Shown here piece by piece: positions 1 through 64,000 of a DNA stretch of 64,000 nt. Within the stretch, counting starts at the first letter, position 1. The number at the start of each line of letters is the position of its first letter. Source of the DNA: Rufibacter radiotolerans (lineage in GTDB: Bacteria > Bacteroidota > Bacteroidia > Cytophagales > Hymenobacteraceae). The stretch lies in contig NZ_CP010777.1 of assembly GCF_001078055.1 (NCBI RefSeq), forward strand, positions 3,439,001 through 3,503,000, written 5' to 3'. Both the position numbers and the translations under genes were made by a program. The notes under the pieces are model-generated. The model was not told where the DNA came from and ran no database searches. It worked only from the letters and a program-made list of their open reading frames with translations.

Positions 1-121
1 TGGAATCTTTTCCGCCGGAAAACAAAAGTGCCGGACGCTCAAACTGCCCCGCTACTTCTCTGAAAATATGAATCGCCTCTGATTCTAACTGGTCCAGGTA
101 ATCTAATTTATAGGAACGCAT
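1..121 (-). CDS. cysD: Sulfate adenylyltransferase subunit 2, 5' part only
   Basis: Only the first 40 codons lie in the window; the gene runs off the left edge. The protein starts [20 protein letters not shown] and reaches the PP-loop motif SGGKDS, the ATP-pyrophosphatase signature at the N terminus of CysD. CysD, with the GTPase CysN, forms adenylyl sulfate (APS) from sulfate and ATP, the substrate of the enzyme encoded by cysH just upstream. The ATG is 15 bp after the cysH stop, so the two are almost certainly co-transcribed. Identity rests on the N terminus and its context. Confidence 0.88.
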
Positions 122-136
122 ACGCTAAGTATCTAT

Positions 137-892
137 CTAAACAATTTTGGCTAATGAGTTGGCTACCCCGGGCTCCTGCTCGGTCACGTGCAAGCCGCAC
201 TCTTTTTTACTGCTGTCTTCCCACCACCACCGGCCGGCCCTGAAATCTTCGCCGGGCTGGATGGCCCGGGTGCAGGGCGCGCACCCAATAGAGATGAAGC
301 CTTTGTCATGCAGGTGGTTGTAGGGGATGTTGTGCTGTTTGATGAAAGCCATCACCTCCTCAGTAGTCCAGTGCAACAACGGGTGGAACTTGATGAGCTG
401 GTTGCCCTCGTCCCACTCAAAGGCGGGTAGGTCGCCTCGGCCCGGGGAGTGCTCGGCCCGGAGGCCAGTCACCCAGACGGCATTGCCGGCCAAAGCCCTT
501 TTAAGCGGCTCCACCTTTCTGATGAAACAGCAGTCTTTGCGGTTCTGGGTAGACTCATAGAAGGAGTTGGGCCCTTTGGCGTGCACAAACTCCTCCAGCA
601 AGGCATTGTTGGGGTAGTAGGCCTTGATGCGGGTTTGGTAGGCATCATTGGTTTTGTTCCACACCGAATAGGTTTCTGGGAAAAGGCGGCCGGTGTCCAG
701 CGTGAAAATGCTGATGGGCAGCGCGGTTTCCAGAATCTGGTGGGAGATCACCTGGTCTTCAAAGCTGAAGCTGGAGGAAAAGGTCACTTGGCCCGGGTAG
801 CGGTCGGCCAAAAAAGCCAGCACCTGGTCTAGGGTGAATCCTTCGGTCTCCTGGATAAGTTGAGACACATGCTCTTGTTGCGAAGAGGCCAT
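137..892 (-). CDS. cysH: Phosphoadenylyl/adenylyl sulfate reductase
   Basis: Assimilatory reductase that turns APS or PAPS into sulfite in the cytoplasm. A PP-loop fold with substrate motif SSFSFEDQV near the N terminus is followed by a CC pair (about residue 121), a CxxC (GCAPC, about 205) and the catalytic ECGLH near the C terminus. The CC plus CxxC set binds a 4Fe-4S cluster and is typical of the APS-using type, so APS is the likelier substrate (inference). The open frame extends 19 codons further upstream with a hydrophobic, AT-rich stretch, but ATG at 892 (MASSQQEHV) gives the normal family length of about 251 residues and leaves the upstream stretch as leader RNA. First structural gene of a leader-cysH-cysD unit. 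Confidence 0.93.
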   Translation of the reverse strand: MASSQQEHVSQLIQETEGFTLDQVLAFLADRYPGQVTFSSSFSFEDQVISHQILETALPISIFTLDTGRLFPETYSVWNKTNDAYQTRIKAYYPNNALLEEFVHAKGPNSFYESTQNRKDCCFIRKVEPLKRALAGNAVWVTGLRAEHSPGRGDLPAFEWDEGNQLIKFHPLLHWTTEEVMAFIKQHNIPYNHLHDKGFISIGCAPCTRAIQPGEDFRAGRWWWEDSSKKECGLHVTEQEPGVANSLAKIV

Positions 893-973
893 GACAAGAA
901 AATAGGTAATAAGAAAAAAGAATATAGTAAAGGGGTACCCAATGGGCACAAGAAGAAATGGGCTGCCAGTTTC

Positions 974-1015
974 TTAGCAACAACAGCAGCAGGAGCTGCA
1001 ACAGCAGAAGCGCAT
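974..1015 (-). CDS. Cysteine-rich leader peptide upstream of cysH
   Basis: A 13-codon frame, ATG to TAA, reads MRFCCCSSCCCCC: eight of thirteen residues are cysteine and the other two in the run are serine, the cysteine precursor. It lies on the same strand as cysH, 81 bp upstream of its start and about 60 bp downstream of a good promoter. The position and composition are those expected of a ribosome-mediated attenuator that senses charged Cys-tRNA. Cysteine-rich upstream frames controlling sulfur genes are established in mycobacteria; whether this one is translated here is inference. The RNA after it can form competing stems: leader-end GCTGC with GGCAGC just after the stop, or GTGCCC with GGGTAC further on, followed by a T-rich stretch. 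Confidence 0.72.
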   Translation of the reverse strand: MRFCCCSSCCCCC

Positions 1016-1073
1016 TCGCTCTATGTGGGATGAGTAGACCATGTAGTCTTTTATCTAGCTGTTAAGATGATCG

Positions 1074-1104
1074 CAAAGATAGGAACCGATTTTTCTAAAC
1101 CAAA
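1074..1104 (-). promoter_or_regulatory. Bacteroidota-type promoter for the cysH leader operon
   Basis: On the minus strand a -7 box TATCTTTG (1081-1074) fits TAnnTTTG exactly, and a TTTG (1104-1101) lies 19 bp upstream as the -33 box. Transcription would start near 1067, about 50 nt before the leader ATG and about 175 nt before cysH. Confidence 0.7.
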
Positions 1105-1224
1105 TTTTCCCTATCAATTTAGTAGAGATTTAAAATAAAAATTTAGCAGCCAAAGAAGCTACTGCTTTCATATCTCATACCCAATCATGAGTTGTGTTAA
1201 CGGATTCACAAGCAACACTGTTCC

Positions 1225-1258
1225 GTTTTAAAGGTATTTTTCAGAAAACAGGCAAAAA
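1225..1258. repeat. Decayed copy of the 36-bp palindromic repeat
   Basis: Shows GTTTTAAAGG on the left and AAAACAGGC on the right in the usual spacing, but the arms no longer match well. It lies in the 600-bp gap between the cysH promoter and the GH15 gene. Confidence 0.45.
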
Positions 1259-1465
1259 CCAGGATCGTGGCCTAGAATTAAGGGGCTTGTTGCCAGACTT
1301 GTGCCTAAAGATGAATGCTATATTTCTTGTTAAAAAACTCTTAAAATTACCTAACCTCTAGTTTCAATCCTGCTATTTCCCATACTCTAAAAAACTGCCC
1401 CATAAACAACCAGAGTTACCTAAGAGCCTGCCTTTACCATCACACATGAAGGCACAATTCCATTG

Positions 1466-1511
1466 AATCCGTTTCAGGCCCGTTTTCCGGAAAACGGGCC
1501 TGAAACGGATT
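1466..1511. repeat. Perfect 46-bp palindrome, dispersed repeat family
   Basis: A complete member of the 36-bp palindrome family (GTTTCAGGCCCGTTTTCC and its complement) whose arms extend five further bases (AATCC/GGATT) on each side, giving a perfect 23+23 palindrome. It lies about 105 bp upstream of the GH15 gene. Apart from this, the decayed copy and the cys promoter, nothing recognisable is seen between 1105 and 1615. Confidence 0.9.
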
Positions 1512-1615
1512 TGCTTTCTCAGCCTTTTAAAAAAATCAGGTAACCTCAATACCTACAATACGGTACATGGTAAATCTGGCAGCGGCTGGCAACCCCGGTG
1601 CCCGGAAAAACCTGA

Positions 1616-3397
1616 ATGGCAAAACATACCTATGACATGGGTCTTATTGGCAACTGTGCTTATTTGGCACTCATCCACAAAGACACCAATATTGAATGGC
1701 TCTGCTGGCCGCGCTTTGACAGCAGCTTTATCTTCGGGCCGCTTATTGACCGGCAGAAGGGCGGCGAGTTCTCTGTGAAACCAGACGCCGACCACTTCAC
1801 CTCTCACCAATACTACAAGGAGAACACCAACATCCTGTGCACCGAGATCACCTGTGAGCAGGGCTCTTACCGGGTAACCGATGTGGCGCCCCGTTTCCGG
1901 CAGCACCAGCGGTACTACAAACCCCTCATGATCATCAGGAAGGTGGAACCTTTGTCCGGTACGCCGCGCATAAAAGCCACTTGCCGGCCTATGGGCAATT
2001 ACGGGCAGTTGGAACTGAAAAGAAGGCGCAGCAGCAACCACATCGCGTTTCTGGGCCTGGACGAGGAAGTGCGCCTGACCACCAATGCTTCTTTGAGCTA
2101 CATTCTGGAAGACCAGTTCTTTGTCCTGAACGAGACGCTTTACTTTGTCCTGACCTACGGCGCGCCGCTGGAAGCTAATCTGCAGAACACTGCCGAGGAA
2201 TTCCTGAGCCAGACCACGCGCTACTGGCGCATGTGGGTGAAGAACACCAGCATCAGCACGTTCCACCAGGAGCAGGTGATCAGGAGTGCCCTGGCCCTTA
2301 AGATCCATCAGTATGAAGACACGGGGGCCATTATTGCCTCCCCTACCACCAGCTTACCAGAACACCCCGGCTCCGGCCGAAACTGGGACTACCGCTTCTG
2401 CTGGATGCGTGACACGTACTACATTCTCAACGCGTTCAACAATATTGGGCACTTTGAGGAGATGGAGCGCTACTTTCATTTCATTGCCAACATCACGGCC
2501 AAAGACACCCAACGCTACCAGCCGCTGTACTCCATTAGCGGGCAAAGCAAGCTAACTGAGATTGAGATGGACCTGGACGGCTACCTGGGCAACAAACCCG
2601 TGCGCATTGGCAACGACGCCTACACCCACATCCAGAATGATGTCTACGGCCAGATTCTGGTGGCCCTGCTGCCGCTGTACGTAGACCGCCGGTTTAATGA
2701 CGCCGAGCGCATTGACTCCCAGAAACTGATCTACAAGACGCTGGAGAAAATAAAGCAGACCATGCATGAGCCAGATGCGGGCCTGTGGGAGTTCCGTGAT
2801 TTTGCCCAGTTCCATTGCTACACGTACCTCTTCCATTGGGCCGGGGCCTCGGCTGCCCGCAACGCGGCCCGCTATATGGGCGATGACCAGTTGGCCCACA
2901 TGGCCACCGAACTCATGCAGGAAGCTGCCCGCAAAATTGAGGAATGCTATGATCCGCAGCGTGGCGTGTACACCCAGGCCATTGGCAAAAACCATCTGGA
3001 TGCCAGCACCCTGCAGTTGATCATGATGCATTACATAGACCCCGCCTCAGACCTGGCCAAATCTCACCTGGCGGCCATGGAACGCGAACTCAAAACCCCA
3101 GAGGGGCTTTTCTACCGGTACAAGCACGCCGATGATTTTGGGGTGCCGCAAAGCACGTTCCTGATCTGCGCGTTCTGGTACATTGAGGCCCTAGCCTGCG
3201 TGGGCCGCCTGGATGAGGCGATAGCTGAGTTTGAGAACATCCTCAAATACACCAACCATTTGGGTCTGCTCAGCGAAGACGTAGACTCCAAGGACGGAAG
3301 CCAGTGGGGGAACTTCCCGCAGGCCTACAGCCACGTGGGCTTGTTAAACGCCGCCTACCGCATCTCTAACCGCCTGGACAGACCGTCATTTTTGTAA
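1616..3397 (+). CDS. Glycoside hydrolase family 15 protein (glucoamylase/trehalase-like)
   Basis: Cytoplasmic glycosidase of 593 residues with no signal peptide. It shows the family's N-terminal signature (GLIGNCAYLALI... EWLCWPRFDS) and the RNWDYRFCWMRD motif at about residues 255-266, part of the sugar-binding pocket of the six-hairpin toroid. Bacterial GH15 proteins of this type act on alpha-glucans or on trehalose. The neighbour is a fused trehalose-6-phosphate synthase/phosphatase on the opposite strand, so a trehalase or a role in glucan/trehalose turnover is the favoured inference. Start is the ATG at 1616, at the conserved N terminus. A strong bidirectional terminator follows 27 bp after the stop. 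Confidence 0.9.
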   Translation: MAKHTYDMGLIGNCAYLALIHKDTNIEWLCWPRFDSSFIFGPLIDRQKGGEFSVKPDADHFTSHQYYKENTNILCTEITCEQGSYRVTDVAPRFRQHQRYYKPLMIIRKVEPLSGTPRIKATCRPMGNYGQLELKRRRSSNHIAFLGLDEEVRLTTNASLSYILEDQFFVLNETLYFVLTYGAPLEANLQNTAEEFLSQTTRYWRMWVKNTSISTFHQEQVIRSALALKIHQYEDTGAIIASPTTSLPEHPGSGRNWDYRFCWMRDTYYILNAFNNIGHFEEMERYFHFIANITAKDTQRYQPLYSISGQSKLTEIEMDLDGYLGNKPVRIGNDAYTHIQNDVYGQILVALLPLYVDRRFNDAERIDSQKLIYKTLEKIKQTMHEPDAGLWEFRDFAQFHCYTYLFHWAGASAARNAARYMGDDQLAHMATELMQEAARKIEECYDPQRGVYTQAIGKNHLDASTLQLIMMHYIDPASDLAKSHLAAMERELKTPEGLFYRYKHADDFGVPQSTFLICAFWYIEALACVGRLDEAIAEFENILKYTNHLGLLSEDVDSKDGSQWGNFPQAYSHVGLLNAAYRISNRLDRPSFL

Positions 3398-3424
3398 GAG
3401 AGTAATTAGCGTTAATTTCTTCAC

Positions 3425-3465
3425 AAAAACAGAAAGGCCCACAAGTTGTGGGCCTTTCTGTTTTT
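3425..3465. terminator. Bidirectional intrinsic terminator between GH15 and otsAB genes
   Basis: Inverted repeat with perfect 20-bp arms around a single base: AAAAACAGAAAGGCCCACAA pairs with its complement at 3446-3465. The A-run and T-run at the ends make it a good terminator in both directions, as needed between these convergent genes. Confidence 0.88.
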
Positions 3466-3494
3466 GGCCTGTTTTCAGGAAAACAGGCCAAAAA
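3461..3494. repeat. 36-bp-family palindrome fused to the terminator
   Basis: Arms TTTTTGGCCTGTTTT and complement around CAGG, perfect over 15 bp. The left arm shares its T-run with the preceding terminator, so two hairpins stand back to back. Confidence 0.9.
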
Positions 3495-3564
3495 GACTAT
3501 TCAATTAATTGGTTTCTCCAACAAAAATCTAATCACTAACAACTAATCACTTCTTCCTTCCAGC

Positions 3565-5739
3565 TTACTCGCAAAGCGCCTTCAGCAGTTTTCTTACTTC
3601 CTGCGAGTTGTCCAGGCTGAAGCGGGCGTGGGAGCGGGCACTGCCAACCTTGATGGTGAACGCCTCCTCCGGCATCACGCTGAACATGTCCTCATCGGTG
3701 CGGTCATCGCCTATGCAGAGGATAAGGTCATGGGGGAATTGTTCCAGCCAGCGGGTAGTGCCAATACCTTTGTTTACTTCCACGTTCTTCACCTCCACAA
3801 TCTTATCGCCTTCCATGACCTGCAGGTTAATGTTGGCCGCCATGAACATCAAATAATTGCTTAGCTCCCGGGCCCGCAGCTCGGCTAGGGTCGGGTCCAC
3901 TTTGCGGTAATGCCACACCAGGGAGAAGTCTTTCTCCTCAATAAAAGAACCGGGGGTACGGCTCACGTGCAGTTCCATAATGGGCCGTACCTCGGTTTTC
4001 CAGGCGTCGCTTAGGTGCTGGAGCATTTCCCATTCGCCTTCGTGCTTCTTGAGCCACACGCCGTGTTCCGCAATAAAATCTACGGGCAGGTGCCCCAGCC
4101 ATTTGTGCAGCGTGTTCCGGTCACGGCCGCTCACAATCACCAGCCGGTTTTTGGGGTCCTGGGCCAGGCACCGGAGAATTTCCAGCAGTTCTTCATCTGG
4201 GAACGCGTGGGTAGGGTCTTTCTTGAAGGACGTGAGCGTACCGTCATAGTCCAGAAATAACATGCGCTGGTTCGCTTTCTTGAAATTCTCTGCCAGTTGG
4301 GTGCTTTCTTCCTCAGAAAGGTATTCCGTGGCCATGGACATCTGCTTCACTTTTATATATTCCAATCGGTTCATAAATATTTCTACCCAGTGGTGAATGT
4401 TATAGCGGCGCACCAGGTCCTGCATGTGTTCCATGCGCAGCATTTGCTCTTCCTCGGGCATGGTAAGGGCCTCATGGAGCGAGCGCACTATCTGGCCCAG
4501 GTCATTGGGATTGATGAGAATGGCATCGGCCAACTCACGGGAGGCCCCGGCCATCTCGCTTAAGATCAGCACCCCTTTATGGTCCAGTTTACTGGCGATG
4601 AATTCTTTGCAGACCAGGTTCATGCCGTCGCGCATGGGCGTGACCAGGGCAATGTCTGCCACGCAGTACAGGGCGGAAAGTTCTTCAATGGGGAACGAGC
4701 GGTAAAAGTACTGGATGGGGTTCCAGGTGATGGTGCGGAAAGAGCTGTTGATGCGGCCCACCAGCTCATCAATGGTTTCTTTTAGTTGCCGGTATTTCTC
4801 TACCTGGTCGCGGGAGGGTACCACCAGCATGGAGAGTGTGACTTTGCCCAGGAACTCGGGGTGCTCTTTCAGGAACAGCTCATAAGCCTGCAGCCGCTGC
4901 GGAATCCCTTTGGAGTAGTCCAGGCGGTCAATGGAGAGTACGATCTTCTGGTCTGGAAGGGCGGCGCGGTATTCCTCTATCTTGGCCTTGGTCTCCGGGG
5001 AATCTGCCAGGGCGGCGTATTTGTCATAGTCAATCCCCATGGGGAAGGCGTCTACCATTATGTGGCGGTAGCCGTTGTCAATCAAGCCCTGCGCCGTGTT
5101 AAGGCCCACAATCCGGCTCACGGAGCTGAGGAAGTGGCGGGCATCATCATAGGTATGAAAACCGATCAGGTCGGCGCCCAGCATCCCCCTCAGGATCTGC
5201 TCGCGCCAAGGCAGCAGCCGGAACACCTCAAACGAAGGAAACGGAATGTGCTGAAAAAACCCGATGCTGCTTTTGGGAAGTTCTTCGCGCAGGAGCTCCG
5301 GCAGCAGCAGCAATTGGTAGTCATGTATCCAGATGGTATCGCCGGGCTCGGCGGCTTCCATGACGGCGTCACAGAACTTCTGGTTCACGGTCTGGTAGGC
5401 TTGCCAATAGGCGTCTTCATATACCGCGTACTGGCTGAAATAGTGAAAAGTAGGCCACAGGGTCTCATTGCTGAACCCTTCATAATAGTCGCGTATCTCA
5501 GATTCAGTGAGGAAAACCGGCAGCATGCTCTGCTTAGACAGGTCATCATGCACCTGCTTTTCCTCGGCCTCGTCCTCAAAATAGGTGCCGGGCCAGCCAA
5601 TCCAGACGTTGTGGCCTTGTTTGTAGATAGAGCCTAAACCAGTAGCCAACCCCCCTTCACTTGTCTCATAGGCCAGTCCTTCTTCGGTTCGTTGCACTTT
5701 AATAGGAAGCCGGTTTGAGATAATGATGGTCTTAGGCAT
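3565..5739 (-). CDS. otsAB: Bifunctional trehalose-6-phosphate synthase/phosphatase
   Basis: A fusion of OtsA (GT20, about residues 1-470) and OtsB (HAD phosphatase, from about 490), 724 residues. The synthase joins UDP-glucose to glucose-6-phosphate; the phosphatase releases trehalose. OtsA motifs: [34 protein letters not shown] and [13 protein letters not shown] motifs: [10 protein letters not shown] (nucleophile Asp), VSGRDR and [12 protein letters not shown] (metal-binding Asp). The open frame allows 21 more residues, but [15 protein letters not shown] at 5739 is the family's usual start. The convergent GH15 gene may degrade the product, and the divergent MscS gene fits an osmotic theme (inference). 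Confidence 0.95.
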
Positions 5740-6002
5740 AGTGTCGTTTTTTGGTGAAAAATATGGGAAGGTGCCAAGAGCTGGGCCAGGTTTTTTGACC
5801 ATGGCACCTTACTTTAACAGTAAAGAAGCAAGCGGTATATATTCCGCTCCTCTCCTAGTTTACTCTTTTCAAAGCCTATAAGTTTACGTCTAGGCGAATA
5901 GTACAAAATCAACCAAAAGGGACCAAACCCGTTCCAAGGCAGAGACGCAACTTTTATTTCCTGCACCAGGTAGGGGTAAACTTGCCTTGCTTTTATGAGA
6001 AT

Positions 6003-7079
6003 ATGATAGAAGACATCAAACATGTCATTCAAGACCACCTCCCCTTATTCTTTAAGGGATTGGCCATTATTGTGGGCGGGCTGCTGATAGGCTATTTTAT
6101 TAAATTCCTGATCATCAGGTCTATTTCACTATACAACAGCCGTTACCCAAAGGTCTGGCTACAGGCGGTCCTCGACCACATTAACCGGCCCCTCTCCTAT
6201 TTCCTACCGCTTCTGGTATTGGCCATGGTGCTGCCACTGGTACCTTTGGCGCCCTATGGGCTGGAAGTGTTGCGCCGAATTGTGGAAATAAGTCTCACCT
6301 GCTCCTTTGCTTGGCTCCTTATTGGCTGGGTGTATGTGGTACAGGACAGACTCCGGCATAAGTACCAACTAGACAAAGCCGATAACTTTAAAGAGCGGAA
6401 GCTCTTTACGCAGCTGCAGTTCATCAAAAAAATAGTGATCATCCTGATTGTGTTTTTCACGGCGGCGCTGGTCCTGATGAGCTTCCCTACGGTCAGAAAA
6501 ATAGGCACGGGGTTGATCACTTCGGCTGGGATTGCGGGTGTGATTATTGGGTTTGCGGCCCAGCGGTCCCTGGCCAACTTATTGGCCGGTTTCCAAATTG
6601 CCTTTACCCAGCCTATAAGAATAGATGATGTGCTGGTGGTGGAGAATGAGTGGGGCCGGGTAGAGGAAATCACACTTACATATGTGGTGCTGCGCATCTG
6701 GGACCAGCGCCGGCTCATTCTGCCCCTGAATTACTTTATTGAGAAACCCTTTCAGAACTGGACCCGCACTACCACCGAACTGCTGGGCAGCGTCTTTCTC
6801 TACCTGGACTACACCGCCCCCCTGGAGGAACTGCGCACGGAACTCAACCGCATCTTGCCTGAGAACCACCTCTGGGATGGCCGGGTGGCGGTACTACAGG
6901 TAACAGAGGCAAAGGAACGTACGCTGGAGATACGTATTCTGGTAAGCGCCCAAGACTCTGCCAGCGCCTTTGACCTGCGTTGTTGGGTACGGGAAAAACT
7001 CATCATGTACGTGCAGGAACATTACCCGAACTGTCTGCCGCAGACCCGCACCATCATGCCGGTAGGCCCCATAGAATGA
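6003..7079 (+). CDS. MscS-family small-conductance mechanosensitive channel
   Basis: Inner-membrane channel that opens under membrane tension to release solutes after hypo-osmotic shock. Hydrophobic segments lie near residues 15-37, 55-80, 90-105 and 135-155; the pore helix follows with the glycine/alanine-rich AGIAGVIIGFAAQRSLANL, then the beta domain (PIRIDDVLVVENEWGRVEEI... LILPLNYFIEKPFQNW) and a C-terminal alpha/beta part. Length of 359 residues is normal for short MscS-like proteins. ATG at 6003 (MIEDIKHVI) is preferred over an in-frame TTG seven codons upstream. It is divergent from otsAB: trehalose as osmoprotectant and MscS as release valve make a sensible neighbourhood. Confidence 0.92.
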   Translation: MIEDIKHVIQDHLPLFFKGLAIIVGGLLIGYFIKFLIIRSISLYNSRYPKVWLQAVLDHINRPLSYFLPLLVLAMVLPLVPLAPYGLEVLRRIVEISLTCSFAWLLIGWVYVVQDRLRHKYQLDKADNFKERKLFTQLQFIKKIVIILIVFFTAALVLMSFPTVRKIGTGLITSAGIAGVIIGFAAQRSLANLLAGFQIAFTQPIRIDDVLVVENEWGRVEEITLTYVVLRIWDQRRLILPLNYFIEKPFQNWTRTTTELLGSVFLYLDYTAPLEELRTELNRILPENHLWDGRVAVLQVTEAKERTLEIRILVSAQDSASAFDLRCWVREKLIMYVQEHYPNCLPQTRTIMPVGPIE

Positions 7080-7091
7080 TCTTCGTCATCT

Positions 7092-7110
7092 ATTTAGATT
7101 TTCTCTAAAT
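7092..7110. promoter_or_regulatory. Possible metal-regulator operator before the siderophore receptor
   Basis: A 7-5-7 inverted repeat ATTTAGA-TTTTC-TCTAAAT stands just upstream of the -33 box of the TonB receptor gene, and the half-site TCTAAAT recurs at 7164-7170 in the 5' leader. The placement suits an iron-responsive Fur- or DtxR-type repressor, but the match to a known box is not established. Confidence 0.35.
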
Positions 7111-7116
7111 AATTTT

Positions 7117-7146
7117 TTGTTTCCTATTTCCCTGCTCCTAGCTTTG
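7117..7146 (+). promoter_or_regulatory. Bacteroidota-type promoter of the siderophore receptor gene
   Basis: TTG at 7117-7119 and TAGCTTTG at 7139-7146 fit the -33 and -7 boxes with a 19-bp spacer. Transcription would start near 7153, giving a leader of about 37 nt. Confidence 0.75.
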
Positions 7147-7189
7147 CATCAGTTTTGAATGATTCTAAATAAGCTGCTGCCTAAGCCCT

Positions 7190-9502
7190 ATGAACAGGTC
7201 CTTTTTACTCTGCCTTCTTTTCCTTGCCCTTCCCTTCCTCTTATTCGCGCAGAGCAATGGCCGTCTGGAAGGCCGCATTCAGTCTCTGAAAGGCGAGGCC
7301 CTGCCTGGTATTAGCGTGGGATTGGAAGGTACAACTCTGGGCAGCACCACCGATGACGAAGGAAAATTCGTGATCAAGAACGTTCCGGCAGGTAGCTATA
7401 CCTTGCAGGCCACGGGCATTGGCTATGAGTCGCTGCGCCAGGCGGTCACCATTCAGGTGGGTCAGGCCACGCCTTTGTACATGCGCCTCAATACCTCAGA
7501 TTTCACCTTATCAGAAGTAGAGATTACCGGTAACCGCAGCGGCAATTACCTGGAGCGCGAAGGCACCACCGCCACCAAGATGGAGGCAGCCCTTCGCACG
7601 GTACCACAATCGGTGCAGGTGATCTCGCGCCGGGCCCTGGACCAGTTGCAGGTAGTGAAGATTGAAGACGCCATGCGCAACGTGAGCGGGGTATCGGTAG
7701 AGACCGGTTTTGGCAGTAGAACAGATATTTTCCAGATAAGAGGCTTCAGAACAGACCAGAACAGCATCTTCAAGAACGGCTTTAGGAACCCGGCCCGTAC
7801 CTACCGCGAGAGCGCCAACGTGCAGCAGATTGAAGTGATGAAAGGCCCGGCCTCTGTGCTGTATGGCGTAAGTGACCCCGGCGGACTCATCAACATTACC
7901 ACCAAAAAGCCAACTGCCTACACCTTCCAATCTCTGCAACTGACCGCTAATAACTTTGGGTTAATCAGGCCGGCGGTAGATTTGGGTGGCACCGTTGGGG
8001 AAAGCAAAGCCTTAAAATACCGCTTTAACGGAGTGTATGAACGCAATGGTAGCTTTAGGGATTTCATGAAGAACAAGCGCTATTTCGTGGCACCGTCTAT
8101 CACGTATGACTTCTCGCCTAACACCACCTTGAGCGTGGAGGCCGAGTTACTGAACCACAACCAACCTTCTGACCGGGGTATTTTTGCGGTAAACGGCAAG
8201 ATTGCCGATGTGCCCCGCAGCCGCAGCTTAGGTGAGCCCGACAACTACTCTTTCTACCAGAACCGCTTTGTGCAGTACAACCTGCTGCACAAACTCAATG
8301 ACACCTGGAGCCTGCGCCACGCCGCCAACTTCAATTACGGCACGGAGACCCGCAAACTGGTGGAGCAGACCACGCTGGTAAAGAATTCAGACCGCCTCAT
8401 TAACCGCCGCTACCAGGACCAGTATTACTTTGAGCGCTACTTTGCCACCCAAAATGAGTTATATGGCCGCTTTACCACCGGCGACCAGATTCAGCACCGC
8501 ACCGTGGCCGGCGTAGAGTACAGTTCTTTCCTGCTGGACCTGAACGTGAAACGCGCCGCCTATGACGTGCTGGACATCTACAACCCGGTCTATAGCAGCA
8601 AACCGAAGCCCGTTGACAAGCTGGCCACCTCCCAGGATTACCAGGACGTGACCCGTAATTACGGTTTCTACGTGCAGGATTTCATTACCATTCGCCAACG
8701 CCTGAACGTGTTGCTGGGCGGCCGCTATGACATCTATGACTACCGCTCTGAAGACTACTTAGGCAAAAACACCGTGGAGCAGAAAAATTACGCCTTCAAC
8801 CCCCGCATTGGTGTATTGTATGAATTGTACGGACCGCTTTCTGTGTTTGCCAACTTCTCTACCGGGTTCCAGACCGAGATTGGCCGCACCCTGGAAGGCG
8901 ACACCTTTGATCCATTGACTACCACCCAGCGGGAAGGCGGTGTTAAGTTAGGCCTTTTCCAGGACCGTCTTAACCTGACTACCAGCTACTTCAAGATCAA
9001 GAAAAGCAACGTTTCTGCCGCTGACCCCAGAGATATCAATTTTAAAGTACAGATTGGCGAGATCATCAGCGAAGGGATGGAAATTGACGTAACGGGAGAG
9101 GTTTTACCCGGCCTGAACACCATTGCCACCTACAGCTACATCAACGCCAAAGTGAGTTCTGACGGCACTACCCCCAAAGGCACCCGCTTCCAGAACGTGA
9201 GCCCCCACAACTTCACCTTCTGGAGCACCTATGAACTGCAGAGAGGCCCTTGGAAAGGCCTGGGCTTTGGCGGCGGCTTCACCTCAGTGCAGTCGCGTCC
9301 CGGCGATGCCACCGACAGCTTTAGATTACCCGGCTACACCAAAGTAGACGCCACCATTTTCTACCGCATTGAACACTTCCATCTCAGCGTGAACGTAAAG
9401 AACCTGACAGATGAGCATTACTATGACGGAGCGCAGTCATCTACGGCCATTATGCCGGGTGCCCCGCGCACCATCATTAGTACTGTGGGTATAAACTTTT
9501 AA
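7190..9502 (+). CDS. TonB-dependent siderophore receptor
   Basis: Outer-membrane receptor importing ferric siderophore with TonB energy. 770 residues: signal peptide (to about FLLFAQ, residue 21), a carboxypeptidase-like beta-sandwich (about 25-105; GRIQSLKGEALPGISV... GSTTDDEGKFVIKNVPAGSYTL), the plug (about 125-235, with TVPQSVQVISRRALDQ and IEVMKGPASVLYGVSDPGG as in FhuE/FpvA-type receptors), then the barrel ending in an aromatic-type strand (IISTVGINF). A PepSY membrane protein follows on the same strand, a common pairing in ferric-siderophore uptake. A promoter and a candidate operator are visible upstream. The siderophore cannot be told from sequence; hydroxamate types are a guess. Confidence 0.94.
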   Translation: MNRSFLLCLLFLALPFLLFAQSNGRLEGRIQSLKGEALPGISVGLEGTTLGSTTDDEGKFVIKNVPAGSYTLQATGIGYESLRQAVTIQVGQATPLYMRLNTSDFTLSEVEITGNRSGNYLEREGTTATKMEAALRTVPQSVQVISRRALDQLQVVKIEDAMRNVSGVSVETGFGSRTDIFQIRGFRTDQNSIFKNGFRNPARTYRESANVQQIEVMKGPASVLYGVSDPGGLINITTKKPTAYTFQSLQLTANNFGLIRPAVDLGGTVGESKALKYRFNGVYERNGSFRDFMKNKRYFVAPSITYDFSPNTTLSVEAELLNHNQPSDRGIFAVNGKIADVPRSRSLGEPDNYSFYQNRFVQYNLLHKLNDTWSLRHAANFNYGTETRKLVEQTTLVKNSDRLINRRYQDQYYFERYFATQNELYGRFTTGDQIQHRTVAGVEYSSFLLDLNVKRAAYDVLDIYNPVYSSKPKPVDKLATSQDYQDVTRNYGFYVQDFITIRQRLNVLLGGRYDIYDYRSEDYLGKNTVEQKNYAFNPRIGVLYELYGPLSVFANFSTGFQTEIGRTLEGDTFDPLTTTQREGGVKLGLFQDRLNLTTSYFKIKKSNVSAADPRDINFKVQIGEIISEGMEIDVTGEVLPGLNTIATYSYINAKVSSDGTTPKGTRFQNVSPHNFTFWSTYELQRGPWKGLGFGGGFTSVQSRPGDATDSFRLPGYTKVDATIFYRIEHFHLSVNVKNLTDEHYYDGAQSSTAIMPGAPRTIISTVGINF

Positions 9503-9524
9503 CCTAACTTCCACTACTTTTACG

Positions 9525-9565
9525 GCGCCAGCCTTCCGGCATATTCTGTGTTGAAAGGCTGGCGC
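9525..9565 (+). terminator. Hairpin between the receptor and PepSY genes
   Basis: Arms GCGCCAGCCTT (9525-9535) and AAGGCTGGCGC (9555-9565) with a 19-nt loop, followed by TTTGATTTTTATG into the next start codon. Likely a partial terminator that lowers expression of the downstream gene; it may also hinder its translation start. Confidence 0.6.
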
Positions 9566-9575
9566 TTTGATTTTT

Positions 9576-10691
9576 ATGAGGCTGAGGCAGATTCTGGTTT
9601 TAGTACACCTGTGGGTGGGGTTGGTTTGCGGGGCCGTGTTGTCTGTAGTAGGCATCACGGGTTCTTTGTATGTGTTCCAGCCGGAGCTCACGGCCCTGCT
9701 GTACGCTGACCAATACCAAACCAAAAATAGCGGCCCGGTTTACCCGGCCCTTGAGATAGTCAGAAAAGCCGAAGCTCAGTTTAAAAGCCAGCTGGCCACG
9801 CTCAACTTTCCTACCCGCGAGTTGGAGAACTACCAGGTAAAGCTCAAAGACAAGAAAGAGTGGCTGTATTATGACCTGCACACCGGCCAGTTCCTGGGCG
9901 AGATGAAAAACCGACGGGGCGTGTTTGAAGGCGTTCTGGAACTACACCGGCAACTGACCATGGGTGAAACCGGCTCCACTATCACAGGCACCTGCGCTTT
10001 ATTGATGGCGTTTGTCCTGCTCTCTACCGGTCTGTACCTCTGGTTCCCGCGCAAGAAGCGTTTGTTGCGTGACGGGCTGCGCTACAAACCCCACGCCGGA
10101 CCCAAACGCCGCACCTATGACCTGCACAATGTGACCGGCTTCTACGTGGCAGTACCGCTTTTCTTCATGGCCATCACGGGCGCTTACTTCGCATTCCCCG
10201 AAGGCACCCAAACAGCTGTGAACCAACTTACCGCCACCAAAGAACGCCTGCCCGAAGGCAAGAAGCTGAAATCTGTATACGCCCTTGACGCCCCTGCGCT
10301 TACCGTAGAACAGGCCCTGGCCCGCATGAGCAGCTTCTACCCCACCCTACCCAAACGCAGCCTGGCCATGCCCAAAGACAGCATAGGCACCCTCTTCTTC
10401 ACGTTTGTGAAAGACGCCACCGTAGGCGCCGGCCCGGAACTCCGGCCCATGGTCTACCTGGACCAATACTCCGGCCAGGTCCTTTTCCAGTTTGACCCGC
10501 ACACGGCCCCTCTTGGCGCCAAGATACTCCGCAACTGGTTTATCCCTTTTCACTTCGGGGAGATTGGCGGCTATGTGACCCGCGTGCTTTGGTTTATCCT
10601 GGGTTTTCTGCCGGCCTTTCTGTGGGTTTCTGGCTTTATGATCTGGCGCAACAAACAGAAGAAGAAAAGGCTGCAGTTGAAACTGGCGTAG
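9576..10691 (+). CDS. PepSY-associated transmembrane protein (siderophore uptake partner)
   Basis: Inner-membrane protein of 371 residues with four membrane helices: about 5-28 (LVLVHLWVGLVCGAVLSVVG), 130-150, 180-205 and 330-355 (LWFILGFLPAFLWVSGFMIW), with a large periplasmic region between helices 1 and 2. Histidines next to the helices (VHLW, ELHRQL, DLHNVTGF, FHFGEIGG) fit haem or metal coordination, as in the PiuB/FpvG type, where members help reduce ferric siderophores in the periplasm. The role here is inferred from family and the receptor upstream. ATG at 9576 is chosen over a TTG three codons earlier. Confidence 0.88.
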   Translation: MRLRQILVLVHLWVGLVCGAVLSVVGITGSLYVFQPELTALLYADQYQTKNSGPVYPALEIVRKAEAQFKSQLATLNFPTRELENYQVKLKDKKEWLYYDLHTGQFLGEMKNRRGVFEGVLELHRQLTMGETGSTITGTCALLMAFVLLSTGLYLWFPRKKRLLRDGLRYKPHAGPKRRTYDLHNVTGFYVAVPLFFMAITGAYFAFPEGTQTAVNQLTATKERLPEGKKLKSVYALDAPALTVEQALARMSSFYPTLPKRSLAMPKDSIGTLFFTFVKDATVGAGPELRPMVYLDQYSGQVLFQFDPHTAPLGAKILRNWFIPFHFGEIGGYVTRVLWFILGFLPAFLWVSGFMIWRNKQKKKRLQLKLA

Positions 10692-10699
10692 CCAATCTT

Positions 10700-10735
10700 G
10701 TTTTAAGCCTGTTTTTGGGAAAACGGGCTTAAAAC
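10700..10735. repeat. 36-bp palindromic repeat after the PepSY gene
   Basis: GTTTTAAGCCTGTTTT arm, short centre, then its near-complement, starting 9 bp after the stop codon. Probably serves as the transcript end. Confidence 0.85.
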
Positions 10736-10761
10736 GTATTACATGCATTTAGCCTCTGTCT

Positions 10762-10796
10762 ATCTAGTTTGCCCACAAGGTCCTTTCAGGATGACA
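10762..10796. repeat. Half copy of the TGTCATCCTGAAAGG inverted-repeat element
   Basis: Carries only the right end (CTAGTTTGCCCACAAGG then TCCTTTCAGGATGACA) of the element found complete at 12389-12537. Solo ends like this suggest decay or independent spread of the end. Confidence 0.7.
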
Positions 10797-10837
10797 AAAA
10801 GGGAGTGAGTAGGTGAGTGAGAAAGTGCAAAACCTTC

Positions 10838-10908
10838 TCTGGTTCAAGTTTTCAACTTGGACCTAACATGAATGGAAGTTTTCAACTTCCGTGAGGCACT
10901 AGCCTCAC
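10838..10908. repeat. Three-hairpin dispersed repeat, copy A
   Basis: Three small hairpins in a row: GGTTCAAGTT/AACTTGGACC, GGAAGTT/AACTTCC and GTGAGGC/GCCTCAC. The same order is seen at 46537-46610 and, inverted, at 28398-28474. Confidence 0.8.
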
Positions 10909-10937
10909 TAGTAGCGGTACCTGCCACATATACCAAC

Positions 10938-12161
10938 TCAATCTTTGTACGGGTCATACACATCTTCCCCGGCCATGGCTACGCCCAGCGGTTTGAGGGT
11001 GTGCAGTACGCGTATGGTGTTGCCCTGGTACTTCAGGACGTCTTCCAGTTTCTTATAGGCTTCGGGGGCTTCATCGGCACCGGCGCCACGCAGTTCAATG
11101 CCTTTTTCTTTCATGCGCTGTTGTACGGCGTCAAAATCTACCAGACCCTTAGATACCACTGTTTTACGTTTCACGCCGTTTTTGTCGCGCATCCATTTGG
11201 TCTTGCCTGCGGCGGCCCGGCGGCTGAGCAGGCGGCCCGCGCCGTGTACTGTAGAATATAATCCCCGAACGGACAGCTCACTTTCCACGCCCTCTATGAT
11301 TACAGAATTGTCAGACATATTAGCCCCAATAAAGCCTTTCTGCCCGGGGAAAGCGGGAGTACAGCCCTTACGCACTACCCAGTAGTCTTCACCCTGGTGC
11401 CGCTCAAACCACGCGAAGTTGTGGTGGTTGTGGATCATTTCCGTGGACTTGGCGCCCAGAATCTGTAGCACTTTTTCTACCACCACATCGCGGCCCGCGT
11501 AGGCGTATTCGCCGGCCAGAGACATGGCGGCTATGTAGTCCTGGCCCAGGGCAGATTGAATATCAAACAAGATAGGCGGTCCATCCATGGGGCCTTCCTT
11601 GGCTTTGTCAAAAAAACCGAGGCCCTGTGACATGGCAATAAACCCGGTGGCGGTCCGGTGCCCGAAGCCCCGGGACCCGAAGTGCACGCCAATCCAGAGG
11701 TAGCCTTCCTCGTCCTCGAACAGGTCTATGAAATGGTTGCCGCTGCCCACGGTGCCCAGCTGTTCCGCGGCTAGTTTTTTAAGTTCGCGCTGGGGTCTAA
11801 AATCGGCTTTGCCGATGTGGTCCAGCACGGGGTGGTCAATGGGTTTGGGGTTGGGCCGCCCTACGCCAAAACCGATGCTGCGCACGATCTGGTTCATGAT
11901 GCGGGCAATGTCCACGTCTTGCGCCAGCAGGTCGGTGCGCACGGCTTTGTTGCCGCAGCCAATGTCAAACCCCACCCCAGAGAGCGACACGTGGTTCTTG
12001 TAAGCCACCGCGCCGCCAATGGGGTGCGCGTAGCCGTAATGGGCATCGGCGGTGAGCACGCCAATGTCTTCTTCGCTCACGCAGCGCTGGATTTGGTCAA
12101 TGGCGCTTTGGTCAATAATCTCTTCCCCAAAAACGGTGATGTTGTTCAAGACAATAGCCAT
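10938..12161 (-). CDS. rtcB: RtcB-family RNA ligase
   Basis: Mn2+- and GTP-dependent ligase that joins RNA 2',3'-cyclic phosphate or 3'-phosphate ends to 5'-hydroxyl ends; in bacteria a repair enzyme for cleaved tRNA and rRNA. 407 residues, the short bacterial type. Metal and guanylate motifs are visible: DAHYGYAHPIGG, GVGFDIGCGNKAV (metal-binding Asp/Cys), GTVGSGNHF, HNHHNFAW and the STVHGAGR active-site region. No archease or RtcR regulator is adjacent, so it seems to stand alone between repeat-filled gaps. Start is ATG at 12161 (MAIVLNNITVFG). Confidence 0.93.
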   Translation of the reverse strand: MAIVLNNITVFGEEIIDQSAIDQIQRCVSEEDIGVLTADAHYGYAHPIGGAVAYKNHVSLSGVGFDIGCGNKAVRTDLLAQDVDIARIMNQIVRSIGFGVGRPNPKPIDHPVLDHIGKADFRPQRELKKLAAEQLGTVGSGNHFIDLFEDEEGYLWIGVHFGSRGFGHRTATGFIAMSQGLGFFDKAKEGPMDGPPILFDIQSALGQDYIAAMSLAGEYAYAGRDVVVEKVLQILGAKSTEMIHNHHNFAWFERHQGEDYWVVRKGCTPAFPGQKGFIGANMSDNSVIIEGVESELSVRGLYSTVHGAGRLLSRRAAAGKTKWMRDKNGVKRKTVVSKGLVDFDAVQQRMKEKGIELRGAGADEAPEAYKKLEDVLKYQGNTIRVLHTLKPLGVAMAGEDVYDPYKD

Positions 12162-12207
12162 GGCGGTACAAGTTGGTGGCTATGGCTATACGGAAAATCT
12201 GAAGTTC

Positions 12208-12243
12208 GTTTTGGGGCTGTTTTCGGGAAAACAGGCTTAAAAC
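12208..12243. repeat. 36-bp palindromic repeat upstream of rtcB
   Basis: Left arm GTTTTGGGGCTGTTTTC and right arm AAAACAGGCTTAAAAC around GGG. It lies 47 bp upstream of the rtcB start, one of the few copies at a 5' end. Confidence 0.85.
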
Positions 12244-12267
12244 AGGAATCTTCCGCTGCAATGCGTG

Positions 12268-12296
12268 GTAGAGACAAGGCAATGCCTTGTCTCTAC
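12268..12296. repeat. GTAGAGACAAGGCA hairpin repeat
   Basis: Perfect 14-bp arms (GTAGAGACAAGGCA and complement) around one base. Its look is that of short dispersed hairpins common in Bacteroidota and cyanobacteria. No second copy is in this window. Confidence 0.7.
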
Positions 12297-12388
12297 AGTT
12301 GCCGATGACATCTACTGTTGGTTCAATCTAATGGTACTCTGCCCTATGTTTCTTGCCCGGCGGCCCATCCAGGTCCCTCCCCTCCATT

Positions 12389-12537
12389 GTCATCCTGAAA
12401 GGACCTTGTGGGCCAATGGTAAACAAGAAACTATGCAATTTAAACCTGTTTCTCTTCTTAAGCACATAGGAGAAAGAGGTAATTGTGGTATGCCCGGGGC
12501 CTTTCTAGTTCGCCCACAAGGTCCTTTCAGGATGACA
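12389..12537. repeat. MITE-like element with perfect 26-bp terminal inverted repeats
   Basis: Ends begin TGTCATCCTGAAAGGACC and are perfect inverted copies over 26 bp; the 149-bp element has no coding capacity. Related copies lie at 50738-50826 and 57990-58079, and a solo right end at 10762. With a palindrome and a hairpin before it, this fills the gap between rtcB and the tricorn gene. Confidence 0.8.
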
Positions 12538-12621
12538 GAGGAGAAGGAAAAGTTGTTTAATTCCCTTTTGTTACCAGACCTCGTAGTGCGCGCAGCTCCT
12601 ACGAGTGTCTCTGCGATTTGC

Positions 12622-12657
12622 GTTTTAAGCCTGTATTTCCAAAAACAACCCCAAAAT
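12622..12657. repeat. Decayed 36-bp palindromic repeat
   Basis: GTTTTAAGCCTGTATTTCC on the left, AACCCCAAAAT on the right; arms only partly pair. Lies just beyond the terminator of the tricorn-like gene. Confidence 0.55.
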
Positions 12658-12661
12658 GCAA

Positions 12662-12687
12662 AAGCCCCACCATTACTGGCGGGGCTT
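12662..12687 (-). terminator. Intrinsic terminator of the tricorn-like protease gene
   Basis: AAGCCCC...GGGGCTT hairpin with a 12-nt loop partly paired by CC/GG, followed on the minus strand by a short T-run. It ends 25 bp after the stop codon. Confidence 0.75.
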
Positions 12688-12712
12688 CTTCCATTCTCAA
12701 GAATCAAACTCT

Positions 12713-15700
12713 TTACCTCTTCTTAGGCAATTCCTGCAACAACACTTCCACGGCCTTCTCCAACTGTTGGTCGCGACCTTGGGCTACCAGGGCGGGGTCG
12801 TTGGCGACCAGGTAATCTGGCTCTAGTTGGGTGTTCTCCAGGAACTTGCCGCCGCCCAGGGTACGGTAACCAATCTGCGGAATCCCGAAGACCATGGTAG
12901 GGTCAATCAGGGTTTCCCACCAGACAAAGGTACCGGTTCCGGCCACGGGCATGCCCACGGTTTTGCCCAGGCCCTGCTCCTTGTAGAGTACGGGGAAGAT
13001 GTGCGCATCGGAGTAGTTGCTCTCGTTCATGACCACAATAGACGGACGGGTCCATTTGTTGCGGGGCTCCGAGGAAAGGAACTGACCGCGGGGCATAAAC
13101 TCGGCGTAGGGTTTGGTGTTCAGGAAACTGATGAGGTCATCATGCAGGTTTCCGCCGCCGTTGGAGCGGGTGTCTACCACCAGTGCCTCTTTGGTGGCGC
13201 TTTTGCCCAGGGCCTCTTCATACACGGTGCGGTAGCTGGCGTCATTCATGCCTCTAATGTGCACGTACCCTAAACGGCCACCCGACAAGCGGTCTACCTC
13301 CTTGCGGCGATTTTCCACCCAACGCTGGTACAGCAGTTCATTTAATTCTGCCGCTGTAACCGGCTTCACGGTTTCCTCCCAGCGCTGCTTGGTTTTCTCA
13401 TTGTAGAGAGACACCAGCGTGTACTTGCCGGCCTTGCGGTTCAGGAATTGGTCAAAATCAGTATTGTCTTCAATGGCCTGGCCGTCAATTTTCTCCAGGA
13501 TAATTCCTGATTTCACCTTGGAGCTGGCGCGGTCAAAAGGACTCAGGTTGATGACTTCTTTCACTTTCAGGCCGGGGCCGGTGTACTGCTCGTCATAGAA
13601 CAGGCCCAGAGAGGCGGTGGCATCAGCGTTGGCCTGGCGGTGGCTGTAGCGGCCGCCGGTGTGCGAGGCGTTCAATTCGCCCAAGAGCTCGCTAAGGACC
13701 TCAGCATAGTCATAGTTGTTAGCGATATGCGGCAGGAACTGACGGTAATTATCAGTATAGGTTTTCCAGTCTACGCCGTGCAGGTCTTTCACGTAGAATT
13801 TCTGCTCCAGCTCCCTGATGATGTGGTCATACATGTAGGTGCGCTCGGCGGTGGCGTTCAGGTTCATCTCGCCGTTCACCTTGAGGGTTTCCTGCTTACC
13901 GGTCTCGGTGTCCAGCTTAAGAATCTTGCCTTCGGTGAGCACGAACAGGTTTTTGCCATCTTTGCTCATCTTCATGTTACCGCCACGGGCGCCCAGTTTG
14001 GCCAGCAGCTTGGTGTCATTGTCGCGCAGGTTGGTTACCCACAGGTCATGGCCTTTCTCAAAGCGGCTCAGGTAGAACAACCGGTCGCCTTTGAGGGACA
14101 CCACGGCATCTGCCAGATCTGAGGACGTGACCGTGAGGCGCACTTTGCGGTAAGGCAGGTTGTCCAGTTCCAGGGCCATTCCGGCCGGGGCCGCGGTTTT
14201 AGAAGCTTCTCCCTTCTTGCCTTTGGCTTTAGCGTCTTCTTTTTCAGACTGGGCTTTGGAATCTGCCTCGCGTTTTTCCTGGTCTTCCAGCAGGGTGTAG
14301 TCTTCTTTGTTCAGCTTGAAGCGGTCAAAGGCATCTTGCGTGGTGAACAGGGCGTAGATATCGCCGGTGCCGGAGTTGTTTCCGTTGCCGCGCAGGCCTT
14401 CGCGGTTAGAGTAATAGGTGATCATCTTACCACCCATCATCCACTTGGCCGCTTCTTCACCGTAGCCGCTCTGGCTCAGGTTCATCACCTCGCCTTTGCC
14501 GCTGGCGGAGATCAAACCTACTTCACTAATCCATTGCTTGGCTTGGTTGTAATCCACTAAGAACCACTTGCCGTCCGGTGACCATTCATAGTACTGGTCT
14601 CCGTCTGAGTAGGAGTAGTTGTTGGAGTTGGCCAGGATGGTGCGCACCTGCTTAGAGGCTTTGTTCACCACTTTCAGCTCCACGCGGTTTTCCAGAAAGG
14701 CTACCTCTTTGCCGTCTGGCGAGTAGGCCGGCTGGAATTCCTCGGCGGCGGTGGCAATGACCGGCTCTTCCTTCAATACCGTGGAGGCATAGAAATAAGG
14801 CTCGGCGCTGCGCCCAATGCTGGTTTCATACACGTTCCAGCTGCCGTTTCGCTCGCTGGCGTACAGAATTTTGCGGCCGTCTGGCGAGAAGCTCACACTG
14901 CGCTCCTGCTCCGGGGTGTTGGTGATGCGGCGCGTAATGCCGCCTTCCACCGAAGACACGAACACCTCGCCCCGGTTCACGAACACCACTTCCTTGCCGT
15001 TAGGCGACACTTCCATTTCGGTCATGCCACCCGAGATTGGCAGCACGGTCTCCAGGTTGGAACGGGTATCTGCGTACAGTTGAATGGCTACTTTCTGGGG
15101 CTGCGCGCCAGGCTTGAGAGTATAAATCTCGCCGTTGTAGGTAAAGGAAAGCACGCCGTCTTTGGAACCGCTCAGGTTACGTACCGGGTGCTTTGTAAAG
15201 CTGGTGACCGCCGTGCTTTGCTTGGGGTTCTGCAGGCTCATCTTGCGCACGTTGAACGTGCCGTTGGGCTGCTCGCTCAGGTAATACAGCTCCTGCCCAC
15301 CGGGCGCAAACACCGGCTGACGGTCTTCGCCCACGTTGTCGGTGAGTTTGGTGTGCTGTTTGGTTTTAGTGTTGTAGGCCCAGACGTCTCTGGCTGAGGA
15401 GGAAGTCTGGTGCTTCCGGAAGTTGTTCTCGGGGCTCTTTTTGTCCTGGTAAACCACCAGATCACCGTTGGCGCTGTACCGGGCCGCCTCGGCGGGCGTG
15501 GTCAGGACCATGGCGTTGCGGCCTCCGCCCAAAGACACGCTGTACAGCTCTGGGAATGCCGCCGAGGGGAACATGGAATTTGAGGCCGCATCTACCCTTG
15601 AAGAGGTAAAAATCACGCTCTTGCCGTCGGGCGTAAAGTCTGAAGGCACGTCTGCGGAGGAGTGGAAGGTAAGGCGCTTAGCCTCCCCGCCCTGGGCCGG

Positions 15701-15988
15701 CATCACGAACACGTCAAAGTTGCCGTGGCGGTCAGAGGCGAAAGCGATCTGCTTCCCGTCTGGGGACCAGACGGGCGTGTGCTCATAGCCCTCGTGCATG
15801 GTGAGCGGCGTGGCGTTTCCACCGGCGGCCGGCACCTTATATAAATCTCCCTTATAGCCGAAGACAATGGTCTGCCCATCCGGGGAAATGGCGGGCGTAG
15901 ACAACCAAAGCGGCGTCTGCGTCTGGGCCATACCGCTTATACTCCCGGCGCCCCAAAGCACCAGCGCGGCTAGAAACCTCTTTTTCAT
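12713..15988 (-). CDS. Tricorn-like S41 peptidase with beta-propeller repeats
   Basis: Secreted or periplasmic protease of 1091 residues. A signal peptide (cleavage about ISGMAQ, residue 22) is followed by many PD40/WD40-like blades (e.g. PVWSPDGKQIAFASDRHGN, YSPDGKEVAFLENR), a charged lysine/glutamate linker (about 570-600), a second propeller, a PDZ-like segment (about 840-870, IILEKIDGQAIEDNTDF) and a C-terminal S41 domain with VVDTRSNGGGN and a serine-bearing segment NESNYSDAHIFP. This is the tricorn order. Tricorn cuts peptides made by other proteases; in Bacteroidota such proteins are exported, so peptide scavenging is likely (inference). Transcribed alone. Confidence 0.93.
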   Translation of the reverse strand: MKKRFLAALVLWGAGSISGMAQTQTPLWLSTPAISPDGQTIVFGYKGDLYKVPAAGGNATPLTMHEGYEHTPVWSPDGKQIAFASDRHGNFDVFVMPAQGGEAKRLTFHSSADVPSDFTPDGKSVIFTSSRVDAASNSMFPSAAFPELYSVSLGGGRNAMVLTTPAEAARYSANGDLVVYQDKKSPENNFRKHQTSSSARDVWAYNTKTKQHTKLTDNVGEDRQPVFAPGGQELYYLSEQPNGTFNVRKMSLQNPKQSTAVTSFTKHPVRNLSGSKDGVLSFTYNGEIYTLKPGAQPQKVAIQLYADTRSNLETVLPISGGMTEMEVSPNGKEVVFVNRGEVFVSSVEGGITRRITNTPEQERSVSFSPDGRKILYASERNGSWNVYETSIGRSAEPYFYASTVLKEEPVIATAAEEFQPAYSPDGKEVAFLENRVELKVVNKASKQVRTILANSNNYSYSDGDQYYEWSPDGKWFLVDYNQAKQWISEVGLISASGKGEVMNLSQSGYGEEAAKWMMGGKMITYYSNREGLRGNGNNSGTGDIYALFTTQDAFDRFKLNKEDYTLLEDQEKREADSKAQSEKEDAKAKGKKGEASKTAAPAGMALELDNLPYRKVRLTVTSSDLADAVVSLKGDRLFYLSRFEKGHDLWVTNLRDNDTKLLAKLGARGGNMKMSKDGKNLFVLTEGKILKLDTETGKQETLKVNGEMNLNATAERTYMYDHIIRELEQKFYVKDLHGVDWKTYTDNYRQFLPHIANNYDYAEVLSELLGELNASHTGGRYSHRQANADATASLGLFYDEQYTGPGLKVKEVINLSPFDRASSKVKSGIILEKIDGQAIEDNTDFDQFLNRKAGKYTLVSLYNEKTKQRWEETVKPVTAAELNELLYQRWVENRRKEVDRLSGGRLGYVHIRGMNDASYRTVYEEALGKSATKEALVVDTRSNGGGNLHDDLISFLNTKPYAEFMPRGQFLSSEPRNKWTRPSIVVMNESNYSDAHIFPVLYKEQGLGKTVGMPVAGTGTFVWWETLIDPTMVFGIPQIGYRTLGGGKFLENTQLEPDYLVANDPALVAQGRDQQLEKAVEVLLQELPKKR

Positions 15989-16029
15989 GTGTAAGCTGTT
16001 GTTAGTTAGAATGGAATACTAAATGTAAG

Positions 16030-16037
16030 GAAAGATA
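16030..16037 (-). promoter_or_regulatory. Likely -7 box of the tricorn-like gene
   Basis: TATCTTTC on the minus strand, one base off TAnnTTTG, about 42 nt upstream of the start codon. No well-spaced TTG is seen. Confidence 0.4.
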
Positions 16038-16078
16038 GCATGTTTTCAAGCAGCGGCTGGTACAAAAAGAAGAAATGC

Positions 16079-16114
16079 GTTTTGGAGGTGTTTCGGGGAA
16101 AACAGGCTGGAAAC
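16079..16114. repeat. Imperfect 36-bp palindromic repeat
   Basis: GTTTTGGAGGTGTTTCGG left and AAAACAGGCTGGAAAC right; several arm mismatches. First of three repeats filling the 304-bp gap between the tricorn gene and tdk. Confidence 0.7.
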
Positions 16115-16128
16115 AGGTGAGTATTTTC

Positions 16129-16204
16129 TGTAGGGGCAATCCCTTGTGGTTGCCCTAACGCGGTTGCAAACGCAAAAGGGCAACCACAAGGGATTGCCCC
16201 TACA
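16129..16204. repeat. 76-bp element with perfect 28-bp inverted ends
   Basis: Arms TGTAGGGGCAATCCCTTGTG... (16129-16156) and exact complement (16177-16204) flank a 20-bp centre. This has the look of a small MITE; single copy in the window. Confidence 0.85.
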
Positions 16205-16226
16205 ATTGCCACTGACAAAAACGAAA

Positions 16227-16270
16227 AGCCGTTTTGAGGCCGTTTTACAGAAAACAGGCTCAAAACGGCT
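16227..16270. repeat. 36-bp palindromic repeat with locus-specific arm extension
   Basis: Core arms GTTTTGAGGCCGTTTT and AAAACAGGCTCAAAAC, extended by AGCC/GGCT on the outer sides. It begins 22 bp after the tdk stop codon and probably ends its transcript. Confidence 0.88.
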
Positions 16271-16292
16271 CTTTGCTAACTCAGAACTTACT

Positions 16293-16886
16293 TTACAATT
16301 TCCCTTTCATTCCCTCCTGGAAACAATGGCGGCAGCGGGCTTCATAGGAATCGGTTTCGCCCAGCAATACCTTCTCCTGAGAGGCGGCGTTTCTGAAGGA
16401 GTAGGACGCGATTTCGCCGCACTGAACGCAGATGGCGTGTACTTTGGTCACGTATTCGGCTACGCCCATTAAGGCAGGCATGGCCCCGAAGGGTTTGCCC
16501 AGGTAGTCCATGTCCAGGCCGGCCACGATCACGCGCACCCCGCTGTTGGCCAGTTGCACACAGACCTCGGTGATGGCCTCGTCAAAGAACTGGGCCTCGT
16601 CTACGCCCACCACGTCGCAGCCGCTGCCCAGCAGAAGCATGTCGTTGGCGAACTGGATGGGCGTGGACCGGATAGAGGTGGCGTTGTGAGAGACCACGTC
16701 CTCTTCATGGTAACGGGTATCAATGGCGGGCTTGAAAATCTCTACCCGCTGCCGGGCTATCTTGGCGCGGTTCAGCCGCCGGATTAATTCTTCGGTCTTC
16801 CCCGAGAACATAGACCCGCAAATCACTTCTATCCAACCACGCTTATGGGCTTGCTGGCGGTTTCCCACCCGGGGTTCTATGAACAT
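16293..16886 (-). CDS. tdk: Thymidine kinase (type II)
   Basis: Phosphorylates thymidine to dTMP in the salvage pathway. 197 residues: an N-terminal extension, the P-loop [11 protein letters not shown] (about 24-34), the DEAQFF motif (catalytic Glu region, about 94-99) and two CxxC pairs that bind structural zinc (CVQC and CRHC). Start taken at ATG 16886 ([15 protein letters not shown]), which matches the extended N terminus usual in Bacteroidota. A weak promoter-like TACCTTCG lies about 65 bp upstream. It stands as a single transcription unit. Confidence 0.95.
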
Positions 16887-17200
16887 GTTACTTTATTGAA
16901 TGATTGAGAGATTGAATGATGGAGAGAATCAGGAGCGCCCCATCACATAACGAAGGTACTAGCGCTACCCCCTTTCCTAATGCACAACTTTTCCACACAG
17001 TTATCCATTTTCCTGAAGAACAAGGAATTGAATGATTGAGAGAGTGAATGAGTGAGAGAATAAACTAACCGGGAGAATTGGGTGGTGTAGATTTGAAAAT
17101 GGCGCAACGGTCCAATCTACCATCTCAAAATTTCCGGATCTCCCTTCCAATCCATTTACCCCATTCTCTCAATCTCTCATTCATTCAATCATTCAATCTC
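16887..17200. other. Non-coding gap with GAATGATTGAGAGA-type repeats
   Basis: No gene is seen. Three blocks share a GAATGATTGAGAGA-like motif: 16895-16930, 17026-17061, and an inverted block at 17163-17203 that touches the ferredoxin stop. The second and third blocks can pair across about 100 bp. The AT-rich middle (16983-17014) holds TTTTCCACA and TTATCCATT, which only loosely resemble DnaA boxes. Confidence 0.6.
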
Positions 17201-17521
17201 TTACCCACTATAAGAAAGATGCGGAAGTTTCGTTTGATTAGGGACGCGGACGGTGACGGGGCCGGTGAGTTGGGCCTGGCAGGTGAGGCGCTCGTTGGGT
17301 TTGAGGCGACCGTTCTCCCGGAAACGGGTTTCGGGGGCCGTGTCAGGGGCCAAGTTCTCAGCGCCTTCCACCACAATCATGCGGCAGGTGGTGCAGCGGC
17401 CTTTGGCGCCGCAAGCATGCATCCAGTCAAGGCCAGCCAAATGAAGGGCGCCCAAAACTGTCTGCCCCTGTGCCACGTTAACCACTATTCCACCTAGATT
17501 CTGCACCGTTAATTCGGCCAT
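17201..17521 (-). CDS. 2Fe-2S ferredoxin-type protein
   Basis: Small electron carrier of 106 residues with the plant-type ferredoxin fold. Cluster ligands are seen in HACGAKGRCTTCR (CX5CX2C, about residues 37-46) and a fourth Cys in RLTCQAQ (about 80). Of the adrenodoxin/Isc ferredoxin type by length. Partner enzymes are not evident nearby. Its start codon is only 21 bp from the start of the divergent unknown gene, so promoters for both must overlap or lie inside the opposite gene; a TATATTTG box on its strand sits at 17570-17563, inside the other gene's first codons. Confidence 0.9.
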   Translation of the reverse strand: MAELTVQNLGGIVVNVAQGQTVLGALHLAGLDWMHACGAKGRCTTCRMIVVEGAENLAPDTAPETRFRENGRLKPNERLTCQAQLTGPVTVRVPNQTKLPHLSYSG

Positions 17522-17528
17522 ATTTCGC

Positions 17529-17536
17529 TATCTTTA
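17529..17536 (+). promoter_or_regulatory. Candidate -7 box in the 21-bp divergent spacer
   Basis: TATCTTTA, one base off TAnnTTTG. Transcription would begin near 17543, right at the first ATG of the downstream gene, which favours the second ATG (17555) as start unless the mRNA is leaderless. Confidence 0.45.
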
Positions 17537-17542
17537 CAGCGT

Positions 17543-18628
17543 ATGCTTCCGCCAATGAAAGACAAATATAATCAAATACGCCTGGCACAGTACAGCCAGG
17601 CGCTTGCCCAACGTCTCAGCGAAGAACACTTTGCGCACCATGAGAACGTTACCGCCCAGCAACTTATCTCTTTCACCCCTATTAAACAGGTAAACCTTTT
17701 CATGATCAGAGAGCTGCTCACGCTCTGGAACCATGAGATGGCCAACCTACGCAGCCCTTACTTTGATTTTGAGCACCCAGAGGTGAAAGACGCCCTGGTA
17801 CAGTTCATGAACGTGCTGTCCCGCAAGATTTCCATCAAGCGCCCGCACTTTGAGCCCTTGCTTTTGAAAGCCATTCAGGACACGTTCCGGACGGTGCTGG
17901 AGCCCGTGGCGGTATTTGAGGAGAAGTACCTGCGCCTGGATGATGTGTCTACCGCTAAACTGCAGGATACCCTTAAGTACCAAGATATTGATAAGGACCT
18001 CTATCGCCAGTTCCTGTCATTGCTTCCGCAAGGCAGCCTCGACCGCAGCCAGATTACCGCCCAACTAGAGCAGTTTCTGGCGCAGAACACAACCCAACGC
18101 ACTTCATTAGAAGAGCTGGTGAGCCGGTTCAATGAGTTGCTCCCACTTAGAGCCATGGAATTGCTGAACCCGGTGGAAGCGCCAGTACAGACCCCTACTC
18201 CGGCCGTGAGCACCTATGTAGCCCCTGCCCAACCGCAGCCAAGACCGCCCTTCATACCCGCGTCCCGCGAGGCAGATGAAGACGAAGACACCTTGGTAAG
18301 CCAGCGGTTCCAGACCGAGCATAAACCCACGTTGAACGACCGCCTCAAGCAGCCCAACAACGTAACGTTCATTGACCGCAACCAGGAACAGAAGATTGGT
18401 TCTTTGAAAGACGCCATCTCTATTAACCAGCGCTTCTCGTTCATCAATGAGCTGTTTGAGGGCGATAACATGGCCTACCACGCCGTGATCAAAGACTTAG
18501 ACGCCTACGGCAACCCGCAAGACGCCAAGAACTATCTGCTGCAGGAGGTAGGCAGCAAGTACAACTGGTCTAAAAAAGAAGAACACGTGCAGAAACTGGC
18601 CAAACTTATTGACCGCAAGTTCATGTAA
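17543..18628 (+). CDS. Conserved-looking protein of unknown function
   Basis: Not recognised. 361 residues (357 from the second ATG at 17555), no signal peptide or membrane segment, so cytoplasmic. Three parts are visible: a helical N-terminal half (about 1-215) with many Leu/Gln/Phe residues, a proline-rich linker (about 215-245, APVQTPTPAVSTYVAPAQPQ), and a C-terminal helical block (about 280-361) with DRLKQPNNVTFIDRNQ and SINQRFSFINELFEGDNMAYHAVIKDLDAYGN. Divergent from a ferredoxin with 21 bp between starts. Reading-frame length and base use leave little doubt it is a gene; the role is unknown. Confidence 0.85.
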   Translation: MLPPMKDKYNQIRLAQYSQALAQRLSEEHFAHHENVTAQQLISFTPIKQVNLFMIRELLTLWNHEMANLRSPYFDFEHPEVKDALVQFMNVLSRKISIKRPHFEPLLLKAIQDTFRTVLEPVAVFEEKYLRLDDVSTAKLQDTLKYQDIDKDLYRQFLSLLPQGSLDRSQITAQLEQFLAQNTTQRTSLEELVSRFNELLPLRAMELLNPVEAPVQTPTPAVSTYVAPAQPQPRPPFIPASREADEDEDTLVSQRFQTEHKPTLNDRLKQPNNVTFIDRNQEQKIGSLKDAISINQRFSFINELFEGDNMAYHAVIKDLDAYGNPQDAKNYLLQEVGSKYNWSKKEEHVQKLAKLIDRKFM

Positions 18629-18630
18629 TC

Positions 18631-18666
18631 GTTTTGGCCCTGTTTTGCTGAAAACATGCTTAATAC
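18631..18666. repeat. 36-bp palindromic repeat after the unknown gene
   Basis: GTTTTGGCCCTGTTTTGC left, AAAACATGCTTAATAC right; imperfect. Starts 3 bp after the stop codon and is followed at once by an intrinsic terminator. Confidence 0.75.
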
Positions 18667-18700
18667 GCCCGGCCCTTGTATAGGAGCCGGGCGTTTTGTT
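18665..18700 (+). terminator. Intrinsic terminator of the unknown gene
   Basis: ACGCCCGGC (18665-18673) and GCCGGGCGT (18686-18694) with a 12-nt loop, followed by TTTGTTTT. Confidence 0.85.
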
Positions 18701-18718
18701 TTGGTGCCTATAAGGATT

Positions 18719-18910
18719 TTATGGAAGCTTCCGTAGCAATCGGCCAATGACTACGGTAGTCTGGCCATTCTCCACAAACCTGACCAGCATCGCGCCGTTC
18801 CTTCCCCTGATGCACTTGCCGGCCGGGTTCCTGACTGCCACGCAGACGGCGCCTTTCAAGCTATTGGCCGTGTGCCGGTCTCCCAGATAACGGTACTGCG
18901 TTTCAGGCAT
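18719..18910 (-). CDS. Small basic protein, 63 residues, unknown function
   Basis: Reads MPETQYRYLGDRHTANSLKG followed by a basic C-terminal half with KCIRGRNGAMLVRF and VVIGRLLRKLP. No membrane segment. The composition and the compact beta-like C-terminal part look protein-like, and I believe similar short proteins occur across Hymenobacteraceae, though that cannot be checked here. It lies 58 bp after rodA on the same strand and may be the last gene of the shape operon. A decayed palindrome overlaps its start region. Function unknown. Confidence 0.6.
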   Translation of the reverse strand: MPETQYRYLGDRHTANSLKGAVCVAVRNPAGKCIRGRNGAMLVRFVENGQTTVVIGRLLRKLP

Positions 18911-18937
18911 GTTTTTCAGAAAAGAGGGCTAAAACAG
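18905..18937. repeat. Decayed 36-bp palindromic repeat
   Basis: CATGTTTTTCAGAAAAGAGG followed by GCTAAAAC keeps the centre and right arm of the family. It lies between rodA and the 63-residue gene and touches the latter's start codon. Confidence 0.5.
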
Positions 18938-18968
18938 AATTCTCTTGGTACGTGCTACTTACTACGCC

Positions 18969-20246
18969 TTACCCTCTTCCCAAATCCAGTTTGCGGTGGG
19001 CGTCAATGGCCAGCAGGATGAAGAGCAAAATGGTGAACGACCAGAGCGAAGAGCCGCCGTAGCTGAAAAACGGCAGCGGGATACCCACCACCGGGGCCAG
19101 CCCAATGGTCATGCCCACGTTCACCAGAAAGTGGAAGAAGATGATAGAAGCCACGCAATAGCCATAGGTTCGGCCAAAGACGGAACGTTGCCGTTCGGCC
19201 ACGTAGATGATCCGGAGCAGCAGGCCTATGAACAGCCCAATGATGACCAAGCTTCCTAACCAGCCATGCTCCTCGCCCACGGTGCAGAAGATAAAGTCGG
19301 TGCTTTGCTCGGGCACGAAATCGAACTTGGTTTGGGTACCCTCCAGAAAGCCTTTCCCGAAGAAGCCTCCGGAACCGATGGCAATCTTGGACTGGGTCAC
19401 GTTCCAGCCCACACCCAAAGGGTCCACCTCGGGGTCAACCAATACCTTAATGCGGTTCTGCTGGTGGGGCTGCAACACATCATCCACAAAGTAGCTCACA
19501 CTGAACACCATGATTACAACCGCGGCCCAGATACCGGCATACGTATACAAATACCGCTTGATCCTGTGGAAGTTGAACCAGAGATACGCGCCCATCAGCA
19601 CCGTGACAATACCCACCAGGTACCACTGCGGAATCAAGAGAGTGAGCACAAACACAAACACGGCCACGGCCCCAATAATCAGGATCAAGGGCGACATTCC
19701 TTCTCTAAAGAACGGCAGGGTAAAGGCAGCAAAGACCAGGGCAGACCCCGTCTCATTCTGCAGAATAATGATGATGGGCGGCAACAATGCCAGGCCGGCC
19801 AGCTTGGCCTGATCGCGCCAGTTCTGCTGCCGCAGGTTAATCCCGCTCATGAATCTGGAGACGGCCAGGGCGGTCGCAAACTTGGCAAACTCAGCGGGCT
19901 GCAAGCGCACCGAATCTGTGATTACCAGCCACGACCGGGAACCCTTGATGGGCGAAGCCAGTAACAGCGTACCCAGCAAAACCAGAATAACCAACCAGTA
20001 AATACCGTAGGCCAGCGAGTCATAGGCCTTGTAATCAATGGCAAAAAGCATCACAATTATCACCACCGAGGTCCCGATCCAGGCCAGCTGCTTCCCGGAG
20101 TTGAGCGAGAAGTCAAAGATGCTGGCCACGTTCTCTGGGTTATAGACGGCGGCGTAAATGTTCATCCAGCCCAGCAGCACCATCAAGCCATAGAGCCCAA
20201 TGGTGATCCAGTCAATGTTGCGGGTAAGTTTATAGGAGGTCCGCAT
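18969..20246 (-). CDS. rodA: Peptidoglycan polymerase / rod-shape protein RodA
   Basis: SEDS-family glycosyltransferase that polymerises lipid II into glycan strands in the elongasome, working with PBP2. 425 residues with about ten membrane helices. SEDS signatures visible: IKGSRSWLVITDSVRLQPAEFAKFA (about 100-124), SGGFFGKGFLEGTQTKFDFVPEQSTDFIF and, near the C terminus, VGIPLPFFSYGGSS. Last of five elongasome genes: its ATG is 3 bp beyond the mrdA stop, so translation is probably coupled. Confidence 0.96.
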   Translation of the reverse strand: MRTSYKLTRNIDWITIGLYGLMVLLGWMNIYAAVYNPENVASIFDFSLNSGKQLAWIGTSVVIIVMLFAIDYKAYDSLAYGIYWLVILVLLGTLLLASPIKGSRSWLVITDSVRLQPAEFAKFATALAVSRFMSGINLRQQNWRDQAKLAGLALLPPIIIILQNETGSALVFAAFTLPFFREGMSPLILIIGAVAVFVFVLTLLIPQWYLVGIVTVLMGAYLWFNFHRIKRYLYTYAGIWAAVVIMVFSVSYFVDDVLQPHQQNRIKVLVDPEVDPLGVGWNVTQSKIAIGSGGFFGKGFLEGTQTKFDFVPEQSTDFIFCTVGEEHGWLGSLVIIGLFIGLLLRIIYVAERQRSVFGRTYGYCVASIIFFHFLVNVGMTIGLAPVVGIPLPFFSYGGSSLWSFTILLFILLAIDAHRKLDLGRG

Positions 20247-20249
20247 AGG

Positions 20250-22082
20250 TTAGTCAATTGAATAGAAGCCGCCTTTGATGATCCAGTCTTCCCAGTTCTT
20301 CCGTGGCGCCGTCTTAATGGTATCGGTGAGGTATTTCTCTATCAGGAGGCTGGCCATGGGTGCCGCAGCCACCGCCCCACCACCCGCATTCTCCACATAC
20401 ACCGCAATGGCAATCTTAGGGTTATCCTTAGGCGCGAACGCGATGAACACCGAGTGGTCTTTGCCGTGCGGGTTCTGCACCGTCCCGGTCTTTCCACAGA
20501 CCACCACGTTGATATGCTTTAACTGGGCGTAGCGGGCCGTGCCAGACTCTACCACCCGTTGCATACCCTCCACTACCGCCGGGAAATGCCGGGGCTCCAC
20601 TGAGGTGTAGCGTTTCACCAGGTACTCAGGCAGAGGTTTGCCCTTGTCCCCTACTGAGCGCACAATGTGTGGCGTGTAGTAATGGCCCCGGTTGGCCAAA
20701 ATGGCAGCAAAGTTGGCCATCTGCAAAGGCGTTACACCCGTCTCCCCCTGCCCGATACTGATGGAGTAAATGGTTGGGAATTTCCAGCCTTTGGGGCCGT
20801 AGATCTTATCATAGAACTGCGCCGAAGGCATCATGCCCTTTTTCTCGTTGGGTAAGTCAACCCCAACCTTGGTGGCAAAGCCGAAGGTCTGGATATGCTT
20901 GCGCCAGATGTCCAGGCCCTGGTGCGTGTCCTGGTAGATGTTCTGGGACCTGCCTTTGTTCACCACCGAGCGGAACACCTGGTAGAAATAAGGGTTACAG
21001 GACTGCTCAATGGCAATGCCCAGGTTGGCCGGGTACGGGTGCCGGTGCGAACATTTCACCAACGACCAGTTGCATGGATACCCGGTCTCAGGGGTAAGCA
21101 CGCCTTCCTGGAGAGCAATAAGGGCCTGGGCCAGTTTAAAGATAGAGCCCGGCGGGTAGGTGGCCATGAGCGGCCGGTTAAAGAGCGGCTTCACCGGGTC
21201 AACCAGCAGCTTCATGTAGTTATTACCCAGCTCTTTACCGGTCAGTTGCGAGGGGTCATAATACGGCGCCGACACCAAAGACAGGATCTCACCGGTACTA
21301 GGTTCAATGGCTACAATGCTACCGGTCTTGCCAGCCATCAGCTTTTCGCCGTAGGCCTGCAGGTCCAGGTCAATGGTAGTGGTCAGGTTATTGCCGGCTA
21401 CGGATAAGGTGTCATAGGCGCCGCTCTTGAAGGAGCCCTTCTCAATGCCGCGCACGTTCACCATAGTGTACTTGACACCGCGCTTGCCCATCAGGAACTG
21501 CTCGTACTGACGCTCCAGGCCACTGATGCCCAGGTAATCGCCCTGGCGGTAGCCCCGGTAAGAGGAGTCCTCCAGCTGGCGCGGGCTGATCTCGCCAATG
21601 TAGCCCAGGGCGTGCGCCAGGCTTTTATGCGGGTACCCGCGCACCGTACGGGCGTTTATGTAGAAACCCGGAAAATCGACCAGATTGTCCTGGATGGCGG
21701 CAAACTCGGCGTTGGTAAGACGCTGCAGGAATGGAGAGGATTTAACGTAGGAATAGGCCTTGGCGGCTTTTATTTTTTCGCGGTACTCAGGCAGGGTCAT
21801 GCCTACCAGCTGGCAGAATTTGAGGGTGTCAATGGCTTTGGCCTCTTTGGGCACCACCATAAGGTCATACACCGGGGTGTTCTCTACCAGCAACTTCCCG
21901 TCGCGATCATAGACCAGCCCCCTGAACGGGTACTGCACCACCCGACGCATGGCGTTGTTTTCCGCCGCCGTTTTGTAGCTATCGTCCAGTACCTGCAGGT
22001 AGAAAAGCTTGATGAGATAAACCGCCCCAATGGCAATGAAGATGGCCTGGATTACGTATTTGCGGCCTTCTAAGTATTTCAT
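20250..22082 (-). CDS. mrdA: Penicillin-binding protein 2
   Basis: Monofunctional transpeptidase that cross-links peptidoglycan during elongation as partner of RodA. 610 residues: one N-terminal membrane helix (about 10-28), a dimerisation/pedestal domain (about 45-200) and the transpeptidase with SxxK in PGSIFKLA, SxN in SCN and KTG in CGKTGTVQNPHG. Its start overlaps the mreD stop by 4 bp (ATGA). Confidence 0.96.
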   Translation of the reverse strand: MKYLEGRKYVIQAIFIAIGAVYLIKLFYLQVLDDSYKTAAENNAMRRVVQYPFRGLVYDRDGKLLVENTPVYDLMVVPKEAKAIDTLKFCQLVGMTLPEYREKIKAAKAYSYVKSSPFLQRLTNAEFAAIQDNLVDFPGFYINARTVRGYPHKSLAHALGYIGEISPRQLEDSSYRGYRQGDYLGISGLERQYEQFLMGKRGVKYTMVNVRGIEKGSFKSGAYDTLSVAGNNLTTTIDLDLQAYGEKLMAGKTGSIVAIEPSTGEILSLVSAPYYDPSQLTGKELGNNYMKLLVDPVKPLFNRPLMATYPPGSIFKLAQALIALQEGVLTPETGYPCNWSLVKCSHRHPYPANLGIAIEQSCNPYFYQVFRSVVNKGRSQNIYQDTHQGLDIWRKHIQTFGFATKVGVDLPNEKKGMMPSAQFYDKIYGPKGWKFPTIYSISIGQGETGVTPLQMANFAAILANRGHYYTPHIVRSVGDKGKPLPEYLVKRYTSVEPRHFPAVVEGMQRVVESGTARYAQLKHINVVVCGKTGTVQNPHGKDHSVFIAFAPKDNPKIAIAVYVENAGGGAVAAAPMASLLIEKYLTDTIKTAPRKNWEDWIIKGGFYSID

Positions 22083-22603
22083 CTAAATCCCCTTGCCCTT
22101 CGCTCAAAAAATAACATCTGAAAAATAATCAGCACCGTTCCGGTGAACAAGGTACTGGCTATTATCTTGGCTAACGTAAAACCTATTAATTTAAATCCGT
22201 TGAGCTCCAGAAAAAACAGGGCGAAATGGTGCACGAAGATAAGCGCGGCGCCATAGGTCAGAAACCAGCGCCAGCCCATGGAGGGCAAACTGGCGTTGTC
22301 TGAAACCTCGTACCCGTCTCTGGGGGTGATTAACTGAAGCATGGAGGGCCGCAGGTAGGCCATAAGCACCGTGGCGGCGGCATGCACCCCAGACGTGTCA
22401 TAAAACAGGTCAACGGTAAACCCGGCCACAAAACCCAGAAGCAGGAGCAATACCTTGTCCATCTCAATGGGCAAAAACAGAATAAAGCCCACGTACACAA
22501 AGCAGAACCCGGTCTCAAACAGCACCAGGTTACGCATGAGCAACACCTGCAGGCCAAGCAGCACCACAAACTGCACTAAATGAATGAACCTGAAATTATT
22601 CAT
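22079..22603 (-). CDS. mreD: Rod shape-determining protein MreD
   Basis: Small inner-membrane elongasome protein, 174 residues with five to six hydrophobic helices (e.g. IHLVQFVVLLGLQVLLMRNLVL, VLLLLLGFVAGFTVDLFYDT). MreD is poorly conserved; identification rests on topology, the FVAGFTVDLFYDTSGVHAA segment and its place between mreC and mrdA. Start overlaps the mreC end by 8 bp. Confidence 0.92.
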   Translation of the reverse strand: MNNFRFIHLVQFVVLLGLQVLLMRNLVLFETGFCFVYVGFILFLPIEMDKVLLLLLGFVAGFTVDLFYDTSGVHAAATVLMAYLRPSMLQLITPRDGYEVSDNASLPSMGWRWFLTYGAALIFVHHFALFFLELNGFKLIGFTLAKIIASTLFTGTVLIIFQMLFFERRARGFR

Positions 22604-23477
22604 TTTCTTCGGTTATGCCTGATTTGATAAACAAGCTGTCTACTTCTTTTTTACGCTTGTTTTCCACCACGTACACATAGGAGAGTTTCTCGAAATCAAC
22701 GCTCAGGCGTACTTTAATGGTGTAAAAGCTTTTGTCCAGCTCCTTGCGCACGCTAATCACGCGCCCCACCAGAATGCCCGGAGGATAAATGCCCCCGGCC
22801 CCTGAGGTTAAGACAGAATCGCCTTTGTAGACTTTCTCACTTAGGGGAATATAGTGCAGGCTGGCAGTTTCGGGGTCTTCGGTATCCCATCTGATGGAGC
22901 CCAGACTTCTGTTTCGCTTGAGCCTCACGGAAATAAGGGTCTGGGAATGGAGCAGAGACGTGACCGTGGCATAGTGCTTGGAGACTGCTTTTACCCGGCC
23001 CACTACCCCATTGGCCGTGAGCACCCCCATGCCGGGCTGTACTCCCGCGTCTGACCCAATGTTAAGGGCCAGGTGGTTGTTAAGCCCCCGGACTGAGTTG
23101 CTGGTGACCCGCGCCGGGCGGTAAGTATACAAGGCCGGACCCAAAGAATCTGCCGCCAGTGAGTCTGCGGGCACAAAAAGCGAATCTTTGGCCAGGCCCA
23201 TGCTGTCATCCAGTTGCCTTTCATACAGCTGCGTGAGTTGGGCCCGTAACTGGGCATTTTCCTGGGCCAGCGTCTGGTTCACTTCCGTGAGCCTGAAATA
23301 ATCAGATACCTGGCTCTGCAGCTCCAGCACCCGTCCCACGTAGTAGTTAGAAGACTGGTAGAAAGCGGCGCTGTGGTACGAGTTATTCCGGTACAGCAGG
23401 TACAAGGAGAAACCTTCAAGCAACAGGAATATCAGGAAAGCCCTAATCCGGAAGATGAAAATAAATAGTTTCCGCAT
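22596..23477 (-). CDS. mreC: Rod shape-determining protein MreC
   Basis: Bitopic elongasome scaffold linking MreB to PBP2. 293 residues: one membrane helix (about 10-30), a coiled coil (about 50-90; VLELQSQVSDYFRLTEVNQT) and two beta-barrel domains with the family's GSDAGVQPGMGVLTANGVVGRV and SGAGGIYPPGILVGRV segments. A charged tail (ENKRKKEVDS) follows. Starts 12 bp after mreB. Confidence 0.95.
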   Translation of the reverse strand: MRKLFIFIFRIRAFLIFLLLEGFSLYLLYRNNSYHSAAFYQSSNYYVGRVLELQSQVSDYFRLTEVNQTLAQENAQLRAQLTQLYERQLDDSMGLAKDSLFVPADSLAADSLGPALYTYRPARVTSNSVRGLNNHLALNIGSDAGVQPGMGVLTANGVVGRVKAVSKHYATVTSLLHSQTLISVRLKRNRSLGSIRWDTEDPETASLHYIPLSEKVYKGDSVLTSGAGGIYPPGILVGRVISVRKELDKSFYTIKVRLSVDFEKLSYVYVVENKRKKEVDSLFIKSGITEENE

Positions 23478-23489
23478 GGGCGCGTGCTC

Positions 23490-24518
23490 TTAGCTCAATA
23501 GCACGTTGCGGAAGCCCTCAATGTTTTTCACGGCTGCGCCGGTACCGCGCACCACGGCACGTAACGGATCCTCGGCAATGTGGATAGGCAGCTTGGTTTT
23601 GGCAGCCAGACGCTTGTCCAGACCGCGCAACAGGGCACCCCCGCCAATGAGGTGAATACCGTTGTCATAAATATCTGCGGACAGCTCTGGCGGAGCAATC
23701 TCCAAGGCCTTCAGAACGGCCTCTTCAATCTTAGATACTGATTTATCCAGCGCGATGGCGATTTCCTGGTAGGTTACCTTAATTACCTTCGGGATACCGG
23801 TCATCAAGTCACGGCCCCTGATCTCAAAGTCGGCCGGTGGGTTCTCCAACTCAGTGAGCACGGCGCCCACCTCAATTTTAATTCTTTCGGCAGACCGCTC
23901 CCCAATCAGAAGGTTATGCTGACGGCGCATGTGGTCCAGAATGTCTTTGTTGAATACGTCTCCCGCTACCCGGATGGACTGGTCGCACACAATACCAGAC
24001 AAGGCAATCACGGCAATCTCAGTGGTACCACCTCCTATGTCTACCACCATGGTGCCCACAGGCTGCTCCACGTCAATGCCTATCCCAATCGCGGCGGCCA
24101 TCGGCTCCTGGATCATCCAGACCTCGCGGGCATCGGCGTGTTCGGCTGAATCTTTAACGGCCCGTTTCTCCACCTCGGTGATACCAGAAGGAATACAGAT
24201 CACCATGCGGTAAGATGGCTGGAACAAACGCTTCTTGCCTTTGTCAATCATCTTGATCATGCCCCTGATCATCTGCTCGGCCGCGGTAAAGTCGGCAATC
24301 ACGCCGTCTTTAAGCGGACGGATGGTTTTGATGTTTTCGTGGGTCTTCTCGTGCATCTGCATCGCCTCCCGCCCCACGGCTATCACCTTGCCGGTGGACC
24401 GGTCAATGGCAATAATGGAAGGTTCATCAACTACTATTTTATCGTTATGGATGATGAGGGTATTGGCGGTACCCAGGTCAATCGCTATATCGGCAGTAAA
24501 AAAATTAAATAATCCCAT
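23490..24518 (-). CDS. mreB: Rod shape-determining protein MreB
   Basis: Actin-like ATPase that forms membrane filaments and guides wall synthesis. 342 residues. Nucleotide-pocket motifs: DIAIDLGTANTLI (phosphate 1), VVDIGGGTTEIAVIALSGIV (phosphate 2) and LIGGGALLRGLDKRL (adenosine). Instead of an amphipathic N terminus it starts MGLFNFFTADIAIDLG. First gene of mreB-mreC-mreD-mrdA-rodA, with a candidate promoter about 75 bp upstream. Confidence 0.97.
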   Translation of the reverse strand: MGLFNFFTADIAIDLGTANTLIIHNDKIVVDEPSIIAIDRSTGKVIAVGREAMQMHEKTHENIKTIRPLKDGVIADFTAAEQMIRGMIKMIDKGKKRLFQPSYRMVICIPSGITEVEKRAVKDSAEHADAREVWMIQEPMAAAIGIGIDVEQPVGTMVVDIGGGTTEIAVIALSGIVCDQSIRVAGDVFNKDILDHMRRQHNLLIGERSAERIKIEVGAVLTELENPPADFEIRGRDLMTGIPKVIKVTYQEIAIALDKSVSKIEEAVLKALEIAPPELSADIYDNGIHLIGGGALLRGLDKRLAAKTKLPIHIAEDPLRAVVRGTGAAVKNIEGFRNVLLS

Positions 24519-24593
24519 TATGTGTCTTTGTGGTGTTCTCTTCTAGAACACTATATATGAAAAACTATTTCTCTACAAGGTACTATAATGGCG

Positions 24594-24601
24594 CAAAATT
24601 A
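24594..24601 (-). promoter_or_regulatory. -7 box of the mre operon
   Basis: TAATTTTG on the minus strand fits TAnnTTTG; transcription would begin near 24587, giving a 5' leader of about 69 nt. No TTG at the ideal distance. Confidence 0.5.
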
Positions 24602-24644
24602 CGTATTTCCCGCCAATAAATTCTGCACATCCCAAACCAGTTGC

Positions 24645-24680
24645 GTTTTTAGCCTTATTTCTGGATTTCAGGTCCTAAAC
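24645..24680. repeat. Decayed 36-bp palindromic repeat
   Basis: GTTTTTAGCCTTATTTCTGG left and CAGGTCCTAAAC right, exactly 36 bp apart end to end, but arms pair poorly. Between this and 24900 no feature is seen. Confidence 0.45.
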
Positions 24681-24900
24681 GGTAGTTTTCCTGGTAATAG
24701 TATGGCCAGATTTCAACAAACCTGAAGAACTTTTACGGCGGTGGTCGCTTTTCCCTTAGGAATCAATCAAAGGTGCCACAAAATTGTCTTTCTTTTAGAT
24801 TTACTTTTGATAAGGGTTTGTTGCTACTGACCTACTGCCGCCTATGCCTCAGCCCTTTTGCATTTCCTATTCCGGTTATCGCTGGCGTAGTGTCCTTTCT

Positions 24901-25100
24901 TGCCTGAGTCCTTATGCCTTGGTGGTTGCACGGTTTCCCTCCGAGCGCTCACGGCCGCGAGGCCCCGTCTTTCCCCCTCGCACTGCCCTTGCGGCCTAGA
25001 CTTGTATTCCTCTCTTAGCTTCTGCAGTTTCAAGGCCACAAGCGAGGCGCTCGAGGTAAAGACTGGAAAAGAGGAATGCGTAGAAGGCTGCGATGCTGAG
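24901..25100. repeat. About 200-bp two-copy element, copy 1
   Basis: Aligns with 44451-44650 along its length. The best part, 24937-24991, differs from 44487-44541 at two of 55 positions. It contains a long imperfect inverted repeat around GAGCGC/GCGCTC. Frames run through it on both strands but are not shared between copies, so it is taken as non-coding. Both copies are followed by a 36-bp palindrome and then a CCCCTTGAGGGG block. Confidence 0.8.
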
Positions 25101-25135
25101 TTTTGAGCACGTTTTTGGAAAAACAGCCTCAAAAC
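25100..25135. repeat. 36-bp palindromic repeat inside the composite block
   Basis: GTTTTGAGCACGTTTTT and AAAACAGCCTCAAAAC arms. Equivalent position to the copy at 44727-44762. Confidence 0.85.
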
Positions 25136-25153
25136 GCAGTTGCCTTTACTAAG

Positions 25154-25203
25154 CGCAGACTCTCCCCTTGAGGGGAGCGCAGAGGAGTGTTTACATAGGA
25201 GAG
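25154..25203. repeat. CTCCCCTTGAGGGGAG element, copy 1
   Basis: Hairpin CTCCCC-TTGA-GGGGAG with shared flanks (CGCAGACTC before, GTGTTTACATAGGAGAG after). Nearly the same block is at 44781-44829. Confidence 0.8.
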
Positions 25204-25277
25204 GCCTTTAGCAAAGACAATCGTAGGAACTGTACACGCTAGGAGGTCTCTGGAACAACGGTCTGGCTTATTTAGCT

Positions 25278-25402
25278 CTTCCGGATTTATAATCCGGAAG
25301 TTCCGAAAGGGGGATTTGCAATCCCCGGCAGCAGTATCACTGGCCCTTCTCCCAGGCGGATTACAAATCCGCTTTCCCTCGTTCGGGATTACAAATCCCG
25401 AA
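25278..25402. repeat. Cluster of four GATT/AATC hairpins (REP-like)
   Basis: Four perfect hairpins in 125 bp with 3-nt loops: CTTCCGGATT/AATCCGGAAG (25278-25300), GGGGATT/AATCCCC (25310-25326), GCGGATT/AATCCGC (25356-25372) and TTCGGGATT/AATCCCGAA (25382-25402). The GGATT core is constant while outer bases vary in compensating fashion. The look is that of REP sequences mobilised by REP-associated transposases; none is in the window. Confidence 0.75.
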
Positions 25403-25425
25403 CAGCACAATTTAAAGTCTATCGC

Positions 25426-25461
25426 GTTTCCAGCCCGTTTTCCGCAAAACAGCCCCAAAAC
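25426..25461. repeat. 36-bp palindromic repeat after purH
   Basis: GTTTCCAGCCCGTTTTCC and AAAACAGCCCCAAAAC arms, adjoining the purH terminator. Confidence 0.82.
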
Positions 25462-25463
25462 AA

Positions 25464-25497
25464 AAATCCCGGCTGCTCTTGGAGCAGCCGGGATTTC
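25464..25497 (-). terminator. Intrinsic terminator of purH
   Basis: AAATCCCGGCTGCTC and its complement with a tiny loop, then TTTTTG on the minus strand. It lies 20 bp after the purH stop codon. Confidence 0.9.
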
Positions 25498-25516
25498 CTA
25501 GGCAACATAGCGCCGC

Positions 25517-27046
25517 TTAGTGTTTGAAGTGACGCACACCGGTCATGACCATGGCCTGGCCGCGGGCATTGCAGGCGGCGATGGAGTCCTGGTCTTTGAT
25601 GGAGCCACCTGGTTGTACCACGGCGGTGATACCGGCATCGGCGGCAATTTCTACGCAGTCCGGGAAGGGGAAGAACGCGTCTGAGGCCATCACGGAACCC
25701 TGCAGGTCAAACCCGAAGCTTCTGGCTTTTTCAATGGCCTGACGCAACGCGTCTACGCGTGAGGTCTGCCCTACCCCGCTGGCCAATAACTGGTTGCCGC
25801 GGGCGATCACGATGGTATTGGATTTGGTGTGCTTGCACACCTTAAGCGCAAACTCCAGGCCTTGCACCTCTTCCTGAGACGGAGCGCGCTCGGTTACGGT
25901 CTTGAAATCGGCGGCGGTTTCGGTGGACAGGTCTTTGTCTTGCTCAATCACGCCGTTCAGCAGGGTCTTGAACAATTTAGTAGGCAGTTGCACTGGCTTC
26001 TGGCGCAACAGAATGCGGTTTTTCTTGGAACGCAGCAATTCCAGCGCATCCTGGTTAAACTCAGGGGCAATTAGCACCTCAAAAAAGAGCTTGTTCAGTT
26101 CTTCGGCGGTAGCCAGGTCAACGGGCTGGTTCACAATAATCACCCCACCAAACGCCGATACGGGGTCGCAGGCCAGGGCGTTCAGGTAGGCCTGGTGCAA
26201 AGAATCGGCGACAGCCACGCCGCAGGCGTTGGTGTGTTTCAGAATCGCGACGGCGGGTTGGCTGGAGAACTCAGCCATGAGCAACACGGCGGCGTCTACG
26301 TCTACCAAGTTATTATAGGAGAGTTCCTTGCCGTTAAGCTTGTCAAACAGGGCGTCCAGGTCGCCGTAGAAGGTGCCGGCCTGGTGGGGGTTCTCGCCGT
26401 AGCGCAGGGTCTGGCTCTGGCGGAGGCTTTGCTTGAACACCGGGGCCAGATCCTGCTCCTTGTTCAGGTAGTTAAAGATATGGGTGTCATAATTAGACGA
26501 GATATCAAAAGCCTTAGCCGCGAAGCGCTTGCGGTCAGCCAGGTCGGTGTTGCCTTCTTTGTTTTGCAGAAGCTCCACTACCTCAGAGTACTGCTCGCGC
26601 GACGACACAATCAGCACATCCTGGAAGTTCTTGGCTGCGGCCCGAATAAGCGAAATACCGCCAATGTCAATCTTCTCAATCACCTCTTCCTCCGGAGCGC
26701 CTGAGGCCACAGTTTCCTCAAACGGGTACAGGTCCACAATCACCAGGTCCAGAGCCGGAATCTCAAACTGCGCTACTTCCTGCTGGTCTTGCTCATGGCC
26801 CCGGCGGTGCAGAATGCCACCAAAGATTTTGGGGTGCAGGGTTTTCACACGCCCCCCGAAGATAGAGGGGTAATCAGTGACGCTGTCTACGGCCACTACC
26901 TCGGCGCCAAGCCCTTCCAGAAAGGTCTGCGTGCCGCCCGTGGAATAAAAAGTGACCCCTTGCTTCTGGAGTTCGCGCACCAACGGTTCCAGGCCGTCTT
27001 TGTAGTACACAGAAATAAGGGCAGATTTGATTTTTACGGTATTCAT
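25517..27046 (-). CDS. purH: Bifunctional AICAR formyltransferase/IMP cyclohydrolase
   Basis: Last two steps of IMP synthesis: formylation of AICAR with 10-formyl-THF, then ring closure. 509 residues. The N-terminal IMP cyclohydrolase part has KSALISVYYKDGLEPLVREL, STGGTQTFLEGLG and GRVKTLHPKIFGGIL; the transformylase part has LRYGENPHQAGTFYG, the catalytic Lys-His in AILKHTNACGVA, and FPFPDCVEIAADAG near the end. ATG at 27046 (MNTVKIKSAL) is chosen over an in-frame TTG four codons earlier. Downstream of purN on the same strand with a 225-bp gap in which no further gene is supported. Confidence 0.96.
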   Translation of the reverse strand: MNTVKIKSALISVYYKDGLEPLVRELQKQGVTFYSTGGTQTFLEGLGAEVVAVDSVTDYPSIFGGRVKTLHPKIFGGILHRRGHEQDQQEVAQFEIPALDLVIVDLYPFEETVASGAPEEEVIEKIDIGGISLIRAAAKNFQDVLIVSSREQYSEVVELLQNKEGNTDLADRKRFAAKAFDISSNYDTHIFNYLNKEQDLAPVFKQSLRQSQTLRYGENPHQAGTFYGDLDALFDKLNGKELSYNNLVDVDAAVLLMAEFSSQPAVAILKHTNACGVAVADSLHQAYLNALACDPVSAFGGVIIVNQPVDLATAEELNKLFFEVLIAPEFNQDALELLRSKKNRILLRQKPVQLPTKLFKTLLNGVIEQDKDLSTETAADFKTVTERAPSQEEVQGLEFALKVCKHTKSNTIVIARGNQLLASGVGQTSRVDALRQAIEKARSFGFDLQGSVMASDAFFPFPDCVEIAADAGITAVVQPGGSIKDQDSIAACNARGQAMVMTGVRHFKH

Positions 27047-27271
27047 ATGATTTGACAAAAAGTGGTTCTGAAATAGGAAAGGTTGAACCCAAAGGTTCGG
27101 CCATAGCCTACCAACCCAATTTTTTGGGCAAGCTGATAGACAATAGTAAAAGGCATCGTATTAGCAGGCTTACGGGATTGCCCGAAGCCAGAATAAGGCG
27201 CTCGCAGACACGGGTGGGTCGGTAAAAGAAAAACCTGGGGCCGTATCTGGTGCATCATATGGGTTATGAGG

Positions 27272-27880
27272 TTAGGCGGCGGATGTTCCCGGCTTCTTTT
27301 GGTCAGAGGTGAGCAGTTCCTCCACTACCCGCGGCAGGTGCTGGTGCTCCAGGGTGAGCACGCGGGCGGCAATGGTCTCGGCAGTGTCATGGGGCTCTAC
27401 CGGGCAGCGTTCCTGGAAGATGGGGGCGCCCTCATCATAATGCTCATTCACATAATGGATGGTAATGCCCGTCTCAAACTCATTCGCCTCCAGCACCGCC
27501 TGGTGCACATGTTGCCCATGCATGCCTTTGCCTCCGAACTTGGGAAGCAATGCCGGGTGAATGTTGATGATTTTATGGGGGAAAGCCTGCACAAAGGCGG
27601 CCGGCAACAGCCAGAGGAACCCGGCCAAAACAATTAAATCTGGATTATATGCCTCTACCTGTTTCTGCACCTCGCCGGCTTTCAGAGAAGGTCGGTCAAA
27701 AACGGCCGTGGGTACGCCAAAGTTCTGGGCCCGTTGCAGGGCATATGCGTCTGGGTTGTTGGAGAAGAGCGCCACAATCTGGATGTGCGGGTGGTGCTCA
27801 AAGTGCTCCAGCAGGCGCTGGGCATTACTCCCAGACCCGGAAGCGAAAATGATGATGTTCTTTTTAGAAGAGGTACCCAA
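27272..27880 (-). CDS. purN: Phosphoribosylglycinamide formyltransferase
   Basis: Third step of purine synthesis, transferring formyl from 10-formyl-THF to GAR. 202 residues with FASGSGSNAQRLLEH (phosphate binding), INIHPALLPKFGGKGMHG (catalytic Asn-His region) and GITIHYVNEHYDEGAPIFQ (catalytic Asp region). No ATG fits the N terminus; the TTG at 27880 gives MGTSSKKNIIIFAS and lies about 20 nt after the expected transcription start, so TTG start is favoured. Upstream of purH on the same strand. Confidence 0.93.
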   Translation of the reverse strand: MGTSSKKNIIIFASGSGSNAQRLLEHFEHHPHIQIVALFSNNPDAYALQRAQNFGVPTAVFDRPSLKAGEVQKQVEAYNPDLIVLAGFLWLLPAAFVQAFPHKIINIHPALLPKFGGKGMHGQHVHQAVLEANEFETGITIHYVNEHYDEGAPIFQERCPVEPHDTAETIAARVLTLEHQHLPRVVEELLTSDQKKPGTSAA

Positions 27881-27906
27881 AACGGCTTGTACTGCGGATG
27901 GAAAAG

Positions 27907-27914
27907 CAAAGATA
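27907..27914 (-). promoter_or_regulatory. -7 box of purN
   Basis: TATCTTTG on the minus strand, a full match to TAnnTTTG, placing the start of transcription near 27900. It supports the TTG start of purN at 27880. Confidence 0.6.
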
Positions 27915-27915
27915 G

Positions 27916-27952
27916 CGTTTCTGGGGTATTTTCAGGAAAACAGGTGAAAAAC
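27916..27952. repeat. Imperfect 36-bp palindromic repeat upstream of purN
   Basis: GTTTCTGGGGTATTTTCAGG left, AAAACAGGTGAAAAAC right. It abuts the purN -7 box. Confidence 0.65.
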
Positions 27953-28050
27953 GTGAAAATTTATTAGGATTGGCGCTTTAGATGGCGAAAGTAATATTCA
28001 TTTCTGATGAATGATTTCCTCCTCGCGTTTTCGTTCTGTCCTTCTAAAAC

Positions 28051-28090
28051 ACGTTTTGGGCCTGTTTTTCAGAAACTAGGCTCAAAACGT
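28051..28090. repeat. 36-bp palindromic repeat
   Basis: GTTTTGGGCCTGTTTTTC and complement-like right arm, extended by AC/GT outside. One of several repeats filling the 611-bp gap between purN and the TIGR03915 gene. Confidence 0.85.
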
Positions 28091-28113
28091 AAAATTCCCT
28101 CCACTGTCTCTCC

Positions 28114-28137
28114 ATTGTTGGTGTTCTCACCAACAAT
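28114..28137. repeat. ATTGTTGGTG hairpin
   Basis: Perfect 10-bp stem ATTGTTGGTG/CACCAACAAT with TTCT loop and an A-run after it. A half-site GTTGTTGGTG recurs at about 28184-28193. May be a terminator or a dispersed hairpin. Confidence 0.65.
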
Positions 28138-28287
28138 AAAAATTGCCGCTCTAATTAGCTATTACACCTTACCATTCTCTGCCGTTGTTGGTGAACCAGA
28201 AGCCCACTACCAAACTAACCATTCCAACCCAATGATTTCTTTCCCTCACAAGAAAAGGCATCACCTTGGGTTTAGTTCAAGCTCCCT

Positions 28288-28323
28288 GTTTTGAGCATAT
28301 TTTCGTGAAACCGGGCTCAAAAC
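28288..28323. repeat. 36-bp palindromic repeat
   Basis: GTTTTGAGCATATTTTCG left and AAACCGGGCTCAAAAC right; moderately paired arms. Confidence 0.8.
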
Positions 28324-28397
28324 GTCTACTCCCTCTCATACCTAGGGCCGTTTCATTCTGTTAGTTGCATGAAATTTCTGAATTAGGCGTGCGTAAT

Positions 28398-28474
28398 TTG
28401 AGGCTTTCGCCTCACTGAAGTTGCAAACTTCAGGTCATTTTAGGTCCAAGTTAGAAACTTGAACCAGAGAAAAT
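28398..28474. repeat. Three-hairpin dispersed repeat, copy B (inverted)
   Basis: Reverse-orientation copy of the element at 10838-10908: TGAGGC/GCCTCA, CTGAAGTT/AACTTCAG, GGTCCAAGTT/AACTTGAACC. It ends 18 bp from the stop of the TIGR03915 gene. Confidence 0.8.
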
Positions 28475-28491
28475 TCAGAATACTTCCTTCC

Positions 28492-29328
28492 CTACCTGTT
28501 CAACCTTTTCAAACCAGTAGGCACCTGCTTGTTCTGGATGGGTTGGTGCGCCTGCACGCGGGGCTTTTTCTCCGTGAGGTATTTCCAGTAGCGTTTGGGC
28601 ATGTGCCGAAGGTGCAGCTTACGGTTGCGGCGCTCCGGAATGTTGACGTGGTCAAAGTAGGCCTGCCAGAGTTGCTGGTATAGTGGCTCAATATCGGTGA
28701 GGATAGAAGCCGAAAGCTGGCCTTTCTGCAAGCCTTTAGGGGCCTCTTCCAAAGATACCAGATTTACTTGCTGCAGGTCATAATAGGCCCCGTACTGGCG
28801 GCGCACGTCGTAGATAAGCCAGGGCTGGTCGGCGTAGCGTTTCTCAAAGTGCGGGACAATGAGCGGCACCACGTTAAAGTCGGGGTTGATGGGGGCGACG
28901 TAGAGGCCGTCCTGGGTTTGCTGAAACCGAATGAAGGCTTCCATGCGGTGTTTCTCGCGGTGCATCTGTTTGCCCACCTGCGCCATCTTCTGCACGCAGG
29001 GCTCCGCGAAGTTTTCCTCTACGCCCGCTAGGGGGCTGGAGAACACCAGACGCGCAAACTGGAAAATGAGCATCTCAAAGCCGGGTTGCTCCCAGAGGTA
29101 GGCCTTGTACACGTTTTCCCAGGCGGCTTTGGAGAGTTTCTTACCAAGGCCTTCCCACACGCGTTTGGCTTTGGCCTCATCCGTAGCCACAAAATGGTGA
29201 GTGGCGAAGATACCGGCCGGGGCCTCCCCTTCCGGGTCAATCTGGGTGGGCCATTCTTGGCGGTCATACGCCTCAAACACTACTGTGAGCAGTCCTTCAA
29301 AGGAGCCGTCATAGGTATAGAAATGCAT
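28492..29328 (-). CDS. TIGR03915-family putative DNA metabolism protein (DUF4130)
   Basis: 278 residues, no signal peptide. The N terminus FYTYDGSFEGLLTVVFEAYDR and the segment MHREKHRMEAFIRFQ are typical of TIGR03915, a family encoded next to TIGR03916 radical-SAM proteins and thought to act in DNA repair or modification. The C terminus (LHLRHMPKRYWKYLTEKKP) resembles a uracil-DNA-glycosylase-related extension seen in the family. The partner gene lies upstream on the same strand. Biochemical role unproven for the family as far as I know. Confidence 0.88.
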   Translation of the reverse strand: MHFYTYDGSFEGLLTVVFEAYDRQEWPTQIDPEGEAPAGIFATHHFVATDEAKAKRVWEGLGKKLSKAAWENVYKAYLWEQPGFEMLIFQFARLVFSSPLAGVEENFAEPCVQKMAQVGKQMHREKHRMEAFIRFQQTQDGLYVAPINPDFNVVPLIVPHFEKRYADQPWLIYDVRRQYGAYYDLQQVNLVSLEEAPKGLQKGQLSASILTDIEPLYQQLWQAYFDHVNIPERRNRKLHLRHMPKRYWKYLTEKKPRVQAHQPIQNKQVPTGLKRLNR

Positions 29329-29348
29329 GCGCGCTGGGAAAGGCTGGC

Positions 29349-29498
29349 TTAGGAAGCGATACGGATAGGCGTGCGGCTTCCGGAACCGGTGGCTTCATGG
29401 CGCTGGCTGGAGAGCTGGCGCAGATACGGCACCAGCGTGCTCAGCTTGCAACGGAAAGAAACAGGTGCTACGGTTTGGCGGGCAGATAAAGTAGGCAT
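29349..29498 (-). CDS. Possible small protein, 49 residues
   Basis: ATG-to-TAA frame too short for usual gene finders: MPTLSARQTVAPVSFRCKLS, then LVPYLRQLSSQRHE, ending RTPIRIAS. Lies between the TIGR03916 and TIGR03915 genes on the same strand, 71 bp after the first and 20 bp before the second. It is rich in Ser, Arg and Thr. The tight placement argues for a real operon member; the lack of any recognised domain argues caution. Confidence 0.4.
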   Translation of the reverse strand: MPTLSARQTVAPVSFRCKLSTLVPYLRQLSSQRHEATGSGSRTPIRIAS

Positions 29499-29569
29499 AT
29501 CTATAGAAGTATGAGGTTTAACAAAGGTTATTTTTTATCGCTTGTGGGATGATGGGCCTTTTGGCAGAT

Positions 29570-30835
29570 TTAGCTTGCCTGGCTGAACAGGTCCAGCTGG
29601 CTGCCCCAAAGGCTGGCGCGGCCGCCCTTCTCCCCGAAAATGATTCTTCTCCTGATGGTTTCTTCGTCCCATTCTCTCGTCTCCAAACTTTTACCATGGC
29701 AGGTAACAAAATACTTGGCCCGTTTCAGCACTACCCCAATCTGGCGCAAATGGTCCCAGGTGAGGGCGGCAAAGCGGCGGGCCGCCACTATCTTCTTCGC
29801 CGACTTAATGCCGATGCCCGGTACCCGGACAATCAGTTCATAGTCAGCCGTATTAATCTCCAGCGGGAAAATCTGCCGGTTGCGCAGCGCCCAGGCCAGC
29901 TTGGGGTCAATCTGCAGGTCCAGCTGCGGGTTCTGTTCGTCCAGCAGTTCGTTCACGCCAAATCCATACAGGCGCACCAGCCAGTCGGCCTGGTACAGGC
30001 GGTTCTCCCTGATGATGGGCGGCGTGCTGATGAGCGGCAGGCGGCTGTCGGTGACTACCGGCACATAACCCGAGTAATACACGCGCTTGAGCTGGTAATT
30101 CTGGTACAGGCCGTCGGCTAGGGTCAGTATCTGCCGGTCGCTTTCAGCGGAAGCACCCACAATCAACTGCGTGCTTTGTCCGGCGGGCGCAAAAGAAGGC
30201 GTAGACTTGAACAGCTTCTTCTCTTCCTTTACCAGCACCAGCTGGTCTTTGATATTGCCCATGGGCGTGAGCACGTCTTTGAAGTTTTTCTCCGGGGCCA
30301 GGCTTTTCAGGCTTTCCTCAGAGGGCAACTCAATGTTCACGCTCAGTCTATCGGCGTACAGTCCGGCTTCCTTGATGAGTTCTTCACTGGCGCCGGGTAT
30401 GGTCTTGAGGTGGATATAGCCGTTGAACTTATGCTCCAAGCGCAACTTTTTGGCCACCCGTACCAGACGCTCCATGGTATAATCGGCGTTTTTGAAAATA
30501 CCCGAACTCAGGAACAGGCCCTCTATATAGTTGCGGCGGTAAAAATTGATGGTCAGGTCCACCACTTCCTGTACCGTGAAAGCCGCCCGCTTCACGTCAT
30601 TGCTTTTCCTGGACACACAGTAGGCGCAGTCAAAAATGCAGAAGTTGGTGAGCAGTATTTTAAGCAGTGACACACAACGTCCGTCTTCGGTATAGCTATG
30701 GCAGATACCCATGCCTTCGGCGTTGCCTAATCCTTTGTCCTGGTTTTTGCGTTTACCGCCGCTGGAAGAGCAGGAAACGTCATACTTGGCAGAGTCTGCC
30801 AAAATACTTAGTTTTTCTATTAGCGGTGAAGACAT
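29570..30835 (-). CDS. TIGR03916-family radical SAM protein, putative DNA modification/repair
   Basis: 421 residues. The radical SAM cluster motif is CX3CX2C in NFCIFDCAYCVSR (about residues 67-75). The C-terminal third has a helix-hairpin-helix DNA-binding motif (YELIVRVPGIGIKSAKKIV). The N terminus is Cys- and Ser-rich (YDVSCSSSGGKRKNQDKGLG). Family members are always found with a TIGR03915 gene, present here two frames downstream. The substrate is unknown; binding to DNA is inferred from the HhH motif. Confidence 0.92.
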   Translation of the reverse strand: MSSPLIEKLSILADSAKYDVSCSSSGGKRKNQDKGLGNAEGMGICHSYTEDGRCVSLLKILLTNFCIFDCAYCVSRKSNDVKRAAFTVQEVVDLTINFYRRNYIEGLFLSSGIFKNADYTMERLVRVAKKLRLEHKFNGYIHLKTIPGASEELIKEAGLYADRLSVNIELPSEESLKSLAPEKNFKDVLTPMGNIKDQLVLVKEEKKLFKSTPSFAPAGQSTQLIVGASAESDRQILTLADGLYQNYQLKRVYYSGYVPVVTDSRLPLISTPPIIRENRLYQADWLVRLYGFGVNELLDEQNPQLDLQIDPKLAWALRNRQIFPLEINTADYELIVRVPGIGIKSAKKIVAARRFAALTWDHLRQIGVVLKRAKYFVTCHGKSLETREWDEETIRRRIIFGEKGGRASLWGSQLDLFSQAS

Positions 30836-31019
30836 GCCAGATGCGGTTTAGGTTTCTGAATATGTTAGCAAGTTAGTACATCTACGGATATTAACCCAAT
30901 ATAATTAGCAATTATCTTTCCACCAGTTATCAACAATACTAATAACAATAGCATTTTAACAGTCTAGCACCAGTTTTGACGTTTTTTGACGTATTTTAAA
31001 GAATGAATCAAAAGGGATA

Positions 31020-32927
31020 ATGGCGCGCAAGGGAAGGTATCAACAGGTTAGCGTGTGCCTGCTGCTTACGGTGGCAGGCTGGTTGACCTTTTTTGGCGCT
31101 CAGGCCCAGGTGGTTCCACCGGTCACCACCCCACCAGTGACCCAACCGCCACCTGATTCCCTCTCCCAGGATACTACCAAGACCCAGGAATTTCTAAAGA
31201 CCCTGAAAGACATTAGCCAGCGGAAAACCCTAATGGGCCGGGCGGTGAAAGCGTTGGTGGTCTTTAAGCCCCGCAAAGTGGAAGGCCCCGTGGAAAATGC
31301 GCGGCTTCCGCAAACCTATGACCAGCACAACTATAAGGTGGTGCGCAGCATTTACTTTAAACGGCTGGACGCCTTTGGTTACTCCATCAATGACACCCTG
31401 GCCGTGCCAGACAACTACCTGGAGCGCCTGGGCAACGGCCTGCACATGCGCACCAAACAAAGCATGCTGCGGAACCAGATCCTGTTCCAGGAAGGCGATA
31501 TGCTGGAACCCCTGGACCTCTCTGAATCTGAGCGTTTGCTCCGCCAGACGGCCTACATCTTAGACGCCCGGGTGCTGGTGAATGACTCCACCTCCACTGA
31601 GGACAGCGTAGACGTAGTCATCATTACCAAAGACGTGTTCAGTATTAGCGCCTCGGGCTCTGCCAGCACTTCCAGTACCCGCCTTTCTTTGCGGGATATC
31701 AATTTCATGGGGTTAGGCCACCAGATCAGGACCAGTTACCGGTTTGGGTTGTCTGAGCCGCAGCCCTGGCAGTTTCAGGGCCGGTATTTCATAGAGAACA
31801 TTTCCAGAAGCTTTATTTCCGCGGAGCTTCTTTATAACAACACCTATTATTATAAGCAGCAAAGCATCAGTTTCCGGCGTGACTTCTTTGCTACCAACAC
31901 TAAATATGCAGGCGGGGCCTCGGCCAGTTGGTACCAGACCCTGCAGCCAGATTATTATCAGGTAGAAGACCCTGAGCCAGGCGCGCCCATTCCCCATACC
32001 CCTCTGGATTATTACGTACAGGATTTCTGGTTGGGCCGCGCCTTCCGCCTGAAGTCCTATGACCTGGCGCAGGACAACCCGGGCCGTTTCATTACCGCCG
32101 CCCGCGTAATGAACGTGCGCTACACCCAGGGTGGCGGCCCCACCCTTCAGAGCGCCCGCCTCTACCTCACGGCCTTTGGCTACAGTTTCAGGAGGTATTA
32201 CAAAGATCAGTACCTGTTCGGGTTTGGGCGTACCGAGGATATTCCCGCCGGAAACCTGCTGGCCATTACGGCCGGGTTTGAGGACGGCTCTGTGAAGAAC
32301 CGCCCCTACCTGGGCCTTAAAGGCGCCTTTGGCAAGTACCGCTCTAATTTCGGATATCTCTACGGGGGGCTGGAGTATGGCAGTTACCGCTACAAAGGCG
32401 GCTGGGAACAGGGGGTGCTCACCACCGAGGCCCTGTATTTCACGCCCCTGTACCGGCTGCGCAACTGGCGCTGGCGGCATTTTCTGTGGAGCAGGTCCTC
32501 GCTTGGTCTGCGCCGGCCCGATCTGTTTGCCCTGGACATTGACCAGGAAGACGGCATAAGAGGGTTCAGTTCGCAGGAGGTGCGCGGCTACCGCCGGTTC
32601 GTGCTGAATTATGAGACCAATTTTTTCACGCCCCTTACCCTGCTGGGCTTCCGGCTGGCGGTGGTGGGCTTCGCCGATGCTGCCTGGCTCACCAGCGTCA
32701 AAGACCGCTCCCCTTTCCGCGAGAAACCCTACACCGGATTTGGCATGGGCCTTCGGTTCCGGAACGAGTATTTCACATTCAACACCATCCAGATCCTGCT
32801 GGGCTATTACCCGCGCCTGCCCCAATTAGGCAATCACCAGGACTTTAAGTTGTTCCAGACCACGCGCCAGTATTATGATTTCAATGATTTGCGCTTTACC
32901 CAACCCCTTATTTCTGAGTTCAGGTAA
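31020..32927 (+). CDS. BamA/TamA-like outer-membrane barrel protein
   Basis: 635 residues. A signal peptide (to about GAQAQ, residue 29) and a proline/threonine-rich stretch (VVPPVTTPPVTQPPPDS) are followed by a POTRA-like domain (about 95-195: VVRSIYFKRLDAFGYSIND... LSESERLLRQTAYILDARV) and a beta barrel with many aromatic strands. Probably an Omp85-superfamily protein that inserts or exports outer-membrane or surface proteins. It is not the main BamA, which is longer with five POTRAs. Divergent from the radical SAM gene, with 184 bp of AT-rich DNA between. Confidence 0.8.
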   Translation: MARKGRYQQVSVCLLLTVAGWLTFFGAQAQVVPPVTTPPVTQPPPDSLSQDTTKTQEFLKTLKDISQRKTLMGRAVKALVVFKPRKVEGPVENARLPQTYDQHNYKVVRSIYFKRLDAFGYSINDTLAVPDNYLERLGNGLHMRTKQSMLRNQILFQEGDMLEPLDLSESERLLRQTAYILDARVLVNDSTSTEDSVDVVIITKDVFSISASGSASTSSTRLSLRDINFMGLGHQIRTSYRFGLSEPQPWQFQGRYFIENISRSFISAELLYNNTYYYKQQSISFRRDFFATNTKYAGGASASWYQTLQPDYYQVEDPEPGAPIPHTPLDYYVQDFWLGRAFRLKSYDLAQDNPGRFITAARVMNVRYTQGGGPTLQSARLYLTAFGYSFRRYYKDQYLFGFGRTEDIPAGNLLAITAGFEDGSVKNRPYLGLKGAFGKYRSNFGYLYGGLEYGSYRYKGGWEQGVLTTEALYFTPLYRLRNWRWRHFLWSRSSLGLRRPDLFALDIDQEDGIRGFSSQEVRGYRRFVLNYETNFFTPLTLLGFRLAVVGFADAAWLTSVKDRSPFREKPYTGFGMGLRFRNEYFTFNTIQILLGYYPRLPQLGNHQDFKLFQTTRQYYDFNDLRFTQPLISEFR

Positions 32928-33560
32928 GACTAACAGGAAACCCTCTCAAAAATTATCCTAAAATACGGAGCCATGACTTCCCATGGTGCCATTAAAAACT
33001 CTATATTGTCATATCAAAGCAACCCTTTGAGAGTGAGCGGCCTTGCTATCCTTACCAAAGAATAGCCTGGGAAGGTTACTGGAAGAATTTAAGCCAAGCA
33101 GGAGGCTTACGGGCTACTAAAATTAAATCAGGTTTAGGAGTGAGAGGGTTTAGCACCTTAGAAAAGGGTAAACAAAATTTGGCTTGGGAGTAAGATCAGA
33201 AGGCTTCTGAAAAGAACCTTTGCGGTATGCCTTCTCAAAAAATTGACTTTTTTTCTGAACCTGCCATTTAACCTTTTGTGCTTTTGGAGCTCTTACATCT
33301 CCATGAAGAGATGTAAACCCGGGCCAACGAACAGCTTCAGGTTTCACAGGCTTTTTAAGAGGTATAGGGAAAGCGAGAACGACAGGCAATTACAGGCACG
33401 TCTGCTCAAATTTGTCTTTTACATACAGAGTTCCATACAAGAATCTTTTACTCCCTTAACGGCGCACACGCTTACAAGGGGCGCTTAGTCTATCTGTTTC
33501 CTGTCCCCCCGACCGTCAGGAAACAGAGTCATTTTTGATTGACCCTAGTTCAAACAGACA
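32928..33560. other. AT-richer gap before the PKD protein gene
   Basis: No gene is supported. Overlapping frames of about 80 codons on both strands near 33150-33490 lack recognisable features and have poor starts. The stretch is AT-richer than the neighbouring genes and could be a decayed gene or mobile element. It ends in a strong hairpin at 33493-33527. None of the window's palindrome families is present here, unusual for a gap this size. Confidence 0.55.
33493..33527 (+). terminator. Strong hairpin upstream of the PKD protein gene
   Basis: TCTGTTTCCTG (33493-33503) pairs with CAGGAAACAGA (33517-33527) around a 13-nt loop; TCATTTTTG follows. As it is 33 bp before the start codon and no gene lies just upstream, it is either an attenuator in the leader or a terminator for read-through. 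Confidence 0.6.
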
Positions 33561-36500
33561 GTGAAACAATCCTTCTTCTTTCTCAGAAGCATGTGCCTTT
33601 GCCTTATGCTTCTGGCGCAGTATGCGGCAAGTGCCCAGAACACCTCCAACAAAGGCCGGGACTTTTGGCTGGGGTATATGGCCCACTTTGAAGGCACCAA
33701 GTCACAGATGAACCTGTATGTGACCTCAGATCGCAACGCAGTGGTAACAGTGACGGTAGGCACCCTGGCCCCTTCTACCTTTAATGTTACTGCTAACAAA
33801 GTAACGGTGATTCCAGTTAGCCCGCAGCAGGCGTACGTTTCAAGCACAGAGATCATAGAACAGAAAGCGATCCATGTTACCTCAGACGTACCGGTGGTGG
33901 TGTATTCGCATATTTATTTCACCAATAAGTCCGCGGCCACGCTGGTGCTACCCAACAATACGCTAGGCAGATCTTACTACGCCATTAGTTATGACCAGCA
34001 CCAACCCAATGCGAACCAAGCTACATCGCAGTTAATGGTGGTGGCCCTGGAAGACAATACCACCATTGAGATAACGCCCACCGTGGCCACCGTGGGTGGA
34101 AAACCAGCCGGAGTACCCTTTTCGCCACCCAGGCCCCTTATGAAAGGCGAGGTATACCAGGTGCGGACCCTCCAGGATTTAACCGGCACAAAGGTAGAGT
34201 CTATTGATGTAGGCTTGGGCTCCTGCAAAAGGATAGCCGTCTTTTCCGGCAGTTCCTGGACGGCCGTACCGCTTACTTGCCCTGCCACTATCAGCGGTGA
34301 CAACCTTTACCAGCAGCTTTATCCCATTAGCGCCTGGGGCAAAAACTTTGTAACGGCCCCATTCAAGAGCCGTTTAGCCGGTGACGTTTTCAGGGTAATG
34401 GCTTCTGAAGACTATACCTCCATCAACATCAACGGAACTACGATCACCAAAAACAAGGGCCAGTTTCACGAGTTTGAAAGCAGCCTGCCCAACTATGTCT
34501 CGGCTGACAAGCCTATCCTGTTTGCACAATACGCCAAAACTCAGTCCTGTGACCGCGTGCAGGCCGACCCCGAGATGACCTTAGCAAACCCTGTGGAACA
34601 GACCCTGAAAGATATCACACTTTACTCCTCCAAGGATTTCCAGATTTCCCGCCACTACATTAACGTGACCATGCGGGCGGCAGACACGGCTACCTTTAAG
34701 TTAGACGGGAGTAAGATTCCTTTCCTGCCAATTGCCGCCAACCCGGTGTATGCCTATGCCCAGCGGGATGTGGCAGAGGGCAACCATACCCTTAAAGCCG
34801 ACAGTGGCTTCAATGCCGTAGCCTATGGCTTTGGGCAGGTAGAGTCCTATGGGTACTCAGCGGGGGCTAACGTAACCAACCTGGTGCAGAACATCACGGT
34901 CCTTTCAGACAGCATCTGTGACGGCCGCAACATCCGGTTCAAGGGCTTTGCCATTTATGAGCCCCTGGCCTGGAAGTGGTACTTTGGCGATGGCCAAACC
35001 TCCGCAGACCAGAACCCCTCGCACGTATTTCCGGGGCCCGGCACCTACACCGTCTCTCTGGTCACCACTAAATCCAACGGGAATGACTGCAACTCCCAGG
35101 ACTCTACCTATATAGAGGTGGAGGTGTTCCCTAATCCTGCCGTGGGCTTCTCTTATACTACTGTCTGCACCAATGACAGCACCCGTTTCCTGGATGAGAC
35201 CAAATTGACCACCGGCGAGAAGATCCTGGGCTACCGTTGGGATTTCGGCGATGGCACCACCTCTACCAAGCAAAGCCCGGCGCACCTGTTCAAAACCCCG
35301 GGCACCTATACCGTGCGGCTTTCCATCACCAACCAGAATCTCTGCGTGAGTGAGACCAGCCGTGACCTTACCATTTACCCGCCGCCCAAAGCCGCCTTTA
35401 CTGCCCCCGAAGTCTGCGACAAAGAACCCGTAGTTTTCCAGAACGCCACTACGCTGGCGCAAGGGACCATTGCCCGTTGGGTCTGGGATTTTGGCGATGG
35501 CACTCAAAGCACCGAGCAACAGCCCCAGCACACCTACGCCCAGCATGGCACCTACATTGTTAAACTGAAAGCCATCTCAGACCAAGGCTGCGCTGACTCT
35601 GTGCAAGTAAGCGTGCGGGTAAACCCCAAACCGGTAGCAGCTTTCAACCTCCCCGATATCTGTATCAAGGATGACGCAGCCTTCCAGAACCAATCTACCC
35701 TGGCTTCCGGCACCATGACGTACCTCTGGGACTTTGGCGACGGGGCCACCTCCACCCTGCGGGAACCGCGGCATAAATACACCGCCGAGGGCGTGTACAC
35801 CGTCAAACTGGTAGTCACCTCAGACAAAGGCTGCCAGGACATGGTCTCCAACACCTACACCGTAAGTGGCGCCGTTCCGGTGCCGGCCTTTTCAGCGTCT
35901 TCCTTCTGCCAGGAGCAGGGCGTGAACTTCAAAGACGAGAGCACCATTGCCTTCGGGAACATCGTCCGCCGGAGGTGGACCTTCGGGGATGGCAACTTCT
36001 CTGATGAGAAAGACCCCATGCACATATATTCCAAAGCGGGCACGTACACGGTGAACCTGCAGGTGTGGTCGGGGATCGTCTGCACCGATAATATCACCAA
36101 GACCATTACCGTGCTGCCTAACCCTGTGGCCGGCTTTACCACTGCCAACGTCTGCGAGAGCGACGCCGCCAGTTTCACCAACACCACTACCTACAGCGGC
36201 AGCGGAGCCCCATCTTATGCCTGGACCTTCGGCGATGGCGGAACCTCCGCAGCAGCAAGCCCTACGCACCTGTACAAAGCGCCCGGCACCTACACGGTGA
36301 CCTTGGTAGCTAAAGGCGGCAATGACTGCGCGCAGACGTTTAGCCGCTCCATTACTATCTACCCCACCCCCAAGGCAGATTTCTCGCCCACCGTGGGCTG
36401 CGTGACAGATGCCGTTACCTTCCAGGACATGAGCAGCCTCTTTTCCGGCAAGATCACGGGCTGGGCTTGGGACTTTGGCGACGGCGGCACCTCAACAGTT

Positions 36501-37355
36501 CAGCATCCAACCCACAAGTACACCAAAGACGGCTCTTTCTCCGTGCGGCTTACCGTTACCTCAGACTTGGGCTGTACCCACACCATCACCAAGACCATCC
36601 AGATCTCCCCGGCCCCGGTGGCGCAGGCGGGTCCGGACCAACTGCTTTGCGGCAAATTAACCACCCAATTAGCGGCCAACGCCCCGGCGCCGGCCACCGG
36701 CCAATGGATGGTAGTGCAGGGCACCGGCGGCTCTTTCTCAGACGTTTCTAATCCTACAGCCACCTTCACCGGCACCATGGACCAGACCTACACCCTGCGC
36801 TGGACGGTAAGCAACAGCCCTTGCGTGAATGCCACCGATGAAGTGCAGATAAGGATAAGGCCAGTCCCAACCGTAGAGGCCGGGCCAAATATTGTGCTGG
36901 TAGAAGGAGAAAGCATTCAACTGCAGGGTCAGGGGCAAGGAAAGCTCACGTGGTCACCGGGCACGGGCCTCAGCAACACTAACACTGGCAACCCGGTGGC
37001 CTCGCCGGTGGTCACCACCAAATATTATCTGAGCGTGGAGTCTGAGGCGGGTTGCTTTAACAAAGACAGCCTGGAGATAAAGGTGCTCAAGAAACTTCAA
37101 ATCCCTAAAGCCTTCTCGCCGAACGGCGATGGCGTGAACGAGACCTGGGAACTGGGCGGCATTGAGGATTACCCCAACATTTCCATAGAGGTCTACAACC
37201 GCTGGGGGCAACAGGTCTACACCTCCCAAGGCTATCCTTTGCCCTGGGACGGGAAGCGCAACGGAGCTGATTTGCCCGTGGGTGCCTATTACTACCTCAT
37301 TAACCCTAACAACGGCCGTGCGAAGATGACGGGACCGCTTACCATTTTGCGCTAA
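33561..37355 (+). CDS. PKD-repeat surface protein with type IX secretion B-type signal
   Basis: Exported protein of 1264 residues. Order: signal peptide (to about AASAQ, residue 26), an IgGFc-binding-like N-terminal domain (about 30-440), seven PKD domains (each with a W/Y-x-FGDG core and a GTYTV-like strand, about 440-1010), two further Ig-like segments with Cys pairs, and a C-terminal gliding-motility-type domain (from IPKAFSPNGDGVNETWEL to KMTGPLTILR) that directs type IX secretion. The start is GTG at 33561; an internal ATG at residue 11 would leave a poor signal peptide. Followed 11 bp later by its PorP/SprF partner. Likely adhesin or surface-matrix protein (inference). Confidence 0.92.
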   Translation: MKQSFFFLRSMCLCLMLLAQYAASAQNTSNKGRDFWLGYMAHFEGTKSQMNLYVTSDRNAVVTVTVGTLAPSTFNVTANKVTVIPVSPQQAYVSSTEIIEQKAIHVTSDVPVVVYSHIYFTNKSAATLVLPNNTLGRSYYAISYDQHQPNANQATSQLMVVALEDNTTIEITPTVATVGGKPAGVPFSPPRPLMKGEVYQVRTLQDLTGTKVESIDVGLGSCKRIAVFSGSSWTAVPLTCPATISGDNLYQQLYPISAWGKNFVTAPFKSRLAGDVFRVMASEDYTSININGTTITKNKGQFHEFESSLPNYVSADKPILFAQYAKTQSCDRVQADPEMTLANPVEQTLKDITLYSSKDFQISRHYINVTMRAADTATFKLDGSKIPFLPIAANPVYAYAQRDVAEGNHTLKADSGFNAVAYGFGQVESYGYSAGANVTNLVQNITVLSDSICDGRNIRFKGFAIYEPLAWKWYFGDGQTSADQNPSHVFPGPGTYTVSLVTTKSNGNDCNSQDSTYIEVEVFPNPAVGFSYTTVCTNDSTRFLDETKLTTGEKILGYRWDFGDGTTSTKQSPAHLFKTPGTYTVRLSITNQNLCVSETSRDLTIYPPPKAAFTAPEVCDKEPVVFQNATTLAQGTIARWVWDFGDGTQSTEQQPQHTYAQHGTYIVKLKAISDQGCADSVQVSVRVNPKPVAAFNLPDICIKDDAAFQNQSTLASGTMTYLWDFGDGATSTLREPRHKYTAEGVYTVKLVVTSDKGCQDMVSNTYTVSGAVPVPAFSASSFCQEQGVNFKDESTIAFGNIVRRRWTFGDGNFSDEKDPMHIYSKAGTYTVNLQVWSGIVCTDNITKTITVLPNPVAGFTTANVCESDAASFTNTTTYSGSGAPSYAWTFGDGGTSAAASPTHLYKAPGTYTVTLVAKGGNDCAQTFSRSITIYPTPKADFSPTVGCVTDAVTFQDMSSLFSGKITGWAWDFGDGGTSTVQHPTHKYTKDGSFSVRLTVTSDLGCTHTITKTIQISPAPVAQAGPDQLLCGKLTTQLAANAPAPATGQWMVVQGTGGSFSDVSNPTATFTGTMDQTYTLRWTVSNSPCVNATDEVQIRIRPVPTVEAGPNIVLVEGESIQLQGQGQGKLTWSPGTGLSNTNTGNPVASPVVTTKYYLSVESEAGCFNKDSLEIKVLKKLQIPKAFSPNGDGVNETWELGGIEDYPNISIEVYNRWGQQVYTSQGYPLPWDGKRNGADLPVGAYYYLINPNNGRAKMTGPLTILR

Positions 37356-37366
37356 CCTGCCAGACC

Positions 37367-38398
37367 ATGAGAAAGAACTACTTCCTTCTGCTTTTCCTGG
37401 CCTGCCTGCCCTTTCTGGGCCTGGCGCAGCAGATTCCGCATTACAGCCAGTACATGCTCAACCCCGTGCTCCTGAACCCGGCCGTGAGCGGCACCGACAA
37501 TTACCTGGACGTTCGCGCCGGATACCGCAACCAATGGACCGGGCTGGAAGGGGCACCTACCTCCTACTACCTCAGCGGCCACATGCCCCTCAACCGCCTG
37601 GACTACACCAGCCCGCCCACTACTTTCAGGCCCAGGCCCCTCACAACCGCCAAGTCCCGCACCCAATGGAAGCCTGAGCGGCGTAACTCAGCCCAGAAGC
37701 CCCGGCCCCACCATGGCTTGGGTATTCTGGTGCAGGCAGACAAGGCCGCCGGCCTCAAACGCACCGAGGTGCAGGCCCTCTACGCCTACCACGTGCCCCT
37801 CACCTCGGGCATGAAACTGTCTGCCGGCCTGGCCGCGGGCATGACGCAGCTGGGCCTCAACCAGGACATGCTCACCTTCACTAACCCCGGCGACCCGGTC
37901 ATGCACGCAGATGATTACAACCAACTGCTGCCTAACATTGGCGTGGGCGTGCTCTTGTACAGCTCCCAGTTTTTTGCGGGGGTATCTGTGAATCAGGTGC
38001 TCCCTACGCCGTTCAGTTTCCGGGAGTCAAGGGCAGGGGTGTCGGCTGAGCAGCAGCGGCATTTCTATGGGCACGGCGGCTACCGGTTCATGGTAGGTCC
38101 GCACCTGAGCGTGATGCCTTCGGTGGTGGTGAAATACGCCAGTCCCAGTCCGGTCTCTGTGGATGTGAACGCCAAGGTGTACTACCGCAACCAGTTCTGG
38201 GTGGGCAGCTCTTACCGGCTGGATGACGCTGCGGTGGTGATGGCGGGGTTTCAGGTGAAAGACAAGTTCCATTTGGGCTATGCCTACGACCTCACCACCT
38301 CGGGGCTGAACCAGGTGAGCAACGGTTCCCATGAACTGGTGCTGGGCCTTATGCTGCGCAACAAGCGCGAAACCTATTCGCCTTCGCAGTACTGGTAA
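37367..38398 (+). CDS. PorP/SprF-family type IX secretion outer-membrane protein
   Basis: 343 residues with a signal peptide (to about GLAQ, residue 20) and the family's opening HYSQYMLNPVLLNPAVSGTDN, then a predicted beta barrel of about fourteen strands ending LGLMLRNKRETYSPSQYW. PorP/SprF proteins are encoded next to B-type cargo genes and are needed to secrete or anchor that cargo (as for SprB/SprF in Flavobacterium). A low-complexity insertion (PTTFRPRPLTTAKSRTQWKP) lies in an early loop. Confidence 0.93.
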   Translation: MRKNYFLLLFLACLPFLGLAQQIPHYSQYMLNPVLLNPAVSGTDNYLDVRAGYRNQWTGLEGAPTSYYLSGHMPLNRLDYTSPPTTFRPRPLTTAKSRTQWKPERRNSAQKPRPHHGLGILVQADKAAGLKRTEVQALYAYHVPLTSGMKLSAGLAAGMTQLGLNQDMLTFTNPGDPVMHADDYNQLLPNIGVGVLLYSSQFFAGVSVNQVLPTPFSFRESRAGVSAEQQRHFYGHGGYRFMVGPHLSVMPSVVVKYASPSPVSVDVNAKVYYRNQFWVGSSYRLDDAAVVMAGFQVKDKFHLGYAYDLTTSGLNQVSNGSHELVLGLMLRNKRETYSPSQYW

Positions 38399-38402
38399 AC
38401 CC

Positions 38403-38438
38403 GTTTTAAGCACGTTTTCCTGAAAATGGCCCCAAAAC
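38403..38438. repeat. 36-bp palindromic repeat after porP-like gene
   Basis: GTTTTAAGCACGTTTTCC and AAAATGGCCCCAAAAC. First of two in tandem, 4 bp after the stop codon. Confidence 0.78.
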
Positions 38439-38465
38439 ATAATTCGCTGTTTGGGGTCATTTTCT

Positions 38466-38501
38466 GTTTTGAGGCCGTTTTGCCAAAAACAGGCTCAAAA
38501 C
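38466..38501. repeat. 36-bp palindromic repeat, second of a tandem pair
   Basis: GTTTTGAGGCCGTTTTGCC and AAAACAGGCTCAAAAC. The two copies are only 27 bp apart, the closest intact pair in the window. Confidence 0.85.
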
Positions 38502-38554
38502 GCCAGACCCGCACAAACTTTGCCTAACGCATGATAGGAGCCGGATAGATTCAA

Positions 38555-38562
38555 TATCTTTG
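38555..38562 (+). promoter_or_regulatory. -7 box of the CvfB-like gene
   Basis: TATCTTTG, full match to TAnnTTTG, predicting a start of transcription near 38569. This rules out the upstream TTG at 38560 as start codon and supports ATG 38587. Confidence 0.65.
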
Positions 38563-38586
38563 TTGCATAAAGCAACTCCTGAGCCC

Positions 38587-39423
38587 ATGCTACATCTAGG
38601 CGATTACAACTATCTGGAAATATTACGCGAACTGGACCACGGCCTGTACTTGGGCTCTGATGACGGTGACGTGCTGCTGCCCCGCAAATATGTGCCCGCA
38701 GACGCTCGCATTGGCGACATGATCTCCGTTTTTGTGTACCGTGACTCTGAAGACCGCCTTATTGCCACCACCCTGGAGCCCAAGGCTAAGGTAGACCAGT
38801 TTGGCGTGCTGCAGGTAAAAGACGTGAATGACTTTGGCGCGTTTCTGGACTGGGGCCTGGAGAAAGACCTCTTTGTTCCCTACAAAAACCAGCATGATCC
38901 GCTTTACCCGGGGCAGTGGGCGCTGGTGTACGTGTACCTGGACGAGAACTCAGACCGGCTGGTGGGCTCTACTAAACTGGGCCCGTTCCTGAACTATGAC
39001 CCTATTACCTTGCAGGAAGGTGACGAGGTGCAACTGTTGATTGGGCCGGAGAAAGCGCTGGGTTACCAGGTCATCGTCAATAACAAGTACTTGGGCATGC
39101 TGTACCGCAATGAGGTGTTCAGGCCCTTAACGCCCGGCGAGTACACCAAAGGTTACCTGAAGAAAGTACGCGAAGACAACAAACTAGACGTGAGTCTGCA
39201 GAAGCAGGGCTATGATGAGGTGGAACAGGCCGCCGATTTGATTGCCCAGCGCCTGAAAGAACAGAACGGCTTTCTGCCCCTCACAGACAAATCTGCCCCA
39301 GAGGAAATCTACCAACAGCTGGGCATGAGCAAAAAAACCTTTAAAAAAGCCATTGGCGCCTTATATAAACGCGGCGACGTGCAACTACTAGACAACGGGA
39401 TTAGTCTTTCTATTACCCCCTAA
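38587..39423 (+). CDS. CvfB-like S1 RNA-binding protein
   Basis: 278 residues. Three S1-like OB folds in a row followed by a winged helix: the second fold has the clear S1 signature VKDVNDFGAFLDWGLEKDLFVPYKNQ (about 80-105), and the C-terminal segment SAPEEIYQQLGMSKKTFKKAIGALYKRGDVQ is the winged helix. This is the CvfB/YitL architecture. CvfB binds RNA and affects virulence and gene control in Staphylococcus; the role in Bacteroidota is not known. Start ATG at 38587 (MLHLGDYN). Confidence 0.9.
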   Translation: MLHLGDYNYLEILRELDHGLYLGSDDGDVLLPRKYVPADARIGDMISVFVYRDSEDRLIATTLEPKAKVDQFGVLQVKDVNDFGAFLDWGLEKDLFVPYKNQHDPLYPGQWALVYVYLDENSDRLVGSTKLGPFLNYDPITLQEGDEVQLLIGPEKALGYQVIVNNKYLGMLYRNEVFRPLTPGEYTKGYLKKVREDNKLDVSLQKQGYDEVEQAADLIAQRLKEQNGFLPLTDKSAPEEIYQQLGMSKKTFKKAIGALYKRGDVQLLDNGISLSITP

Positions 39424-39456
39424 TCTGCTGTTGTATTTTTTTGCCTTGCCAGCCCT

Positions 39457-41976
39457 ATGAAACACCTTTGCCTTCTTCTGCTTACCTGTTGTTGCCTTAC
39501 GCTCATCGCGCACGCCCAAGCGCCTAAAATCACCAAGCAGTTCACCGCCGTCCGGACCACTGCTGCCCCTAAAATAGACGGCCTGCCAGACGAGGAAATC
39601 TGGAAACTGGCTACCCCGGCCATTGATTTCAGGCAGGCCGTTCCAGACAACGGGGCCCCGGCCCGCCAACGCACCGAGGTGCGCATGTTGTATGATGACG
39701 ATGCGGTTTACATTGGCGCCATGCTCTTTGACACCGCGCCAGACTCCATCCTGTTACAGTTAAGCCAGCGCGACGGCGGCCAGGTGAACGCTGATATGTT
39801 TGGGGTGTATTTTGACACGTACATGGACAAGCAGAACGCCTTGGGCTTTGAAGTCTCCGCCGCCGGCGTGCAGACAGATTTCAAGGCCACCACCAACGGA
39901 GACGAACGCTCCTGGGACGCTGTCTGGCAGAGCGCCGTGGCCCGTAAAGCGCAGGGCTGGTCCGTGGAACTGCGCATCCCCTACTCAGCCATCCGGTTCT
40001 CTAACCGCGAGGTGCAGACCTGGGGCATTAATTTCTGGCGGGGCGTACGCCGCTACCGCGAAGACTCCTTCTGGAATTTCATAGACAGTTCGGTGCAGGG
40101 CTTTGCCAACCAGTTTGGGGTAGTGGACGGCATCAAGGGCATCAAGGCGCCCCTGCGGTTATCGGTAATGCCTTACCTTTCGGCGTACGCCGACCATTAC
40201 CCGCATAACCAGGAAGGCAAGAAGAACCTCACCACCACCCTTAACGGCGGCATGGACATTAAATACGGGCTTAATGACGCCTTCACCCTGGACATGACCC
40301 TGGTGCCGGACTTTGGGCAGGCGCAGTCAGATGCGCAGGTGCTCAACCTTTCGCCGTTTGAGGTGCGCTTCAATGAAAACCGCCAGTTCTTCACCGAGGG
40401 CACCGAGCTCTTCAACAAGGCCGGCCTCTTCTACTCCCGCCGCATAGGCGCGCAGCCGCTCCACTACAATGACCTGGCTTATGATGAGGCCCGCTATGGT
40501 AAAAAGGCCGAGGTGCTGGAGAACCCAGAGAAAACCAGCCTGGTGAACGCCACCAAGATCTCAGGCCGCACCAGCAAGGGACTGGGCATTGGGCTCTTCA
40601 ACGCCGTGACCCGCAACACCTACGCCACCCTCAAAAGCCGTGACACTCAGGAGGAATTCAAGGTGCTCACCGACCCCGTCACCAATTACAACGTGCTGGT
40701 GCTGGACCAGAGCTTACCCAACAGCTCCTACGTGACCTTTACCAACACCAACGTAACGCGTGGGCACGGCTTCTACAACGCCAACGTGACCGGCCTCATG
40801 ACCCGGCTCACCAACAAAAAGAACAGCTATGCCCTGGAAGTGGCCGGTAACCTGAGCCAGCACTATAACAAAGGGGAAGTAGCAGGGGGCAAAGAAAAGG
40901 TGGAACTGGGCCATGCCTATGAGGTGGAGTTTGGCAAGACGAGCGGCAATTTCCAGTTCACGGTGGAGCATGAGAGCATGAACCACACCTATGACATCAA
41001 CGACCTGGGCTACCTGAGCAACAACAACGTCATCCAGAACGAGGCCAATGTGCGGTACAACTTCTACAAGCCCTTCTGGAAGTTCAACAGCCTCTACAAT
41101 GCGCTGGGCGTGCAGCACCGCATGCTCTACAAACCGGCCTCTTATGCGCAGATGGTGTATTTTTTCCAGACCAACGCCACCACCCGCAAGTTCCTTTCCT
41201 TCGGTTTGACGCTGGCCTTGCTGCCGCACAACAACTATGACTACTTTGAGCCCCGGTCTTACCAGAACGGCCTGCCAGACCGCAAGTTCCGGAGCCCCGC
41301 GGGCGGCGAGGTAAGCGGCTACATCTCCAGCGACTACCGCAAGAAACTGGCCCTGGACGTGAATTATGGGTTTTACCGTTCCGGCGAATATGACCAATTT
41401 AGCGGCTGGCTGGGCTTGGCCCCCCGGGTGCGGGTCAATGACCATTTGCAGATTGTATACCGGGTAAACTACAACCGCTCTCTGCGTGATTTTGGGTACG
41501 CCGGAAAAGACACCAGCAGCCTGAACGGAAACGGCCTGCAAGACAGCATTTTCTTTGGTGCGCGCACGGTGAATACCGTCAACAACACGCTTACCGGCAC
41601 CTATATCTTTAACGCCCGCACGGCCCTCAACCTGAACATGCGCCACTACTGGTCCAGTGCCACCTGGCAGGACTATTACCTGCTGCTGGCCAACGGCGAC
41701 ATAGATCCGCTGGGGTACCGGCCGCCCGCGCCGGGCTCCAATAACCGCAACTTCAACGCCTTCAACATTGACCTGGTGTACAGCTGGCGGTTTGCGCCCG
41801 GCAGCGAGCTGAGCGTGGTCTGGAAGAACGCCATTTACAACTCCATTATCCCAGAGCAGAACCTCTATTTCTCTAACCTGCGCAACACCTTACAGGCCAA
41901 ACAATTGAATAGTTTCTCCGTTAAGATGCTATATTACCTGGATTACCAGGTCATCAAACACGTCCTGAAATCTTAA
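39457..41976 (+). CDS. DUF5916 protein with CBM9-like domain
   Basis: 839 residues, exported: signal peptide (to about IAHAQ, residue 21), a carbohydrate-binding family 9-like domain (about 30-215; KIDGLPDEEIWKLATPAIDF... VEMRI-type strand SVELRIPYSAIRF), then the DUF5916 region with the conserved GGMDIKYGLNDAFTLDMTLVPDFGQ and NENRQFFTEGTELF, which looks like an outer-membrane barrel. Function unknown; the domain pair suggests sugar binding at the cell surface. It begins 33 bp after the CvfB-like gene. Confidence 0.9.
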   Translation: MKHLCLLLLTCCCLTLIAHAQAPKITKQFTAVRTTAAPKIDGLPDEEIWKLATPAIDFRQAVPDNGAPARQRTEVRMLYDDDAVYIGAMLFDTAPDSILLQLSQRDGGQVNADMFGVYFDTYMDKQNALGFEVSAAGVQTDFKATTNGDERSWDAVWQSAVARKAQGWSVELRIPYSAIRFSNREVQTWGINFWRGVRRYREDSFWNFIDSSVQGFANQFGVVDGIKGIKAPLRLSVMPYLSAYADHYPHNQEGKKNLTTTLNGGMDIKYGLNDAFTLDMTLVPDFGQAQSDAQVLNLSPFEVRFNENRQFFTEGTELFNKAGLFYSRRIGAQPLHYNDLAYDEARYGKKAEVLENPEKTSLVNATKISGRTSKGLGIGLFNAVTRNTYATLKSRDTQEEFKVLTDPVTNYNVLVLDQSLPNSSYVTFTNTNVTRGHGFYNANVTGLMTRLTNKKNSYALEVAGNLSQHYNKGEVAGGKEKVELGHAYEVEFGKTSGNFQFTVEHESMNHTYDINDLGYLSNNNVIQNEANVRYNFYKPFWKFNSLYNALGVQHRMLYKPASYAQMVYFFQTNATTRKFLSFGLTLALLPHNNYDYFEPRSYQNGLPDRKFRSPAGGEVSGYISSDYRKKLALDVNYGFYRSGEYDQFSGWLGLAPRVRVNDHLQIVYRVNYNRSLRDFGYAGKDTSSLNGNGLQDSIFFGARTVNTVNNTLTGTYIFNARTALNLNMRHYWSSATWQDYYLLLANGDIDPLGYRPPAPGSNNRNFNAFNIDLVYSWRFAPGSELSVVWKNAIYNSIIPEQNLYFSNLRNTLQAKQLNSFSVKMLYYLDYQVIKHVLKS

Positions 41977-41995
41977 CGCTTCTTACCCCAGAACT

Positions 41996-42652
41996 ATGGT
42001 ATCTCCCAAGGTGGCGCTTATTGCCGGCGCAAGCGGTTTGGTGGGCGGGCAGTGCCTGCACCTGCTGCTCAACAGCCCCCGCTACAACAGAGTTATTTCT
42101 GTGGGCCGTGTCACGCTGCCCATCCGGCACCCCAAGCTCCAGCAACTGGTGGTAGACTTTGACCACCTGGAGAAACACAGCCTCATGGCCGATGACGTGT
42201 ATTGCTGCCTGGGCACCACCATCAAGAAAGCCGGTTCCAAGGAGAAGTTTTACCAGGTAGACTACACCTATGTGGTGAAGCTGGCCAAGCTCACGGCCTC
42301 CCACTTTGCCTCGCAGTTTCTGGTGGTGTCGGCGTTAGGGGCAGATGCGCATTCCCGTATTTTTTATAACCGTGTGAAAGGCGAAATGGAAGAAGCCGTC
42401 AAAGCCCTGCCCTTTACCAGCGTGCACATTTTTCAGCCCTCCCTTTTATTGGGAGAGCGCCAGGAGTTCAGATTAGGTGAGAAGGTGGCGTCCGCGCTCA
42501 TGAAGTGGGTAGGTTTTATTTTCAGCGGCCCGCTGCGCAAATACAAGGGCATACCCGCCAAGGCCGTGGCCAAGGCCATGCTGGAGGCCGCCAAGCAAGA
42601 CGGCGGCGGCGTACTGGTGCACTCCTCTGAGCAGATGCAGGAATTTGCTTAA
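41996..42652 (+). CDS. NAD(P)-binding oxidoreductase-like protein (NmrA/HTATIP2 type)
   Basis: 218 residues with a Rossmann fold: ALIAGASGLVGGQCLHLLL (dinucleotide-binding, about 6-24) and a YNRVKGEMEEAV segment with the Tyr-x3-Lys active-site pair of short-chain dehydrogenases (about 122-126). Resembles atypical extended SDRs such as HTATIP2/TIP30 and bacterial YwnB-like proteins. The substrate is unknown. Starts 19 bp after the DUF5916 gene, so co-transcription is possible. Confidence 0.87.
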   Translation: MVSPKVALIAGASGLVGGQCLHLLLNSPRYNRVISVGRVTLPIRHPKLQQLVVDFDHLEKHSLMADDVYCCLGTTIKKAGSKEKFYQVDYTYVVKLAKLTASHFASQFLVVSALGADAHSRIFYNRVKGEMEEAVKALPFTSVHIFQPSLLLGERQEFRLGEKVASALMKWVGFIFSGPLRKYKGIPAKAVAKAMLEAAKQDGGGVLVHSSEQMQEFA

Positions 42653-42678
42653 TTGCTAATTGTTCTTTTATAAGAGGC

Positions 42679-42714
42679 GTTTCAGGGCTATTTTCTGGAA
42701 AACAGGCCTAAAAT
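42679..42714. repeat. 36-bp palindromic repeat
   Basis: GTTTCAGGGCTATTTTCTGG left and AAAACAGGCCTAAAAT right, 26 bp after the oxidoreductase-like gene. Confidence 0.75.
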
Positions 42715-42788
42715 GGAAATGCCTCAGAAGAAACGCTTTCCGCGCTACCCCTGCTAAAATTCCGGCATTCGGCGTGTTGGCTCCGCAG

Positions 42789-42815
42789 TTGCCACCAACC
42801 TCTCTTCCTACTTTG
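42789..42815 (+). promoter_or_regulatory. Candidate promoter of the methyltransferase gene
   Basis: TTG at 42789-42791 and TACTTTG at 42809-42815, 17 bp apart. The -7 box lacks one spacer base relative to TAnnTTTG. Confidence 0.4.
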
Positions 42816-42843
42816 CGTACCTCTCGGGAGAAAAACCGCCACC

Positions 42844-43629
42844 ATGGACGCAGACCAACACCAGATCAAACACTTTTTCCCACGCAGTACCCAGTATGAC
42901 CCGCAGTGGGTGCGCGAGCACTCTATGGGCGAGAACGTCCTTTACAACCTGGAGAGCATCACCTCCCAGATTCCGCTCAAAAAAGGCATGCGCGTGCTGG
43001 ACCTGGGCTGCGGCAAGGCGGCCAGCTCCGTTTTCCTGGCCAAGGAGTTTGAGGTGCAGGTCTGGGCCGTAGACGAGGCCATTTCAGCTACGGATAACTA
43101 CCAGCGCGTGCTGGAGGCCAACCTGGAGAACCAGGTGTTCCCGCTCCGCGCCGATGCCCGCTCCCTCCCCTTCCCCGAGGAATTCTTTGATGTGGTGCTG
43201 GTCATTGACTCTTATACCTACTTCGGCACCGATGACAAGTACCTGCCCTACATTTGCCGTTTCCTGAAACCCGAGGGCTACATTGGCATAGTGGATGTTT
43301 GTTTCAAGGACGAGATTGAGACCCTGGATCAGGTACCTGAGTTTCTGCAGCATGACTACCAGAATTACTGGTACTACATCCACACCGTGGAATGGTGGCG
43401 GAAGCTCTGGGAAAAGACCGGTCTGGTGCAGATAAAGACCGCTGACCTGCTCCCCGCCGCCGACCTCATACGGGAGCAGTATGTGCAGGACTTTGAGGAG
43501 ACCGGCAGAAAAAAAGACCCTTTTGCGCGGGCTTTAAAAAAGGACAAAGACCACAGAATCAGCTTTTTCAGGCTCATAGGGCAACGTACCACTAAGGAAG
43601 CGTACCTGCAGTCTTACAAAAAAAGCTAA
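42844..43629 (+). CDS. Class I SAM-dependent methyltransferase
   Basis: 261 residues, cytoplasmic. Motif I VLDLGCGKAASSVFLAK (about 49-66), acidic loop VWAVDEAI (about 75), motif II/III region LRADARSLPFPEEFFDVVLVIDS and GYIGIVDVCF. The overall layout resembles small-molecule methyltransferases of the UbiE/COQ5 type, but the acceptor cannot be told. Start ATG at 42844. The stop codon overlaps the -7 box of the next gene. Confidence 0.88.
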   Translation: MDADQHQIKHFFPRSTQYDPQWVREHSMGENVLYNLESITSQIPLKKGMRVLDLGCGKAASSVFLAKEFEVQVWAVDEAISATDNYQRVLEANLENQVFPLRADARSLPFPEEFFDVVLVIDSYTYFGTDDKYLPYICRFLKPEGYIGIVDVCFKDEIETLDQVPEFLQHDYQNYWYYIHTVEWWRKLWEKTGLVQIKTADLLPAADLIREQYVQDFEETGRKKDPFARALKKDKDHRISFFRLIGQRTTKEAYLQSYKKS

Positions 43630-43634
43630 CTTTG
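43627..43634 (+). promoter_or_regulatory. -7 box overlapping the methyltransferase stop codon
   Basis: TAACTTTG, full match to TAnnTTTG; its first three bases are the stop codon of the preceding gene. It predicts a 5' leader of about 135 nt for the small barrel protein gene. Confidence 0.5.
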
Positions 43635-43775
43635 CCCCAGAATCTCTCCCGCAAAAAGAGATGGAAACTTTCTGAGGCTTGTTTTCCACCCCGTAAAATA
43701 ATACCCGGTTCTGCGCAGTTAAGTAGATGCCCCACCTTTCGGGGAAGCCTGCTTTTCAGCAAAGAATCTTTTACC

Positions 43776-44285
43776 ATGAACAACAAACATCTTATTTTTG
43801 CGCTGGCCATACTGGTGCTTGCTTTCACTAACTTGTCAACAGCCCAGGCCCAGAAGCATGGGGTGGGCCTGCGGGTAGGAGGCTACACGTCAGGCATCTC
43901 AGGGAAGTTTTTTATTAAGCCAGACGTTGCCCTGGAGGCGATTCTGGGAACCGGATTCACCAGAAGGGGGTTCCAATTAACAGGTTTGTATGAGAAGCAC
44001 GTCCCCGCCTTAGGCGTAACCGGACTGCAGTGGTTCTACGGCGCCGGCGCCCACATTGGCTCGTTCAGGGGCAGGTACTACCACCCGCGTTCTTACAAAC
44101 GTTACGAAGAATCTTATGACCGAACGCTCACCACGGTGGGTATTGATGGAATTGTAGGTTTGGAATATCAGATTACGGAAATTCCGATTTCTCTGGGGCT
44201 CGATTTTAAGCCATTTATCGAAGTCAACCGAGACGGACTTTTCCCGTTTGCAGATGGAGCTCTGACCATCCGCTATACATTCTAA
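43776..44285 (+). CDS. Small outer-membrane beta-barrel-like protein
   Basis: 169 residues from ATG 43776 (MNNKHLIFALAILVLAFTNL), which begins a clear signal peptide ending near STAQAQ (residue 25). The mature part alternates in a barrel-like manner and ends in IRYTF, an aromatic-terminal strand of the kind recognised by the Bam machinery. An upstream in-frame ATG at 43632 would place 48 residues before the signal peptide and is rejected. Function unknown. The long leader (43641-43775) includes ATCTCT/AGAGAT and CCCC/GGGG small stems. Confidence 0.8.
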   Translation: MNNKHLIFALAILVLAFTNLSTAQAQKHGVGLRVGGYTSGISGKFFIKPDVALEAILGTGFTRRGFQLTGLYEKHVPALGVTGLQWFYGAGAHIGSFRGRYYHPRSYKRYEESYDRTLTTVGIDGIVGLEYQITEIPISLGLDFKPFIEVNRDGLFPFADGALTIRYTF

Positions 44286-44305
44286 TGCTTCCCCAAACCT
44301 ACTTG

Positions 44306-44330
44306 AAAAGCCTGCCTCGTGCAGGCTTTT
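44306..44330 (+). terminator. Intrinsic terminator of the small barrel gene
   Basis: AAAAGCCTGC-CTCGT-GCAGGCTTTT, perfect 10-bp stem followed by TCTATTTT. Confidence 0.92.
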
Positions 44331-44450
44331 TCTATTTTGGGGTATTTGGGATGTAAGGCTGCAGCCCTATAACATAAGGCTTTTCTAATGATGTTTGCTT
44401 TCCTTAGCCTAGTTGATAAAGAATTCGCCTTTGACTTAGATTGGCCGCCT

Positions 44451-44650
44451 TGCCTGAGTCCTTATGCTTTGGTTGTTTCATTTGTTCCCTCCGAGCGCTC
44501 ACGGCCGCGGAGCCCCGTCTTTCCCCCTCGCACTGCCCTTGTGGCCTCCTTGCAGTTTTCTCTTAGCTAAAGCCACTGCAGAGTCACAAGCGAGGCGCTC
44601 GGAGCAAAGACTGAAATCGGGGGAATGTGTAGGGCTGCGGAGATTCTCAG
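44451..44650. repeat. About 200-bp two-copy element, copy 2
   Basis: Second copy of the element at 24901-25100, same orientation. CTCCGAGCGC (44489-44498) and GCGCTCGGAG (44595-44604) form its main inverted arms. It is followed by a 9-bp hairpin, a 36-bp palindrome and a CCCCTTGAGGGG block, the last two as in copy 1. No gene is seen in the 946-bp gap 44286-45231. Confidence 0.8.
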
Positions 44651-44691
44651 GCAAGGGTCTTCCCAGTGAGAACCATCCCCCCTCATCCTAC

Positions 44692-44712
44692 CCTTCTCCC
44701 TCAGGGAGAAGG
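44692..44712. repeat. CCTTCTCCC-TCA-GGGAGAAGG hairpin
   Basis: Perfect 9-bp stem with TCA loop, inserted between the two-copy element and the palindrome only in this copy of the composite block. Confidence 0.75.
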
Positions 44713-44726
44713 AACTGCAGTGTTGC

Positions 44727-44762
44727 GTTTTAAGCCCGTTTTCAAAGAAACAGCCTCAAAAC
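44727..44762. repeat. 36-bp palindromic repeat in composite block 2
   Basis: GTTTTAAGCCCGTTTTC and GAAACAGCCTCAAAAC arms, flanked by GC on both sides. Confidence 0.82.
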
Positions 44763-44780
44763 GCTGTCCCGCCTCTTCAC

Positions 44781-44829
44781 CGCAGACTCCCCCCTTGAGG
44801 GGGGCGAGGGGGGTGTTTACACAGGAGAG
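44781..44829. repeat. CCCCCCTTGAGGGGGG element, copy 2
   Basis: Perfect six-bp arms around TTGA, with the same flanks as 25154-25203. Confidence 0.8.
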
Positions 44830-44958
44830 CACTTTTAGGGAAGTCACTTAAAACCAAAAGTCAAGGAAGTAAATCCGCACCATTGAAGGGAATACTTCTG
44901 CCTTCTTCCTCGTCCCCCTTTGAAGGCCTAGGATGACCACTCCTGCAGATCAACCCAC

Positions 44959-44994
44959 GTTTCCGGCCCGTTTTTCCCAAAACAGCCCCAAAAC
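44959..44994. repeat. 36-bp palindromic repeat
   Basis: GTTTCCGGCCCGTTTTTCC and AAAACAGCCCCAAAAC arms; about 240 bp before the desaturase gene. Confidence 0.82.
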
Positions 44995-45231
44995 GGCTTT
45001 CCCGTTTCTACCTACTCCTACCTCAATCACCCCTTTTTTCCTAACATTCTCTTTACCAATGGCTTTATCCGTAGAAACCGCAAAACAAAGGCACTTAACA
45101 TTCGGTTTCTACGTTGAAAGGGAGCAGACCTGAAGTCAGATTTGTTTTTTATCTCCATCTTTACGCGCAAAGGCCCATTGCGCAGGTTCAATTGATTTCC
45201 CCCTTGGTCCTCCATTCATTACTTCAACTTC

Positions 45232-46377
45232 ATGTCATCCAAATTAAGATTCATCAATAAAGAAAAGTCCACTTTTTATGCCACCACCCGCTCCAGGGTA
45301 GAGGATTATTTGAAAGAGAAAGGAATTTCCCGAAACGCCAATCCGGCCATGTGGCGCAAAATCGCTTTTTACCTGACGGTGTTCGCGGGTCTCTATGCCT
45401 TGATTCTCTCCAATCAGTTTGGGCCCTGGACCATGTTTGGCATGACCTTGCTGCTAGGGGTTTTCAGTGCGCTGGTAGGCTTCAACGTCTGCCATGACGC
45501 CATCCATGGGTCACTTTCTCCCAACAGCAAAGTCAATAAGGTCTTCAGTTTTGTCTTCAACCTAGTGGGGGCTAGTCCTTATGTCTGGAACCTCACGCAC
45601 AACGTGGTACACCACACCTATACCAACATTCCCGGCCACGACGAGGACATTGAGGTGGCCCCTGGCTTGATTAGGGTGGCCCCGGGTGAGAAAGTGAACA
45701 AACTGCAGCGGTTCCAGCACGTGTATGCTTTCGGGTTGTACAGCCTGTCGTCCCTTTCCTGGGTTCTGAGAAAAGACTACATCAAGTTCTTCCAGAAGCA
45801 GATTGGCGCCCAGGACACGACCAACCACCCCAAAGCCGAGTACTACAAACTCTTCGCCTACAAAGCCCTGTACTATGTATTGTTTATTGTACTGCCTTTG
45901 GTAGTACTGGATATCACGTGGTGGCAATTTATCATCGGTTTCCTGGGTCTGCACCTGGCCGAGGGCCTGGTGATGGGACTGGTGTTCCAGTTGGCCCACG
46001 TGGTGGAAGGCACGGAGTTTCCGGAGCCCAACGAGCAAGGCAACATGGAAGAAGCCTGGGCCGACCACCAGATGCGCACCACCGCCAACTTCGCCATGAA
46101 AAACAAGCTGGCCGGTTTCCTTTTGGGCGGCTTGAACCAGCAGATTGAGCACCACCTTTTCCCTAAGGTCTGCCACATCCATTACCCAGGCATCTCTAAA
46201 ATTGTGAAGGAAACTGCCCATGAGTTCGGCCTGCCCTACATTGAAAGCCCTACTTTCTCACAGGCCCTAGGCTCCCATTATCGCATGCTCAAGAAACTGG
46301 GCTGGCAGGCCTATAAGGAACAGGAGCTCGCGTACGCGGATGAGATTTTAGCCGAGAAGCAACTGGCCGTAAATTGA
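45232..46377 (+). CDS. Membrane fatty acid desaturase
   Basis: Di-iron desaturase of 381 residues. Three histidine boxes are seen: HDAIHG (about 86-91), HNVVHHTYTN (about 123-128) and QIEHHLFP (about 304-311). The Q in the third box and NVVHHT layout place it with front-end (delta-5/delta-6) and linoleoyl-CoA-type desaturases. Membrane helices lie near 45-85 and 205-245. It would adjust membrane fluidity, perhaps in cold response (inference). Single gene, followed by its own terminator. Confidence 0.93.
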   Translation: MSSKLRFINKEKSTFYATTRSRVEDYLKEKGISRNANPAMWRKIAFYLTVFAGLYALILSNQFGPWTMFGMTLLLGVFSALVGFNVCHDAIHGSLSPNSKVNKVFSFVFNLVGASPYVWNLTHNVVHHTYTNIPGHDEDIEVAPGLIRVAPGEKVNKLQRFQHVYAFGLYSLSSLSWVLRKDYIKFFQKQIGAQDTTNHPKAEYYKLFAYKALYYVLFIVLPLVVLDITWWQFIIGFLGLHLAEGLVMGLVFQLAHVVEGTEFPEPNEQGNMEEAWADHQMRTTANFAMKNKLAGFLLGGLNQQIEHHLFPKVCHIHYPGISKIVKETAHEFGLPYIESPTFSQALGSHYRMLKKLGWQAYKEQELAYADEILAEKQLAVN

Positions 46378-46398
46378 ACTTTCGATAGTATTCAAAAA

Positions 46399-46456
46399 AA
46401 AACCGGAAGAACCCGTGTTTCTGGCATCTGCCTGAGATACGGGTTCTTCCGGTTTT
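46399..46456 (+). terminator. Intrinsic terminator of the desaturase gene
   Basis: Perfect 18-bp arms AAAACCGGAAGAACCCGT and complement with a 22-nt loop, followed by TTTTCTTC (T-run in the right arm). It begins 22 bp after the stop codon. Confidence 0.85.
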
Positions 46457-46536
46457 CTTCAACAACCACTGCTGCTGGTTACTTTTGCCCTCCTCCCCGT
46501 CCCACTTTGAAGACAATCCCGTTTCATTCAAAATTT

Positions 46537-46610
46537 TCCCTGGTTCAAGTTTGTAACTTGGACCTAAAATGACCTGAAGTTTTCAACTTCAGTGAGGCGC
46601 GAGCCTCAAA
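46537..46610. repeat. Three-hairpin dispersed repeat, copy C
   Basis: Same order and orientation as 10838-10908: GGTTCAAGTT/AACTTGGACC, CTGAAGTT/AACTTCAG, GAGGC/GCCTC. Confidence 0.8.
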
Positions 46611-46701
46611 TGGCATAAAGCTGATTCTGAAATTCCCTGTAATTGAAAGAAAGGAACGGTCTTACCTTTGAAGGGGGATGACCACTTGTGCAGAGAAAAT
46701 C

Positions 46702-46738
46702 TGTTTTCTCCTCGTTTTCCGCAAACCAGCCCAAAAAC
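46702..46738. repeat. Decayed 36-bp palindromic repeat
   Basis: CTGTTTTCTCCTCGTTTTCC left and CAGCCCAAAAAC right; the centre is shortened. Confidence 0.5.
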
Positions 46739-46756
46739 AACCCAATTCCACCCCAT

Positions 46757-46787
46757 TTGCATCTTCCGCCCCCAGCCCTTACCTTTG
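46757..46787 (+). promoter_or_regulatory. Promoter of metH with SAM riboswitch leader
   Basis: TTG (46757-46759), 20-bp spacer and TACCTTTG (46780-46787), a full match to TAnnTTTG. Transcription would start at about 46794, exactly at the 5' base of the riboswitch P1 stem. Confidence 0.75.
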
Positions 46788-46791
46788 CTCC

Positions 46792-46901
46792 TGCTTATCA
46801 AGAAAGACGGAGGGATTAGGCCCTGTGATGTCTTAGCAACCCAATTCAGTTGGGTGCTACTTCCTGCCCACCACGCCCGCCGTGCTGGGGGAGATGAGTG
46901 A
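46792..46901 (+). ncRNA. SAM-I (S-box) riboswitch
   Basis: Leader RNA binding S-adenosylmethionine. Conserved parts are seen in order: CTTATCAAGA (P1 5' side), AGAC-GGAGGGATTAGGCCC-TGTGAT-GTCT (P2 with the GGAGGGA...GGCCC core), TAGCAACC, a P3 hairpin ACCCAATT/AGTTGGGT, GTGCTACTTCC, a P4 hairpin, and GATGAG closing P1 (CTTATC pairs with GATGAG). It ends about 80 nt before metH, so SAM should lower metH expression. No clear T-run terminator follows, so control of translation or a weak terminator is possible. Confidence 0.9.
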
Positions 46902-46982
46902 CGGTTTTCCTACACCCCTACCCGCCACCCTTCCTCCTGCCCTTTCTTGAGCCGCAACCTACCCTTTTGGTGAGCAAAGAAG

Positions 46983-49900
46983 ATGACAAGAATAGAGGAA
47001 GAAGTTCAGAAACGCATTTTAGTCTTAGACGGGGCCATGGGCACCATGATCCAGCGGTACAACCTGCAAGAGGCCGACTACCGTGGCGACCGCTTCAAAG
47101 ACTTCCACCTAGATGTGAAGGGCAACAATGATCTGCTCTCGCTTACCCAGCCCCACATCATCAAGGAAATCCATAACCAGTACTTTGAGGCCGGGGCCGA
47201 CATTGCCGAGACCAACACCTTCAGTGGCACGTCCATTGCCATGGCCGACTATGACATGCAGGACCTGGTCTATGAGTTGAACTTTGAGTCGGCGCGCATT
47301 GCCAAGGAAGCTGCTGAGGAATGGACCGCCAAAACCCCAGACAAACCCCGCTTCGTGGCCGGCGCCATCGGGCCCACCAACCGTACCGCTTCCCTGTCGC
47401 CGGACGTCAACAACCCCGGCTTTAGGGCCATCACTTTTGATGAGTTGTTTGACGCCTATACTGAGCAGGTGCGCGGGCTGGTAGACGGCGGCGCAGATTT
47501 GCTGCTGGTAGAAACCATTTTTGACACCCTCAACGCGAAGGCGGCCCTGTTCGCCATTGACCAATACAGCCAACAGACCGGCAAGCGCCTGCCGCTTATG
47601 GTTTCCGGTACTATCACCGATGCCAGCGGCCGCACCCTTTCGGGCCAGACCGTAGAGGCGTTCCTGCACTCAGTGTCCCACATGCCGCTGTTGAGCGTGG
47701 GCTTTAACTGCGCGCTGGGCGCCAAACAGCTGCGTCCGCACATAGAATCCCTGAGCAAAGCCTCTAAATTCCACATCAGTGCCTACCCTAATGCCGGTCT
47801 GCCTAACGCCTTCGGGGCGTATGACGAGACCCCAGAGCAGATGGGGGCGCACGTGCGCGATTTCCTGGAAAACAACTTCGTGAATATAGTAGGTGGTTGT
47901 TGCGGTACCACGCCACCCCACATCAAGGTCATCGCGGAGATTGCTGCGCAGTACCCGCCGCGTCCGTTGCCTAAATTGCCGGAAGTTCCTACCTATTCTG
48001 GTCTGGAGCCGCTCACCGTGTTTGAAGGCTCTAACTTCATCAACATTGGCGAGCGGACCAACATCACCGGCTCCAAGCAATTCAAGCGGCTTATATTAAA
48101 CGAGCAATACGAAGAGGCCCTGGCCATTGCCCGCGGGCAGGTGGAGAACGGCGCCCAGATTATTGACGTGAACATGGACGAAGGCCTGCTGGACTCTGAG
48201 GCCGCCATGACTCTGTTCCTGAACCTGATTGCCTCTGAACCAGATATTGCCAGAGTGCCCATCATGATTGACTCCTCTAAGTGGAGCGTGATTGAGGCTG
48301 GCCTAAAATGCGTGCAAGGGAAAGCCATCGTGAACTCCATCTCCCTTAAAGAAGGCGAAGAGAAATTTAAAGAATACGCCCGCAAAGTGCGCAGCTACGG
48401 CGCCGCCGTGGTGGTGATGGCCTTTGACGAAGAAGGCCAGGCCGATACCTACAAACGCCGAATTGAGATATGCCAGCGCGCTTATGACATCCTCACCAAA
48501 GAGGTAGGTTTCCCGCCCCAGGACATCATCTTTGACCCCAACATCCTCACCGTGGCCACGGGCATGGAGGAGCATAACAACTACGCCCTGGACTTTATTC
48601 AGGCCACCCGCTGGATCAAGGAAAACCTGCCCGGCTGTAAAGTAAGCGGCGGCGTGAGCAACGTGTCGTTCTCCTTCAGGGGCAATGACCCGGTGCGCGA
48701 GGCCATGCATAGCGTTTTCCTTTACCACGCCATCAAAGCCGGCCTGGACATGGGCATCGTAAACGCGGGCATGCTGGAGGTCTACGAGGAAATTCCGAAA
48801 GACCTCCTGGAGCGCGTGGAAGACGTGATTCTGAACCGCCGCCCAGACGCCACCGAGCGCTTGGTGGAGTTTGCCGAAACCGTTAAAAACAAAGGCAAAG
48901 AAGTAGTGCGCGACGAAGCCTGGCGCAACGAACCCGTGAAACAGCGCCTCACCCACGCCCTGGTAAAAGGACTGGTGGAATACATTGACCAGGACGTAGA
49001 GGAAGCCCGCCACTTGTACCAGAAACCCCTGGAAGTGATTGAAGGCCCCTTAATGGACGGCATGAACGTGGTAGGCGACCTGTTCCAGGAAGGCAAGATG
49101 TTCTTGCCTCAGGTAGTGAAAAGCGCCCGCGTGATGAAGAAAGCCGTGGCCTATCTGTTGCCTTACATTGAGGAAGAGAAAGTACGCGCTGCCGCCTCCG
49201 GCGATACCTCCACCCGCCAGACCAACGGCAAGATTCTCATGGCCACTGTGAAAGGCGACGTGCATGACATCGGCAAAAACATTGTGGGCGTGGTGCTGGC
49301 CTGCAACAACTATGAGGTAATTGACCTGGGCGTGATGACGCCTACCAGCAAGATTCTGGAGGCCGCCCGCCAGCACAACGTGGACGTGATTGGCGTATCT
49401 GGCCTCATCACTCCGTCTTTAGACGAAATGGTGAGCGTAGCCAAAGAGATGGAGCGCCAGAACTTCCACATCCCGCTGCTCATTGGTGGGGCCACCACCT
49501 CGCGAGCCCATACCGCCGTAAAGATTGCCCCGGCCTACAGCGGCACCGTGGTGCACGTGCTGGATGCCTCGCGCAGCGTACCCGTGGTAGGAAACCTGCT
49601 GAGTCCTGAGAACAAGGAGAAATTCGCGCTGGATACCCGCACCGAGTATGATCAGATGCGTGAGGGCTACCTGAGCCGCCAGAAAGACAAGAAATACCTG
49701 CCTATCAAAGAGGCCCGCGCCAACAAGCTGCCTGTGGAGTGGAAAGCCGAAGACGTGTACACCCCCGCCAAGCTGGGCATTCAGGAATTCAAAAGCTTTC
49801 CGCTGGAGGAACTGGTGCCGTATATTGACTGGACCCCCTTCTTCCAAGCCTGGGAACTCCACGGCAAATTCCCGAAACTGCTGGAAGACCCGATTGTTGG

Positions 49901-50672
49901 CGCCGAGGCTACCAAACTTTATGCTGATGCGCAGGCGCTCCTGAAACGCATAGTAGACGAGAAGTTGCTTACTGCCAACGGCGTGGCCGGCCTGTTCCCC
50001 GCCAACACGGTGCAGGACGATGACATAGCCGTGTACGCCAATGAGCAGCGCACGGAGGTAGTAACCCACTTCCGCACGTTGCGGCAACAGGGGCAGAAAG
50101 GCCCGGGCGTGCCTAATTTGGCGCTGGCTGATTTTGTGGCCCCCAAAGAAACCGGCCTGCAGGATTACGTAGGCGGATTCGCCGTCACGGCCGGTCATGG
50201 CCTGGACGAACTGGTGAAACACTTTGAAGCCGACCACGACGACTACCACAGCATCATGGCCAAAGCCCTGGCTGACCGCCTGGCCGAAGCCTTCGCCGAG
50301 AAACTGCACGAGATTGTGCGCAAGGATCTGTGGGCCTATGAACCCGAAGAGAACCTCAGCAACGACGAGCTCATCAAGGAGAAATACCAGGGCATTCGTC
50401 CGGCCCCCGGCTATCCCGCTTGTCCGGACCACACCGAGAAAACCACCCTGTTCCAGTTGCTGGACGTGGAGAAACACACGGGCATTACCCTAACCGAGAG
50501 CCTGGCCATGTACCCCACCGCCGCCGTGTCAGGCCTGTACTTCGCACACAAGCAGTCAAGGTACTTCGGGTTGGGCAAGATTGAGAAAGACCAGGTAACC
50601 GACTACGCCCAACGCAAAGGCATGAGTGTAGAGGAAACCGAGCGCTGGCTGTCACCTAATTTGAATTACTAA
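46983..50672 (+). CDS. metH: Cobalamin-dependent methionine synthase
   Basis: Transfers methyl from 5-methyl-THF to homocysteine through bound cobalamin. Full length at 1229 residues with all four modules: homocysteine/zinc domain (about 1-325; FNCALG and [10 protein letters not shown] carry the zinc cysteines), folate domain (about 340-610; [11 protein letters not shown]), cobalamin domain (about 640-890; D759-V-H761-D-I-G764 holds the cobalt-binding His) and SAM-dependent reactivation domain (about 900-1229; [12 protein letters not shown] near 1139). Controlled by the upstream SAM-I riboswitch. metF follows 230 bp later but a strong palindrome lies between. Confidence 0.97.
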
Positions 50673-50720
50673 GATTCTGTTTTGGGCCTGTTTTTCAGAA
50701 AACAGGCCCAAAACAGAATC
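50673..50720. repeat. Extended palindrome directly after metH, probable terminator
   Basis: Starts at the base after the metH stop. Perfect 22-bp arms: core GTTTTGGGCCTGTTTT extended outward by GATTCT/AGAATC, centre TCAG. Its stem of 22 bp would end transcription or protect the mRNA 3' end. Confidence 0.9.
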
Positions 50721-50737
50721 TTCTCTCCCCCCTTTCC

Positions 50738-50826
50738 TGTCATCCTGGAAGGATCTCGGTGGAGAACGGTAGTGGCTTTTAATCAATGCCTTTCTAGTTC
50801 GCTACCGAGATCCTTTCAGGATGACA
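50738..50826. repeat. TGTCATCCTG element, 89-bp copy
   Basis: Ends TGTCATCCTGGAAGGATCTC and GAGATCCTTTCAGGATGACA. The inner CCTTTCTAGTTCG is shared with the copy at 12389-12537, but the arm sequence beyond the first 15 bp is different and still complementary. Confidence 0.8.
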
Positions 50827-50901
50827 AATAAGCGTTTTAGCATCAAAACGCTTACATAAAAAACAAAGGCCCAAAGCCAAAAGACACCCGACACTACGTC
50901 A

Positions 50902-51855
50902 ATGAAAGTTACCGAACACCTGCACAACGCCACCAAGACCCTTTTCTCTTTTGAGATTCTGCCGCCTGTGAAAGGCACCAGCATCCAGTCCATTTACCAG
51001 GGTATTGACCCGCTCATGGAGTTCAACCCGCCATTCATCAACGTGACCTATCACCGCGAGGAATATGTGTTCAAGGAGCGCGAGAACGGGCTGCTGGAGA
51101 AAATCACTATAAGAAAACGGCCCGGCACGGTGGGTATCTGCTCGGCTATCATGAACAAGTACCACGTAGATACGGTGCCGCACATCATCTGCGGGGGCTT
51201 CAGCAAAGAGGATACTGAGAACGCGCTCATGGACCTTAACTTCCTGGGCATTGACAACGTGCTTCTGCTGCGCGGCGATGCCGTGAAGACCGAGCCCGGG
51301 TTCCGGCCGCACAAAGACGGGCACGCCCATGCCTCAGACCTTATCCAGCAGGTGGTGCAGCTCAACCATGGCCATTACCTGGACGAGGAAATGGAGAACC
51401 CCGTGCCCACCGATTTCTGCATCGGCGTAGCCGGCTACCCCGAGAAGCACGTGGAGGCCCCAAACCTGGCCTCTGACCTGAAATACCTCAAACAAAAGGT
51501 AGACCTGGGCGCTGACTATGTCATCACGCAGATGTTCTTTGACAACAAGAAGTTCTGTGATTTTGTAAAGGCCTGCCGCGAAGCGGGAATCAACGTGCCC
51601 ATTCTACCCGGCCTGAAACCCATCACCGCCAAAAGCCAGCTGAATGTGCTGCCCCGCTACTTCAACATTGACCTGCCCGAGGATCTGGTGAACACCGTGG
51701 AAGCCTGCAAAACATCAGCAGACGTGAAACAGGTGGGCATTGAGTGGACCATTCAGCAGTGTAAGGAACTGGTGGAGTTTGGCGTGCCTTGCCTGCACTT
51801 TTATACCATGAGTAAATCTGAGGCTACTGCGGCCGTGGCCAGAGCTATTTTCTAA
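50902..51855 (+). CDS. metF: 5,10-methylenetetrahydrofolate reductase
   Basis: FAD enzyme that makes 5-methyl-THF, the methyl donor for MetH. 317 residues in a TIM barrel: FSFEILPPVKG (catalytic Glu), INVTYHREE, NVLLLRGDAV (flavin binding), GADYVITQMFFDN and LPGLKPITAKSQL. The N-terminal FEILPP is the family hallmark. Placed after metH, which fits a shared pathway, though a stem-loop and a MITE-like element separate them. Confidence 0.96.
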   Translation: MKVTEHLHNATKTLFSFEILPPVKGTSIQSIYQGIDPLMEFNPPFINVTYHREEYVFKERENGLLEKITIRKRPGTVGICSAIMNKYHVDTVPHIICGGFSKEDTENALMDLNFLGIDNVLLLRGDAVKTEPGFRPHKDGHAHASDLIQQVVQLNHGHYLDEEMENPVPTDFCIGVAGYPEKHVEAPNLASDLKYLKQKVDLGADYVITQMFFDNKKFCDFVKACREAGINVPILPGLKPITAKSQLNVLPRYFNIDLPEDLVNTVEACKTSADVKQVGIEWTIQQCKELVEFGVPCLHFYTMSKSEATAAVARAIF

Positions 51856-51860
51856 AAGGC

Positions 51861-51896
51861 GTTTTAAGGCTGTTTTCCTGAAAACGGCCTTAAAAT
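51861..51896. repeat. 36-bp palindromic repeat after metF
   Basis: GTTTTAAGGCTGTTTTCC and AAAACGGCCTTAAAAT arms, 5 bp after the stop codon. Confidence 0.85.
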
Positions 51897-51938
51897 AGAA
51901 AGGCCCTTTACCAGTTGGTAGAGGGCCTTTCTATTTTT
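51895..51938 (+). terminator. Intrinsic terminator of metF
   Basis: AATAGAAAGGCCCT...AGGGCCTTTCTATT hairpin with TTACCAGTTGGTAG as paired top, then a T-run. Directly abuts the palindrome, like the pair at 3425-3494. Confidence 0.85.
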
Positions 51939-51987
51939 ACAAAACCTTGATATGGACTAAGCAAGGTACAACCTTGCTATATCTTCA

Positions 51988-52021
51988 CCACAAGTTACGC
52001 TAGCGCTAAACTTGCGGTAGG
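51988..52021. repeat. CACAAGTTACGC/TAAACTTGCGG repeat, copy 1
   Basis: Imperfect palindrome CCACAAGTTACGC-TAGCGC-TAAACTTGCGG, also found at 63645-63678 (inverted) and 63780-63813. A small hairpin AGCAAGGT/ACCTTGCT-like lies just before it. Confidence 0.75.
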
Positions 52022-52026
52022 AAATT

Positions 52027-52062
52027 ATTTTGGGCCTGTTTTCAGCAAAACAGACCCAAAAC
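52027..52062. repeat. 36-bp palindromic repeat after the DUF4249 gene
   Basis: ATTTTGGGCCTGTTTTC and AAAACAGACCCAAAAC arms, 7 bp from the DUF4249 stop codon; likely its transcript end. Confidence 0.87.
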
Positions 52063-52069
52063 AGAAATC

Positions 52070-53008
52070 CTACAGGTTGATTCTGTATTTGGTAGTGGTG
52101 ATGCCCCCGAAGTTGCCGTAGCCGTTCCTGATGTTGCTGTAGAGGTTCAGGGGTTCTGCAAAGGGGTTGTCCTCAGTGTAATTCTCGCGGGAGCGCTCGT
52201 ACAAGTACAGGTCCTGGGTCAAGTGCTGGAGCGTGACTTCAATGTATTTCACGGGGTAGCCGCTGCCAATATGGGTGATGACCCGGTCTGAATACGTGAT
52301 GGCGCCTTGCTTGGCCCAGCCGTCATCAAACACCTTGCCGGGGGTAATCTGCTCCACATCCTCTCCAAAAACCTCGTCGTTCTCATTGTCTGGGTAAAGG
52401 GTTCCTACCTGACGTCCCTGATCATCAAACAGCTTCAGGAAGAATCGGTAGTAATCCTTTTCTGCCGGGGCGTCGTTTATCTGGATTTTCAGCAAGCCCC
52501 TAAACTCATATTGGTCGTTTCTAGCGTCGGGCTGAAAGGAGGCTGTGGCTACGGGCACCTCGGCGGGCTGGGTCAGTTTGCCTTCAATGGGCGCAAAGCC
52601 GGGGGCACTAATAGAAAGCACGTAGGTCTGGCCTGGCACCGGGGTAAACACATTGGTGGGTTTGTAGGAGCCTTGGGTCATGCCAAACTCAAAGGGCTTG
52701 AACACAAAACCCTGCTTCAGGACGCCATTCTGGTCTTTAATGGCCACGGTGGCGGTGGTGACCAGCCCGTCGCGCCAGAGGTTGTCAGAGGCCAGTACCG
52801 GCTGGCTGCGGCCCACAATCAGGGCTTGGTTAGGGTCTTCGGTATTGAGGTTGAACTGCACGGCCAGCTTGGGGGTATGCGTGGGCACGTCTATCTCCAC
52901 GGTGGTCTCGCAGGCAGACAAACCTACCGCCAGGCCAAGACCCAGCAGCAGCCGTCGGCTGATTATAAGGTGTTTTTCGGAAATCAGGGGTAAACTAAAA
53001 CGGAACAT
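52070..53008 (-). CDS. DUF4249 lipoprotein
   Basis: 312 residues with a lipoprotein signal: LLLGLGLAVGLSAC (lipobox VGLSAC, Cys near residue 33). The mature part starts ETTVEIDVPTHTPKLAVQFNLN, the usual DUF4249 opening, and contains Ig/transthyretin-like strands (PGQTYVLSISAPGF). DUF4249 lipoproteins are nearly always encoded after a TonB receptor, as here with 6 bp between, and are thought to act with it at the outer membrane. Ligand unknown. Confidence 0.9.
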   Translation of the reverse strand: MFRFSLPLISEKHLIISRRLLLGLGLAVGLSACETTVEIDVPTHTPKLAVQFNLNTEDPNQALIVGRSQPVLASDNLWRDGLVTTATVAIKDQNGVLKQGFVFKPFEFGMTQGSYKPTNVFTPVPGQTYVLSISAPGFAPIEGKLTQPAEVPVATASFQPDARNDQYEFRGLLKIQINDAPAEKDYYRFFLKLFDDQGRQVGTLYPDNENDEVFGEDVEQITPGKVFDDGWAKQGAITYSDRVITHIGSGYPVKYIEVTLQHLTQDLYLYERSRENYTEDNPFAEPLNLYSNIRNGYGNFGGITTTKYRINL

Positions 53009-53014
53009 GCGCTT

Positions 53015-55390
53015 CTAGAACTTAAAGGTTTTACTCACAGACGGCAATACAGGAAACAGGCTCACTTGCTTGAACCTGGGCGCATCGCCCTCGTTCTCGC
53101 CGCCGGCGATGTAGATGTAATAGGGGTTCTTGCGGTTGTAGGCATTGTAGAAACTGATGTTGTTCACTACCTCGCCCCAGCTTTTCTTTTTGGTATGACT
53201 CAGGCTGATGTCGGCGCGGTGGTAGGCAGCCATGCGGTAGCCGTTGCGCGAACCGTAGTCATTATAGGTCTGGGTGCCGCCGTAGCCACCCTCCCAGGCC
53301 TCGCCCACCACGTAGCGGGCCTCAGGTAAGGTAATGGAGTTGCCGGTGCCGTACACCCACGTACCAGATAAAGACAGATTGGGCTTCAGCTGATGAATGA
53401 CCACTAACTCAATGTCATGGCGGCGGTCATAACGGTAAGGGTATTTCTCGCCGCGGTTCAGGTCTGGAAACTGGCGGTTAGACCAGGCCAGGGTGTAACC
53501 GATCCAGCCGTTGGTGCGGCCGGTCTTTTTGTGCAGGAACAGCTCCAGGCCATAAGCCCAGCCTTTGCCGGTAGTCACCTTGGTGTCCCAGCTGTTGGAA
53601 ATGCCAATAAAAGAGGCGCCCTCTTTGTATTCAATGAGGTTGTGCATGGTTTTGTAGTAGCCTTCCAGACTCACTTCCAGCTTGTCTTGTGCCAGGGTGC
53701 GGGTGGCACCCATGGCTACCTGATGGCTTCGCTGCGGCTTTACCTTGTCCGTTGACGGAACCCAGAGGTCGGTGGGCAGGCCGATGCCGCTGTTGGTGAG
53801 CAGGTGGATGAACTGGGTCATGTTGGCGTACGAGGCCTTGAGGCTCAGTTTCTCATTGGCAATGAACCGTACCGAGGCCCGGGGCTCCAGCGAGGAGTAA
53901 AACTCTTTGTTCACCGCAAAGCCATTCGCCCGCAGGCCCACGTTCAACTTCACCCGCTCCGACAGGCGCACATCGTCCTCCAGGTACAGGCCCATCTCCT
54001 GCGCATTGGTTTTCACGGTGTTCACGTCCAGGTCCTCGGCGGTGCCGCCGTTGTTGCCCCGCACCTGCAAGGCCCCCGGCTGAAACTGGTGGTCCACAAA
54101 CTGCGTCCCGAACCTGATGTAATGGCTGGGGTTAGGGATAAAGTCAAAATCTAGCTTGGCGCTCAGGTCCCGGATGTTGGAGAGGTACTTGAGTTTGTAG
54201 TTGTAGTCCTTGCCCTGGTAGGTGGCCTCCTCTTCGTTGCTGATGTCAAACTGGTACTTGGTGTAGGTGAGGTGGGTGTTTAGGAAAAGGCGCTGGTTCA
54301 GGACCCGGTTCCACCGGAACGCCGAGGTGAGGTTGCCCCAGCCCAGGCCGGCGCGGCTTTTCTGGTTATCGGTGCGGCTGCCTTCAGAGGTGGCGTAGAA
54401 CTCGTCGTAGCCGGTATAGGCGCTCAGGTAAAGGCGGTCTTTTTCGCTTACCTTCCAGTTGAGCTTGCCGTTGAGGTCATAGAAATAATAGCCGGCCACT
54501 TCGTCTTTGGGCATGAACGGGCGCGCCAGCACGTCAATGTATGTCCTTCGGCCCGAGACAATGAAAGAAGCCTCGTCTTTTTTGATAGGCGCACTTACGG
54601 TGAGGCGGGAGGCAATGAGCCCGATGGAGCCTTCGCCGTCTACCTCGTTCATGTTGCCTTCCTTCATGGAGATGTCCAGCACCGAGGAGAGCCTGCCACC
54701 GTAGCGCGCCGGGAAACCGCCTTTCACCAGTTCCACGTTGTTGAGGGCATCGGCATTGAAGACCGAGAAAAACCCGAACAAATGCGAGGCATTGTAGACC
54801 GGCACGCCGTCCAGCAGAATCAGGTTCTGGTCTGGGCCGCCGCCCCGCACGTAGAGGCCGCTGGTGCCCTCGCCCCCACTCTGCACGCCCGGCAGCAACT
54901 GCAGCACCTTAAGCACGTCTACCTCGCCAAACAGCGCCGGCACCGCCTTTATCTGGGCCACACTCATGTTAATGGTGCTCATACGGGTGGTTTCCCTGAT
55001 GTCTTCCTCTACCTGAGTATTGACAATCTCCACCTCTTGCAACGTAGTCACGGCCGGGGCCAGCAGCAGGTTATGTTGCAGGTCCTTGTCCAGGTAAGTG
55101 GTGAACAGGCCCCGCTCATAGCCCACGTAAGAGGCCACCAGTTTCACGGAGTCTTTGGGAAGGGTAAGGCTGTAGAAGCCATAGGCGTTGGTAGCGGTAC
55201 CCTGGCCCGTCACGGAATTGAAGATGGCTACCCCAATGAGGTTCTCCCCCGATTTGGCGTCGCGCACGTAGCCACTGATAGTGAATTTCTGGGCCAGTCC
55301 GGTGAAAGGCAGCAACAGGAACGCCAGCGCCGTAAATAGCAGCCGGCCACGCCTGGACGCAGAACCAGGGCGCTTGGTGAAAAAGGACAT
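53015..55390 (-). CDS. TonB-dependent receptor (DUF4249 partner)
   Basis: Outer-membrane receptor of 791 residues: signal peptide (to about GLAQ, residue 33), carboxypeptidase-like domain (about 37-115; ISGYVRDAKSGENLIGVAI), plug (about 130-230; QLLPGVQSGGEGTSGLYVRGGGPDQNLILLDGVPVYN), then the barrel ending VLPSVSKTFKF. The VRGGGPDQNLILLDGVPVYN plug is typical of Bacteroidota receptors outside the SusC group. Substrate unknown; no metal or vitamin box is evident upstream. Confidence 0.93.
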   Translation of the reverse strand: MSFFTKRPGSASRRGRLLFTALAFLLLPFTGLAQKFTISGYVRDAKSGENLIGVAIFNSVTGQGTATNAYGFYSLTLPKDSVKLVASYVGYERGLFTTYLDKDLQHNLLLAPAVTTLQEVEIVNTQVEEDIRETTRMSTINMSVAQIKAVPALFGEVDVLKVLQLLPGVQSGGEGTSGLYVRGGGPDQNLILLDGVPVYNASHLFGFFSVFNADALNNVELVKGGFPARYGGRLSSVLDISMKEGNMNEVDGEGSIGLIASRLTVSAPIKKDEASFIVSGRRTYIDVLARPFMPKDEVAGYYFYDLNGKLNWKVSEKDRLYLSAYTGYDEFYATSEGSRTDNQKSRAGLGWGNLTSAFRWNRVLNQRLFLNTHLTYTKYQFDISNEEEATYQGKDYNYKLKYLSNIRDLSAKLDFDFIPNPSHYIRFGTQFVDHQFQPGALQVRGNNGGTAEDLDVNTVKTNAQEMGLYLEDDVRLSERVKLNVGLRANGFAVNKEFYSSLEPRASVRFIANEKLSLKASYANMTQFIHLLTNSGIGLPTDLWVPSTDKVKPQRSHQVAMGATRTLAQDKLEVSLEGYYKTMHNLIEYKEGASFIGISNSWDTKVTTGKGWAYGLELFLHKKTGRTNGWIGYTLAWSNRQFPDLNRGEKYPYRYDRRHDIELVVIHQLKPNLSLSGTWVYGTGNSITLPEARYVVGEAWEGGYGGTQTYNDYGSRNGYRMAAYHRADISLSHTKKKSWGEVVNNISFYNAYNRKNPYYIYIAGGENEGDAPRFKQVSLFPVLPSVSKTFKF

Positions 55391-55502
55391 TGATAGAAGG
55401 GTTTAGGTGTATTGGTCTAGGTCAGGAGAAGGCTTCTTTTTCTCCCTATTATGCCTATTGACAGCCTAAACTACCAATACCCTTACGTCCTTCCAAAAAA
55501 AT

Positions 55503-56435
55503 CTACTTTAAGCCCAAATGGATAATGGCATCGCCTTGGTTTACCACCGGCATGTGGTTCACGCCTACCACGTAGCCGCTGACCAGCGTAGTGATAGGGT
55601 GCGTGACGTAGCCGTAGGGGTCAGAGACAGCGCCTATCTGCTGCCCGCGGCTCACCGCCTGCCCATTCTTCACGAAGCTCCTAAACAGCCCGGCCCGCGG
55701 CGCCCGCACCCAGGTGGTGCGCTCACAGATGATAGGCGGGTGCGAGATGGGCACCGATGTCTCCAGCATGCCCAAATGGTGCAAAACGCGCACCGCGCCT
55801 TCCATGCCCATGATAATGCCCTGTTCATCAAACCGAAGCGACTCGCCGGTCTCGTATACAATGATGGATTTGTCCAGCTTGGCGGCCTCCTGGCGCAAAG
55901 AGCCGGGCCGGTAATTGGAATTAAGGATGAACGGTGCCCCGAACGCCTTGGCCAGGGCCTCGCTTTCGCCGTGCTCCAGGCGGCAGCGTACCTGCGGGAA
56001 ATTTGATTTGCTGCGTCCACCGGTATGGAAGTCAATGCCATAGTCAACCAGCGGCAGAATCTCCTTGGTGAACCTATCTGCCACGCGGCTGGCCAAAGAG
56101 CCTTTGGCGTTGCCCGGAAAACTGCGGTTCACGTCTTTACCGTCCGGCACTTCGCGGGAGAAGTTCAGGAAGCCGTAGATGTTAAGGATAGGAATGGCTA
56201 GAATGGTGCCTTTCAGGGGTTTCAGGATCTCACGCCGGATCATGCGTCGGATCACCTCTACCCCGTTCACCTCATCGCCGTGCATGCCGGCCAGGAGAAG
56301 CAGCACCGGCCCCGGCTCCTCCGCCCTGAACACATGGATAGGAATGTCTATCTCGGTGCCGCTGGGCAGCTTGGAGATGGTGAGCCTAACCAGTTTGCGG
56401 TCTCCCGGGTAGATGGGAATATCATTGATGATCAT
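55503..56435 (-). CDS. Succinylglutamate desuccinylase/aspartoacylase-family hydrolase
   Basis: Zinc hydrolase related to M14 carboxypeptidases, 310 residues. Metal ligands are visible in GMHGDE (about 50-55) and DFHTGG (about 146-151); the catalytic Glu is likely in VYETGES (about 205). The C-terminal part ([33 protein letters not shown]) is a barrel-sandwich (lipoyl-like) domain. The real start is ATG 56435, overlapping the RimK gene by 14 bp; a longer frame reaching 56549 would lie inside that gene. With the ligase and protease upstream this may remove or process an amide-linked amino acid (inference). Confidence 0.9.
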
Positions 56436-57357
56436 CACCGCTGTCTGGGTTATTCTTCTGCTTCGCTTTCTTGGCCTTCGGTTTAGCCACCAACAGTTCT
56501 GTAAACTCAATGATCTTGCCGGCAATGTCTTTCTGGGTGGCTTTCTCAATGCCTTCCAGCCCCGGCGAGGAATTGACTTCCAGAATAAGGGGACCGCGCT
56601 TGGATTGCAGCATGTCTACCCCGGCCACGTCCAGGCCCAGAGACTTGGCGGCCATGAGGGCGGCGGCTTTCTCGGCGCGGGACAGTTTGATGAGGGTGGC
56701 GCTGCCGCCGCGGTGCAGGTTAGACCTGAACTCACCTTCCTTGCCCTGCCGTTTCATGGCACCCACCACCTCGCCGTTCACCACAAATACGCGTATGTCG
56801 GCGCCCTTGCTCTCGGCAATGAATTCCTGCACGATAATGCGGGCCTTGAGGTTATGGAAGGCCTCAATCACCGACTCGGCGGCTTTCTGGGTTTCAGCCA
56901 GTACCACGCCCAGGCCCTGTGTGCCTTCCAGCAATTTAATCACCAGCGGGGCCCCGCCTACTTCCTTGATCAGTTCCTTTACTTCTTTGGAGTAGTTAGT
57001 GAAGGCGGTTTTGGGCATACCCAGGCCGGCGCGGGCCATAATCTGGAGGCTACGCAGTTTGTCTCTTGACCGCACAATGGACTGGCTGGCTACCACGCTT
57101 TTCACCTTCATCATCTCAAACTGCCGTACCACCGCCGTGCCGTAAAAGGTCACTGAGGCCCCAATACGCGGAATCACGGCATCTATGCCGGTAAGCAGTT
57201 CGCCTTTGTAAAGAATATGCGGGTCGCCTTTTTCCATGACCAGGTCACAGCGCAGGTGGTCCAGCACCACTGCCTCATGGCCCCGCTGTTGGGCGGCTTC
57301 CACCAGGCGGCGGGTAGAATATAATTTAGGATCGCGCGAGAGGATCGCTATTTTCAT
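56422..57357 (-). CDS. rimK: RimK-family alpha-L-glutamate ligase
   Basis: ATP-grasp ligase of 311 residues. RimK adds glutamates to the C terminus of ribosomal protein S6 in enterobacteria. Motifs: [19 protein letters not shown], the nucleotide loop [19 protein letters not shown] (about 138-156) and the metal-binding [14 protein letters not shown] (about 260-273). A lysine-rich tail ([13 protein letters not shown]) follows. Gene order protease-rimK-hydrolase with tight spacing marks an operon. Whether S6 is the target here cannot be told. Confidence 0.92.
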
Positions 57358-57379
57358 AAAAGGGAATGTCTTGGGTGAG

Positions 57380-57847
57380 TTACTTCTTTTTGGCTTTGTT
57401 CTTGGCCTTGAGGGACAGATTTTTCCGGGACACGTCTACGATGAAACGCTTGCGGAGCAGCGTACGGCCCAGCAGCACTGGGTACTTCAAGTCGCTGCGG
57501 TCTGAAAGGGAAAACTCGGTTTCCACCTCCTGCCCGTGAATAATGATCTTAGTACGGATAATGTAGCGCTCCTGCACATCACCGAAAGAACTTTTTACGT
57601 TCCGGAGCGAAAAATCTGTGAATTCAAAGGCCTTATGGTTATAGGCAGGGTGCCGGTCATCTAACAATTCAAAGTGAATGGCGCGCTGCCCGTCCGGCTG
57701 GTTTACCTCCCGTATGTTATTGCAGTGGATGGATGAGGTAAAGGCGCCTGTATCTACCTTAGCCTCTATCTCAAACAGCTCCAGCTCCGGAAAATCAACC
57801 ATTTCGCGGCGGCCTATAATACTTTTCTCAGGACTTTTCTTTTTCAT
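57380..57847 (-). CDS. Retropepsin-like aspartic protease (RimB-type, ATP-dependent zinc protease family)
   Basis: 155 residues. The retropepsin active-site motif D-T-G-A is seen in [13 protein letters not shown] (about 31-34) and the hydrophobic flap-side motif in [18 protein letters not shown]. The family (PF05618) was named zinc protease but is aspartic-protease-like; in Pseudomonas the similar RimB trims glutamates added by RimK. Its place as first gene of an operon with rimK fits that role. Basic C-terminal tail (KAKNKAKKK). No signal peptide. Confidence 0.88.
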
Positions 57848-57878
57848 AGTAGCTCATTTCCGGCACCGGTGAAAACGC

Positions 57879-57914
57879 GTTTTGGGCCTGTTTTCAGGAA
57901 AACGGCTCTAAAAC
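57879..57914. repeat. 36-bp palindromic repeat upstream of the retropepsin gene
   Basis: GTTTTGGGCCTGTTTTC and AAAACGGCTCTAAAAC arms, 32 bp upstream of the start codon. Confidence 0.82.
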
Positions 57915-57935
57915 GGCAAAGGGGTTGAACACTCA

Positions 57936-57970
57936 GTTTGGGGCCGATTTAAAGAAAACGAGCCATAAAC
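57936..57970. repeat. Decayed 36-bp palindromic repeat
   Basis: GTTTGGGGCCGATTT left and GAAAACGAGCCATAAAC right; second of a tandem pair. Confidence 0.6.
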
Positions 57971-57989
57971 AGAGTCTGCTCTCCTTTTC

Positions 57990-58079
57990 TGTCCTTTTGG
58001 AAAAATCTTGTGGGCAAGCTGTAACAGGTTTACTAAAGCGCTTTTCCAGTTCGCCAACAATATCCTTTCAGAATGACAG
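57990..58079. repeat. Decayed TGTCATCCTG-type element
   Basis: Begins TGTCCTTTTGG and ends CCTTTCAGAATGACA, with the inner CTTTTCCAGTTCGCC matching the CTTTCTAGTTCGCCC of the intact copy at 12389-12537. Confidence 0.6.
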
Positions 58080-58103
58080 AAAGAGGGGCAATATAAAAAG
58101 AAA

Positions 58104-58134
58104 AGGAGCCATACTCGTAAGTATAGACTCCTTT
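58104..58134 (-). terminator. Terminator of the sorbosone-dehydrogenase-like gene
   Basis: AAAGGAGTCTATACT-TACG-AGTATGGCTCCTTTT stem (one small mismatch) followed by TTCTTTTT on the minus strand. Confidence 0.78.
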
Positions 58135-58152
58135 CCGAACTCAAATTTTATA

Positions 58153-59364
58153 TTACTTTTTGCCGGTGTAGATAATGCGGTAGATGGCGTCGTTCATGTC
58201 ATCTGAGATCAGCATAGAGCCGTCTGGCATCAGTTCCACGTCTACGGGGCGGCCCCACTCCTTGCCGTTCTGCAACCAACCGGAGGCAAACGGCACAAAG
58301 CTGGACTGGCCCTGGGCATTGGTGCGCACCAGACTCACGCGGTAGCCAATCTTCTCGGTGCGGTTCCAGGAGCCGTGCTCGGCCAGGAAGATCTGGTTTT
58401 TGTATGTGTCTGGGAACATGGTGCCGGTGTAGAACTCCATGCCCAGCGTGCCGCCATGCGGATTAAGCTTCTGCACGGGCGCCACGTAGTCTGCGCATTT
58501 CTTGCCTTTGCCAAACTCGGGGTCCAGGATCTCACCGGCATGGCAGAACGGGTAGCCAAAATGCAGGCCTTTCTTTGGGGCGCGGTTCAGTTCATCGGGT
58601 GGCAGGTTGTCGCCCATCAGGTCACGGCCGTTGTCGGTGAACCAGAGTTCCTTTGTAGTGGGGTGCCAGTCAAAGCCAACGGTGTTACGCACGCCATGGG
58701 CGAATACCTCCAGGCCTGAGCCGTCTGGGTTCATGCGCGTGATGGAGGCGAACACCGGGTCTTTACTGAGGCAGATGTTGCAGGGCGCGCCCACCGGCAC
58801 GTAGAGTTTGTCATCGGGCCCGAAGGCGATGTATTTCCAGCCGTGGTGTTCCTCCGTAGGGAATTTATCATAAACCACCACCGGCTTAGGCGGGTTCTTG
58901 AGGTTGGCGGCTATGTTGTCATAACGGGTGATTCGGCTGATCTCGGCTACGTACAGGGCGCCGTTACGCAGGGCCACGCCGTTGGGCATCTTCAGGCCTT
59001 TGGCCAGCACAATGACCTCGTCTACCTTGCCGTCTTTGTTCTTGTCTGGCAGCGCGTACACGTTGCCTTTGTCGCGGGAACCCACGTACAGCGTGCCATC
59101 GGGGCCCAGCACCATGGAGCGGGCGTTCTCTACTTTCTGGGCATAGTAACTGATCTGGAAACCGTCTGGGAGCGTGATCTTGGCCAGGTTGGCATCGGTG
59201 GCCGGCTTTTCGGTTACGTTTTCTGAGAGCGTGTCCTCGGCCGCAGCCGAAGGCGTTTCCCCTTTGTCTGTGGTGGCTGGGGTATCTGTTTTGGAGTTAC
59301 AGCCCGCCAGGCATAAAAGAACCAGAAGGCTCGCGCTTAAATTAGTGAGAAGTGTTTTTTTCAT
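58153..59364 (-). CDS. Sorbosone dehydrogenase-like PQQ-family lipoprotein
   Basis: 403 residues with a lipoprotein signal LLVLLCLAGC (Cys near residue 22) and an acidic Ser/Thr-rich linker (to about 65). The rest is a six-bladed propeller of the glucose/sorbosone dehydrogenase type: LPDGFQISYYAQKVENARSM, GTLYVGSRDKGNVYAL, VALRNGALYVAEISRI, FDWHPTTKELWFTDNGRD, and conserved CNIC and C pairs. Members use PQQ to oxidise sugars, but many are of unproven activity. Faces the periplasm. Single gene with its own terminator. Confidence 0.9.
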   Translation of the reverse strand: MKKTLLTNLSASLLVLLCLAGCNSKTDTPATTDKGETPSAAAEDTLSENVTEKPATDANLAKITLPDGFQISYYAQKVENARSMVLGPDGTLYVGSRDKGNVYALPDKNKDGKVDEVIVLAKGLKMPNGVALRNGALYVAEISRITRYDNIAANLKNPPKPVVVYDKFPTEEHHGWKYIAFGPDDKLYVPVGAPCNICLSKDPVFASITRMNPDGSGLEVFAHGVRNTVGFDWHPTTKELWFTDNGRDLMGDNLPPDELNRAPKKGLHFGYPFCHAGEILDPEFGKGKKCADYVAPVQKLNPHGGTLGMEFYTGTMFPDTYKNQIFLAEHGSWNRTEKIGYRVSLVRTNAQGQSSFVPFASGWLQNGKEWGRPVDVELMPDGSMLISDDMNDAIYRIIYTGKK

Positions 59365-59394
59365 AGTCAGGTGATAGTTGAAGGTGTTGGTTTA

Positions 59395-60204
59395 TTATGA
59401 GGTGGCTTTCCGGTTTTTCCGGAGCCAGGTGGCCACTGTGTATAGCAGATTGGTATGGCCGGTTTGCAAGACTACCAGTTCATGCTTTTCCAGTTGATTG
59501 AGGAACTCCTGCAGCCGGTCTTGGGAGATGATTTGGTCATACTTGCCCAGAAACACGGTCACCTCAATGTGGCTGTTGTTAAGGATGCGTACAATTTTAC
59601 GGATGTCAAAGGTAAGGTTACTGAAGCCGGTCCAGCTACGGTATACGCGCATTCTTTTCTGCGGCGAGTCCATCTGCCAATTGGCGAATTTCACCAGACC
59701 CGAACTCACCCACTTTTTACGCTCCAGCCAGTTTAGCGTCTTAAAGAAGCGGGTGGGCCGCAGCACAATGCCCTTGAACACGCCCTGCAGCCAACCCGGG
59801 TAGGTAGCAAGGCTATAGAGCAAATGCGTTCTGATACCGTCTGGGGCAATAAGGTACAGTTCGTCTATCTGGTCATGGAACTTCTCCAGCGTAGCCAGCG
59901 CGAACTTGCCGCCCATACTAAACGCCATCACCGAGAACCGCCCAATTTCTTCCTTCTCCAGTAACTGTTGAATAAACTCCTGCAGTTTTCTTTTAGACAG
60001 CGGCTGGTCTGCCTTGCTGAGCGAGCTTTGCCCATGAAAGAACAGGTCAACCGCATACACCGTGTAGTCTGGCTGCAGCGTGCGCGCCATGGCGTCATAA
60101 TAGTGTCCTTCCTGTCCGTACCCATGAAACGCCACCAGCGCCTTGGGCCCGTTACCCATGACGCGGTAATGTAGTTTAGAGGATTTGAGTTGGATGAAGG
60201 ACAC
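59395..60204 (-). CDS. Alpha/beta hydrolase
   Basis: About 269 residues if the GTG at 60204 is used (MSFIQLKSSKLHYRVMGNG). Oxyanion and nucleophile regions are ALVAFHGYGQEGHYY and FSVMAFSMGGKFAL (G-x-S-x-G-like AFSMGG), with a C-terminal Asp (LGKYDQII) and His (TGHTNLLY) for the triad. Substrate unknown. The open frame reaches 60444, but that part overlaps the upstream gene by 79 bp and contains a dispersed palindrome, so the shorter form is preferred. The exact start is uncertain. Confidence 0.8.
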   Translation of the reverse strand: MSFIQLKSSKLHYRVMGNGPKALVAFHGYGQEGHYYDAMARTLQPDYTVYAVDLFFHGQSSLSKADQPLSKRKLQEFIQQLLEKEEIGRFSVMAFSMGGKFALATLEKFHDQIDELYLIAPDGIRTHLLYSLATYPGWLQGVFKGIVLRPTRFFKTLNWLERKKWVSSGLVKFANWQMDSPQKRMRVYRSWTGFSNLTFDIRKIVRILNNSHIEVTVFLGKYDQIISQDRLQEFLNQLEKHELVVLQTGHTNLLYTVATWLRKNRKATS

Positions 60205-60295
60205 GGATTGGTGACTGGAATTAGATGTATCAGGTCTCGGGCGCAAGTTATTGACCAAAGAAGTTTCTTCTACGGATAAAGTTTGGGCAAGAGTT

Positions 60296-60331
60296 GTTTT
60301 AGGGGCGTTTTTCTGAAAAGAGGGTGGAAAC
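60296..60331. repeat. 36-bp palindromic repeat between membrane protein and hydrolase genes
   Basis: GTTTTAGGGGCGTTTTTC and GAAAAGAGGGTGGAAAC arms, imperfect. It lies inside the upstream extension of the hydrolase frame, one reason for shortening that gene. Confidence 0.68.
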
Positions 60332-60365
60332 AGGATGTTCCGTAATTCACCAAACCAATAAAGTC

Positions 60366-60830
60366 CTAGCTTAACTTTGCGACTATCCGCTTCCAGTTTT
60401 GCATATACAGAGTAGCCGCCCAGATGAATATACTGCTCAACCAAAGGAAGTATCCTACTCCCCTCGAGGTAATTGGGCCCATGGTACCACTTTCAGCAGC
60501 TAACACCTCTTTCCAGAAAAGGAAATCTAACGCTAAAAGAAAAGCAATACCAATGGTTGAAAGAGCATTTTTATCATTCTTCAAGGCAAAAATGATTGAA
60601 AAAATATATAACGGGTTTGCAAGCCATATCACCCATTCAAGTAGTCCTCCACCGGCAATGGACATTCCTCCCATGAAAACGAGAAGCCAACCCTCTATGG
60701 ATTGTACCTGCTCTTGGTACACATAGGAAAAGCCTACCTGGGTAAGTGAGATGGCATACAAAACTAAACTAATACCCAAAAGAACTTTTTGTCTGGAGGA
60801 AAGCACCTCCAGCTTAACCATTTGCCCCAT
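60366..60830 (-). CDS. Small membrane protein of unknown function
   Basis: 154 residues with four hydrophobic helices: about 15-35 (LLGISLVLYAISLTQVGFSY), 45-75, 70-85/95-110 (IGIAFLLALDFLFWKEVL) and 125-145 (VGYFLWLSSIFIWAATLYM). No family recognised. Its DNA is visibly AT-richer than the genes on either side, a sign that it may have come by transfer. Starts 19 bp... upstream of it no gene overlaps, and GH20 ends at 60850 on the same strand, so it may be the second gene of that transcript. Confidence 0.8.
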   Translation of the reverse strand: MGQMVKLEVLSSRQKVLLGISLVLYAISLTQVGFSYVYQEQVQSIEGWLLVFMGGMSIAGGGLLEWVIWLANPLYIFSIIFALKNDKNALSTIGIAFLLALDFLFWKEVLAAESGTMGPITSRGVGYFLWLSSIFIWAATLYMQNWKRIVAKLS

Positions 60831-60849
60831 TTCGTTAGTTGCCTTCTAA

Positions 60850-63396
60850 TTACTTATTCTCCACAATCGTCACCCGGCTACTCCGGCCTGCGGCGTCAAA
60901 AACGGCCAGGGAAATTTTACCTTTCTCTCCAATAGGCCCGGTATATACTTTGCTCTTAATGGTAGGCACGGAGCCGTTGGTGGTGTAGCGAATGGTAAAA
61001 CCAGGCAGTTGCACGTTGGCTATTACTTTTCCGTTTTCCACTTTGGCGCCCACCGTGGGTATGCGGTAATTGAAGCCTCCGGCGTAATAGCTCAGGCGCG
61101 GCAGCTCGCGTTTGCCCAGCACGTTCACAAAGGCAGACCAGTCTTTGGCGTAAGCCGCCTTGCTTTGATCAGATTCGGGGTTGGTGACCCAGGCAGGATC
61201 TGGGGCCCAGGCCCGTTCGGCTAAGCCCAGAAGTTTAGGCAGCAGCATGTACTCCAGGCGTTCGGGGGTGCGCACGGCTTCGCTCCAGAGCGGGGCCTGA
61301 AGGCCTACAATGTTGGCGCGGGCCTCGGGCTTCAACTGCTCTTTGCTAGCATAGGACGACAGTACCGTGGCCGAGAGCGGTTGGTTGTCTTCACTTACCC
61401 GCATGCTTTTCATGTAGTCAAAGGGATTAAAGTAGAAGGTCTTGTCCAGGTCCACGTAACCTCCCCAGTTATGGCCGGGCTCATCATACTCCCGCTGGTA
61501 AGCCAGGTCCAGGTAATAGTGCGACACATTGGTCAGGACCACCTTGTAGCCGGCGTTGGCCATGCGGTAGGCCAGGTCAATGTTACTGCCCTGGTTGTTC
61601 CAGACGTCCACATGGAAGTTCTCCTTTACAAAATCGGGGTTAGGCACGTAACTCAGGCGGCCGTTGGTGCGCACCTTGCTCAGGCCAATTTCCTCCCAGC
61701 CAGACAGGTACAGGTTACGCGCCTTGAGCATATCGTTCACCTTCCCGAAGAAGTAATACCACAGATCATCCACGGTCTTCACCTTGGGGTTACTGGCCAT
61801 AAGGTTCTGCGCCACCGGCGACTTTTCCCACACGCCGTTGGGCACCTCGTCTCCCCCGAAGTGGATGGTCTCAATAGGCGCGCCGGCTTCTTTGTACATG
61901 GCCAGCAACTCATCGGTTACCTTCTCCAAAAAAGCATAGGTAGACGGCAGGGCCACGTTCATGACGTTGTCATTGAAATACTGCACCGACCGATACTGTG
62001 ATTTATCATTCACATCGCGCAGCATGTATTGCTCGGCTTCGGCCTTTTTGCCTGCTTTCATGAGGCGCTCATAGCGGGCATCCATAGATTTGACGGCGGC
62101 CCGGGCATGGCCTGGGGTCTCTATCTCCGGAATCACTTTTATGTGCCGGTCCATGGCATATTTCAGGATCTCAATAAAGTCTTTTTTGCTATAGTACCCG
62201 CTGCCCGTAGAGGTAGCCGCGTCAGGCCCCGAAGCCAGGGCCGGAATCAGGAATTCCTTCTCATCCAGCGTGTGGCCCCGGCGGGCGCCTACCTGCGTAA
62301 GTTCGGGCAGGCCCGGAATCTCAATCCGCCAGCCCTCATCATCATTCAGGTGGAAATGGAGCACGTTGAGTTTGTACAAGGCCATCAAATCCAACACCTT
62401 CAAGACCTGCTCTTTCTTCTGGAAATTACGCACCACGTCCATCATGAACGCCCGGTGCCCAAACCGGGGCGTGTCTTTCACCAGCACCCCGGCTACGGCC
62501 ACAGAGGTTTGTTTTTTGGCTAAAGCCGAAGGAGGAAGCAAGGTCTTCAGCGATTGGGTCCCGTAAAAAGCCCCGGCTGGCGTGGTGGCAGAGATCAGGA
62601 TCTCCTGCGGACTCACGGCCAGTTCATACCCCTCGGGCCCCAGGCCTATCTTCTGCTGCAACCTGATGGACTTGCCAGCGCCCGTGGTGGTAACGGCTGG
62701 CTTTTTCCCGAAAACCGTGGCCAGGTGACCGGCCAGCAAATTGGCTTCTTTCTGGAAAGCCTGGTCCGTGACTACCGGCACGGCGCCCGTTAAGGTAAAG
62801 TCCTGTCCGGTTTCCTGGTACTCCGTGGGCGTAGGAAACACTTTGGTCAGCTTCTCGGCTGGCAGGTCTTTGATGGTGGTGTTTTGCTCGTAAATTCCTT
62901 CGGGCTTAATCCAGTTGATGCTGTTATGAGTAGGCTTTTTGATTTCCACCGCTATGGGGTGCCCCTGGGTTTTAGTGTCATCATAGACCAGGTAAAAGCC
63001 TTTGGGTGTGCGGTAGTCATTCGGGATCTGGCCGGCGGCCACAAACTCAATGCGCTGCGTGCCCCCGGCTGGAATGGCCTTGAAAGCAGCAGTAGGTTCC
63101 ATGCGCAGCAGGTCGCCGTTGATGGCCTCTACCTTTACCGGGGCAGGGGTTTCCTTCGCCTTGAACGAAGGGGTGGAATGGAAATAAAGGCTCCAGCCCG
63201 TGGCCGTCAAAGGCACCGTGCCCGTGTTCTTAATGGTGAGCGCCGACAGCGTTTGGTTTTTGCCCTGGTATTTCTCTTCTACCACTTCCCAGGTAAGCCG
63301 AATCTGTTTGGGCTGTACTTTTTTAGCGCCCGTCTGGGCCTGCGCGGCAGCGACAAGGGAGAAAACGCTTAACAGGGTAAAGAGGAGGTGCTTCAT
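60850..63396 (-). CDS. Beta-N-acetylhexosaminidase, glycoside hydrolase family 20
   Basis: 848 residues from ATG 63396 (MKHLLFTLLSVFSLVAAAQAQ), a signal peptide; the 15 extra residues further upstream in frame would mask it. Order: CHB/HEX N-terminal carbohydrate-binding domain (about 25-165), GH20 N-terminal alpha/beta domain (about 185-310), catalytic barrel (about 315-710) with LHFHLNDDEGWRIEIPGLPEL and the catalytic Asp-Glu pair in HFGGDEVP, and a C-terminal CHB/HEX-C domain (about 760-848; TIRYTTNGSVPTIKSKVYTG). Removes terminal GlcNAc/GalNAc from chitin fragments or glycans in the periplasm or outside. Confidence 0.95.
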   Translation of the reverse strand: MKHLLFTLLSVFSLVAAAQAQTGAKKVQPKQIRLTWEVVEEKYQGKNQTLSALTIKNTGTVPLTATGWSLYFHSTPSFKAKETPAPVKVEAINGDLLRMEPTAAFKAIPAGGTQRIEFVAAGQIPNDYRTPKGFYLVYDDTKTQGHPIAVEIKKPTHNSINWIKPEGIYEQNTTIKDLPAEKLTKVFPTPTEYQETGQDFTLTGAVPVVTDQAFQKEANLLAGHLATVFGKKPAVTTTGAGKSIRLQQKIGLGPEGYELAVSPQEILISATTPAGAFYGTQSLKTLLPPSALAKKQTSVAVAGVLVKDTPRFGHRAFMMDVVRNFQKKEQVLKVLDLMALYKLNVLHFHLNDDEGWRIEIPGLPELTQVGARRGHTLDEKEFLIPALASGPDAATSTGSGYYSKKDFIEILKYAMDRHIKVIPEIETPGHARAAVKSMDARYERLMKAGKKAEAEQYMLRDVNDKSQYRSVQYFNDNVMNVALPSTYAFLEKVTDELLAMYKEAGAPIETIHFGGDEVPNGVWEKSPVAQNLMASNPKVKTVDDLWYYFFGKVNDMLKARNLYLSGWEEIGLSKVRTNGRLSYVPNPDFVKENFHVDVWNNQGSNIDLAYRMANAGYKVVLTNVSHYYLDLAYQREYDEPGHNWGGYVDLDKTFYFNPFDYMKSMRVSEDNQPLSATVLSSYASKEQLKPEARANIVGLQAPLWSEAVRTPERLEYMLLPKLLGLAERAWAPDPAWVTNPESDQSKAAYAKDWSAFVNVLGKRELPRLSYYAGGFNYRIPTVGAKVENGKVIANVQLPGFTIRYTTNGSVPTIKSKVYTGPIGEKGKISLAVFDAAGRSSRVTIVENK

Positions 63397-63590
63397 GAGG
63401 GAGACTTTTTTACTTGAAAGGAAACGCAATTGAATCTGCAAGGAGAAGAAGCCGCCACCTCAAATGGCACAGCCCTCCCCTTTCGGATGCTTAAATATAT
63501 CACAACTGGCCCAGATTCCTGCTTCCCGAGCGGTTTATTGCAAATACCCTGCCCGGTCTTAGTCACCAGGGTAATGGTGGTAAAAGACAA

Positions 63591-63638
63591 AAATCCGTTT
63601 TGGGCCTGTTTTCTGTAAAACAGGCCCAAAACGGATTT
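63591..63638. repeat. Extended 48-bp palindrome
   Basis: Perfect 22-bp arms: core GTTTTGGGCCTGTTTT extended by AAATCC/GGATTT, centre CTGT. Upstream of the GH20 gene in a 467-bp gap (63397-63863) that contains only repeats. Confidence 0.92.
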
Positions 63639-63644
63639 CCTTTC

Positions 63645-63678
63645 CCTGCCGCAAGTTTAGCGACCGCGTAACTTGTGG
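63645..63678. repeat. CACAAGTTACGC/TAAACTTGCGG repeat, copy 2 (inverted)
   Basis: Reads CCGCAAGTTTAGCG then CGCGTAACTTGTGG, the reverse of copies at 51988 and 63780. With copy 3 it forms a 169-bp inverted pair that flanks two small hairpins, GTAAGTTTATAAACTTAC and GGGAGTT/AACTCCC. Confidence 0.78.
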
Positions 63679-63779
63679 CTTGCCATTTAGTAAGTTTATA
63701 AACTTACGTACTCTATCCAGTACTTCTAACTTGCTTTCTAAGAGGAATAAGGGAGTTGAAAACTCCCTCCTATGAAAAA

Positions 63780-63813
63780 CCACAAGTTACGCTACCGCTA
63801 AACTTGCGGCAGG
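63780..63813. repeat. CACAAGTTACGC/TAAACTTGCGG repeat, copy 3
   Basis: CCACAAGTTACGC-TACCGC-TAAACTTGCGG, abutting the extended palindrome at 63813. Confidence 0.78.
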
Positions 63814-63864
63814 CTTTTCTGTTTTGGGCCTGTTTTCAGTAAAACAGGCCCAAAACAGAAAAGC
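63813..63864. repeat. Extended 52-bp palindrome at the DUF502 stop codon
   Basis: Perfect 24-bp arms: core GTTTTGGGCCTGTTTT extended by GCTTTTCT/AGAAAAGC, centre CAGT. Its last base is the last base of the DUF502 stop codon, so it is the 3' end of that gene and a likely terminator. Confidence 0.92.
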
Positions 63865-64000
63865 TATAGACTGGACACGCCCCCAGACACAATGAACTTC
63901 ATCATCTCCCCGCTTGGGATGTCCAGGTAGGTGACATTCTCCCGGTCCACCAGAAAGAGCTCACCCGAGAAGTTGTAGGAGTGCGGGAAATAGACAGCCA
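63864..64000 (-). CDS. DUF502-family membrane protein, C-terminal part
   Basis: The last 45 codons of a gene that enters from the right edge. The residues HSYNFSGELFLVDRENVTYL, then LDIPSGEMMKFIVSGGVSSL, match the C-terminal pattern of DUF502 (FxxPxxDVxxLDxxxxxAxKxIISGGV). DUF502 proteins have two membrane helices and unknown function. The missing N terminus makes this a family call only. Confidence 0.7.
   Translation of the reverse strand, partial: AVYFPHSYNFSGELFLVDRENVTYLDIPSGEMMKFIVSGGVSSL

Follow-up and report, generated by a model that had tools for sequence, protein, structure and literature searches.

A cysteine-rich leader upstream of cysH in Rufibacter radiotolerans: a candidate cysteine attenuator, possibly gated by SAM-I riboswitches in related Cytophagales

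The cysH gene of Rufibacter radiotolerans is preceded by a short reading frame that is crowded with cysteine codons and very probably (we would put it at roughly 0.83) serves as a cysteine gauge for cysH and cysD, and probably also for cysN, cobA, cysJ and cysI, by ribosome-mediated attenuation. Cysteine-responsive attenuation is strongly supported by comparison between genomes, namely by Cys runs that recur in unrelated surroundings, by tests of the reading frame, and by compensatory changes in a hairpin (P3) over the end of the leader. The best reading of the material is that cysteine attenuation would be gated by SAM in many relatives and ungated at the cysH gene studied here. To our knowledge, little has been written on how Bacteroidota control sulfur assimilation. 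If our reading is true, these bacteria gain a cysteine gauge, an aptamer and a ribosome-stalling leader can be combined into one two-input device that recurs before several genes of one genome, and the more than 100 short ORFs read in this analysis acquire a meaning.

All positions refer to the window, i.e. the whole stretch of 64,000 nucleotides that was analysed (Table 1). As first read, the leader ORF extends from 1015 to 974 on the minus strand (ATG CGC TTC TGC TGT TGC AGC TCC TGC TGC TGT TGT TGC TAA), with its eight Cys codons split by two Ser codons. The sequence agrees with the first-pass annotation in placing this 13-codon ORF between a promoter and cysH, on the cysH strand, with 81 nt between its stop codon and the cysH ATG at 892. 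That annotation had, however, assumed a 13-residue peptide behind a 5' leader of about 50 nt. Another in-frame ATG is present 27 nt upstream of the inner one, and because this start (1042) and its spacing are kept in 14/14 same-genus loci, with an alignment free of indels between the two, while the 5' UTR ahead of it differs in length between loci, the leader is probably the 22-residue ORF 1042-974. The promoter consists of a -33 element TTTG (1104-1101), a 19-nt spacer and a -7 element TATCTTTG (1081-1074), and follows the pattern TTTG-N19-TAnnTTTG, which we take to be the Bacteroidota-type consensus. The distance from the -7 element to ATG(1042) is 31 nt, and the predicted TSS would leave a 5' UTR of ~25-30 nt. 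Farther upstream, at ~1221-1262, the window contains a short dispersed repeat of the CCGTTTT..TTTTCAGAAAACAGG type, with 15 more matches in the genome.

Table 1. Features of the cysH leader region, with positions in the window
Feature	Position	Strand	Remarks
Leader ORF, probable full extent	974..1042	-	22 codons and stop, MVYSSHIERMRFCCCSSCCCCC; predicted start
Leader ORF, inner ATG	974..1015	-	MRFCCCSSCCCCC, then stop; found in 14/14 same-genus loci with cysH
Promoter, Bacteroidota type	1074..1104	-	from sequence and alignment; predicted TSS
cysH, phosphoadenylyl/adenylyl-sulfate reductase	137..892	-	NCBIfam NF002537 and TIGR02055 above cut-off; first gene after the leader
Hairpin P3	962..981	-	spans last Cys codon and stop; GUUGCUA...UGGCAGC in own genome
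Hairpin P2, GCAGC-UCCU-GCUGC	986..999	-	inside the leader, holds the serine codons; from foldings
5' UTR segment with AACAGCTAGA	1048..1063	-	can pair with first Cys codons (TCTGCTGTT); from foldings
Hairpin P4, GUGCCC-AUU-GGGUAC	935..949	-	10/14 foldings by our reading; no adjacent U tract
Imperfect palindrome CTACTAAATTGATAG, candidate operator	1111..1125	-	just upstream of the -33 element

Downstream of cysH, and beyond the window, the genes cysD, cysN, cobA, cysJ and cysI follow on the same strand (cluster L292). All six genes of the cluster are named by NCBIfam, cysJ with a score under its curated cut-off. The intergenic gaps from cysH to cysI measure, in order, 15, 319, 342, 3 and 252 nt, and neither a TAnnTTTG promoter nor a Cys-rich leader was found in the gaps of this cluster. 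Because of the three wide gaps (cysD/cysN, cysN/cobA and cysJ/cysI), we go no further than calling a single transcript from cysH to cysI plausible.

Within the genus the leader accompanies cysH without exception. Sixteen genomes were compared, including that of R. radiotolerans; 14 of them possess cysH, and all of these have the leader, always with at least seven Cys (peptides range from MRFCCCSSCCCCC to MRFCCCSTCCCCL, MRFCCCSSCCCCR and MRFCCCSSGCCCC). A small ORF with at least four Cys in eight residues precedes cysH in 14/14 same-genus loci, compared with 0.7% of dinucleotide shuffles; among the genes of the window it was found upstream of only 1/55, and that one, which reaches six Cys, is probably cysH itself. 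Chance, or a CTG-type repeat, as the source of the Cys run was excluded by the shuffle, window-gene and in-frame tests. The leader block is almost invariant as DNA within the genus, and the genus alone therefore cannot separate a constraint on the peptide from one on RNA or DNA. A search for MRFCCC-type patterns across the family yielded 34 matches in 31/204 genomes, 14 from the genus and 17 from the rest of the family; 30 of the matches were assigned a locus and all of these were read. Behind the 16 matches outside the genus, among them MRFCCCCICC in L131, inspection by eye revealed no cysH, and they were taken as chance. R. radiotolerans itself has 49 further clusters of four Cys codons; two lie outside ORFs of at least 120 codons, and neither of these two precedes a sulfur gene.

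Beyond the genus, cysH of this type occurs in the family as a whole in 139/204 genomes, and 90 of the 126 family hits outside the genus were fetched. The first-pass annotation had named a conserved Cys-rich ORF in front of cysH in relatives as support, and such an ORF is found at 53/90 of these loci with at least four Cys in eight residues (1.2% of shuffles), in addition to the complete set within the genus; with at least three Cys in eight the number rises to 73 of the 90 (15% of shuffles). The further expectation that Cys is kept while the remainder varies holds across genera and target genes, but not within the genus, where nearly everything is conserved. Between genera the peptides, compared by eye, share little except the Cys run (e.g. 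MQTYNITSATRMASSGTATASVAFVPTSALLQQNCCCCCCMC and MNLIITPRATAAAPQQGLFGSNSLCCCCMPMRRACC). This bears on the possibility that the ORF makes a functional Cys-rich peptide, binding metal or taking part in redox reactions, that acts in trans. Eight Cys among 22 residues and the neighbourhood of sulfur genes would suit such a peptide, but beyond the Cys run the peptides look unrelated not only between genera but also between the targets of one genome, what is kept is their place behind SAM-I aptamers and before sulfur genes, and an NCBIfam scan of ten leaders gave no match; we regard a trans-acting peptide as extremely unlikely.

Similarly, in other families a Cys-rich small ORF is present at 12/24 cysH-first loci with at least three Cys in eight residues (6% of shuffles) and at 6/24 with at least four (0.7%), these 24 loci being our own pick from 80, with L182, of similar gap, left out. 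Three Flavobacterium loci (L199, L207 and L210) apparently carry two leaders in tandem, each followed by an intrinsic terminator, and in L207 and L210 the tandem leaders are rich in both Met and Cys (MMMCMCC, MMMMCC).

The Cys codons of some leaders also differ from those of ordinary genes. TGT, the less used codon, makes up 193/267 Cys codons in g6 cysH-linked leaders vs 10/105 in nearby long ORFs (Fisher 6e-30), and 74/120 vs 19/60 in g3 cysH-linked leaders (2e-4); for coding usage we counted long ORFs in the flanking sequence retrieved with the loci, after a crude filter on frame. The leader of R. radiotolerans displays no such bias (3/8 TGT vs 29/117 of the Cys codons in the window). The synonymous excess in leaders is modest, with 189/540 single-change codons vs 23% if all changes were equal.

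At most cysH loci of the family the leader is not alone. Outside the genus, a SAM-I aptamer (Rfam RF00162, 64-81 bits) is present at 67/81 family cysH loci scanned; the remaining nine of the 90 (L283-L291) were outside the Rfam scan, and their SAM core was seen by pattern. At all 67 loci the aptamer is followed by an ORF containing two or more Cys. The 14/81 loci without aptamer belong to 13 g3 genomes and to one second cysH copy; the 13 g3 loci have no leader either and speak against the cysteine gauge. No RF00162 aptamer was found by Rfam at the window cysH or at four more same-genus cysH loci.

To see this composite independently of cysH, we surveyed 94 SAM-I loci from 15 families of the order, 30 of them from seven genomes of the family and 24 + 40 from an order sample, the 40 hand-picked outside the own family; L325, L345 and L346, truncated by contig ends, were left out, as was one family row of 31 for which there was no locus. 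Targets were named by N-terminal motifs with NCBIfam and Pfam spot checks (metY, metH, sulfite reductase, cystathionine-synthase-like). A leader, defined by a start 3-16 nt behind the aptamer and at least three Cys in eight residues (0.26% of shuffles), was found at 22/28 metY loci, the other 6/28 being without a Cys run. It was also found at 8/8 cysH loci, six of them preselected, since six of the seven family genomes had been chosen for a known cysH composite and only 2/8 cysH rows were unselected. The single sulfite reductase locus has a leader (1/1), as do 14/28 loci of an unnamed class, which includes two more sulfite reductases as well as amino-acid permeases, NhaC-like transporters, RimK-like ligases and a NifS-like desulfurase (sub-cut-off partial matches or by eye). 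No leader was found behind SAM-I at metH (0/26) or at cystathionine-synthase-like genes (0/3). TonB-dependent-receptor-like genes (by eye) follow a SAM-I aptamer and a Cys-containing leader in L367 and, more weakly, in L314, possibly pointing to uptake of sulfur compounds.

A test that does not presuppose an ORF gave a run of at least three TGY codons between +30 and +230 in 42/94 SAM-I loci, and in 42/42 of these the first ATG or GTG at +4 to +16 shares its frame with the run, with no stop codon in between. Because another frame is also open over the leader in 59/114 cases, open frames alone are weak evidence. Leader start codons stand 7-14 nt from the end of the aptamer (mode 9), next to helix P1. 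The P1 end is of the TATAAA type in 42/45 leader-bearing vs 18/49 leader-less loci; a strict split, with TATAAA only where there is a leader, was dropped, the data giving only a trend (42/60 vs 3/34, Fisher 6e-9). Outside the order the composite was seen at 2/22 loci of the class and at 0/27 elsewhere in the phylum (20 loci hand-picked; L398, partial, left out), and one more such composite precedes cysH in Sediminibacterium (L148).

R. radiotolerans itself possesses both arrangements. At its metY locus (L306, C1:2298606-2298718, minus) a SAM-I aptamer is followed by the leader MENQAKATSYNAGSRQTALVTGSTIHFSISTTSMRMCSMRGCCCRF, a 46-codon ORF that ends in CSMRGCCCRF, starts 9 nt after the aptamer and lies upstream of the metY-type gene; with no more than three consecutive Cys, it came to light via its aptamer. 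The second aptamer of the genome, at 46792-46900 (+) of the window (72.9 bits), lies 82 nt ahead of a gene of metH type (Pfam S-methyl_trans) without a Cys leader and serves as a control for the composite. In related Cytophagales SAM would gate translation of the leader at its start beside P1, and Cys-tRNA would be sensed in addition. We lean, with moderate confidence, towards a riboswitch-gated attenuator across Cytophagales that turns on sulfur-acquisition genes (cysH and its neighbours, sulfite reductase, metY, transporters) only when SAM and cysteine are both short, with metH controlled by SAM alone; the leader at the cysH gene studied here may be the same module after loss of the aptamer (or before its gain), with a palindromic operator instead. 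The natural comparison is between leaders of the same kind with an aptamer, as in many relatives, and without one, as at this cysH.

The end of the leader coincides with a conserved RNA structure. P3 is formed by pairing of the leader's final Cys codons and stop with the segment just downstream (UGUUGUUGCUAA with UUAGCAAUCAACA). Across 13 relatives 96.9% of cells are paired, 4 cells are changed on both sides and the covariation score is 0.181, values each reached by 0/500 shuffles, and pairing drops to 24-74% when the partner is slid along. Pairs with a both-side change number only two, a value reached by 58/500 shuffles, and the four further pair types are matched by 296/500. Where the last Cys codon has been replaced by Phe (two genomes) or Leu (one), the downstream partner has changed too; the replacement by Arg in one genome (G005) is uncompensated. 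Because F, R or L stands here in 4/14 leaders while the bases mostly follow the pairing, the last Cys appears from the alignment to be expendable as an amino acid. In R. radiotolerans the foldings give a shifted seven-pair version of P3, and the pairing of GCTGC in the leader codons with GGCAGC behind the stop, noted in the first pass, survives in this form, as a local, shifted version of the conserved hairpin over the leader end.

P2 and the hairpin between the 5' UTR and the first Cys codons come from foldings of a sequence that hardly varies, and have no support from covariation. A fold that would exclude P3 is at most hinted at by such foldings. Of the two serine codons inside P2, AGC is invariant and the next one is Ser, Pro or Thr across the 14 genomes, so that the serine pair seems to fit an RNA stem (GCAGC:GCUGC) better than the additional serine or O-acetylserine sensing suggested earlier. 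One consensus folding contained a long-range pairing between the leader start and the cysH start (CAUGG/CCAUG).

Since P3 covaries, two types of replacement at the last codon keep to the pairing and the nucleotides are nearly invariant within the genus, the block could also be only a structured RNA or a protein-binding site, with an untranslated ORF whose TGY repeats serve for pairing. The SAM-I linked relatives speak against this: their TGY runs are without exception in frame and open, and their start codons lie at a near-constant distance behind the aptamer. Moreover, the runs mix TGT with TGC and are enriched in TGT, and their surroundings are unrelated. We hold an RNA-only block to be very improbable.

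For cysteine attenuation we propose the following course. A ribosome would start on the leader soon after transcription begins. With plentiful Cys-tRNA it would reach the stop codon and open P3, and expression would be attenuated; when Cys-tRNA is short it would stall in the first Cys cluster, leaving the later Cys codons free to pair with the downstream segment as P3, and the genes would be on.

By a rule that asks for a stem plus a U tract, no intrinsic terminator was found between leader and cysH at the 14 same-genus loci (0/14). Attenuation of cysH-cysD through Cys-tRNA, as proposed in the first-pass annotation, stands by comparison (Cys runs, frames and P3), but the accompanying terminator/antiterminator pair is unsupported in this genus: its GTGCCC/GGGTAC hairpin, here P4, is not directly followed by the U-rich stretch that had been described. 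Intrinsic terminators occur in 14/69 family composites (12.5% of shuffles) and in 3/26 other SAM-I leaders (8%), neither clearly over chance. Outside the family, 4/13 hand-listed leaders have one vs 0% of shuffles. A canonical terminator follows the leader in the Flavobacterium loci L199, L207 and L210 and in the MAG locus L139, and these would represent transcription attenuation at cysH within the same phylum.

Alternatively, a variant of the same explanation could operate by translation, with the Cys codons covering the first gene's start until a stalled ribosome exposes it. Such translational attenuation is reported for mycobacterial polycysteine ORFs (PMC13236596) and would agree with the lack of an intrinsic terminator at the own locus. 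However, in a folding model with the footprint of the stalled ribosome kept unpaired, the accessibility of the cysH start is 0.58 vs 0.54-0.56 without it, and the Cys codons have their conserved partner immediately after the end of the leader, ~60-70 nt before cysH. Simple masking of the cysH start is unsupported, as the modelled accessibility barely shifts, and we judge this translational variant rather unlikely, if still a serious candidate.

Because the genus has no intrinsic terminator by our rule and access to the cysH start hardly changes, Rho-dependent termination is our preferred guess for the final step of cysteine attenuation; it would take place in the 81-nt spacer, which is G-poor (7-15%), with P3 protecting. 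In the same model a late stall makes the spacer more open (from 0.40 to 0.53), a result that lends no support to a protecting role of P3 there. The excess of C over G in the spacer falls inside the range of 25 control regions, so that it argues only weakly for a rut site, and a Rho-site signature from C/G bias was discarded as unexceptional.

Finally, a DNA-binding protein that recognises the palindrome ahead of the promoter could be the main regulator, with the leader reduced to a secondary role or to a relic. The palindrome (CTAYTAAATTGATAG) precedes the promoter in 14/14 same-genus loci, one core base differing in two of them, and reaches the full half-site score in all, compared with 0.4% of shuffles. 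At least 11/12 half-site matches are present in 6/14 other Bacteroidota cysH loci (3% of shuffles), of which 14 loci 13 are without an aptamer found, and in 1/20 SAM-I linked g6 loci. In the 13 g3 genomes, which belong to another genus, cysH has no leader and stands behind genes for an Rrf2 regulator and a DUF2061 protein (identities by Pfam for one of each), and 11/12 sites were seen, without a shuffle control, in 6/13 of these loci (L233, L239, L241, L244, L245 and L246). The own-genome Rrf2 homologue L442 (48% identity) lies between dnaA-like and peroxiredoxin-like genes (by eye), and the palindrome is absent there. A regulator at the palindrome would explain neither the Cys run across families nor P3, and a relic leader would have drifted; we consider this form of control improbable. 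In the 13 g3 loci (L233, L235-L246), RNA control has perhaps been replaced by a protein regulator.

An experimental test of a mycobacterial polycysteine leader was reportedly carried out by Canestrari in 2020. In print, Cys leaders are on record for Actinobacteria (PMC1262725), and an attenuation mechanism is described for the polycysteine ORFs of mycobacteria (PMC13236596). The mycobacterial ORF resembles the present leader in being short, in having its Cys run near the stop, in lying before sulfur genes and in having no obvious terminator. It is, however, leaderless and from another phylum, whereas the Rufibacter leader has a predicted ~25-30 nt 5' UTR and a covarying hairpin over its end, and many relatives carry SAM-I in front. 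The uORFC-8-2 motif upstream of cysS in Rhodobacterales likewise has tandem Cys codons in a uORF, held in the first stem, but it has an intrinsic terminator at its end and belongs to cysS (PMC8632094), whereas the present leader belongs to sulfate assimilation and has no terminator in the genus.

Leader-peptide attenuation in Bacteroidota has been described as Bacteroid-trp (RF01692), with clues in Flavobacterium psychrophilum (PMC9723704); these cases concern tryptophan, or amino acids that are not named. Neither RF01692 nor Rfam generally gave a match in the own cysH leader region. SAM-I (RF00162), not found at own-genus cysH, abuts in relatives a Cys-rich ORF instead of a structural gene. 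Riboswitch-controlled uORFs are known from Mycobacterium tuberculosis, with B12 at ppe2 (PMC11260477) and the Mbox at pe20, where Rho acts downstream (PMC12810186). As in the composite, an aptamer there controls a short upstream ORF, but in the abstracts of these papers the ppe2 and pe20 uORFs are not presented as amino-acid sensors, whereas the composite ORF ends in a Cys run, a second possible input. The literature searched, with few subscription papers and no supplements, contained neither a Bacteroidota cysteine leader nor a composite of SAM-I and Cys leader. Another short frame of R. radiotolerans, the intergenic ORF MDSCKTYLVNRFCCCCAVKEGGKYFCV at L082 (C1:3113500-3116000), is located 244 nt upstream of what appears by eye to be an ABC-F-like ATPase gene; genes of this kind often have leader ORFs.
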